DNA of 44,454 bases from an uncultured Rhodospirillales bacterium (lineage in GTDB: Bacteria > Pseudomonadota > Alphaproteobacteria > Acetobacterales > Acetobacteraceae): the NCBI GenBank assembly GCA_903881515.1, contig CAIRTN010000202.1:1-44454 (forward strand). The letters run 5' to 3'. The notes beneath the pieces were generated by a model that saw only the letters and a program-made list of their open reading frames with translations, made no database searches and had not been told where the DNA came from. The translations under genes were made by a program, and so were the position numbers. Below, piece by piece: positions 1 through 44,454 of this stretch (position 1 is the first letter of the stretch; every line of letters starts with the position of its first letter).

Positions 1-96
1 CAGGAAGGCCCACGCTTCGGCCATTTCGTCGAGATCTATGGCGTGGCGGAAACCATCGCCCTGATCGACGGCGCCCTGGCCCGCGAGGCCGCCTGA
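1..96 (+). CDS. C-terminal fragment of an unidentified protein, truncated by window start
   Basis: Open frame from base 1 (QEGPRFGHFVEIYGVAETIALIDGALAREAA*) ending with TGA at 94-96, just before the next CDS. Confidence 0.5.
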   Translation, partial: QEGPRFGHFVEIYGVAETIALIDGALAREAA

Positions 97-100
97 CCCG

Positions 101-2119
101 ATGATGAACGTCCTGAAGCGGCTGCTGCGCAATCTGCCGGCGCTGCTCGGCGTCGTGCTGCTGATCGGCGCGATCTATGTGGTGCAGAAGGAATTCCGCA
201 ACCTCAAGATCGCCGACATCCGTGCCGCCCTCGATGCCCTGCCGCAGCGCGCGCTGGTGATCTCGTTCGGCTGGACCATCCTGTCCTACGGCATCCTGAC
301 TTTCTACGACCGCCTCGGCACCTTCTACGCCGGCCGCCCGGTCAGCTACGGCAAGGTCGCCTTCGCCAGCTTCTGCGCCTATTCGCTGGCGCATAATCTC
401 GGCTTCGCCGCGGTGTCGGGTGCTGCGGTGCGCTACCGGCTCTACGCGCATTGGGGCCTGACCCCGCTGCAGATCGGCAAGGTGGTGGCGTTCTGCTCGC
501 TCACCTTCGGCCTCGGCGGCATGGTGCTCGGCGGCATCATCCTGTTCTGGGAACCCGAGGCGGTGCCCTTCCTGGGCGATCACGTGCCGATCTGGATCCT
601 GCACACCGTTGCCGGCGCATTATGGCTGCTGGTGATCGTCTACGTCGTGCTCTCCCGCGTCGTCGGCACGGTGAAGCTGTTCGGCAACGAGGTCGAACTG
701 CCCAGTTGGCGGATGGCGATCCTGCAGGTGCTGCTGGCCACCGTCGATGTCGCGGTCACCGCCGCGATCTTCTACGCCCTGCTGCCGGTGGCCCCTGGCC
801 TGACCTACCTGCGCTTCCTCGGCGTCTACGTCGCCAGCTACACTGCCGGCCTCGCCGCCAATCTGCCGGGCGGCATCGGCGTGTTCGACACCGCGATGCT
901 GCTGGGCCTGTCGCCCTGGATGCAGGCGCCCGAGATCGTCGGCGCCATCGTGGTGTTCCGGCTTTACTACTACATCATCCCGCTGTTCCTGGCCGGCAGC
1001 ATGTTCGCCGGCAACGAGATCCTGCTGCGCGGCCGCGGCGTGATGGCGAAAACCGCCAATCTGTCCGGCGTGCAGGCGATCGGCCGCTGGAGCGACCCCG
1101 ATTTCGTCGCAGCCGCCTTGACCGGCATGGTCGCCCTGTCCGGCGCGCTGCTGCTGGGCATCGGCGCGGTGGACGCGCATCCCGATTTCTCCTGGATCGA
1201 CCCCGATTTCACCGACATCGCCACCGGCCCCGGCGAGTTCCTCACCAGCCTGGTCGGCGCCGGCCTGCTGGTGATGGCGATCGCCCTGGCGGAGCGCGTG
1301 GCACTGGCCTGGGGCAGCACGCTGGGCCTGCTGATCATCGGCGCCGCGGCCACCATGGCCGAAGGCCAGCCCGGCTGGATTCCCGCCGTGCTGACCTTGG
1401 CGGCCCTGACCACCGTTCCGTTTCACCGCAGCTTCAACCGCCCGGCCCGCGTCATCGCCGCCCCGTTGCAGGCCGGCAGCATCGTGCCGCTGGCCATCCT
1501 GATCGGCTGCGTGGTAGCGCTGGCCCGCCTTGCGCCGCGGGTGCGCGGGCTGGTCGACAATGATAGCTGGTGGGCGCTGATCCTGTCGGCCGACGTGCCG
1601 AACGCGATCCGCGCGATCGTCGGGCTCGCCGTGTTCCTGGCCGGCCTCGCGCTCTGGGGCTTGCTGCGGCCGCGCCGGATCGCGACGATCGCCTGGAGCT
1701 CCAGCGAAGCCCAGGAATACACGTCCCTCGGTGGCATGATGCCCGGCACCCCCGACGGCGTGGTGCGCGGCGAGGACGGCAGGGCGATGATCGCCTTTCG
1801 CCGGCTGGACAAGGTGATGCTCGCCTTCGGCGACCCGGTCGGCCCGCCCGATGACCGGGTTTCGGCGATCTGGCGGTTCTGCGATCTCGCGCGGCAGGAG
1901 AACCTGCGCCCGGCGGTCTGGCGCGCCGGCACCACCCTGCTGAAGGTCTACGCCGATCTCGGCTTGGCCGCCGTCCCGCTCGACGAAGCCGGACAACCGT
2001 TGGCCGATGCCGAGGACGGGCCTGGTCCGCACGCCAGCCGCTATCTGGTCTGCCGTGCCGAACGCGACCTGCAAGGCCTGCTGCCGCTGCTGCCCGGGCT
2101 GGCGCAGCCGAAGCCCTAG
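101..2119 (+). CDS. MprF-like lysylphosphatidylglycerol flippase/synthetase family protein with short C-terminal domain
   Basis: 672 aa; multi-TM LPG_synthase_TM-like N-terminus (NLGFAAVSGAAVRYRLY, NLPGGIGVFDTAML) and partial DUF2156-like region (AFGDPVGPPDD...IWRFCDLA). Confidence 0.8.
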   Translation: MMNVLKRLLRNLPALLGVVLLIGAIYVVQKEFRNLKIADIRAALDALPQRALVISFGWTILSYGILTFYDRLGTFYAGRPVSYGKVAFASFCAYSLAHNLGFAAVSGAAVRYRLYAHWGLTPLQIGKVVAFCSLTFGLGGMVLGGIILFWEPEAVPFLGDHVPIWILHTVAGALWLLVIVYVVLSRVVGTVKLFGNEVELPSWRMAILQVLLATVDVAVTAAIFYALLPVAPGLTYLRFLGVYVASYTAGLAANLPGGIGVFDTAMLLGLSPWMQAPEIVGAIVVFRLYYYIIPLFLAGSMFAGNEILLRGRGVMAKTANLSGVQAIGRWSDPDFVAAALTGMVALSGALLLGIGAVDAHPDFSWIDPDFTDIATGPGEFLTSLVGAGLLVMAIALAERVALAWGSTLGLLIIGAAATMAEGQPGWIPAVLTLAALTTVPFHRSFNRPARVIAAPLQAGSIVPLAILIGCVVALARLAPRVRGLVDNDSWWALILSADVPNAIRAIVGLAVFLAGLALWGLLRPRRIATIAWSSSEAQEYTSLGGMMPGTPDGVVRGEDGRAMIAFRRLDKVMLAFGDPVGPPDDRVSAIWRFCDLARQENLRPAVWRAGTTLLKVYADLGLAAVPLDEAGQPLADAEDGPGPHASRYLVCRAERDLQGLLPLLPGLAQPKP

Positions 2120-3495
2120 CCGCTGCGCCGCCCCGGCAGCGCCGCCAGCAGCGGCGCCGCGACGACCAACCAGATGATGCGGGCCTGATAGCGGTCATGC
2201 GGCTTGGCCAGCGCCCCGGTCGCAAACGCATTGGCCAGCAGCCCGACCAGCACCATCACCGCCAATCCCCCCGCCGGCGACCGGCCATGGATCGCCAACC
2301 CGCCGAGCATCACCAGCAGACCCGCCGCCCCCGCGCCCAGCACCAGCAGGATCGGCAGCGCCAGTTGGCTCGCCACCGCCTCAAGCTTGTCGGTCGATTG
2401 CAGCGAGGCATAGAACCGCGCCAGTTCGATGCGCGGGAAGAACTCGCGCAGGCTGTTGGTCACCGAGCCTTCCAGCCAGGTCGACCGCAGCGTGTCGCCC
2501 AGCGCGAACATGCCAAGCTGCCGCACCGTATTGCCCGCCATCGCTTTCGCGACCGCCAAAGGCTCGGCCAGCACCGTCGCGGTGACGATCTCGCCCGCCT
2601 CGCGCGCCAGCACCTGCGGCCCCCCGGGCGTGGTCCAGACCGGGCCGCGCTCGTTCCACATGAACTCGTCGCTATCGGTCGGCAGCCGCGCCGTCCAGCC
2701 GCACATCCGCCATCCCGCCTTCGGGCATTCGCGTTCCAGCGTATCGACCACCAGTCCATCCGCCGACAGCCGGGACAGCATGAACACCGAGCCGAACGGC
2801 GAGACCGCGAAGCGATGGAAGCCGATCAGGTTGCTGGCGATCAGCAATATCACCGCCACAACCAGCGGCCCCAGCACCGCTGGCACCCGCGACGGCCGCA
2901 GGAACAGCACAGCCAGGATACAGGCCGCGGCAATCACCAGATGCGACAGATGCACCACGATGGCGACCGTGGCCACTACCCGGATCCACAGCCGCGACGA
3001 GCGGTCCACCCGGTCGTCAAAACCCAGCAGAAACAGCGACAGCACCACCAGCGGCGCAAAGATGTCCGGCATCAGCAGGCTGGTGAACCAGGCGCAGGTG
3101 GTAAGCCCGGCAAGCACGGCGCTGATGCTGACATGCCAGAGCAGGCTGGGCGCGGTGATCGCACTGCGCGACAGCCACAGCATGTGCGAGACAATAAGCG
3201 CCTGCGCCGCCGCCGGCAGCCAGAGCGTGGCGCCGCCGTGCAGCAGCCGCAGGAACGGGCCATAGGCGAACGGCTTGTCCCAGATCATCCGCGGCACGTC
3301 GGCCTGCACCAGGAAGGCATGGGTATCGCTGAACAGGATCGGGTAGCCATTCACCAGCGCCGGCCACAGCAATGCCGCCGCCCCCAGCACGACAGCCAGC
3401 GCGGTTTCTATCAATGACGGTTGGCGTCCGGCCGAATCGCCCCATTTATGGGACTCATCGAAGCGGACCCCCCTGCTCATGCGCATCACAGCCAT
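2116..3495 (-). CDS. multi-pass membrane protein, uncharacterised (start codon uncertain)
   Basis: Long ORF with many hydrophobic segments; 4-bp convergent overlap with the mprF-like gene; the 5' end overlaps the divergent DUF2177 gene, so the true start is probably downstream. Confidence 0.65.
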   Translation of the reverse strand: MAVMRMSRGVRFDESHKWGDSAGRQPSLIETALAVVLGAAALLWPALVNGYPILFSDTHAFLVQADVPRMIWDKPFAYGPFLRLLHGGATLWLPAAAQALIVSHMLWLSRSAITAPSLLWHVSISAVLAGLTTCAWFTSLLMPDIFAPLVVLSLFLLGFDDRVDRSSRLWIRVVATVAIVVHLSHLVIAAACILAVLFLRPSRVPAVLGPLVVAVILLIASNLIGFHRFAVSPFGSVFMLSRLSADGLVVDTLERECPKAGWRMCGWTARLPTDSDEFMWNERGPVWTTPGGPQVLAREAGEIVTATVLAEPLAVAKAMAGNTVRQLGMFALGDTLRSTWLEGSVTNSLREFFPRIELARFYASLQSTDKLEAVASQLALPILLVLGAGAAGLLVMLGGLAIHGRSPAGGLAVMVLVGLLANAFATGALAKPHDRYQARIIWLVVAAPLLAALPGRRSG

Positions 3496-3880
3496 CGCTT
3501 ACGGCATCACCGCCATTGCTTTCTTCGCCCTCGATGCCGCATGGCTCGGGACCATGGTCGGCGCGTTCTACAAGCCGCGGCTGGCGGGCCTCCTTTTGGA
3601 ACGCCCGCGATTGGATGCGGCATTGGTGTTCTACGCGCTTTATATCGCGGGTGTCATTGTCTTCGCGGTCAGCCCGGCGCTGGAACAGGGCGGATGGAAG
3701 CGGGCGCTGCTGCTGGGGGCAATGCTCGGACTGCTGGCCTATGGCACCTACGACCTGACGAACCTGGCAACCATCCAGGGGTTCTCCGCCGAAGTGGCCA
3801 TTGTCGATATGATGTGGGGCGCCTTCGCCACCGGCGTCGCGGCCTCGGTCGCCACCGCGTTGACCAGTTGGTTCGACTGA
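3479..3880 (+). CDS. DUF2177 family membrane protein
   Basis: 133 aa; LDAAWLGTM...FYKPRL...YALYIAGV...YGTYDLTNLATI typical of DUF2177. Confidence 0.85.
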   Translation: MRITAIAYGITAIAFFALDAAWLGTMVGAFYKPRLAGLLLERPRLDAALVFYALYIAGVIVFAVSPALEQGGWKRALLLGAMLGLLAYGTYDLTNLATIQGFSAEVAIVDMMWGAFATGVAASVATALTSWFD

Positions 3881-5502
3881 CGCTCGGCCAAAGCGGCAGC
3901 CACATTCTCGATCACCGACGCCCAGTCGCCGGGCGCCGGCTGGCGGAACAGGCGCATCGATTCATACCACACCGTGTCGCGGCGCCGTGTCATCCAGCGC
4001 CAGTCCGGCGCGTGCGGCAGCAACAGCCAGACCGGCTTGCCCATCGCCGCCGCCAGATGCGCCACCGCAGTATCGACCGAGATCACCAGATCGAGCCCCT
4101 CGATCATCGCCGCGGTGTCGGCGAAATCGCCCAGCAATGCGCCCATGTCGGTCAGGCCCAGTTCGGCCGTCGCGCACCCTGAACCGGGCCCGACCTGCAG
4201 GCTGACCGGCGCGATGCCGGGCATCCGCACCAGGCTGGCCAGCAACGACGGCGGCAGCGAGCGGCGGCGGTCATTGCCATGCGCCGGATTGCCGGCCCAG
4301 GCCAGACCGACCAACGTACCATACGCCGGCAGCCGCCGCCGCCAGGCGACGGCGCGTGCGGCATCGGCATTCAGGTAGCCCTCGGCCATCGGGATGTTGC
4401 CGGTCGTGGTGCCGAACAACCGGGGCAGGCTCATCTGGTCGACCCAGAGATCGTATTCGGGCAGCGGCGCGGATTTCGCGATCACCCGCGCTGGCAACTG
4501 CGCCAGCAGCGGCACCAACGCCGGCGCACAGTGCAGGATCACCCGCGCCCCACGCGCCGCCAGCAGCGTGATGTAGCGGGCGAACTGGATGGTATCGCCG
4601 AGACCCTGCTCGGCACGCACCAGCAAGCGCTTACCGTGAAGGTCGCCCCGGCGCCATTCCAGGCCGGGCAGGCGCGGAAAATCCCGTGCAAAGCGGGGGT
4701 GGCGCTTGCGGGCTTCGTAAGCCGACAGACCGCGGCCATATTCGCCGCGCAGCAGCAGCACCCAGGCATGCGCCCAGGCGGCGGTGGCATCGCCGGGCGC
4801 ACGGCGCACCGCTTCGGCACACATCGTCTCGGCCTCGGTCAGGCTGCCGGCCTCGGCGAGGGCGAGGCCGAGCGCGGAAAACCCCTCGGCATCCGACGCG
4901 ATGGCGACGGCACGGCGCAGCGCGGCGACGGCTGCCTCCACCCGGCCGAGCATCGATTCGGCGTGGCCCAGCGAGATCCAGGCCGCCGCGTTATCCGGCG
5001 CCTCGGCCACCACCGGGCGCAGCACCGCGGCCGCCTCCGCCGCACGGTGGTTGACGCGCAGCGCCGCCCCGAGCGCCACCCGTTGCTCAATCCCCGGCTC
5101 AGCCGCCATTGCCGCCTCGGCCTCGCGCAGCGCCTCGGCCGGTTCGTCGATCCGCAACAACACCATCGCGCGCGCCGCCCGCATCGCGGGGTCGTCCCAG
5201 CTTGCCAATGCGGTGGCGTATTCCGCCGCCGCTTCCACCAGTTCGCCCGCTGCAGCGCAGGCATCCGCCAGCGCACGGCGCAAAGCCGCATGGGCCGGGC
5301 GCTGGGCCACCGCACGGCGTAAGAGGCCCATCGCCCCCACCGCGTCACCGTGCCCGAGTTGCAGCAGGCCGAGCAGATGCAGCGCGGTCGGATGCTCCGG
5401 CGTACGCCGCAGCACCTCACGATACAGCGCGTCCGCGCCATGGGTATCGCCGGCACGATGCCGGTCCAGCGCGTCCTGCAGGTCGGAGATGGTTTCGGAC
5501 AT
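3748..5502 (-). CDS. TPR-repeat protein with C-terminal glycosyltransferase-like domain
   Basis: TPR units (ALYREVLRRTPEHPTALHLLGLLQLGHGD) followed by GT9/GT41-like tail (GLAWAGNPAHGNDRRRSLP... LVISVDTAVAHLAAAMGKPVWLLLP); start MSETISDLQ. Confidence 0.85.
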   Translation of the reverse strand: MSETISDLQDALDRHRAGDTHGADALYREVLRRTPEHPTALHLLGLLQLGHGDAVGAMGLLRRAVAQRPAHAALRRALADACAAAGELVEAAAEYATALASWDDPAMRAARAMVLLRIDEPAEALREAEAAMAAEPGIEQRVALGAALRVNHRAAEAAAVLRPVVAEAPDNAAAWISLGHAESMLGRVEAAVAALRRAVAIASDAEGFSALGLALAEAGSLTEAETMCAEAVRRAPGDATAAWAHAWVLLLRGEYGRGLSAYEARKRHPRFARDFPRLPGLEWRRGDLHGKRLLVRAEQGLGDTIQFARYITLLAARGARVILHCAPALVPLLAQLPARVIAKSAPLPEYDLWVDQMSLPRLFGTTTGNIPMAEGYLNADAARAVAWRRRLPAYGTLVGLAWAGNPAHGNDRRRSLPPSLLASLVRMPGIAPVSLQVGPGSGCATAELGLTDMGALLGDFADTAAMIEGLDLVISVDTAVAHLAAAMGKPVWLLLPHAPDWRWMTRRRDTVWYESMRLFRQPAPGDWASVIENVAAALAERQSNQLVNAVATEAATPVAKAPHIISTMATSAENPWMVARFVRS

Positions 5503-5547
5503 GACGGGGCCTCGCCTGGGGTTGCCCGGCATTCGGCCACACCCGGC

Positions 5548-6018
5548 TTAAGACGCGGTTAACGCCCCCCAACGCGCCGCCGCGGCATCGTCCGCCTCGC
5601 GGGCATCGACCCAGTTATCCTCGCCGCTGGCGAAGCGTTCCTTTTTCCAGAACGGCGCCGCGGTCTTTAGCCAGTCGATCAGGAACGCCGCGGCATCCAG
5701 CGCCGCCTGACGGTGCGCGGAAGCAGCCAGCACCAGCACGATGTTCTCGCCGGGCAGCAGCACGCCGACACGGTGGATCAAGGTGCAGCCCAGCAGATCC
5801 CAACGCCGCTCCGCCTCGGCAGCGATACGGGCCATCGCCCGCTCGGTCATTGCCGGATAATGCTCCAGCGTCATCGCGCTGATCGCGTGGCCATGCGCAT
5901 TGCCGCGCACGGTGCCGACGAAAATCCCGTAGCCGCCAATATCCTGCCGCCCAGCGCCCAACGCCGCGAGTTCGGCCGAAACGTCGAAATCCGCCGTCTG
6001 CACCCGGATGCTGGCCAT
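5548..6018 (-). CDS. moaE: molybdopterin synthase catalytic subunit MoaE
   Basis: GYGIFVGTVRG...LEHYPAM...HRVG.LLPGE...APFWKKE motifs; adjacent to moaD. Confidence 0.93.
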   Translation of the reverse strand: MASIRVQTADFDVSAELAALGAGRQDIGGYGIFVGTVRGNAHGHAISAMTLEHYPAMTERAMARIAAEAERRWDLLGCTLIHRVGVLLPGENIVLVLAASAHRQAALDAAAFLIDWLKTAAPFWKKERFASGEDNWVDAREADDAAAARWGALTAS

Positions 6019-6019
6019 G

Positions 6020-6271
6020 CTACCCCCCGGTCACCGGCGGGAAGAACGCCACCTCGTCGCCGTCACGCACGACGGCGTCGGGGTCGGCGAATTCCTGGTT
6101 CACCGCGCAGCGCACGGTGTTCCCCACCGCGAACGCCGCGTGATACGCCGGGCCACGACCGCGCATCCAGGCCACCAGAGTTCCAACCGTGTTGACCTCG
6201 GCGGGGACCGCAACCTCCTCCTCGCCGGTGCCGATGCGCTCGCGCAGCCAGGCGAAGTAGAGAATCCGCAT
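6020..6271 (-). CDS. moaD: molybdopterin synthase sulfur-carrier subunit MoaD
   Basis: 83-aa ubiquitin-like protein ending VAFFPPVTGG; immediately upstream of moaE. Confidence 0.93.
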   Translation of the reverse strand: MRILYFAWLRERIGTGEEEVAVPAEVNTVGTLVAWMRGRGPAYHAAFAVGNTVRCAVNQEFADPDAVVRDGDEVAFFPPVTGG

Positions 6272-6864
6272 CAGCGCGGAACGGGGACGATCGTGGTCGA
6301 GCCATCCGAACCTATCAGGGTCGCGGTGCCGTTGCCGTTGTTGATCACGGTGCCGGTCTTACCGGTCGGCAGGGTGAAGGTCTCGGTGCCGTTGCCGCCG
6401 ACGCTGGTGATCGCCGGGCCGATTGGGGTCTGCAGCACGCGCCCGGTGGGGCTGTTGGCGCCCAGCGGCTGGTTCGGCGGCGGCGGCGCGGCGCGCAGGG
6501 CCGGCACGGTGCGCGTCGGCGCGGCCGGTCCGACCGTGTTGCCGATCGGCATCGGCTTGGGAATGCTGCTGGCGTCTCCACTTCCTGGCACAACGCCAGG
6601 ATCACGCTGCAGATCGGACAATGTCTTGGCCGGCGGCAACGGGCCGGGCCAGACATTGCCGGCCTCGGGAAGCAACGGCTGCTCCGGCGCGGCGTTGCCG
6701 CCAACGCGCACCATGTTCGGCGCATCGCCGGCCGGCCGGTTCGGGCCAGTCGAGAACGAGATCGTGTCGGAGATAAACTTTCCGATCCCGTCAATCGGGG
6801 AGCCAATGTAGTTACAGGCCGGGAGAAGCAGCAGCAGGCCGAGCGGAAACAGGCGGCGCATCAT
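6271..6864 (-). CDS. putative lipoprotein, Pro/Gly-rich
   Basis: Signal peptide with lipobox-like LLPAC; low-complexity body; stop overlaps moaD start (TGATG). Confidence 0.65.
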   Translation of the reverse strand: MMRRLFPLGLLLLLPACNYIGSPIDGIGKFISDTISFSTGPNRPAGDAPNMVRVGGNAAPEQPLLPEAGNVWPGPLPPAKTLSDLQRDPGVVPGSGDASSIPKPMPIGNTVGPAAPTRTVPALRAAPPPPNQPLGANSPTGRVLQTPIGPAITSVGGNGTETFTLPTGKTGTVINNGNGTATLIGSDGSTTIVPVPR

Positions 6865-6915
6865 GGATATCCTTGGCGAGCGTTCGAACGAATGTGCCCT
6901 CCCAGCGCCATCATC

Positions 6916-7431
6916 TCAAGGTGCATGGTGCGCTGCAGCGGCAGAATCGAAGAAATCCACGATCCAGTCCGCCACCAGAGCGGGGTCATTGAGCGGCAAA
7001 ACCGGGCGGTCACAGCCCGCAACCGGCGTGTCGGCGGCAATCGCGACGATGTCCGGCCGTTCGGGAAACAATGGCGGACGGCGCAGACTGGGGCGGAAAA
7101 CCTCGATTTTGGGGTGAGGATTGGTTTTGAACCCCTCAACCAGCACGATATCGACCGGCGACAACTGCCCCAGCAGATCCGACAGATCCGGCTCCGGCCC
7201 GTTCAATTCATGCATGAGTGCCCAGCGCCGCGCCGAAGCGATCAAAACCTCCTGCGCGCCGGCCTGCCGGTGACGCCAGGAATCCTTGCCCGGCTGGTCC
7301 AGGTCAAAGCCATGATGCGCGTGCTTGACGGTCGAGACGCTGTGGCCGCGCGCCTTCAGCAACGGGATCAGCGCCGCGACCAGAACCGTCTTGCCGCTGC
7401 CGGACCAGCCGGTCAGCCCCATCAGCTTCAT
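6916..7431 (-). CDS. mobB: molybdopterin-guanine dinucleotide biosynthesis protein MobB
   Basis: P-loop GLTGWSGSGKTVL, STVKHAHHGFDLDQPGKDS, LVEGFK. Confidence 0.93.
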   Translation of the reverse strand: MKLMGLTGWSGSGKTVLVAALIPLLKARGHSVSTVKHAHHGFDLDQPGKDSWRHRQAGAQEVLIASARRWALMHELNGPEPDLSDLLGQLSPVDIVLVEGFKTNPHPKIEVFRPSLRRPPLFPERPDIVAIAADTPVAGCDRPVLPLNDPALVADWIVDFFDSAAAAHHAP

Positions 7432-8012
7432 TTCGCCGAATCAGGCCGCGCGGCATGGCGCAGCCCCGTGGTCAGGTAGTCCCATCCGGTCACCAGGGTC
7501 AGGGCCGCGGCGACCCACAGCATCGCCTCGCCGATAATCGTCACCGGCAGCCAGCCGATGTGCAGCAGATGTGCCGAATCGTTGCCCGCCAGCAGGGCGC
7601 CGAGCGCCCCCATCTGCACCCCGGTCTTCCACTTCGCCAGATGCGTCACCGGCAGACCGACCCGCACACCCGCGAGATATTCGCGCAGGCCGCTGACCAG
7701 GATCTCGCGCAGCATGATGACGATCGAGGGATACAGCCCCGCCGGGCTCAGCCGGTCGGTACCAACCAGCATCATCAGCGCGGCGGCGACCAGCAGCTTG
7801 TCGGCGATCGGGTCAAGCATACGGCCGAGGTCGGAGGTCTGCTTCCAGTCGCGCGCCAGCTTGCCGTCGAAGTAGTCGGTGATGCCGGCGATGCTGAACA
7901 CCACGCAGGCGGCAAAGTCGCTGCCGGGCGAGCGGATCGCGGCCAGCACCACCATCAGCGGGATCAGCGCGATGCGCAGAAAGGTCAGCAGGTTCGGAAG
8001 ATCGGTGATCAT
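7428..8012 (-). CDS. pgsA: CDP-diacylglycerol--glycerol-3-phosphate 3-phosphatidyltransferase
   Basis: MITDLPNLLTFLRI...; CDP-alcohol phosphotransferase motif DYFDGKLAR...LGRMLDPIADKLL; ATGA overlap with mobB. Confidence 0.93.
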   Translation of the reverse strand: MITDLPNLLTFLRIALIPLMVVLAAIRSPGSDFAACVVFSIAGITDYFDGKLARDWKQTSDLGRMLDPIADKLLVAAALMMLVGTDRLSPAGLYPSIVIMLREILVSGLREYLAGVRVGLPVTHLAKWKTGVQMGALGALLAGNDSAHLLHIGWLPVTIIGEAMLWVAAALTLVTGWDYLTTGLRHAARPDSAK

Positions 8013-8059
8013 GGGAATGTAGACTAGTCGTTCCCGCGCCGCGCGGAAAGTTTGACGCG

Positions 8060-8980
8060 ATGACAGCTTCGCCGCAGGCTGCCGGCATGCAAACCCGACC
8101 GCACGGCATCTGGCCGATCCTCTACGCATTCTTCGACGCCCAGGACCGGCTGGACCGCAGCGCGATGCGCCGGCAGACCGAGATCGTGGTCAAGGCCGGT
8201 AGCCATGGCATGGCGATTCTCGGCCTGGCCACCGAGGTCGGCAAACTGTCGCCGGCCGAACGGCGGCAGATGGTGGAATGGGCGGCAGAGGACCTGGCCG
8301 GGCGGCTGCCGCTCGCCGTGACGATCTTCGGCAACACGCCGGAGGAGCAGAGCGCGGCGGTGAGCCATGCCGCGGCCAACGGCGCCTCCTGGGTGGTGCT
8401 GCAACCGCCGCGCCTGCCGGGGATTTCAGAGGCCGAACTGATCCGCTTCTTCGGCGCGGTGATCGAGCGTGCGCCGATTCCGGCCGGCATCCAGAACGCG
8501 CCCGACCTGATCGGCATCGGCCTGGGGCCTGCGGGCATCGCCACGCTGGCGCGCAACCATGCCAATTTCACTGTGCTGAAGGGGGAGGGACCAGCGACGC
8601 TGATCGCGCGTATCGCCGCCGAGACCGGCGATCAGTTGGCGATCTTCAACGGCCGCGGCGGGCTGGAGCTGCCGGATAATCTGCGCGCCGGCTGCGCCGG
8701 GCTGATCCCTGCGCCGGACTGCTTCGAGGCGCAGGTGCAGATCTACGAGGCGATGCGCCGCGGCGACGAGGCGACTGCGGAACGGTTGTATCGCGACATC
8801 CTGCCGGCGATCGTGTTTGTGATGCAGTCGGTGGATCACCTGATCTGCTACGGCAAACGCCTCGTCGCCGCGCGGATGGGCATCGAAGTGTTCGAGCGCG
8901 GGCCGGGGCTGGCGGCGAACGCGTTCGGCCTGTCGGTGGTCGAACGCTTCGCTCGCGAACTGGGTCCCTACCCGGAGTAG
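8060..8980 (+). CDS. dihydrodipicolinate synthase/N-acetylneuraminate lyase superfamily protein
   Basis: 306-aa DapA-like TIM barrel; candidate Schiff-base Lys in FTVLKGEGP. Confidence 0.8.
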   Translation: MTASPQAAGMQTRPHGIWPILYAFFDAQDRLDRSAMRRQTEIVVKAGSHGMAILGLATEVGKLSPAERRQMVEWAAEDLAGRLPLAVTIFGNTPEEQSAAVSHAAANGASWVVLQPPRLPGISEAELIRFFGAVIERAPIPAGIQNAPDLIGIGLGPAGIATLARNHANFTVLKGEGPATLIARIAAETGDQLAIFNGRGGLELPDNLRAGCAGLIPAPDCFEAQVQIYEAMRRGDEATAERLYRDILPAIVFVMQSVDHLICYGKRLVAARMGIEVFERGPGLAANAFGLSVVERFARELGPYPE

Positions 8981-8993
8981 GGACCCACGTGCA

Positions 8994-10628
8994 CTACATG
9001 CCGCCCGGATAAGCCGGCCCGCCCCCACCTTCCGGCGTGCTCCAGTCGATATTCTGCGTCGGGTCCTTGATGTCGCAGGTTTTGCAATGCACGCAGTTCT
9101 GCGCGTTGATCTGCAGCCGCGGGGTGCCTTCCTCGGCGCCGACGATTTCGTAGACGCCGGCCGGGCAGTAGCGGGTTTCCGGGCTGCGGTAGAGCGCCCA
9201 GTTCACACTGATCGCCTTCTCCGGATCGCGCAGCCGCAGATGGATCGGCTGGTTCTCCTCGTGGTTGGTGTTGCTGATAAACACTGAGGAGTTGCGATCG
9301 AAGCTGATCTTGCCGTCGGGTTTCGGATAGACGATCGGCTGCACCGCGCTGGCATCTTTCAGTGTGGTGTTGTCGTGGTGGCGGTTGTGCAGGGTCCAGG
9401 GCGCCTTGCCGCGGAACAGGTAGGTGTCGAGCGCCGCGTTCACCAGCCCGCCCCACATGCCCCATTTGGCGAAGGCCGGGCGGACATTGCGCACGCCCCA
9501 CAGTTCATGCGCCACCCAGCTTTCGCGTAGCTTGGTCTCGTACGCCGAGGGCTCGGCCTCGCGCGCGCCGGCAAGTTGCTCGGCGATCGCCTCGGCGGCC
9601 AGCATGCCGGATTTCATCGCCGTGTGGGTGCCCTTGATCTTCGGCACGTTCAGCGTGCCGGCGGTATCGCCGATCAGGCAGCCGCCGGGGAAGGTCAGCT
9701 TCGGCAGCGACTGCCAGCCGCCCTCGCTGATCGCGCGCGCGCCATAGGCGATGCGGCGGCCGCCCTCGAAATGCTTGCGCATCTCGGGGTGGGTTTTCAG
9801 GCGCTGCATTTCCTCGAACGGCGAAAGCCAAGGGTTGGTGTAGTCGAGCCCGACGACGTAGCCGTAGGAGACGTAATTCTTGCCCCAGTGATACAGGAAC
9901 GACCCGCCGTAGACTTCGCTGGCCACTGGCCAGCCGATAGTGTGCACCACCAGGCCTGGCTGGTGATTTTCGGCCGGAACCTCCCACAGTTCCTTGATGC
10001 CGATGCCGTAGGTCTGCGGGTCGCGATCCTCGCGCAGATTGTAACGCACCATCAGCTGCTTGGTCAGGCTGCCGCGGCAGCCCTCGGCAAAGATCGTGTA
10101 GGCAGCACGCAGTTCCATGCCGCGGGCGAAATTCGGCCCGTGCGCGCCGGCGCGCGTGATGCCCATGTCGCCGGTGGCGATGCCGACGATGCGGCCATCT
10201 TCTTCCAGCAGTTCGGCGGCGGCAAAGCCGGGATAGATCTCCACGCCCAGCGCCTCGGCCTGCTGGCCGAGCCAGCGGCAGACATCGCCGAGTGAGACGA
10301 TGTAGTTGCCGTGATTATGCATCGTCGGCGGCGTTGGCAGACGGATGGAGCTGTTCTCGAACAGATAGAGGAACTTGTCGTCCGTCGCCTCGGTGACCAG
10401 CGGCGCGTCGGTGGTGCGCCAGTCCGGCAGCAGTTCGTCCAAAGCGCGGGGCTCGACGATAGCGCCGGACAGGATATGCGCGCCCACCTCGGCGCCTTTC
10501 TCCACGACACAGACGGTTGCGTCGGGCGCAACCTGCTTCAGACGGATCGCCGCTGACAGGCCCGCCGGCCCGGCACCGACGATCACGACATCGAACTCCA
10601 TCTGTTCGCGTGCTTCGAGGTCGGACAT
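8994..10628 (-). CDS. electron transfer flavoprotein-ubiquinone oxidoreductase
   Basis: FAD motif VVIVGAGPAGLSAAIRLKQ, GAIVEPRALDEL, C-terminal 4Fe-4S region NAQNCVHCKTCDIKDPTQNIDW. Confidence 0.95.
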   Translation of the reverse strand: MSDLEAREQMEFDVVIVGAGPAGLSAAIRLKQVAPDATVCVVEKGAEVGAHILSGAIVEPRALDELLPDWRTTDAPLVTEATDDKFLYLFENSSIRLPTPPTMHNHGNYIVSLGDVCRWLGQQAEALGVEIYPGFAAAELLEEDGRIVGIATGDMGITRAGAHGPNFARGMELRAAYTIFAEGCRGSLTKQLMVRYNLREDRDPQTYGIGIKELWEVPAENHQPGLVVHTIGWPVASEVYGGSFLYHWGKNYVSYGYVVGLDYTNPWLSPFEEMQRLKTHPEMRKHFEGGRRIAYGARAISEGGWQSLPKLTFPGGCLIGDTAGTLNVPKIKGTHTAMKSGMLAAEAIAEQLAGAREAEPSAYETKLRESWVAHELWGVRNVRPAFAKWGMWGGLVNAALDTYLFRGKAPWTLHNRHHDNTTLKDASAVQPIVYPKPDGKISFDRNSSVFISNTNHEENQPIHLRLRDPEKAISVNWALYRSPETRYCPAGVYEIVGAEEGTPRLQINAQNCVHCKTCDIKDPTQNIDWSTPEGGGGPAYPGGM

Positions 10629-10693
10629 GGTTCCTCCTGCTTCGGCCCACGTAGGGCTGGGCCACATCACCATTTACGCAGCCCTCGCGAGTT

Positions 10694-11524
10694 GTGCAAA
10701 AGCTGATAGCGGAGAACAGTATCGCGATGGAGAGCATGCACGCGGCCCTGGCCGCCCTGCGCCTGCAGATCGAGTGGGGAGCGGACGAGGCGCTGGAGAT
10801 GGCGCCGGTGGACCGGATGGTGATTCGCGCGCCCGCGCCGCCTCGGCCGATGACGCCTCCCCCACAGCGCCCGGTGGCGGCGCCTGCCCCCGTCGCCGTA
10901 CCACCGCCAGCCAGCCAGAGCGCGCGGGATATCGCCAACGCAGCGAACACGTTCGAGGAACTGCGCGCCGCGCTGGCGGGGTTCGATGGCTGCCCGCTGT
11001 CGCATACCGCGACCAAGCTCGTGTTTGCCGATGGCAATGCCGACTCGGGGCTGATGCTGGTCGGCGAAGGCCCGGGCGCGGAGGAGGACCGGGCGGGGCT
11101 GCCGTTCGTCGGGCCGTCGGGGCAGTTGCTGGACCGGATGCTGGCCAGCATCGGCCTTGACCGCACGAAATGCCTGATCACCAACCTCATCCCCTGGCGC
11201 CCGCCCGGCAATCGGAACCCGACCGACGCCGAGGTGATGACCTGCCTGCCGTTCCTGCTGCGCCACATTGCCTTGGTGCGGCCGCGCCGGCTGGTGCTGC
11301 TGGGCAAGCTGTCGGCCAGTGCGCTGACCGGCAACAAGGCCGGCATCCTGCGCATGCGCGGCAAATGGACCGAGGTGCATGTGCCCGGCCTGCCCGCGCC
11401 AATTCCCGCGCTGCCGATGCTGCACCCCGCCTATCTGCTGCGCACCCCCGGCGCGAAACGCGATGCCTGGGCCGATCTGCTGCTACTGCGCCGCACAATC
11501 GACAAGGATTTGTCAACTTTCTGA
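10694..11524 (+). CDS. uracil-DNA glycosylase, family-4-like
   Basis: GEGPGAEEDRAGLPFVGPSGQLLDRML, NLIPWRPPGNRNPT, MLHPAYLLR; Pro-rich N-terminal linker. Confidence 0.88.
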   Translation: MQKLIAENSIAMESMHAALAALRLQIEWGADEALEMAPVDRMVIRAPAPPRPMTPPPQRPVAAPAPVAVPPPASQSARDIANAANTFEELRAALAGFDGCPLSHTATKLVFADGNADSGLMLVGEGPGAEEDRAGLPFVGPSGQLLDRMLASIGLDRTKCLITNLIPWRPPGNRNPTDAEVMTCLPFLLRHIALVRPRRLVLLGKLSASALTGNKAGILRMRGKWTEVHVPGLPAPIPALPMLHPAYLLRTPGAKRDAWADLLLLRRTIDKDLSTF

Positions 11525-11607
11525 TCGCAGACTGCCCGCCAAGCGGCTGACAAAAGGTGGGCATGCATTATTTTCGAGATTCGTCGCACACGCAGGGGTT
11601 GCGTCCC

Positions 11608-13485
11608 ATGGATGCGCTGTGTAGGGCAGCCGTCATGCGAGGGATCGGATTTACGCTCTCCCGCCTTCCCGCCGCCCGGGCATTCATTGCCGGGGTCGCG
11701 ATTCTGGCCGGTGCTTCGGCCGAGAAGGCGCACGCCCAGGGTTTGAATGGCAACGATGATACCGCGTTCGCGGTACCACCCGTGGCCCCGCGCGGGTCCG
11801 CCGGCGTGGCCTTGCCGCAGCCTTTGCCGCCCAGCGATGCCACGCGGCTGCGCCGGATCTTCGCGTTCCAGAGCAGCGGGCGCATCGCCGAGGCGATCCA
11901 GGAAGCCGGATTGTTCGACAGTTCCACCCCGCTGGGACAAGGCATGCTCGGCCATGTCCTCGCCCAGCGATATCTCGGTCCGCAAACCAAATCCACTGCA
12001 CCGCAACTGCGCGCCTGGCTCGAGTCGTGGCCGGGACTGCCGGACGCGCCGGCGATCCACGCGTTGCTCAGCTTGCGCCTGCCGCGCGGACAGGTGCCGC
12101 CGCCGCCGGTGCTGATCAGCCTCAGCACCACCGCTCAGGCCGATGACAGCGCAGTCCCGGTGCCCGAGGAGACCGAGCCGGCCGAGCGGATGCCGGTGCG
12201 CAACCGCGCGCTCGAACGCAGCGTCTGCGATGCGGCGCGCGCCGGCGGGGCCGCGGCGGTAAACAAGGTTCTGGCTCAGGCCCGCGGCCTGGCGCCGGGC
12301 TATGCCTCGCTGCTGCGCGGCGAGGCGGCGCGGGTGCTGTTCGCCCTGAACCGTGATCAGGATGCTTATGACGTGGCGCTGCCCGGTGTCGGCGCGCCCG
12401 GCAGCGATACCGCGGGGCTCGCCGGCTATATGGCCGGACTTGCGGCCTGGCGGATGCAGAAGCCGGAACTCGCCCTGCCGATGTTCGAGGCGTCGTGGAT
12501 GGCTGGGCTGACCACCTCCTCGCTGCGCGCCGGCGCCGCGTTCTGGGCGGCACGGACGCATTTGGCAACGCGCGATCCGCTGGGCTGGTACGGCTGGATG
12601 CAGCGCGCCGGCGATGAGGAACGCACGTTCTACGGCATTCTGGCCCGCCGGGTGCAGGGCCTCGATCTCGATCTGCGCGCCGGACGGCGGGAGGTGCTGG
12701 GCGAGGCCGATGTCGCCGCTGTCGCCGCCACCGATGCCGGGCTGCGCGCCTTCGCGCTGTTGCAGATCGGCCAGATCGGCCGTGCCGATGCCGAACTGCG
12801 TTTGCTCTGGCCGCAGGCGCAGACCACGCCGACGCTGGCGCGCGCGATCATGCTGGTCGCCGAACGCGCCGGCCTGGTCGATCTCGCGGCCCAACTGGCC
12901 GATCTCGTGCAGGCCGCCGACGAACGTCCGCGCGACATGATGCGCTTTCCGGTGCCGCATCTGCGCCCGCGTGGGGGCTTCATCGCCGACCCCGCTTTGG
13001 TCTACGGCGTCGCGCGCACCGAATCGAACTTCGATGCCGGCACGGTGTCCTCGGCCGGGGCGCGCGGGGTGATGCAGATCATGCCGGCCACCGCGCGGTT
13101 CATCGGCTCCGGCGCCGAGGGACGCGTCACGCTGCGCGATCCGGCGGTGAATCTCGATCTCGGGCAGCGCTATCTGGCCTATCTGGCCGGGCTCGACGTG
13201 GTGGGCGGCGATCTGGTGCGTGTGCTGGCCAGCTATAATTCCGGGCCGTGCAATTTCGGCCGCTGGAGCAACGCCGTGCAGGACCGCGGCGACCCCTTGC
13301 TGTTCCTCGAGGCCATCCCGGTCGATGAGACGCGGGCCTATATCCCGCGCGTGCTCGCTTATACCTGGATCTATGCCGCACGGCTGCGCATGCCCGCACC
13401 CAGCCTGGACGAACTCGCTGCCGGCACCTGGCCGCGCTATCATCCGTTCGAGACCGCGCAGGGGCCGGCCACGCTCCTGAACTGA
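11608..13485 (+). CDS. lytic transglycosylase (SLT domain)
   Basis: Signal-like N-terminus; SLT motifs ARTESNFDAGTVSSAGARGVMQIMPATA, LASYNSGPCNFGRW; ORF opens at 11557, start MDALCRAA at 11608 also in frame. Confidence 0.85.
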   Translation: MDALCRAAVMRGIGFTLSRLPAARAFIAGVAILAGASAEKAHAQGLNGNDDTAFAVPPVAPRGSAGVALPQPLPPSDATRLRRIFAFQSSGRIAEAIQEAGLFDSSTPLGQGMLGHVLAQRYLGPQTKSTAPQLRAWLESWPGLPDAPAIHALLSLRLPRGQVPPPPVLISLSTTAQADDSAVPVPEETEPAERMPVRNRALERSVCDAARAGGAAAVNKVLAQARGLAPGYASLLRGEAARVLFALNRDQDAYDVALPGVGAPGSDTAGLAGYMAGLAAWRMQKPELALPMFEASWMAGLTTSSLRAGAAFWAARTHLATRDPLGWYGWMQRAGDEERTFYGILARRVQGLDLDLRAGRREVLGEADVAAVAATDAGLRAFALLQIGQIGRADAELRLLWPQAQTTPTLARAIMLVAERAGLVDLAAQLADLVQAADERPRDMMRFPVPHLRPRGGFIADPALVYGVARTESNFDAGTVSSAGARGVMQIMPATARFIGSGAEGRVTLRDPAVNLDLGQRYLAYLAGLDVVGGDLVRVLASYNSGPCNFGRWSNAVQDRGDPLLFLEAIPVDETRAYIPRVLAYTWIYAARLRMPAPSLDELAAGTWPRYHPFETAQGPATLLN

Positions 13486-13498
13486 CAGGAGAGCCGCC

Positions 13499-14044
13499 AT
13501 GTCGCGCATCGACGAATCCCGCCCGTTCCTGCCCGTCAGCATCGCCGTGCTGACGGTGTCGGACACCCGCACGCTGGACAACGACACCTCCGGCGCGACG
13601 CTCGCCGCGCGGGTCACCGGTGCCGGGCACCGGCTGGCCGCGCGCGAGATCGAGAAGGATGATGCGGAGTCGATCGCTGTCATCCTCAACCGCTGGATCG
13701 ACGATCCGGCGATCGACGTGGTGATCACCACCGGCGGCACCGGAATCACCGGGCGCGATGTCACCCCCGAAGCGTTCTCACGCGTGCTGGAGAAAACCAT
13801 CGAGGGCTTCGGCGAGTTGTTCCGCATGCTGAGCTACCAGAAGATCGGCACCTCGACGATGCAGTCCCGCGCTATCGGCGGCGTGTCACGCGGCACTTAT
13901 CTGTTCGCGCTACCGGGCAGCACCGGGGCCGTGAAGGACGCCTGGGACGACATCCTGGTCTGGCAGCTCGATAACCGACACCGGCCCTGCAACCTCGTGG
14001 AACTGATGCCGCGGCTGCAGGAGCACCTGAAGGCCGCGTCCTAG
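13499..14044 (+). CDS. moaB: molybdenum cofactor biosynthesis protein MoaB
   Basis: VLTVSDTRTLDNDTSG, ITTGGTGITGRDVTPEA, ALPGSTGAVKDAWD; SD-like aggagag upstream. Confidence 0.93.
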   Translation: MSRIDESRPFLPVSIAVLTVSDTRTLDNDTSGATLAARVTGAGHRLAAREIEKDDAESIAVILNRWIDDPAIDVVITTGGTGITGRDVTPEAFSRVLEKTIEGFGELFRMLSYQKIGTSTMQSRAIGGVSRGTYLFALPGSTGAVKDAWDDILVWQLDNRHRPCNLVELMPRLQEHLKAAS

Positions 14045-14721
14045 AGCGTTTCGCCGACGCGGGCGACCAGGGCTTCGCGCGCGGCGCGGGTGGCTGCTCC
14101 GCGGGTGCGGACGGCTTGCAGTATTTCAGGCGCGGCGGTTTGCGGTGTGCCGGAATCGAATGGCGGTGCGGGCGAATATTCGATCTGCAGCTGCACGGCT
14201 TTGGCCACTGCCTCGCCGCACATTTCCGCCACCAAAGTGAGCGCGAAATCGATCCCAGCGGTGACGCCGCCGCCGGTGAACAGGTTGCCGTCGCGCACCA
14301 CGCGGCCCTGGGTCGGGATCGCGCCGAGCCCGGCCAGCAGGTCGTGCGCCGACCAGTGCGTCGTCGCCCGTTTGCCCTTCAGCAGGCCCGCCGCGCCCAG
14401 CACCAGCGCGCCGGTGCAGACCGAGGTGACATAGCGCGCTGCCGCGGCCTGTTGGCACAGGAACGCCAGCACATCGGCATCTTCCATCTGCGCCGAAACG
14501 CCCGGGCCGCCGGGGACGCAGATCACATCGAGCTGCGGGCAGTCCGACATCAGCGTATCCGGCAGCAGGCCGAGACCGGTCTCGGCGCGCACCGGCTCCA
14601 GCGTGCGCGCGATCAGCAGCGTGCGGATGCCGGGCGTTTTGCGGAACACCTCGTAGGGACCGGTTAGGTCCAGCTGGGTCAGATCGGGAAACAGCAACAG
14701 CCCGACAGTGATCTGCGACAT
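14041..14721 (-). CDS. DJ-1/PfpI superfamily protein, isonitrile-hydratase-like
   Basis: GLLLFPDLTQLDLTGPYEVF, nucleophile-elbow Cys in SVCTGALVLGAAGLL; start MSQITVG. Confidence 0.85.
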   Translation of the reverse strand: MSQITVGLLLFPDLTQLDLTGPYEVFRKTPGIRTLLIARTLEPVRAETGLGLLPDTLMSDCPQLDVICVPGGPGVSAQMEDADVLAFLCQQAAAARYVTSVCTGALVLGAAGLLKGKRATTHWSAHDLLAGLGAIPTQGRVVRDGNLFTGGGVTAGIDFALTLVAEMCGEAVAKAVQLQIEYSPAPPFDSGTPQTAAPEILQAVRTRGAATRAAREALVARVGETL

Positions 14722-14764
14722 CGCACCTCTCCGTGTTGCGACGAGCCTAGTTCGGGTGTGGTGG

Positions 14765-14788
14765 GAACAAAATGTTGCTGTTTTGTTC
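14765..14788. promoter_or_regulatory. perfect inverted repeat GAACAAAA-N8-TTTTGTTC, candidate operator
   Basis: Read directly from sequence; abuts TTGACG (14789-14794), a candidate -35, with CATGTT 17 nt downstream. Confidence 0.6.
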
Positions 14789-14824
14789 TTGACGCTGATG
14801 AGACGCCGCGCCATGTTTCGTACC

Positions 14825-14839
14825 GAACGAAAGAGGAAC
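14825..14839 (+). promoter_or_regulatory. candidate alphaproteobacterial LexA (SOS) box GAAC-N7-GAAC
   Basis: gaacgaaagaggaac lies 6 bp upstream of the radical SAM ATG (14846). Confidence 0.5.
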
Positions 14840-14845
14840 ACGCAG

Positions 14846-16111
14846 ATGCGCGAGTTCGATCGGCCCGGCCCCATCATCGAAGGCGATCTGGCGCGAGAGA
14901 TCGACGAGTACGAGCTGCATGCCCTGGAATATGCCGGCATGATCAACGAGGCGCCGCGCCGTGGCGAGGCATCGCGACGTGACCGGCCGTCGCTGGCGAT
15001 CCCGCCGCGCCCGCCGGTGGTGCCCTCGATGCCCGCGCGCCGCGGCCGGGGCGCCACGGTCAATCCGCCGAACCGGTTCGAGAAGACCGAGGCCGCGCCG
15101 TTCGACGATGGCTGGAAAACGCTGGACGTCGACTTCACCGATCTGCCGCCGCTGCCGACCACGCTGACCCGCGATTCCGCGCGCAGCGTGATCACCTATA
15201 ACCAGTCGCCCGATGTCGGATTCGACCGGGCGATCAATCCGTATCGTGGCTGCGAGCATGGCTGCGTCTACTGCTATGCCCGGCCCAGCCATGCCTATCT
15301 CGGCTACTCGCCGGGGCTGGATTTCGAAACCAAGCTACTGTTCAAACCCGAAGTTGCCGACTTGCTGGAACGCGAATTACGCAAGCCCGGCTACGTGCCT
15401 CGCCCGATCGCGCTCGGCACCAATACCGACCCGTATCAGCCGGTGGACCGCACCTTGAAGCTAACCCGCGCGGTGCTGGAGGTTCTGGACCGGTTCAATC
15501 ATCCGGTCACCATCGTCACCAAATCCGCCGGCGTGCTGCGTGATGCCGACATTCTGCAATCCATGGCCAAGCGCAATCTGGTGCGGGTCTGCCTATCGGT
15601 CACCACGCTCGATCCGGCGTTGGCGCGGCGGATGGAACCGCGCGCCGCAACCCCGGCGCGCCGGCTGCAGGCGCTGGGCGAGCTGACCCGGCTGGGTATT
15701 CCCAGCGGGGTGATGGCGGCGCCGATGATCCCGGGGCTGAACGACGCCGAGCTGGAGAAGATCTTGGAATCCGCGTCACGCGCCGGGGCGGGATGGGGCG
15801 GCTACATCCTGCTGCGCCTGCCGCATGAGCTGAAGCAGATCTTCGAGACCTGGCTGCAGGAGCACTTTCCCGATCGCGCAAAGCGCGTGCTGGAACTGAT
15901 CCGCGAAACCCGGGCCGGCGCGCTGAGCGATGCGAAATACGGCCAGCGTTTCACCGGCACCGGGGTCTATGCCGACATGCTGGCCAAGCGGTTCACCCGG
16001 GCTGCAAAGCAATGGGGACTGGACCAGACAAGCTCGCTGGATTGCAGCCAGTTCCGCGTGCCGCCAACGGCCAGCCAGGGTTTTGCCGAGGCGCAGCTCT
16101 CACTGTTCTAA
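14846..16111 (+). CDS. PA0069/Rv2578c-like radical SAM protein (COG1533, SplB-like)
   Basis: NPYRGCEHGCVYCYARPSHAYLGYSPGLDFETKL (CxxxCxxC cluster motif), LGTNTDPYQP, VTIVTKS. Confidence 0.93.
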   Translation: MREFDRPGPIIEGDLAREIDEYELHALEYAGMINEAPRRGEASRRDRPSLAIPPRPPVVPSMPARRGRGATVNPPNRFEKTEAAPFDDGWKTLDVDFTDLPPLPTTLTRDSARSVITYNQSPDVGFDRAINPYRGCEHGCVYCYARPSHAYLGYSPGLDFETKLLFKPEVADLLERELRKPGYVPRPIALGTNTDPYQPVDRTLKLTRAVLEVLDRFNHPVTIVTKSAGVLRDADILQSMAKRNLVRVCLSVTTLDPALARRMEPRAATPARRLQALGELTRLGIPSGVMAAPMIPGLNDAELEKILESASRAGAGWGGYILLRLPHELKQIFETWLQEHFPDRAKRVLELIRETRAGALSDAKYGQRFTGTGVYADMLAKRFTRAAKQWGLDQTSSLDCSQFRVPPTASQGFAEAQLSLF

Positions 16112-16458
16112 TCGATGGGAATGAACAGTGAGTGCCGCATCTTGCCGTCGATCGCCTGCGAGCAATGGCCCTTGCCGTGGGTATCCTCGACCAGGAAGAT
16201 TTCGCCCGGCCCGATCACCCGCGTTTCGCCGTCGCTGACGGTGATCTTCACCGCGGCATCGAGGTTGACGATGTATTGCCGCCGCGGTGCGGGGTGCCAG
16301 TCGTAATCGTAGGTGCCGGGTGTTTCGCGGAAGATGATGCCGGTCGCCGGCATGCGGGCAGAGATCTTGCCGCCCGGGCCTTCGGCGGCCCAGTCGATCT
16401 CGATATCGCCCCAATGGGTTTCCCCGGCGTCGTCGACGTAGAGGTGGTGGATATGCAT
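16108..16458 (-). CDS. cupin-fold protein
   Basis: 116 aa; DYDWHPAPRRQYIVNLDA...GPGEIFLVEDTHGKGH. Confidence 0.75.
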   Translation of the reverse strand: MHIHHLYVDDAGETHWGDIEIDWAAEGPGGKISARMPATGIIFRETPGTYDYDWHPAPRRQYIVNLDAAVKITVSDGETRVIGPGEIFLVEDTHGKGHCSQAIDGKMRHSLFIPID

Positions 16459-16492
16459 CGTCTCGTTTCCTTTTAATTCGATCCAGCCGGTG

Positions 16493-17302
16493 TCAGGACT
16501 TCATGCCCTGCACCGTCCATTGCAGCGGCAGCGGATTGGCCTGCAGCTCGCCATGCCGCGGTTCGCTGAAGTCGACGATCAGCACCACGCTGCCCGACCA
16601 CATCAGCAGCAACAGGCCGGTCAGCACGATCTGCCGCACGCCGGACAGGCCGAACTGATAGCCGAGTGCGCCGAACGACAGCATCGAGAGTGCGCCGATC
16701 GACAGCATCGAGCCAGCCATCAGCATCAGGCGCACGGGCACCTGGCTTTCCAACGCGAAAAGCTGCGCCAGCGCGGTGTCGAACATCTCGTTCACCGCCG
16801 TGATCAACTGCGCCGAAATCACCGTCGGCGCCGCGTGGGCGATAATCGTGGTTTGCTGCCAGATCCGCTCCTGCAACGCGTTCGTCCGTGCCAGCAGCCG
16901 CGCCTCCTGCTCGTGATCCGAGGTGGCGGCATAGTCCGCCCGGACGCGGGCATAGTCGGCGATGACCGGAGCGAGCGGTTCACGCGCGGGATCGGCGGCG
17001 AGTTGCGCCCGCAGCCAAGCCGTGCCGATCGCGTTCGCCTCTTTGACGACGTCATCGCGCCGCGTCTCGAACCGGGTCTGGGCGAAGCTGATCGTCAAGC
17101 CCAGGGTGAAGGCGAGCAGGCTGAGCATAGCGGTCGTCAGGGTCGAAACGGCGGAGGTCTCGGAACTGGTGAGCGCGCGCCGCCGTGCCCGCGATCGGCC
17201 AGTGTGAAACCCGGCCTCACAGGTCGCCAGCAGGGTTGTAAATGCCGCGACAAAAAGCAGCGGCAGGTCAGCTGCGGTTAGCCAGACGACGAGCGCGTCC
17301 AT
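16493..17302 (-). CDS. DUF4239-like membrane protein
   Basis: 269 aa; N- and C-terminal TM segments, ANAIGTAWLRAQL pattern of bestrophin-like DUF4239 proteins. Confidence 0.75.
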   Translation of the reverse strand: MDALVVWLTAADLPLLFVAAFTTLLATCEAGFHTGRSRARRRALTSSETSAVSTLTTAMLSLLAFTLGLTISFAQTRFETRRDDVVKEANAIGTAWLRAQLAADPAREPLAPVIADYARVRADYAATSDHEQEARLLARTNALQERIWQQTTIIAHAAPTVISAQLITAVNEMFDTALAQLFALESQVPVRLMLMAGSMLSIGALSMLSFGALGYQFGLSGVRQIVLTGLLLLMWSGSVVLIVDFSEPRHGELQANPLPLQWTVQGMKS

Positions 17303-17303
17303 C

Positions 17304-17990
17304 TCAACCGCCGATGATCACCGCAGACTCAACCGCGCGGCGCCCACCATCGCTCATCGTCAGCCCGTCGCGCACTTTCTGTTCCATCACCGCCTCCGCC
17401 GCGCGCACCCGGGTAAGACTTGCCAGTACCTCCACGGCCCTTGCCGCCGGCACGATCACCACGCCGTCGGCGTCGCCCACCACAATGTCGCCCGGGCAGG
17501 CCTGCACGCCGCCGAGCACCACCGGTGCGCCGACCACGCCCGGCCCGTTCAGCGCCGGGGAGTTCGGCTGGATGCCCATGGCGAACAGCGGCATTCCGGC
17601 CGCCACGATGCCGGCGCGGTCGCGTGCCAGACCATCGGTGACGAACGCCGCGACGCCCTTGTTCTTCATCATCCCGGCCGCCAGATCGCCGATCACCGCG
17701 GTGCCGGTGAACGCGTCGCAGGCGCACAGGATGACGTCGCCGGGCTCAGCCTCGGCCAGCGCGCCGAACATCGCGGCGATATCGGCGGGATAGGCGTAAG
17801 CCGTCAACGCCGGGCCGCAAAATACCGCGTTGGCGGGATCGAGCGGCTTGATCCGCCAATCCACCGCGCCGCGCCCCTGCATGGCGTCGGCCAGATGCGA
17901 GGTCTGCGCGCCGCGGAACTGCGCGACCAAGGCCGGGTCCGGCCGCTTCCAGCCACGATGGATGGTCAGGATGGGTGGGTTGTCGATCAT
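17304..17990 (-). CDS. RraA family protein (HMG aldolase/RraA-like)
   Basis: HLADAMQGRGAVD, GAPVVLGGVQACPGDIVVGDADGVVIVPAARA. Confidence 0.9.
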   Translation of the reverse strand: MIDNPPILTIHRGWKRPDPALVAQFRGAQTSHLADAMQGRGAVDWRIKPLDPANAVFCGPALTAYAYPADIAAMFGALAEAEPGDVILCACDAFTGTAVIGDLAAGMMKNKGVAAFVTDGLARDRAGIVAAGMPLFAMGIQPNSPALNGPGVVGAPVVLGGVQACPGDIVVGDADGVVIVPAARAVEVLASLTRVRAAEAVMEQKVRDGLTMSDGGRRAVESAVIIGG

Positions 17991-18030
17991 GGCGCGTCCT
18001 CCGTTTCGCCGAAGTCTGCGCGGCCTGGGC

Positions 18031-19683
18031 TCAGCCGTAAATCCCGCTTTCACCGGGCACGCGGTCATGCGCCAGCCATTCCGGGCGTGCTGCGCCGGTG
18101 ATCGCCAGGGCTACGGCTTCGGCGACACGGATGCCGTCCACCCCGGCGCTGAGAATCCCACCGGCATAGCCCGCGCCTTCGCCGGCCGGAAACAGACCCG
18201 GCGTGTTCGGGCTCTGGAATCGCGTATCCCGCGCGATGCGCAGCGGCGAGGAGGTGCGCGTTTCCACCCCGGTCATCACCGCGTCGCCCATGTCATAGCC
18301 CGGCAGGCTGCGGCCGAAGGCCGGCAGCGCTTCGCGCATCGCGGTGATCGCGAAATCCGGCAGGCAGGATGAAAGGTCGGTGGGGGTCACGCCGGGCCGG
18401 TAGCTTGGCACCACGCTGCCCAGCGCCGTGGAAGGACGGCTGGCGAGGAAGTCGGACACCAGTTGCGCCGGTGCGGTGTATGACCCGCCGCCGGCGACAT
18501 AGGCCGCACTCTCCCAGCGGCGTTGGAAATCGATGCCGGCGAGCGGCCCCCCCGGGTAATCCGCGGGCGTAATGCCCACCACCATCCCGGCATTGGCGTT
18601 GCGCTCGGCCCGCGAGTACTGGCTCATGCCGTTGGTAACGACGCGGCCCGCCTCGGAGGTCGCGGCGACCACGGTACCGCCTGGGCACATGCAGAAGCTG
18701 TAAACGCTGCGGCCATTCTGCGCGTGATGCACCAGTTTGTAGTCGGCAGCACCCAGCAGCTTGTGTCCGGCGAAATCGCCGAAGCGGGCACGATCGATCA
18801 GCGATTGCGGATGCTCGATGCGCACGCCGATGGAGAACGGCTTGGCCGCCATCTCGACGCCGACGCCGTGCAGCATCGCGAAGGTATCGCGCGCCGAATG
18901 CCCGACGGCCAGCACGACCTGCCGCGCCGCGATCCGCTCGCCGTTGGCCAGCACGACCCCGCTGACCGCATGCGTCTCGTCGAGCAGCAACTCGTCCACG
19001 CGCGCGCCGAAGCGGTATTCGCCGCCCAGTGCCTCGATCGTGGCGCGGATGCTCTCGACCATGGTCACCAGACGGAAGGTGCCGATATGCGGCCGGGCGA
19101 TATACAGAATCTCCTCCGGCGCGCCGGCGCGGACGAACTCCTCCAGCACCTTACGGCCACGGAACAGCGGGTCCTTGATCTGGCTGTAGAGCTTGCCGTC
19201 AGAAAACGTGCCGGCGCCGCCTTCGCCGAACTGCACGTTGCTTTCCGGTGTCAGCACGCCGCGCCGCCACAGCGCCCAGGTATCGCGCGTGCGCTCGCGC
19301 ACCACCTTGCCACGGTCGAGGATGATCGGCCGGAACCCCATCTGCGCCAGCACCAGTCCGGCGAGCAGGCCGCACGGCCCGGTGCCGATCACCACCGGGC
19401 GATCGGCAAGGCCCTTGGGCGCCGCTGCGACGAAGCGGTAGCGCATGTCCGGCGTCAGCGGCGCATCGCGCTCGCCCAGTACCCCCGGCCGCAGCGCGAC
19501 ATCCACCGAGTAAACCAGCCGGATCGCGCGCTTCTGCCGCGCATCGAAGCCACGGCGGAACACCTGCAGATCGGCGAGATCGGCGGTCGCGACGCCCAGC
19601 CGCGCCGCCGCCGCCTCGGCCAAGGCCGTATCGGCGTGGTCGAGCGGCAGGCGCAGATCCGTCAGCCGCAGCATGCGGCTCAC
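18031..19683 (-). CDS. FAD-dependent dehydrogenase (COG2509-like)
   Basis: PVVIGTGPCGLLAGLVLAQMG, NVQFGEGGAGTFSDGKLYSQIKD, GLFPAGEGAGYAGGILSAGVDGI. Confidence 0.9.
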   Translation of the reverse strand: MSRMLRLTDLRLPLDHADTALAEAAAARLGVATADLADLQVFRRGFDARQKRAIRLVYSVDVALRPGVLGERDAPLTPDMRYRFVAAAPKGLADRPVVIGTGPCGLLAGLVLAQMGFRPIILDRGKVVRERTRDTWALWRRGVLTPESNVQFGEGGAGTFSDGKLYSQIKDPLFRGRKVLEEFVRAGAPEEILYIARPHIGTFRLVTMVESIRATIEALGGEYRFGARVDELLLDETHAVSGVVLANGERIAARQVVLAVGHSARDTFAMLHGVGVEMAAKPFSIGVRIEHPQSLIDRARFGDFAGHKLLGAADYKLVHHAQNGRSVYSFCMCPGGTVVAATSEAGRVVTNGMSQYSRAERNANAGMVVGITPADYPGGPLAGIDFQRRWESAAYVAGGGSYTAPAQLVSDFLASRPSTALGSVVPSYRPGVTPTDLSSCLPDFAITAMREALPAFGRSLPGYDMGDAVMTGVETRTSSPLRIARDTRFQSPNTPGLFPAGEGAGYAGGILSAGVDGIRVAEAVALAITGAARPEWLAHDRVPGESGIYG

Positions 19684-21503
19684 TCGACGGTGACGCTCTT
19701 CGCCAGATTGCGCGGCTGGTCCACATCGGTGCCCTTCAGCACGGCGACGTGATAGGCCAGCAACTGCACCGGAATCGCGTACAGGATCGGCGCCACAAAG
19801 GGATCGACGCGCGGCAACACCACCGTCTCGACTGCGATGCCACGCAGCTTCGCCGCCCCTTCGGCATCGCTGAACACCACAAGCTGCGCTCCGCGGGCTG
19901 CGGCTTCCTGCAGGTTGGAGGCGGTCTTTTCGAACAACGGGCCGGAGGGAACGATCGCGATCACCGGCACCGCCTTGTCGATCAGCGCGATCGGGCCGTG
20001 CTTCATCTCGCCGGCGGCATAGCCCTCGGCATGGATGTAGCAGATCTCCTTCAGCTTCAGCGCGCCTTCCAGCGCAATGGCGTAATTGGCGCCACGGCCG
20101 AGATAGAGCACGTCGCGCGCCTCGGCGATGCGGCGGGCCACGCGCTTGATGTCCTCGACACCCTCGAGCACAGCGGCCGCCGCCGCCGGCACCTGCAACA
20201 GCGCGTCGGTCAGCTGGGCTTCGCGTTCCGGGGTGATCGTCTGCCGGCAGCGGGCGAAGGCGATCGACAGGCAGGCCAGCACCGTCAACTGCGCGGTGAA
20301 CGCCTTGGTGGAGGCCACCGCGATCTCCGGCCCGGCGACGGTCTGCATCACCGCGTCGGAATAACGCGCCATCGTGCTTTCTGGCACGTTGACCACCGAC
20401 AGCACGGGCATCCCCTGCGCTTTCATGTAGTGCAGGGCTGCGATGGTGTCGGCCGTCTCGCCGGATTGCGAGACCAGAAGGCCAAGGCTGTCCGGCACCA
20501 CCGGCGGCTCGCGGTAACGCAACTCGCTGGCGACATCGACATCCGACGGCAGCCGCGCGATTTCCTCGATCCAGTGCCGGCCGGCCAGCGCCGCGAAATA
20601 CGCACCGCCGCAGGCGCTGAGACTGACGCGGGCAATCTGTGCCGGATCGAACGGCAGGTCGGGAAGCACGACCGCGCGGGTCGTCGGATTGATCATGCGG
20701 TGCAGAGTGTCGCCGATCACCGCGGGGTGCTCGTGCAGCTCCTTTTCCATGAAGTGCCGGAAATTGCCCTTGCCGACCGCGGCGCCCGACAGCGCGGTCA
20801 GCTTGATCTCGCGCAGTACGGGATTACCCGACAGGTCGAGAAACCGCGCGTCGTCACGGCTCAGCACCGCCCAGTCGCCATCGCGCAGGAACGCGATCCG
20901 CCGGGTCAGCGGTGCCAGCGCAAGCGCGTCGGAGCCAAGATACATCTCGTGTTCGCCGTAGCCCACCGCCAGCGGCGCGCCATGGCAGGCGCCGACCATC
21001 AGGTCGGGGCGGCCAGCGAACACCATCGCCAGCGCATAGGCCCCCTCCAGCCGCGGCAGCGACGCCCCCGCCGCCTCGACCGGCGCCATGCCGCGCTTGA
21101 GGTAGAGATCGACCAGTTGTGCCACCGTCTCAGTGTCGGTCTCCGACGTGAACACCTGCCCGGCGGCTTCGAGTTCGCTGCGCAGCTCAGCGTGATTCTC
21201 GATTATGCCGTTATGCACCACCGAGACCCGCGACGTGCCGTGCGGATGCGCGTTGCCCTCGGTCGGCGCGCCGTGCGTCGCCCAGCGGGTGTGCCCTATG
21301 CCGGTGGTGCCGTGCAGTGGCGCAGTGTCCAGCACGGCGGCCAGGTTCGACAGCTTGCCCGGCGCCCGGCGTCGTTCGATGACGCCGCCGCTCAGTGTGG
21401 CGATGCCAGCACTGTCATAGCCGCGATATTCCAGCCGCCGAAGTGTCTCCAGAATACGCGGCGCCGCAGGTGCGGCGCCGATAACCCCGACGATGCCGCA
21501 CAT
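19680..21503 (-). CDS. glmS: glutamine--fructose-6-phosphate aminotransferase
   Basis: MCGIVGVIG N-terminus, SIS-domain SQSGETADT, C-terminal QPRNLAKSVTVE. Confidence 0.98.
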   Translation of the reverse strand: MCGIVGVIGAAPAAPRILETLRRLEYRGYDSAGIATLSGGVIERRRAPGKLSNLAAVLDTAPLHGTTGIGHTRWATHGAPTEGNAHPHGTSRVSVVHNGIIENHAELRSELEAAGQVFTSETDTETVAQLVDLYLKRGMAPVEAAGASLPRLEGAYALAMVFAGRPDLMVGACHGAPLAVGYGEHEMYLGSDALALAPLTRRIAFLRDGDWAVLSRDDARFLDLSGNPVLREIKLTALSGAAVGKGNFRHFMEKELHEHPAVIGDTLHRMINPTTRAVVLPDLPFDPAQIARVSLSACGGAYFAALAGRHWIEEIARLPSDVDVASELRYREPPVVPDSLGLLVSQSGETADTIAALHYMKAQGMPVLSVVNVPESTMARYSDAVMQTVAGPEIAVASTKAFTAQLTVLACLSIAFARCRQTITPEREAQLTDALLQVPAAAAAVLEGVEDIKRVARRIAEARDVLYLGRGANYAIALEGALKLKEICYIHAEGYAAGEMKHGPIALIDKAVPVIAIVPSGPLFEKTASNLQEAAARGAQLVVFSDAEGAAKLRGIAVETVVLPRVDPFVAPILYAIPVQLLAYHVAVLKGTDVDQPRNLAKSVTVE

Positions 21504-22822
21504 CAGGCTTTGGTCCGCTTGCGCGAGGCCTTGAACGCGGCCGCACGGCCGTCCTTGATCTCCTGCCGTGCCCGCCCGAACGCCATCGCGTCGGCGGGGA
21601 CATCGGCGGTGATCACGCTGCCGGCGGTGATCATCGCGCCGTCACCCACCGTCACCGGCGCAACCAAGATGGCGTTGGAGCCGATGAACGCGTCCGCGCC
21701 GATGGTGGTGCGGTATTTGGCGACGCCGTCGTAATTGCAGGTGATGGTGCCAGCGCCGACATTGGTGCGCGCGCCAACCGTCGCATCGCCCAGGTAGGTC
21801 AGGTGGTTTGCTTTCGCCCCGTCACCCAGCGTGACCGCTTTCAGTTCGACGAAATTGCCGACATGCGCGCCCTGGCCCAGCACGGTGCCCGGCCGCAGCC
21901 GGGCGAACGGCCCGACGATGGCGCCGGCGCCGACCACACAGCCTTCCAAATGGCTGAAGGCGCGGATCTCCGCGCCGCTCTCAACCGTCACCCCCGGCCC
22001 GAACACCACGTTTGGCCCGATGCTGACATCGTTGGCGATCTTGGTATCCCAGGACAGGAACACAGTATCCGGCGCGGTCATCGTCACGCCGTTGTCGAAC
22101 GCCGCCGATCGCAGCCAGCCTTGCACCGTGCGCTCGGCGTCGGCCAGTTCGGCGCGCGAATTGATGCCGCGTAGTTCGTCCTCGTCGGCCTCGACGGCCG
22201 CGACCTGAAGGCCCTCGGCGCGGGCGAGGGCCACGAGGTCGGTCAGGTAGAACTCGCCCTTGGAGTTGTCGTTGCGCACCTCGGCCAGCCATTGCCGCAT
22301 CTTTGCCGCGGGCGCGCAGAGCACGCCGGCGTTGCACAGCCCGATCGCGCGCTCCTCAGCGCTGGCGTCGGCCCATTCGACGATGCGTTCGACGAACCCG
22401 TCCTTGACAACCACGCGGCCGTATTTGGCCGGGTCCTTCGGGCGCATCGCCAACAGCACCAACCCGGCATCGCCGGCCTGCCGCCGCGCCACCAGGCGCT
22501 TCAGCGTATCCGGACGGATCAGCGGATTGTCGGCATACAGCACCGCCACCTCGCCCTCGCCGAACAGCGCCTCGGCCTGCCGCGCCGCGTGTGCGGTGCC
22601 CAGTCGCTCGTGCTGCACCACCGAGGCATGCGGCGCCGCACCGGCGGAAACCGCCTCCATCCCCGGGCCGACCACGACGACGATCCGGTCGAACACCGTC
22701 TCGCAGGAGGTGATCAGGTGACGCAGCATCGGCCGCCCGGCGACTTGGTGCAGCACCTTCGGCAGGGCCGACTTCATCCGGGTCCCAAGGCCGGCGGCGA
22801 GGAGAATGGCGGTGGCTGACAT
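21503..22822 (-). CDS. glmU: bifunctional UDP-GlcNAc pyrophosphorylase/GlcN-1-P acetyltransferase
   Basis: LAAGLGTRMKSALPKVLHQVAGRPM, left-handed beta-helix repeats; coupled to glmS. Confidence 0.98.
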   Translation of the reverse strand: MSATAILLAAGLGTRMKSALPKVLHQVAGRPMLRHLITSCETVFDRIVVVVGPGMEAVSAGAAPHASVVQHERLGTAHAARQAEALFGEGEVAVLYADNPLIRPDTLKRLVARRQAGDAGLVLLAMRPKDPAKYGRVVVKDGFVERIVEWADASAEERAIGLCNAGVLCAPAAKMRQWLAEVRNDNSKGEFYLTDLVALARAEGLQVAAVEADEDELRGINSRAELADAERTVQGWLRSAAFDNGVTMTAPDTVFLSWDTKIANDVSIGPNVVFGPGVTVESGAEIRAFSHLEGCVVGAGAIVGPFARLRPGTVLGQGAHVGNFVELKAVTLGDGAKANHLTYLGDATVGARTNVGAGTITCNYDGVAKYRTTIGADAFIGSNAILVAPVTVGDGAMITAGSVITADVPADAMAFGRARQEIKDGRAAAFKASRKRTKA

Positions 22823-22901
22823 GATGGCTCCCGGAGTAGCGGCGCGGCCTGCGCCGTGTCAAAGATCAGCGGATCAAACTTCATTGCGATGTGCAACGCC
22901 G

Positions 22902-23555
22902 ATGAACCGCCGCACGCTCGTCCTCGACCTCGACGGCACGCTGGTTGACAGCGTGCCAGACCTTGCCGCCGCGCTGAACCGGCTGATGGCCGCGCGCGGG
23001 CTGCCGGCGTTCGGCACGCCCGAGGTCGCGGCAATGGTGGGCGATGGGGCCAAAATATTGGTCGACCGCGCCTTTGCGGCCCATCGCCAGCCCTCCGACG
23101 CCCCCGCTTTGGCCAGCTTCCTGGCAGATTACAGCGCCAACGCGGCGGTGCAAACCCGTCCCTACCCCGGTGTGCCGGAAACTCTGGCAGGGCTGACCCG
23201 TGCCGGATGGCGGCTTGCGGTCTGTACCAACAAGCCGATTGCCCCGGCGCGCGATCTGCTGGCGGCGCTGGGCCTGCTCGATCTGTTCGCGGCCGTCGGC
23301 GGCGGTGACAGCTATGCCGTGCGCAAGCCCGATCCCGGCCATCTGCTGGCGACGCTGCATGACGCCGGCGGCACGCCGGCGCGTGCGGTGATGGTGGGCG
23401 ATCATCATAACGACGTGCTGGCCGCGGCCGGCGCCGGTCTGCCGGCGATCTACGCGACCTGGGGCTATGGGCCGCTTACCGCCGGCGCGACTGCGGCGGC
23501 CGTCGCGCATGATTTCAGCGAAGTTCCAGGCATCGCCGAACGCCTGCTGCCCTGA
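22902..23555 (+). CDS. gph: phosphoglycolate phosphatase (HAD superfamily)
   Basis: LVLDLDGTLVDSVPDLAAALN, VMVGDHHNDVLAAAGAG. Confidence 0.92.
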   Translation: MNRRTLVLDLDGTLVDSVPDLAAALNRLMAARGLPAFGTPEVAAMVGDGAKILVDRAFAAHRQPSDAPALASFLADYSANAAVQTRPYPGVPETLAGLTRAGWRLAVCTNKPIAPARDLLAALGLLDLFAAVGGGDSYAVRKPDPGHLLATLHDAGGTPARAVMVGDHHNDVLAAAGAGLPAIYATWGYGPLTAGATAAAVAHDFSEVPGIAERLLP

Positions 23556-23557
23556 GT

Positions 23558-24328
23558 TCAGGGCCGGCTGACGATCTCGGACAGGTACAGCGTCCCCTCG
23601 CCGAAAAACCGCACGGGAAAGAGGATGCGCACCGGCATCAACGGCAGGCCAGGGGCGGGCGCCGCCATCCATGCAGCGCCTTGCTGCGGGCGATGCATGC
23701 GGTCCTGATCGCCATCAAGCAGGAAGCCGGCCAACTGCTGCCCGACAAAATCGCAACGCAACGCAGGCCCGGCAAAGGCCGAACCATGGTCAGGCTCGAG
23801 CATCTCCATGCCGCCGGTGCGTGCGACCGTTTCCGACAGGCGCCGTCCGTCGAACATGCACACCTTGCCTTCGCAGCGCCCGGTCTGCGTCACCCGGTGC
23901 ACCAGCATAGCCACCGCGCTGAGTGAATCGACGGTGCCGGGCATCATTTCCGGCGGCACCGGCTCGCGTGCCTCATCCACCAGCGGCACCAGGGTACGTA
24001 TGACGGGGTCGCCCTCGGGGTAATCGATCAGCGTCTGCCGGCCTTTGCCGAACCAGGTGCCCCACGACATGTAGCGCTGCGGCTGCGCCACCATTTGATT
24101 GAACTGGCCTTGCACATTGGAATGCATGTCGCCGCTGAAGAACGACGCCAGCACCCCCGCAGTGCGATAACCCACCTCGACATGATAGTCGTCGGGTGAC
24201 ATCGATGTCAGGGTTTGCAGGTTGAACACGCGAAAGCCTGCAACATAGGCAGCGAAGGACAGTTGCAACGGGGGCGGCCCGGCCCAGGCCGGCAACGGCA
24301 GCAGCAGCAGGACGAGCAGGATGCGCAT
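23558..24328 (-). CDS. DUF3108-like exported protein
   Basis: Signal peptide MRILLVLLLLPLPAWA; VEVGYRTAGVLASFFSGDMHSNVQG. Confidence 0.75.
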   Translation of the reverse strand: MRILLVLLLLPLPAWAGPPPLQLSFAAYVAGFRVFNLQTLTSMSPDDYHVEVGYRTAGVLASFFSGDMHSNVQGQFNQMVAQPQRYMSWGTWFGKGRQTLIDYPEGDPVIRTLVPLVDEAREPVPPEMMPGTVDSLSAVAMLVHRVTQTGRCEGKVCMFDGRRLSETVARTGGMEMLEPDHGSAFAGPALRCDFVGQQLAGFLLDGDQDRMHRPQQGAAWMAAPAPGLPLMPVRILFPVRFFGEGTLYLSEIVSRP

Positions 24329-24366
24329 GACTTCAATGTTGGGCGCCGGCGGCGTCATAGCAAGCC

Positions 24367-24396
24367 TTGACAACCAGAACCGCGCCGACCTATCAC
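24367..24396 (+). promoter_or_regulatory. predicted sigma70 promoter of tRNA-Val
   Basis: TTGACA (24367-24372), 18-nt spacer, TATCAC (24391-24396), 16 bp before the tRNA. Confidence 0.6.
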
Positions 24397-24412
24397 CGCG
24401 ACCCCGAGGAAT

Positions 24413-24487
24413 GGGCGCGTAGCTCAGCGGGAGAGCATTCGCTTCACACGCGAAGGGTCACAGGTTCAATCCCTGTCGCGCCCACCA
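24413..24487 (+). tRNA. tRNA-Val (anticodon CAC), CCA encoded
   Basis: Complete cloverleaf: acceptor GGGCGCG/CGCGCCC, D-arm GCTC/GAGC, anticodon stem TTCGC/GCGAA with loop TTCACAC, T-arm ACAGG TTCAATC CCTGT, ACCA tail. Confidence 0.96.
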
Positions 24488-24550
24488 TTCCCCGTTGCCT
24501 TTGCACGCCAAATCTCACATACGTTCCGCATTGCAGCATGCGGAGCAACC

Positions 24551-25114
24551 ATGAGCATTGAGACAGCCACCGAAACATTGGAACACGCTGCTCATCATGA
24601 GACGGCGCATGGCGACGGCAGTGCGCGCAAGATTGCAATCCTGGTCGCGATCCTCGCCGCGGGGCTCGCAGTCACCGAGATGCGCGAGAAGGCCGCGCAG
24701 AACACCTATCTTACCTATCATATCCAGGCCTCGGACGACTGGGCCTTCTATCAGGCCAAAACCATCCGCATGAACATGTATGCGCTGTTTGCCGACACCT
24801 GGGCGGCGATGCCGGGTGTCAGCAAGGAAATGGTTGCCGCCGCGCGCGCCAACGCCGCCCGGATGAACGACGAAGAAGGCGAGCAGGGCGGACGCAAGCA
24901 GCTGGCGGAAAAGGCGAAAGACTCCGAGCACGCCCGCGAGCACGCCTTCCACAGTTTCCATTTCCTTGAACTTGCGGTGGGCGGGCTGCAAATCGCCATC
25001 GTGCTGGCTTCGGTCTCGGTGGTCACCCGGGTCAACGCTCTGGCTATCGGCTCTGCGGTTCTCGGCGCCGCCGCCGCCGCGTTCGCGATCGTCACCGAAT
25101 ACGGCTTGATCTAG
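24551..25114 (+). CDS. DUF4337-like membrane protein
   Basis: 187 aa; AEMREKAAQNTYLTYHIQASDDWAFYQAKTIR, two C-terminal TM helices. Confidence 0.8.
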   Translation: MSIETATETLEHAAHHETAHGDGSARKIAILVAILAAGLAVTEMREKAAQNTYLTYHIQASDDWAFYQAKTIRMNMYALFADTWAAMPGVSKEMVAAARANAARMNDEEGEQGGRKQLAEKAKDSEHAREHAFHSFHFLELAVGGLQIAIVLASVSVVTRVNALAIGSAVLGAAAAAFAIVTEYGLI

Positions 25115-25120
25115 CGCCCG

Positions 25121-25888
25121 CTACTTCCCGCGTCCGTGGGATAGTTCCGTGACGATACCGTGCAGGGTTCTGAGCTCCTGCTCGGTAACATCGCTGCGCT
25201 GGAACAGGTGACGGATGTTGCGCACCATGCCGGGCCGCTTCGCCTGGTTGCGCAGGAATCCGCTCTCATCCAGCTCAGCCACCAGATGGGTCAGCAGGCC
25301 TTCCAACTGCCCCTTGGTCGCGGGCTTGGTCTCATTGGTCATGAAATAGCGTGGCGGCGTCGCTTCCTCGGCGGTCCACCACTCATAGGCCATGATCATC
25401 ACCGCCTGTGCCAGGTTCAGCGACATGAACGCCGGATTGAGCGGATAACGCACCAGCGACGAGGCATGGGCCATGTCGTCATTGTCCAGCCCTGCCCGCT
25501 CCGGGCCGAACAGAATGCCGGCACGCAGGTCGCGGCCGCAGACCGATCGCAGTTCCGCCGCCGCACCGCGCGCAGTCAGCACCGGCTTGATGATGTGCCG
25601 CGGCCGCGGGCAGGTTGCCAGCACGAAATGCAGATCGGCGACGGCGTCGGCCACGGTTTCATGCACAGTCGCGGCATCCAGCAGCCGGTCGGCGCCGGAG
25701 GCATTGCGCCAGGCCTTCTCCTGCGGCCAGCCATCGCGCGGCGCCACCAGGCGCAGATGGAACAGCCCGCCATTAGCCATCGCGCGCGCCACCGCGCCGA
25801 TATTGTCGGCCAGTTGCGGGCGCACCAGCACGACGACGGGCGTGTTGCCGACCGCGATCAGATCGGCGCCGCCGTCCCGTCCGGTCAT
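25121..25888 (-). CDS. trmJ: tRNA (cytidine/uridine-2'-O-)-methyltransferase TrmJ-like (SpoU family)
   Basis: [55 protein letters not shown]. Confidence 0.92.
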
Positions 25889-27225
25889 GCCCGCCGCCAG
25901 TTGGTGCCGGACGCGGAGTCTTCGAGCACGATGCCCTTGGCGGTCAGTTCGGCGCGGATCGCGTCGGCACGGGCAAAATCCCGCGCCTTGCGCGCCGCCA
26001 GCCGCTCGGCGATCGCCGCATCGACCCAGGCGCCGTCATCCCCGCCGCGGAACCAGGTCTCAGGTTCATCGCCCAGCACGCCGAGCAGCACGCCGGCCGC
26101 CTTCAGCTCGCCGGCTGCATCGGGGTCCCCGGCCAGCGCGGCATCGGCCAGGGCATGCATGGCACTGATCGCCAGCGGTGTGTTCAAGTCGTCGCACAGC
26201 GCATCGATCACCGAATCCGACACCTCGCCCACGGTGCCGGGATGTCGTTCCAGAGCGCGGTAGAACCGGTCAAGCGTGCCCTTGCACTCCGCCAGCAGCG
26301 CCTGGGAGAACTCGACCGGCGCGCGGTAATGCCCGTGCAGCAGCAATAGGCGGATCACCTCACCCGGCCATTGCGCCAGCACTTCCTTGACGGTGAAGAA
26401 ATTGCCGAGGCTCTTCGACATCTTCTCGCCGTTGATCCGCAGCATGCCGTTGTGCAGCCAATAGCGGGCGAAGCGGCTGCCAGGGAACGCGCAGATGCTC
26501 TGCGCCACCTCGTTTTCATGGTGCGGGAAGATCAGGTCGTTGCCGCCGCCATGGATGTCGAAGCTCTCGCCCAGATGCGCCCAGGACATCGCCGAGCATT
26601 CGATATGCCAACCCGGCCGCCCACGGCCCCACGGGCTGTCCCAACCCGGCAGATGACCCGGCGAAGGTTTCCACAGCACGAAATCGCCCGGGTCGCGTTT
26701 GTAGGGCGCGACATCGATACGGGCACCTGCGATCAGTTCATCGCGCGAACGGCCGGACAGCGCGCCGTACTGGGCAAAGCTCGGCACCGCGAACAGCACA
26801 TGGCCCTCCGCGGCGTAGGCGTGGCCCGACGCGATCAGCCGCTCGATGATCATGACCATCTGCGCGATATGTGCTGTCGCCCGTGGCTCGACGTCCGGCG
26901 GCGCGGCGCCGAGGGCGGCCATGTCGGCGTGATAGTCGGCCGTGGTGCGCGCGGTGATGGCGGCGATCGGTTCGCCGGACTCGGTGGCCCGCGCGTTGAT
27001 CTTGTCATCGACGTCGGTAATGTTCCGCACATAGGTGACATGCGGATAAATCCGCCGCAGCAGCCGCACCAGAGTGTCGTACACAACCACCGGACGCGCG
27101 TTGCCGACATGCGGACGATCATAAACGGTGGGTCCACAGACGTACAGCCGCACATGGCCGGGGTCGAGCGGCACAAAGACTTCCTTTGTCCGCGACAGGC
27201 TGTTGTGCAGGCGCAATTCAGGCAT
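25885..27225 (-). CDS. cysS: cysteine--tRNA ligase
   Basis: [50 protein letters not shown]. Confidence 0.98.
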
Positions 27226-27291
27226 ATCGGCTCCTCTTGCTACGGCCAGTTTCCGCACTCGCGGCATCGACAGCAACCGTGCTGCACGCAT

Positions 27292-27321
27292 TTGACACGC
27301 GCGCGCGGCGAGAGCTAGGTA
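27292..27321 (+). promoter_or_regulatory. candidate promoter of the NRAMP-like gene
   Basis: TTGACA (27292-27297), 18-nt spacer, TAGGTA (27316-27321); -10 is weak. Confidence 0.4.
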
Positions 27322-27331
27322 TCCGGATGAG

Positions 27332-27348
27332 TTGCGAGCGATTCGCAA
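27332..27348. promoter_or_regulatory. palindrome TTGCGA-GCGAT-TCGCAA, candidate Fur-superfamily-type operator
   Basis: Perfect 6-bp arms with 5-nt spacer, 20 bp upstream of NRAMP-like ATG. Confidence 0.5.
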
Positions 27349-27368
27349 TAAGTCCGGCAAGGGATTCC

Positions 27369-28631
27369 ATGCCAAACGCAAGAGTCCTGCCCGAAGGCAG
27401 GCCGGTGTCCAAGAGTTCCAGCCGCCTCACCCGCTTCCTTGCCGTCGCCGGACCTGGCTTGGTTGTCATGCTCGCCGATACCGATGTCGGCAGCGTCATC
27501 ACCGCCGGGCAAAGCGGCCTGCAATGGGGCTATCGTCTGCTGTTGCTGCAGTTGCTGCTGATCCCGATCCTGGCGGTTGTGCAGGAACTGACGGTGCGGC
27601 TGGCCATCTTTACCGGCCGCGGCCATGGCGAACTGATCCGGGAAATTTTCGGTCCGGCCTGGGCGTGGCTCTCTGCCACCGGCCTTGCCATTGCCTGTAT
27701 CGGCGCCCTGCTGACCGAATTTTCCGGCGTGGCCGGCGTGGGCGAATTGTTCGGCGTATCCCGAAACATCACTCTGCCGATGGCCGCCGTGGCGCTGCTG
27801 GCGATTGTTGCCACCGGCTCATATCGCCGTGTCGAACTGGTGGCGATCGGGATCGGGCTATTCGAACTGGCGTTCGTCGGCGTCGCCTGGGCCGCCCGGC
27901 CGGATGGCGCGACCATGCTCGCGCAGGCGATCAACATTCCCTGGACCGACAGCAAATACCTGTATCTGGTCGCCGCGAATATCGGCGCGGTGATCATGCC
28001 GTGGATGGTGTTCTACCAGCAATCCGCGGTGGCCGATAAGAAGTTGCGGCCCGAGCACTACAGCGCCGCGAAATGGGACACTATTGCGGGCGCCGTTCTC
28101 ACCCAGCTGGTGATGGCTGCCGTGCTCATAGCCGCTGCCACCACCCTGGCTCCCGGCACTACCAGCAGCCTGGAGAACGTCGGCGACCTCAGCCGCGCGC
28201 TGACCCCGGTTCTCGGGCTTGAGGCCGGCAGGATCGTCTTTGGCCTCGGCACCCTTGGCGCAGCCCTGGTTTCCGCCATCGTCACTTCGCTCGCCCTGGC
28301 CTGGGGCCTCGGCGAGGTCGCGGGCTATCGCCGTTCGCTGGAGTACTACCCGCTGCAGGCGCGCTGGTTCTATGGCGTGTACGGCCTCTGCATCTGCGGT
28401 GGTGCCCTGATGGTCGGGGTTGCTCCGGACTTGGTCAGCCTCAATGTCGGCGTGCAGGTGATGAACGCGCTGATGCTGCCGCTGGTGCTGGGCTTCCTGA
28501 TCGCGCTGGCGATCCGCGCGTTGCCAGCCGAGCGCCGGCTGCGGGGCTGGTATCTCTGGCTCGTGCTCGCCATTACCGTTATCTGCTGCGCCTTCGGCCT
28601 GATCGGCGGGATCGGCGGCCTGTTGGAGTAG
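27369..28631 (+). CDS. NRAMP-family-like divalent metal transporter
   Basis: [58 protein letters not shown]; ~11 TM segments. Confidence 0.88.
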
Positions 28632-28634
28632 CCC

Positions 28635-29591
28635 ATGCGGCTTGGTTTTCTGGTGATGGCGCTCGGTGTCGGCGCGGTCGCCGCACTGATCGGCTGGTAT
28701 GGCGCGCGGGATATTGGCGCGCATGTGCTGGCCGCAGCCTGGGTCATCCCGCCGGTGATCCTGCTGCATGCCGTGCAACTGCACTTGTCCGGCATCGCCT
28801 GGCAGGGCGTGATTGGCGTCAACCATCCCGGCCGTGCCGCTTTCCTGCTGATCCGCTGGATCCGAGAGAGCGTCAACTCCATCCTCCCCGTCGCGCAGCT
28901 CGGCGGCAACATCGTCGGCATCCGCCTGCTGATGCATCGTGGCGTCACCGGTGCCCAGGCCGGCGCCGGCACTACCATAGACATCACCCTCGAAGCCCTG
29001 ACGCAGGCGGTGTTCACCCTGGCCGGCATCGGCGTGTTGGCCGCGACCGAGGAGCGCGCCTGGGCCCCATGGCTGCAGGTGGTCGTCGGCGTGACTGTCG
29101 CCATTGGGCTGCTGTTCCTGCTCGCCCAGCGCGCCGGGCTGCTGCGTCTGGTCGAGGCTGCGGCCGAGCATGTCGCTCGCATGTTCCCCGGCATGCCCGA
29201 GGGCGCGCTGCGCGGCCTGCATGATGAGCTGATCCGCCTGCAGCGCGAGCACTCCGCAGTGGCCCGCGCCGGCACGTTGCACCTGATCGCATGGTTGATT
29301 GGCGTCGGCGAAACCTGGCTGGCCTTCACGGCCATGGGCAATCAGGTCAGCCTCGCCACAGCCCTGGTCGTCGAGAGCATCGGCATGGCCGCGCGCAGCG
29401 CCGGCTTTGCGGTTCCCGGCGCACTCGGCGTGCAGGAAGCCGGCTTCATACTGGCCGGCGAATTGTGCGGCGTCCCAGCCGACGCCACGGTGGCACTGTC
29501 GATGATCAAGCGTGCCCGTGAATTACTGGTCGGTGTGCCCGGCGTGATAGCGTGGCAATGGCTCGAAGGCCGTCGCGCGCTAAGGAAGTAA
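28635..29591 (+). CDS. HpnL-like / lysylphosphatidylglycerol synthase TM-domain membrane protein
   Basis: RESVNSILPVAQLGGNIVGIRLLMHRGV, GFAVPGALGVQEAGFILAG; starts 3 nt after the NRAMP-like stop. Confidence 0.85.
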   Translation: MRLGFLVMALGVGAVAALIGWYGARDIGAHVLAAAWVIPPVILLHAVQLHLSGIAWQGVIGVNHPGRAAFLLIRWIRESVNSILPVAQLGGNIVGIRLLMHRGVTGAQAGAGTTIDITLEALTQAVFTLAGIGVLAATEERAWAPWLQVVVGVTVAIGLLFLLAQRAGLLRLVEAAAEHVARMFPGMPEGALRGLHDELIRLQREHSAVARAGTLHLIAWLIGVGETWLAFTAMGNQVSLATALVVESIGMAARSAGFAVPGALGVQEAGFILAGELCGVPADATVALSMIKRARELLVGVPGVIAWQWLEGRRALRK

Positions 29592-29597
29592 AACGGC

Positions 29598-30680
29598 CTA
29601 ACGCAGTTTCGCCGCCCGCAGATCGTCCGTTAGCGCCTGTGCCATCCGTGTCCAGGTCACTTCCGGCGCCTCGCGCGGTGGTGGAGCCTCGCCACGGGTT
29701 TCCAGCAGGTCACGCAATGCCGCCGCCAGACTGCTCGGTTCCGGCTCACACAGTGTGGCCAGTGCTTTGCCCGCCAACTGCTCGGGAATCCCACCCACTG
29801 CGGTGGCTACCACGAAGCGGCGCGACGCCACGGCGGCGGCCGCGCCACCGCTCTGGCTTGCCTCGCGATGCGACAGCACCAACGCGTCAGACCATGCCAG
29901 CAACGTGCCGATCTCTTCCTCTGGCACCCAGCGATTCTCCACCGTCACGCCCGGCAATGCGGCCAAGGCGCGCAGCTCCAACGAATCCGGGCCGCTGCCC
30001 ACCACGCGCAATACGTAATCCGAGCGCGGCCCCAGCAGGGTCAGTGCCTGCACCAGCAAGTCGATGCCCTTGTACGGTAGAAGGCGCCCGAAAAACAGCA
30101 ACCGCATCGGCCCACCATGCGCCAGTGCCGGCGGCGGCGGCGGGCGGAATGGCCGCGGCGGGTGCACCGAGCGGATCAACGGCTTGCCGGTCAACGCCCC
30201 CTGCTGCGCCAGCTTCGCCGCTACATGGTCGCTCAGTACCACGAGCCCGGACGCTGCCCGCATCAAAGCCCGCTGCAACTGCATCTGGAACGGCCGGCCA
30301 TCACCGGGATGCAACTCCGCATCATGCACCACGACAACGAACGGCACGCCGCAGGCTTTCAGCGCCCGCACCATGATGAAATCCATCATCCCCGGCATCG
30401 CACAGATCGCCACATCCGGCCGTTCCTGACGGATGCGCCGCAAAAGCCACCGGTAGCGCCACGGCAGCAGCGTCAAACCCAGGATCCCACCCAGCGTCTT
30501 CTCGATCAATGCGATCGGAATATCGCAAACTGGCGGCGTTGGGCCTCGGAGAATCTCGGCGTAGCTCGACAGCGACAGCACAATCTCGCAGCCAGGAACC
30601 CCGCGCAGGCTATCGGCCAGTTCGGCCCCGTAGCGCGGCCCGCCCCCAACACGTCCCCATTGCCAGACCAGAATTTTCAT
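29598..30680 (-). CDS. glycosyltransferase family 4
   Basis: LLFFGRLLPYKGIDLLVQAL, VVGSGPDSLELRAL, LVLSHREASQSGG. Confidence 0.9.
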   Translation of the reverse strand: MKILVWQWGRVGGGPRYGAELADSLRGVPGCEIVLSLSSYAEILRGPTPPVCDIPIALIEKTLGGILGLTLLPWRYRWLLRRIRQERPDVAICAMPGMMDFIMVRALKACGVPFVVVVHDAELHPGDGRPFQMQLQRALMRAASGLVVLSDHVAAKLAQQGALTGKPLIRSVHPPRPFRPPPPPALAHGGPMRLLFFGRLLPYKGIDLLVQALTLLGPRSDYVLRVVGSGPDSLELRALAALPGVTVENRWVPEEEIGTLLAWSDALVLSHREASQSGGAAAAVASRRFVVATAVGGIPEQLAGKALATLCEPEPSSLAAALRDLLETRGEAPPPREAPEVTWTRMAQALTDDLRAAKLR

Positions 30681-31912
30681 GCCGGCAACCCGAGCGCAGT
30701 AACGGCAGCATGCAGCGGTGCCGCCACCAGCCGCTCCCGCACCATCGCCGTCGCACGTGCGCCAAATGCCGCGCGCAATCCGGCGTCGCCGGCGAAGCGC
30801 TGCAGCCAGCCAGCCGCCTCGCCGATATCAGCTTCCGCCCAGATCGCGCCGGGAGCAACCAGCACGCCGCGGGGATCCACCGCCGGCACCAGCCGATACC
30901 CCACTAGCGCGGCACTCTGCGCATCCATGAAATCCATGTTCCCCGACCAACCCGTCGCGATCACCGCCCGGCCCAGCAGCATGGCTTCGGCCGGAAGCAA
31001 GCCAAATCCCTCACTACGGTGTAACGACAACACGATATCAGCGCATGCGGTCAATGCGTGTGTGTCACCAACGGACAATTCCGCAGTCACAATTCTAATA
31101 TTTCCCGCATCGGCGACCGCGGCCCGGATTTGTGCAAAATCATCGGGAAAATGATGCGCATGCCCGACCTTCAGCACCAGCAGCCGATCGCTGCGGCTGC
31201 CAAATGCCGCCTTGAAAGCCGCGATCGCCGCAAGGGGATTCTTCCGCACCAGACTCGACGCCAGATTAAACCCACACAGAACAACAACAGCTGTCTCAGG
31301 CAGCCCGAACGCGGCCCGGTCAAGTGGTGAACGCTCTTGTGGCACGGCCGCCACCGGATGCGGCACCACATGCAATTTGATCCGGCCATCCGCCGGCAGC
31401 ATCTGGGCGATGGCCGCGGCGGTAAACCGGCTCGGCACCCAGATCTCGTGCACCAGTTGCAGCCCCACGCGCCAGAGCGCCGGCATCACCGGCAACTCCC
31501 AGGCCCAGTAGCCAATCACCCGGCGCCCCGCGAGCGCGTCCTTCGGCAGGCGCAGCATCGCCCAGCCCAGTGACGGCGGATTGACATGAAATACCAACGG
31601 CACACCTGGCGGCGGCATAACCGCGGGCGGCACCACCGCCCCACCTGGCAACCTGTCGCCAATATCAAGCATCCAGTGCGCGATCCCCTGCGCCTCAAGC
31701 GCCGCGCCCATCAGCCGTGCCCCGGTTCCCAGCCCCGAAGCGCGCGACACCTCGCCGACGACACCAACCCCGGCCGTCACCGGCGCCGGCACGCGGTCGG
31801 GCTTAGGCGCCAGCATGGTCGTGCCGCGCACGAATGCCCAACGCCGCGGACCCTGCGGCAGTTTCCGCCAGGCGCGATGCAGAGGACTCAGGGAAGGAGA
31901 CGATTCGCCCAT
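30677..31912 (-). CDS. glycosyltransferase family 4
   Basis: EVSRASGLGTGARLMGAAL, EIWVPSRFTAAAIAQML, LSLHRSEGFGLLPAEAMLLGRAVIATGWSGNMDFM. Confidence 0.9.
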   Translation of the reverse strand: MGESSPSLSPLHRAWRKLPQGPRRWAFVRGTTMLAPKPDRVPAPVTAGVGVVGEVSRASGLGTGARLMGAALEAQGIAHWMLDIGDRLPGGAVVPPAVMPPPGVPLVFHVNPPSLGWAMLRLPKDALAGRRVIGYWAWELPVMPALWRVGLQLVHEIWVPSRFTAAAIAQMLPADGRIKLHVVPHPVAAVPQERSPLDRAAFGLPETAVVVLCGFNLASSLVRKNPLAAIAAFKAAFGSRSDRLLVLKVGHAHHFPDDFAQIRAAVADAGNIRIVTAELSVGDTHALTACADIVLSLHRSEGFGLLPAEAMLLGRAVIATGWSGNMDFMDAQSAALVGYRLVPAVDPRGVLVAPGAIWAEADIGEAAGWLQRFAGDAGLRAAFGARATAMVRERLVAAPLHAAVTALGLPA

Positions 31913-31952
31913 TACGCAGACGGTGCCGGTCCGAACGGTTTGCCGCAAGTAG

Positions 31953-32957
31953 CTACCCGTTCAAGTGGCAGGCACTGCGGTGGCCCGGCGCGACCTCACG
32001 CAGCACCGGCGCCGTCTCGCGGCAGGCCGGCATTGCGTGCGGGCAGCGCGGGTGGAAATGGCAGCCCGGCGGCGGGTTCACTGGGCTGGGGATCTCGCCC
32101 TTGATCGCAGTGAACTGCCGCTGCCGCGTGTCGATGCGCGGCACCTCGGCCAGCAGCGCCTGGGTATAGGGGTGATTGGCCCGCGCGAAGATCTCCTCCG
32201 CCGGCGCCTCCTCGACGATACGGCCGAGATACATGATCACCACCCGGTCCGACAGATGCTCGACCACGCCGAGATCGTGGCTGATGAACAGGTACGTCAG
32301 GTCCAGCTCCGCCCGCAGATCCATGAACAGATTCAGGATCTGCGCCTGGATCGACACATCGAGCGCGGCCACCGCCTCGTCGCAGACCAGGAATTCCGGC
32401 TGTACTGACAGCGCCCGGGCGATGCCGATGCGCTGACGCTGGCCGCCGGAGAACTGATGCGGATAGCGCCGCTTATAGGCCGGATCGAGCCCTGCGCGGC
32501 GCAACTGCGCATCGACATAGGCATCGAATCCGGCGCGATCGACCAACCCGTGCACGCGGGCCGCCTCGCCCACGATCTCGGAAACCCGCATCCGCGGATT
32601 GAGGCTGGCGTACGGGTCCTGGAAGATCATCTGCACCTGCAGCATCGCCCGCTTCTCTTCCGCCGGCGACAGGGCGGTGACGTCCTGGCCATGCCAGAAC
32701 ACCTGCCCCTCGGTCGGCGGAATGATGCCGGCGACCATCCGCCCGACGGTGGACTTGCCGCAGCAGGATTCGCCGACCAGACCAACCACCTCGCCCTTGC
32801 GGATGATGAGGTCGATATTGTCGACCGCACGCACCAACTGCGCCTTCACCTCGCCGCCCATCGCCCGGCGCAGGCCCTGTGCTGCGCGCGCTGCGAAATC
32901 CAGCGTCTTGCCGAAGCGCTTCGACACGCCCTGCAGCCGGATCACCGGTTCGCTCAC
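31953..32957 (-). CDS. Dpp/Opp-type ABC transporter ATP-binding protein (DppF/OppF-like)
   Basis: Walker A GESCCGKSTVGR, FSGGQRQRIGIARAL, C-terminal oligopeptide-ABC tail (CHFHPRCPHA); GTG start overlaps upstream stop. Confidence 0.93.
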   Translation of the reverse strand: MSEPVIRLQGVSKRFGKTLDFAARAAQGLRRAMGGEVKAQLVRAVDNIDLIIRKGEVVGLVGESCCGKSTVGRMVAGIIPPTEGQVFWHGQDVTALSPAEEKRAMLQVQMIFQDPYASLNPRMRVSEIVGEAARVHGLVDRAGFDAYVDAQLRRAGLDPAYKRRYPHQFSGGQRQRIGIARALSVQPEFLVCDEAVAALDVSIQAQILNLFMDLRAELDLTYLFISHDLGVVEHLSDRVVIMYLGRIVEEAPAEEIFARANHPYTQALLAEVPRIDTRQRQFTAIKGEIPSPVNPPPGCHFHPRCPHAMPACRETAPVLREVAPGHRSACHLNG

Positions 32958-33931
32958 GCCACGCTCTCCAGCTGCGGGTGGAAGCAGCGCAGGCTGCGCC
33001 CGGGGCCCGGTTCGATGATCGGCGGGTCCTCGGCGCAGGCCGCATCGGCATGGCTGCAACGGGTGCGGAACGCGCAGCCTTTCGGCAGGTCAACCAGCGA
33101 TGGCGTCATCCCCGGAATCTGCCGCAGCTTGCTGCCGCGCTTGTTGCGGCTGGGCACCGAGCCGATCAGCCCGTGCGTGTAGGGATGCAACGGCCGGTCC
33201 AGCACCTCGCCCACCACCCCACTCTCCACGATCCGCCCGGCATACATCACCGCCACTTCGTCGGCGAGGCCCGCCACCACGCTGAGGTCATGCGTGATCC
33301 AGATCAGCGCCGTGCCGTATTCGCGCGCCAGCGTCTGCACCTCGGCCAGAATCTGCGCCTGGATCGTCACATCCAGCGCCGTCGTCGGCTCATCGGCCAC
33401 GATCAGGTCAGGCCGGTGCAACAGCGCGATGGCGATCGCCACGCGTTGGCGCATGCCGCCGGAGAACTGGTGCGGATAGGAGGACAGCCGTTCCTCCGGG
33501 CTCGGAATCCCCACCATGCCCAGCGCATCGCGCGAGCGCTCCCAGGCCTCCTGGCGCGAGACCTTGGTATGCGCGAACACCGTCTCCATCATCTGCGTGT
33601 CGATGCGCAGAACCGGGTTCAGCGTCATCATCGGGTCCTGGAAAATCATCGCGATGCGGTTGCCGCGCAGCCGGCGCAACTCCTCCTCGCGCAATTTCGT
33701 CAGGTCGGTGCCCTTGAACAGGATCTGCCCCGCCGCGATCCGCCCGGGCGGATCGACCAGACCGATCACCGAGAACCCGGTCACCGACTTGCCGGAGCCG
33801 GACTCGCCCACCAGCCCCAGCACCCGCCCGCGCCGCACGCTGAACGAGACGCCATCGACCGCGCGCACCGTGCCGGCGCGGGTGTCGAAATGCGTCGACA
33901 GCCCGCGCACCTCCAAGGTCAGACCGCTCAT
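32954..33931 (-). CDS. Dpp/Opp-type ABC transporter ATP-binding protein (DppD/OppD-like)
   Basis: [46 protein letters not shown] overlap with upstream permease gene. Confidence 0.93.
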
Positions 33932-34815
33932 CGCTGCAGCCTCGGGTTCAGCACGTCGCGCAACTGATCGCCCATCAGGTTGATCGCCACGATCGTCACC
34001 AGGAGCGCAATGCCGGGATAGAAGCTGATCCAGTATTTGCCCGACAGCATGTACTGATAGCCATTGGCGATCAGCAGCCCCAGCGACGGCTCGGTGATCG
34101 GCACGCCCAGGCCCAGGAACGACAACGTCGCCTCCAGCGTGATCGCGCGCGCCACCTGGATGGTGCCGATCACGATCAGCGGCGGCATGCAGTTCGGCAG
34201 CAGATGGCGAAACAGCACCCGCCATTGCGGCAAGGCGAGGCACTCCGCCGCCTCGATATATTCCCGTCGCCGCTCCACCAGTGCCGCCCCACGTGCCGTA
34301 CGCGCGTACCGCGCCCATTCCACGATCACCAGCGCCAGCATCACGTTGCCGACGCCCTTACCCAGGAACGCCAGGATCATCAGCGCCACCAGGATCGCCG
34401 GAAACGACAGCTGCAGATCGACCAGCCGCATGATCGCGGTTTCCACCCAGCCGCCGACATAGGCCGCCAGCAGCCCCAACGACGAGCCGACCACGCCGGC
34501 GATCACCGCCGAGCCCACGCCCACCGACAGCGAAATCCGCAGCCCGTACATGATGCCCGACAGCATGTCGCGCCCCTGGTCGTCGGTGCCGAGCCAGAAC
34601 ACCATGCCGGTCAGCGACTTCGCCCCCGGCGCCAGCCGCCCATCCATGATATCAAGCTGCGCCAGGTCATACGGGTTCTGCGGCGCCAGCAACGGCGCCA
34701 GCAGCGCCAGCAGCGCGACAATCACCACCACCACGAAGCCGATCACCGCCACCTTGCTGGCGGCGAACTCGCTCACGAACCGCCGGAACGGCGTCTCCTC
34801 CCGCACGCCGCTCAC
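33928..34815 (-). CDS. Dpp/Opp-type ABC transporter permease (DppC/OppC-like)
   Basis: GTDDQGRDMLSGIMYGLRISLSVG, EYIEAAECLALPQWRVLFRHLLPN. Confidence 0.93.
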   Translation of the reverse strand: MSGVREETPFRRFVSEFAASKVAVIGFVVVVIVALLALLAPLLAPQNPYDLAQLDIMDGRLAPGAKSLTGMVFWLGTDDQGRDMLSGIMYGLRISLSVGVGSAVIAGVVGSSLGLLAAYVGGWVETAIMRLVDLQLSFPAILVALMILAFLGKGVGNVMLALVIVEWARYARTARGAALVERRREYIEAAECLALPQWRVLFRHLLPNCMPPLIVIGTIQVARAITLEATLSFLGLGVPITEPSLGLLIANGYQYMLSGKYWISFYPGIALLVTIVAINLMGDQLRDVLNPRLQR

Positions 34816-35786
34816 TCCCGCCCGTCCAGCCGCACGCGCGGGTCAAGCACCGTGTACATCAGGTCCACCAGCAGGTTGATCGTCACGAACAGCACCACGA
34901 TCATCATCAGATAAGCAACGATCACCGGACGATCCAGCACGTTAATGCTGTCGATGATCAGCTTGCCCATGCCCGGCCAGGCGAACACGCTTTCCGTCAC
35001 CACCGCGAACGCCACCACCGAGCCGAACTCCAGCCCGATCACGGTCACCACCGGGATCATGATGTTCTTCATCACATGCACGAACAGCACGCGGGACGGG
35101 CTCAGCCCCTTGGCGCGCGCGAACTTCACATATTCCAGCCCGAGATTTTCCCGCACCCCCGCCCGCGTCAGCCGCAGCACCAGCGCGATATTGCCCAAGG
35201 CCAGATTGGTTGCCGGCATCACCATATGCGCCAGCCCATCGCGCGTCAGGAACGACCACTGGATGCCCAGGAACTCCGCCGTCGTGCCCCGCCCGGTACT
35301 CGGCAGCCAGCCCAACTGCACCGCGAACACCATGATCAGCATCAGCCCGACCCAGAAGGTCGGCAGCGAGAAGCCCAGGATCGAGCCGGCCATGATCGCC
35401 CGGCCGAGCAGCCCGTCCGGCTTCAGCCCGGCATACAGTCCCAGCGGTATCCCCACGATCACCGACAGCGCCACCGCGGTGAACGCCAGTTCCATCGTCG
35501 CCGGAAACCGCCCGCCGATCAGCCGCAAAGCCGGCTCGTTGAACACGAACGACTTGCCCAGATCGCCCTGCACCACGCCGCCGAGGAAATGCAGGTACTG
35601 CTCCCATAACGGCTTATCCAGCCCGAACGCCGCAATCACCCGCAGCCGCTCGGCCTGGTCGGCATCGGGCGAAATCAGGATCTCCACCGGATCGCCGATC
35701 ACATTGACGCCGACGAACACGATGACCGTCATCGCCAGCATTACGAAAACCGCCTGCACCAGGCGACGCAACAGCCAGGTGGTCAT
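34812..35786 (-). CDS. Dpp/Opp-type ABC transporter permease (DppB/OppB-like)
   Basis: MTTWLLRRLVQAVFVMLAMTVIVF, ENLGLEYVKFARAKGLSPSRVLFVHVMKN. Confidence 0.93.
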   Translation of the reverse strand: MTTWLLRRLVQAVFVMLAMTVIVFVGVNVIGDPVEILISPDADQAERLRVIAAFGLDKPLWEQYLHFLGGVVQGDLGKSFVFNEPALRLIGGRFPATMELAFTAVALSVIVGIPLGLYAGLKPDGLLGRAIMAGSILGFSLPTFWVGLMLIMVFAVQLGWLPSTGRGTTAEFLGIQWSFLTRDGLAHMVMPATNLALGNIALVLRLTRAGVRENLGLEYVKFARAKGLSPSRVLFVHVMKNIMIPVVTVIGLEFGSVVAFAVVTESVFAWPGMGKLIIDSINVLDRPVIVAYLMMIVVLFVTINLLVDLMYTVLDPRVRLDGRE

Positions 35787-35819
35787 GCTGCGCCCGCCTG
35801 TGTTCCGTAAAGGCAAGCA

Positions 35820-35943
35820 GTTCTTTTTGTGAACAAAAAGAACCAAAAAAACTTTTTCAATTCGGCGTAGCTGCCCGCCGCAGCTCCGCGCCGGAGGCAG
35901 CCGGACAAAAGTTTTTCTGCTCCTTTTTTTTCAAAAAAAGGAG
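35820..35943. repeat. composite inverted-repeat element: two terminal 11-bp hairpins flanking a GC-rich hairpin core
   Basis: gttctttttgt-GA-acaaaaagaac at 35820-35843 and ctccttttttt-TC-aaaaaaaggag at 35920-35943; ends align as 37-nt inverted repeats; core gctgcc(35870)...ggcagc(35901) enclosing ctccg-cgc-cggag. Confidence 0.8.
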
Positions 35944-35976
35944 TGCTTCCTACCTGCCGACCCCAAAGCATCGTCA

Positions 35977-37536
35977 TCACTGCGGCCGCAAATCCATCAC
36001 CCGGGTATCCTCGTCCGCCCGCGCGGCATAAGTCAGCCCGGCCTTCATCGCCCAGATGTTCTTCTGCACATGCAGCGGGATCACCGCGACATCGTCCATC
36101 GCCACCTTCGTCGCCGCGATCACCACCTTCTCGCGCGCCGCGTCGTCGCCCGTGGTCATCGCCTTGTCCACCAGGGCATCGAAGGTCGGATTGGAATAGC
36201 GCCCGCGGTTTACCGCGCCCCAGCCTTTCGCCGGCGAGAAGGTATAGATCAGCGAGCGCAGCGGGTTCGAAGCCTCGGTGAAGCCCCAGCCCAGCAGATA
36301 CGCCGCAAATTCCTGCTTGTTGGTCCGGCCGACATAGTTCGGCCAGGTGATCGCATCCACCGACGTCTGCACCCCGATCCGCGTCCACATCTGCCCGATC
36401 GCTTGGATGATCTTGCCGTCGTTGACGTAGCGATCGTTCGGCCCGTGCAGGGTGATGCGGAAGCCGTTCGGGAAGCCGGCCTGCGCCAGCAGCGCCTTGG
36501 CCTTGGCGACGTCATAGACCGGCGCGTCATGGCTCGGGTCGTAGCCCCAGCTGCCCTTGGCGACGAACTGCCCGGCCGGATAGGCCGCGCCCTCCATCAC
36601 CCGATCGACGATCGCTGGCCGGTTGATCGCGATGCTCAGCGCCTCGCGCACCCGCACGTCGTTCAGCGGGTTCTTCTCCAGCGTCTCGCCGTTCGGCCCG
36701 GTGATGAACACCGGCGTGCCGGTGCGCGAGTGGTCGAGCCACAGATAGATGATGCGTTGCGAGGCGATCTCGGCCAGCGCCACGCGCTTGTCGCTCTTCA
36801 GCCGCGCCGCATCGGCGGTCGGCACGAACTCGATGAACTGCACATCGCCCGCCAGCAGCGCGGCGGTGCGCGCGCCGTCATTGGCGATCATCCGGATCGA
36901 GATATGTTGCCAATGCGGCTTCGGGCCCCACCACGCATCGTTGCGCTCAAGCTCGGCGCGGTCGCCGTTCTTGTAAGACACCAGCCGGTAGGCGCCAGTG
37001 CCAATCGCGTTCTTGCCGGAATTGAAATCCTCGGTGGCCGGATTCGGCCCCAACCCCTTGGGAATGATGAAGATGTTGCTCATGTCCACCGGCAGGATCG
37101 GATAGATCGCCGCGGTCTTCATCCGAATCGTATAGGGGTCGGGCACTTCCATCGCGATCACCGTCTTGGTGTAGATCGCGAAGCTGCCCGGCGAGTTCAC
37201 CACTTTCGGGATACGGTCGAAATTATAGACGACATCGGCGGCGGTGAACGGCGAGCCGTCGTGGAACTTGACGTCCTGGCGCAGTTTCACTTCCCAAGTC
37301 GTGTCGTCCAGCAGCTTCCACGAGGTCGCGAGGCCTGGGATGGGATTGGACTGCGTATCGCGTTCGACCAGGCGGTCGAAGATATGCAGGTCCAGCGTCT
37401 CGTTGGGGTTGAAGGTGTGATAATGCGGATCGACGCTGGTCGGCGCCGAGGACATCGCCATCGTCACGGTCTGTGCGTGCGCGGCGCCTGCGCTGAGCAG
37501 AACCGCAACGGCCAAAGCCTTGGATACGCGGAGCAT
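35977..37536 (-). CDS. Dpp/Opp-type ABC transporter substrate-binding protein (SBP_bac_5)
   Basis: Signal peptide MLRVSKALAVAVLLSAGAAHAQ; SVDPHYHTFNPNETLDLHIFDRLVERD, LRQDVKFHDGSPFTAADVVYNFDR. Confidence 0.93.
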   Translation of the reverse strand: MLRVSKALAVAVLLSAGAAHAQTVTMAMSSAPTSVDPHYHTFNPNETLDLHIFDRLVERDTQSNPIPGLATSWKLLDDTTWEVKLRQDVKFHDGSPFTAADVVYNFDRIPKVVNSPGSFAIYTKTVIAMEVPDPYTIRMKTAAIYPILPVDMSNIFIIPKGLGPNPATEDFNSGKNAIGTGAYRLVSYKNGDRAELERNDAWWGPKPHWQHISIRMIANDGARTAALLAGDVQFIEFVPTADAARLKSDKRVALAEIASQRIIYLWLDHSRTGTPVFITGPNGETLEKNPLNDVRVREALSIAINRPAIVDRVMEGAAYPAGQFVAKGSWGYDPSHDAPVYDVAKAKALLAQAGFPNGFRITLHGPNDRYVNDGKIIQAIGQMWTRIGVQTSVDAITWPNYVGRTNKQEFAAYLLGWGFTEASNPLRSLIYTFSPAKGWGAVNRGRYSNPTFDALVDKAMTTGDDAAREKVVIAATKVAMDDVAVIPLHVQKNIWAMKAGLTYAARADEDTRVMDLRPQ

Positions 37537-37580
37537 CAGTCCTCCCCCCCGGAGTTGCTGCCCCTTAGTAACGCATGAAA

Positions 37581-37608
37581 CCGCGCGGGCGAAGTGCCAC
37601 CCGCGCGG
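37581..37608 (-). terminator. hairpin downstream of the DEAD-box helicase, possible intrinsic terminator
   Basis: Perfect 9-bp stem ccgcgcggg-N10-cccgcgcgg; followed on the minus strand by only TTTC. Confidence 0.5.
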
Positions 37609-37618
37609 TATCGTGCAA

Positions 37619-38755
<1,137 letters not shown>

Positions 38756-38943
38756 CAATAAGCCTTCATGTCTCATCGCACGCCCCCCGGCGCATGGCAC
38801 AGGTCGGGCGCGGTCAATCGCGGTCGGCAGGACCGCGGGCCGGCGCTGAATGCAGAGGGAAAGGGGCTACCGGGGCGTCTGGCCTGTGAATAAAGGGCAC
38901 TCAGGCTGGCAGCGCTCAAAACCGCTTCACGGTGCGCCCACAT

Positions 38944-38972
38944 CAGATAGTTGTGCGATGCAGCAAAGTCAA
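38944..38972 (-). promoter_or_regulatory. candidate sigma70 promoter for the helicase gene
   Basis: On the minus strand TTGACT-17 nt-TATCTG, ~180 nt upstream of the predicted start codon. Confidence 0.45.
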
Positions 38973-39042
38973 GGAATTCTGTCCGCCGCTTTGCAGCCCT
39001 GCCCAGCTTCGGCAGGATGGGCGGGTTAACCAGAGAGTTCCC

Positions 39043-40206
39043 ATGCGCATCATCGACGTCGCCGAGGTCACCAGGCCGATCTCGTCCCCCATCCGCAACG
39101 CCTATATCGATTTCACCAAGATGACCGCGAGCCTGGTCGCGGTGGTCACCGACGTCGTGCGCGACGGCAAGCGGGTCGTCGGCCACGGCTTCAACTCCAA
39201 CGGCCGCTACGGCCAGGGCGGTCTGATCCGCGAACGCTTCCGCGACCGGGTGCTGGAGGCCGCGCCGGCTTCACTGCTGAACGCGGAGGGCGACAACATC
39301 GATCCCGACCGCGTCTGGGCGGCGATGATGACCAACGAGAAGCCGGGCGGGCATGGCGAACGCTCGGTGGCCGTCGGCACCATCGACATGGCGGTGTGGG
39401 ACGCGGTGGCGAAGATCGCCGGCAAACCGCTGTTCCGCCTGCTCGCCGAGCGCCATGGCCGCACCGCCGATCCCCGCGTGTTCGTGTACGCCGCCGGCGG
39501 CTACTACTACCCCGGCAAGGACCTCTCGGCGCTGCGCGGCGAGATGCGCTCCTATCTCGACCGCGGCTACAATGTGGTAAAAATGAAGATCGGCGGCGCC
39601 TCGCTGGCCGAGGATCAGGCCCGCATCGAGGCAGTGCTGGCTGAGTTGAACGGCAAGGCTCGCCTGGCGGTGGACGCCAACGGCCGGTTCGATCTGGAAA
39701 CCGCGATCGCTTACGCCAAGGCGCTCGGCCAGTACGACCTGTTCTGGTACGAGGAAGCCGGCGACCCGCTGGACTACCAGTTGCAGGCCGCACTGGCCGA
39801 GTTCTACCCGAACCCGATGGCCACAGGCGAAAACCTGTTCAGCCACCAGGACGCCCGCAACCTGCTGCGCTACGGCGGCATGCGCCCGGACCGCGACTGG
39901 CTGCAATTCGACTGCGCGCTCAGTTACGGGCTGTGCGAGTTCCAGCGCACGCTGGCCTGCCTGACGACGGTTGGCTGGTCCTGGCGCCGGGTGGTGCCGC
40001 ATGGCGGGCATCAGATGTCGCTCAACATCGCCGCCGGCCTCGGCCTCGGCGGCAATGAGAGCTACCCCGACCTGTTCCAGCCCTATGGCGGCTTCCCCGA
40101 CGGCGTGCGAGTCGAGGACGGCCACATCACCATGCCCGACCTGCCCGGCATCGGCTTCGAAGCCAAGTCCGACCTCTACGCCGCGATGCGCGACCTCGCC
40201 GCCTGA
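39043..40206 (+). CDS. enolase-superfamily (mandelate racemase/muconate lactonizing) enzyme resembling D-tartrate dehydratase
   Basis: VKMKIGG (KxK), LAVDANGRFD, WYEEAGDPLDY, MATGENLFSHQDARNLLRYGGMRPDRDWLQFDCALSYGLCE, PHGGHQMSLNIAAGLGLGGNESYPDLFQPYGGFPDG. Confidence 0.85.
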   Translation: MRIIDVAEVTRPISSPIRNAYIDFTKMTASLVAVVTDVVRDGKRVVGHGFNSNGRYGQGGLIRERFRDRVLEAAPASLLNAEGDNIDPDRVWAAMMTNEKPGGHGERSVAVGTIDMAVWDAVAKIAGKPLFRLLAERHGRTADPRVFVYAAGGYYYPGKDLSALRGEMRSYLDRGYNVVKMKIGGASLAEDQARIEAVLAELNGKARLAVDANGRFDLETAIAYAKALGQYDLFWYEEAGDPLDYQLQAALAEFYPNPMATGENLFSHQDARNLLRYGGMRPDRDWLQFDCALSYGLCEFQRTLACLTTVGWSWRRVVPHGGHQMSLNIAAGLGLGGNESYPDLFQPYGGFPDGVRVEDGHITMPDLPGIGFEAKSDLYAAMRDLAA

Positions 40207-40232
40207 CCCATAGCCACATACGGAACCAGCCC

Positions 40233-41621
40233 ATGAGCACCAGAGACCAGGCCATCGAAGCCGCGCTGAGCTTCTTCGACACCGGCGCCTTCCGCGACCG
40301 CCTTGCCGAGCTCGTCGCCATTCCCAGCACCCTGCAGGACCCGGCGCACGAAGCCGATGTCTGGCGCTATCTTGAGGAAGCGATCCGCCCCTGGGTCGAA
40401 CGCATGGGCTTCACCGCGACCATCCACCCCAACCCCAAGCCGGGCTTCGGCCCGATCCTCACCGCCGAACGTATCGAGGACCCGTCCTACCGCACCGTGA
40501 TCACCTATGGCCACGGCGACACCGTGCGCGGCCTGGATGATCAGTGGGACGCCGGGCTGAAGCCCTGGGAGCTGAAGGAAATCGACGGCCGTTGGTATGG
40601 CCGCGGCACCGCCGACAACAAGGGCCAGCACGCGATCAACCTCACCGCGCTGGAACACGTGCTCGCCGCGCGTGGCGGCAAGCTCGGCTTCAACCTCAAG
40701 CTGGTGCTGGAAACCAGCGAGGAGCGCGGCTCGCAGGGGCTGAAGGATTTCGTCGCCGCCCATGCCAAGGAACTGGCCGCCGACGTGCTGATCGCGTCCG
40801 ACGGCCCGCGCGTCGCCACCGAGATTCCGACCGTGACCACCGGCACCCGCGGCACCTTCCATTTCGACCTGGTGCTCGACCTGCGCCCCGGCGGCGTGCA
40901 CTCGGGCAACTGGGGCGGCATGATCGTCGATCCCGCCATCGTGCTGAACCACGCGCTGGCCGCGATCTGCGATCGGCACGGCAAGATCCTGGTGCGCGAA
41001 TGGCTACCCGGCAACGGCCTGCCGACCCAGGTGCGCACCGCGCTCGCCGGCCTGGAACTGCCCAGCGAGGCCTCGGCCACCATCGATCCGAACTGGGGCG
41101 AACCCGGCTTCACTGCTGCGGAAAAAGTGTTCGGCTGGACCAGCTTCATCGTGCTGGCGATGGTCGCCGGCCGGCCAGAAAACCCGGTCAACGCCGTGCC
41201 GCCGTCGGCCAGCGCGCATTGCCAGTTGCGCTACACCGTCGACAGCGACCCCGCGAAGTTCGAGGCCGCCTTGCGCGCACATCTCGATGCTCAGGGCTTC
41301 CCTGAAGTCGAAATCCGCAACGCCGGCATCCGCATGCCGGCCAGCCGCACCGATCTCGACAACCCCTGGGTCGGCTGGACCGTGCGCAGCATGGAGAAAT
41401 CGCTCGGCCAGCATGTCCAGGTGATCCCGAACGGCGGCGGCGGCCTGCCGGGTGACGTGTTTGTCGATCACCTCCACGTGCCGCTGGTCTGGATTCCGCT
41501 CAGCTACAACGGCTGCAAGCAGCACGGGCCGAACGAGCATTTCCTGATCGCCCCGGCCCGCGAAGGCATGGCGGCCTATACCGGGATCTGGTGGGATCTC
41601 GGCGAAGCCGGCACGCCGTAG
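40233..41621 (+). CDS. M20 family metallopeptidase/amidohydrolase
   Basis: VITYGHGDTVRG, WYGRGTADNKGQHAIN, LETSEERGSQGL, RPGGVHSGNWGG. Confidence 0.92.
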   Translation: MSTRDQAIEAALSFFDTGAFRDRLAELVAIPSTLQDPAHEADVWRYLEEAIRPWVERMGFTATIHPNPKPGFGPILTAERIEDPSYRTVITYGHGDTVRGLDDQWDAGLKPWELKEIDGRWYGRGTADNKGQHAINLTALEHVLAARGGKLGFNLKLVLETSEERGSQGLKDFVAAHAKELAADVLIASDGPRVATEIPTVTTGTRGTFHFDLVLDLRPGGVHSGNWGGMIVDPAIVLNHALAAICDRHGKILVREWLPGNGLPTQVRTALAGLELPSEASATIDPNWGEPGFTAAEKVFGWTSFIVLAMVAGRPENPVNAVPPSASAHCQLRYTVDSDPAKFEAALRAHLDAQGFPEVEIRNAGIRMPASRTDLDNPWVGWTVRSMEKSLGQHVQVIPNGGGGLPGDVFVDHLHVPLVWIPLSYNGCKQHGPNEHFLIAPAREGMAAYTGIWWDLGEAGTP

Positions 41622-41627
41622 GGAACG

Positions 41628-41651
41628 CGGGGCGTCGTGATCGGCGCCCCG
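41628..41651. terminator. hairpin between convergent genes (possible bidirectional terminator)
   Basis: cggggcg-N10-cgccccg in the ~30-bp gap between the M20 and orphan stop codons; no U-tract. Confidence 0.35.
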
Positions 41652-42296
41652 TCAGTCCTGCATTTCGCGTGAGATCTGGAACACGCCGAAAAATTTGCAC
41701 AGCACCTTCTCGAGATTGCTCTGCCCCACCAACGCGGTTGTGATGCCCTGGGCCGACTGACAGCCGCTCTTGCCACCCAGCCATAGCATGACGCTGGAGC
41801 GCTGGATAACCGCCTTTTCCTCTTTGTCGGTCAGCTTGCCGAACACATCGGCGCCCTTCTCGATCCCCTCCATCACGTGACCGATCCCGGGCAGGCCGCG
41901 AAAGAACCCTTTGCCGGCGCGCACCGCGATCGAGGCGTTCACCACACTCAGCGTTTTCTTGCGCAGCCCAGTGGCAAGAACCGCCTCGCAGAACCCGCAG
42001 GTGCATCTCAGATGCGTGGCGCCGTCGATGTTGTTGGCGAGCTTCTGGTCCATGCCGAACCCGATCGCCTCCACGCCGTGGCCGGCAAAGGGCACGATCT
42101 TGATCGTCTGCTTGCCGAGGAACCCAACGGTCCCGCCAAGACCACGCCCGATATCGCCGATCCAGCTGGTCTTGTCGTCGGCCTTCTTCCAGATCCAGTC
42201 GATCAGCTTGTCATCGATCGGCTGGAAGACATCGAAGTTTGGCTTCTGATTGTAAACCGTACCCAAGCCCTTATTCATCTTCACAGAATTCGGCAT
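41652..42296 (-). CDS. hypothetical protein, 214 aa, no family recognised
   Basis: Complete ORF with strong SD (AGGAGGT-TGCG-ATG); Lys/Asn-richer than neighbours. Confidence 0.7.
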   Translation of the reverse strand: MPNSVKMNKGLGTVYNQKPNFDVFQPIDDKLIDWIWKKADDKTSWIGDIGRGLGGTVGFLGKQTIKIVPFAGHGVEAIGFGMDQKLANNIDGATHLRCTCGFCEAVLATGLRKKTLSVVNASIAVRAGKGFFRGLPGIGHVMEGIEKGADVFGKLTDKEEKAVIQRSSVMLWLGGKSGCQSAQGITTALVGQSNLEKVLCKFFGVFQISREMQD

Positions 42297-42353
42297 CGCA
42301 ACCTCCTCGTTTAAATGAGGACATGTTGCAACGACCTCGAGCCTGCGCGCAAG

Positions 42354-42383
42354 CCCACCCGCCCGTTGCCGGGCGGGGGTGGG
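42354..42383 (-). terminator. strong GC-rich hairpin downstream of clpB
   Basis: cccacccgcccg-ttgc-cgggcgggggtggg (8-bp perfect inner stem, 4-bp outer stem, GG bulge); no clear U-tract. Confidence 0.5.
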
Positions 42384-42392
42384 TCGCAGCGA

Positions 42393-44454
<2,062 letters not shown>

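Follow-up and report, generated by a model that had tools for sequence, protein, structure and literature searches.

EFAR repeats of Enterococcus faecalis are dispersed elements, similar in length to those reported here, that lie near stop codons and are described as bidirectional terminators. Correia/NEMIS, ERIC and YPAL elements are imperfect palindromes of ~100–170 bp that are intergenic and transcribed. We know of no triplex-coded ends in EFAR and of no triplex code in Correia/NEMIS, ERIC or YPAL. A third strand is familiar from the ENE/MALAT1 triple helices of eukaryotes and viruses, in which a U-rich strand sits on a U/A hairpin near the RNA 3′ end. Set side by side by description, EFAR and the repeat family of Acetobacteraceae studied here share 3′-end placement and a central hairpin with T-tracts. 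The Correia-type elements are likewise imperfect palindromes in intergenic DNA, with ends unlike those of our family, and ENE/MALAT1 differ in the linker; in the Acetobacteraceae family we infer the triple helix solely from covariation.

BoxC/TM_ECO, of E. coli and others, is the best-studied intrastrand-triplex repeat, and it had no promoter or terminator activity (PMC4666352); some of its copies form inverted pairs, in which a type A unit is always combined with the unlike type B. The known GC-rich motif (BoxC/PIT) is conserved but gave no functional signal, which is why it has stayed in question whether intrastrand triplexes do anything in bacteria. Our family shares with BoxC/PIT/TM_ECO the Y-loop-R-loop-R′ mirror order (PMC4666352, main text) and a multi-copy, intergenic distribution: three consecutive blocks lie on one strand, a Watson–Crick hairpin and a mirror third block, separated by short loops (1–6 nt). 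It differs in being AT-rich, with arms of 5–8, a 4-bp Watson–Crick base beneath the triplex part, an arrangement mostly in inverted pairs with a core, and a location at gene 3′ ends. The T/A-rich ends do not match the BoxC/TM_ECO consensus (CCCTCNCCC...GGGNGAGGG...GGGNGAGGG). The main text of PMC4666352 is centred on G/C and reports conservation; in our family stem and third strand change together from genus to genus, a covariation that we did not find reported in that main text, which also has no mention of Acidiphilium, Acetobacter or Gluconacetobacter. Anatomically, the family is an AT-rich relative of the BoxC/PIT intrastrand-triplex motif, arranged in inverted pairs whose ends are usually unlike.

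The window element lies at 35820–35943 of the window (the whole 44,454-nt stretch analysed), inside a peptide-transporter operon, where it separates the gene for the solute-binding protein from that for the permease (Table 1). Its sequence and coordinates agree with a first-pass annotation, and it reaches a few bases further on both sides (AAGGCAAGCA and TGCTTCC). A 42-nt imperfect inverted repeat (35815–35856 and 35907–35948, 83% complementary, 50 nt between arms) is by far the longest short-range inverted repeat of the window. Both terminal 11-bp stems are perfect. The 30/37 identity of the two ends reported in the annotation, with paired differences at positions 1/24, 3/22 and 10/15, is borne out by the sequence; the seventh difference is a single base in the right-end A-tract, which reads mostly AAAAAAA in other host-genome copies and here breaks the matching to its T7 arm described below (AGAAAAA). 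The GC-rich core, proposed in the annotation to fold separately, can form a hairpin and is predicted to fold on both strands. Chance is excluded by three observations: AAAAAGTTTTT matches number 3 against 0.03 expected in shuffles, the whole element folds with z = −4.4 (RNA) or −5.5 (DNA) relative to shuffles, and the host genome holds 23 near-full copies. Rfam returned one tRNA elsewhere in the window above the gathering cutoff and sub-threshold matches only at the element. The minimum-energy fold of the window copy is a cloverleaf, yet its closing AAGCA/TGCTT stem is barely supported across copies (the first pair alone clearly, z 4.2; all five pairs in 9/155 elements), and we discarded the cloverleaf as a conserved fold.

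Three other hairpins were noted in the window: a 17-bp GC-rich inverted repeat at 37573–37616 (88% complementary, 10-nt loop, no obvious T-tract) between the DEAD-box helicase and solute-binding-protein genes, a perfect 11-bp hairpin at 8961–8987 (TGGGTCCCTAC) and a 16-bp hairpin at 16093–16138 (88%).

Table 1. Parts of the window element and the genes on either side (window coordinates).
Feature	Position	Strand	Observation
Outer flank AAGGCAAGCA	35810..35819		Purine-rich and part of the repeat; other copies have AAGGSAAGNN next to their GTTC hairpin; purine-rich flank family-wide
Left terminal hairpin, GTTC-TTTTTGT-GA-ACAAAAA-GAAC	35820..35843	+	Base of 4 bp plus 7-bp arm; perfect inverted repeat; identical in most other host-genome copies
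Left tract: linker C, A-tract AAAAAAA (35845-35851), CTTTT	35844..35856	+	Length 7 equals the 7-bp arm; arm T or G takes tract A, as elsewhere in the family
Core	35857..35906		Variable, GC-rich, hairpin-capable; folds in both strands
Right tract: linker C, AGAAAAA, CTTTT	35907..35919	minus	One base unmatched to the T7 arm
Right terminal hairpin, CTCC-TTTTTTT-GA-AAAAAAA-GGAG	35920..35943	minus	Perfect inverted repeat; CTCC type recurs in other host-genome copies
Outer flank TGCTTCC	35944..35950		TGCTT beside the CTCC hairpin in nearly all host-genome copies
Upstream gene, family 5 solute-binding protein (peptide ABC transporter)	35977..37536	minus	PF00496, E 2.6e-88
Downstream gene, ABC permease (BPD_transp_1)	34812..35786	minus	PF00528, E 4.7e-37; start set by codon usage

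A blastn-type search adds many half copies to the near-full copies in the host genome (G000), and relatives occur across Acetobacteraceae, so the element is neither single-copy nor without homologues. Host-genome copies typically carry GTTCTTTTTGTGAACAAAAAGAAC-CAAAAAAACTTTT at one end and, next to a tract of like kind, CTCCTTTTTTT-N(1-2)-AAAAAAAGGAG at the other, around a core that varies. A strict half-end pattern (hairpin, short linker, AAAAACTTTT) has 59 matches in the host, 172 in its congener G001, 122 in G020 and 182 in G033; read backwards as a control it has 0. Named hosts are Acidiphilium rubrum, Acidiphilium sp. PA, Roseomonas sp. GC11, Gluconacetobacter liquefaciens, Nguyenibacter, Pseudoroseomonas and Rhodovarius, and many uncultured Acetobacteraceae also carry the family. 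Counts run from 10 to 349 in seven host genomes, with up to several hundred ends per genome; the few matches from AT-rich gut bacteria look like chance and were dropped from most statistics by a G+C filter. A second subfamily (TTCTTTTTTGAAAAAAAGAA, A6 tract) coexists with the window type in the host genome (for example, C2:21185, C36:9396 and C57:11896). Seven host copies lie inside a larger repeat that contains GCGCGAATTTAAGCCAGTGAAGAC and ends in GGCCAGGGCTCTGCCCC; this larger repeat seems to be a younger family in its own right, with the element as its passenger. A search for a plasmid or phage origin, weakened by its low-complexity filter, found no match. The first-pass annotation had recognized no named family, and neither the Rfam RNA families nor the literature searched contain a match.

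Family members are intergenic repeats of ~110–270 bp, formed by two inverted ~35-nt end modules that face each other around a variable core. Each half-end runs from a purine-rich flank (AAGGAAG-like) through a hairpin N-TTC-arm(n)-loop-arm(n)′-GAA-N′, a linker C, an n-base tract, CTTTT and a weakly conserved GTCCGTTTGG into the core. The apical loop is 2 nt (effectively 4 nt), and the spacer GAANC comprises 5 nt, of which four may additionally pair within the base stem. In our first locus set, part of which was chosen by a stem-containing pattern, 320/372 A-run-CTTTT motifs directly follow a stem of 8 pairs or more, compared with 4/227 reversed motifs. Across genera, cores are most often 45–46 nt long, and smaller groups cluster near 58 and 107. 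Cores are structured (mean folding z −2.0 for 118 elements against −0.3 for random 45-mers), and CTTTT pairs with AAAAG in 61% of their minimum-energy folds. The two ends of one element are unlike more often than chance (15/68 alike, 29 expected), although not in every genome. Both end types of the window element recur in other host-genome copies; its three paired differences reflect two fixed end types and are not independent compensatory events at this locus. Covariation within the locus, as first proposed, is lost in that form, but compensatory stem changes do occur across copies and genera. Together with end modules that have changed less than the intergenic DNA around them, these uphold the proposal of selection for hairpin structure.

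The strongest signal, absent from the first-pass annotation, is a coupling of the A-tract to its stem by what reads as a triplex code. Arm and tract are equal in length and match in base, as in T5/A5, T6/A6, T7/A7, TTTTCT/AAAAGA, TTTTTCT/AAAAAGA, TTTCTT/AAAGAA and TTTTTGT/AAAAAAA. Equal lengths were counted 23 times for 5, 277 for 6, 182 for 7 and 14 for 8, and a tract of 6 goes with a stem of 10 in 262/265 cases, a tract of 7 with a stem of 11 in 120/124. Over all fetched loci, with the tract unconstrained, an arm T is answered at the same position by A (2915/2965), C by G (92/96) and G by A (101/102); shared descent is the remaining weakness, for with only some seven to ten end types, independent events are fewer than these counts. 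We put the matching to prediction tests in 398 Acetobacteraceae genomes, leaving the tract as N. For arm TTCTTT, the mirror (triplex) prediction AAGAAA was found in 4/5 matches, against the Watson–Crick prediction AAAGAA. Arm TTTCTT has the predicted G at tract position 4 in 137/138 among the matches listed (38 genomes, 15 genera), the lone exception being an overlapping palindromic match. For arm TTTTTGT, strict mirror symmetry predicts C at tract position 6 and the triplex code A; nearly all of the matches listed have A, a few G or T, and never C. A tract A opposite an arm G is a T on the other strand, which gives the T.CG triad of triplex chemistry.

Each end behaves separately. Among 132 elements with unlike arms, the tract fits its own arm at 229/264 ends and the arm of the other end at 37/264, so pairing between ends fails to explain the coupling; unequal lengths, usual among the ends of an element, also contradict an A-tract paired to the T-tract of the opposite end. 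Antiparallel pairing of the tract with its own arm is ruled out by C-containing arms, where antiparallel Watson–Crick complementarity fits 0/61 and the parallel complement 51. A direct-repeat copy of the 3′ arm would not give TTCTTT/AAGAAA or TTTTTGT/AAAAAAA, strict mirror symmetry fails for an arm G, and a protein reading double-stranded DNA would have no reason to impose mirror symmetry. The parallel matching of stem and tract is, as judged from sequence, a Hoogsteen triplex code.

Placement relative to genes was compiled from fetched stretches of several genomes. Full elements lie in 37 convergent, 54 tandem and 11 divergent gaps, out of 130, 467 and 225 such gaps, respectively, with a length of 80 bp or more; elements thus favour gene 3′ ends and are depleted between divergent genes, as in a bidirectional terminator and in agreement with the terminator-like placement first suggested for the window copy. 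Most start within about 15 nt of a stop codon (medians to the hairpin of 7 nt in G033, 10 nt in a mixed set and 17.5 nt in G001, the three best-sampled convergent sets), and only 3/256 hairpin clusters fall inside genes. In convergent pairs of G033 the element often fills the gap (five examples), with only 6–10 nt from each stop codon to the outer hairpin; here the element edge may itself provide the stop codon.

What was observed directly is the copy number, the anatomy, the covariation, the bias toward gene 3′ ends, the structure of the cores and the conservation of the ends between species. As their best explanation we propose a dispersed bidirectional, terminator-like 3′-end module with triplex-capable ends, in which triplex formation and termination would both take part; we regard this as about an even call. 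The tract would act as the third strand, in the purine motif (class II) when read hairpin-first and in the pyrimidine motif (class IV) on the other strand. A transcript arriving from either side would meet the core hairpin closed by CTTTT/AAAAG and then a T-tract, as at a terminator, and the hairpin-plus-third-strand ends would cap or insulate the site. At the window, partial termination or protection of the 3′ end would favour the binding-protein mRNA of the peptide-transporter operon. Termination at the element is suggested by its position and structure; a simple scan of the window core for a strong intrinsic terminator found none. Other points that tell against the proposal are the mere 61% of cores closed by CTTTT/AAAAG, the lack of terminator activity in BoxC/TM_ECO and the code-breaking base in the right tract of the window element. 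By a crude helix calculation, moreover, the 1-nt linker can hardly lead the third strand past four intact base pairs in most geometries tried, and partial opening of the base stem would probably be needed. Single halves in tandem gene pairs show none of the orientation bias expected of a simple RNA terminator (49 T-sense and 46 A-sense; 35 and 31 in a second count), nor is there a clear one for unlike ends in tandem genes (29 versus 21), and the absence of bias argues for a role that is symmetric or exerted at the DNA level. A transcript that ends in the T-tract never includes the distal hairpin; one and the same molecule therefore cannot be terminated there and also form an RNA triplex.

The first-pass annotation had also suggested a mobile element of REP or MITE type, and this alternative survives best, although we consider it unlikely. 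Here the ends would be single- or double-stranded DNA substrates of a transposase acting in trans and recognizing the hairpin-plus-third-strand fold, and the 3′-end bias would arise because insertions in promoters and operons were removed. Short, non-coding, multi-copy and strictly intergenic repeats with terminal inverted repeats and species-specific end types are what such an element would produce, and the dispersed intergenic family part of the suggestion stands. Gain at the window site also speaks for it: in relatives from several genera the two transporter genes adjoin or are separated by no more than about 60 nt, and the element is missing there, which indicates that it was gained in the host lineage; the window gap minus the element is 54 nt, close to the 58 nt of G001. 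Three host-genome copies at different loci (two on C181, one on C112) and with different cores have in common a ~29-nt insertion (GCAGGGCGACGGCGAAGACGCCGCGCCGG-like) that interrupts the CTCC hairpin at its loop, so a variant was copied to several sites. MITE-type mobility is nevertheless unproven. Target-site duplications were looked for at the copies and none was recognized, the flanks being themselves repeat-like (purine/pyrimidine rich) with no clean empty site. In a limited sample of 10 open reading frames between facing ends none encodes a transposase; they are DUF2147, ABC ATPase, DUF2272, GyrB or unassigned, and this sample yields no autonomous parent element. One of these, with DNA gyrase B domains, lies between two facing half elements at L158:3910-6099 and is probably a neighbour by coincidence. 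REPINs, whose REP units are served by RAYT, are similar in placing two inverted palindromic units in an intergenic repeat; they differ in that our family consensus lacks the GTAG/CGTC tag, and G000, G001 and G020, two of these three genomes being high-copy, contain no PF01797 (RAYT, the REP transposase family), on which ground we rejected a RAYT-driven REPIN. A. rubrum and Acidiphilium sp. PA are about 90% identical, and in the few loci that could be compared their elements occupy the same sites, with no difference in presence or absence. Identity between the two species is 130/133 in end modules (four measured), 264/326 in the surrounding intergenic DNA and 2562/2738 in coding sequence. This points to selection or gene conversion on the ends, the core being free.

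An RNA triple helix at mRNA 3′ ends, in which the U-tract would occupy the major groove of the U/A hairpin that follows it (U.A-U, C+.G-C) and block 3′ exonucleases as in ENE/MALAT1, is improbable in our estimation. The 3′-UTR location, the class IV order on the T-sense strand (third strand, pyrimidine strand, purine strand) and a code that includes T opposite a C-G inversion all suit it, and the main text of PMC4666352 states that pyrimidine-motif intrastrand triplexes can form in RNA. It sits poorly with single halves that lack orientation bias, and a strand-specific wobble comparison to tell RNA from DNA gave no clear preference (7 versus 12). The strain on the linker, which the helix calculation shows for the T-sense strand, is a further obstacle. 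That ordinary hairpins alone matter, with stem–tract coupling a historical by-product of a handful of end types amplified by copying, is very unlikely: a few types do dominate and copies within a genome are alike, but many genera show the coupling, at several different positions and in four lengths, and the two unlike ends of a single element each show it on their own; the frequency of the GT type differs strongly between G033 and G149 of one genus, and copying alone would not yield the asymmetry by which C takes G but G takes A.

A stronger claim can be put forward tentatively, with somewhat less than even confidence: that the ends form genuine triple helices in the cell, kept by selection across a bacterial family, for example as an RNA U.A-U cap at mRNA 3′ ends or as a DNA triplex recognized in transposition. 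If true, this would be a covariation-supported triple-stranded structure at hundreds of dispersed bacterial loci. Evolution has in effect run the mutational test, in that a change in the stem is followed by a change in the tract according to the putative triplex code, in length and in base and at each end separately; such evolutionary evidence for a triple helix is rare in bacteria. Acidiphilium rubrum and Roseomonas sp. GC11, both cultured, thereby allow the question to be put to a direct test. The element appears to represent a family-wide 3′-end repeat of Acetobacteraceae, absent from the literature and RNA families searched, and is useful for annotation and for reading operon structure in these bacteria.
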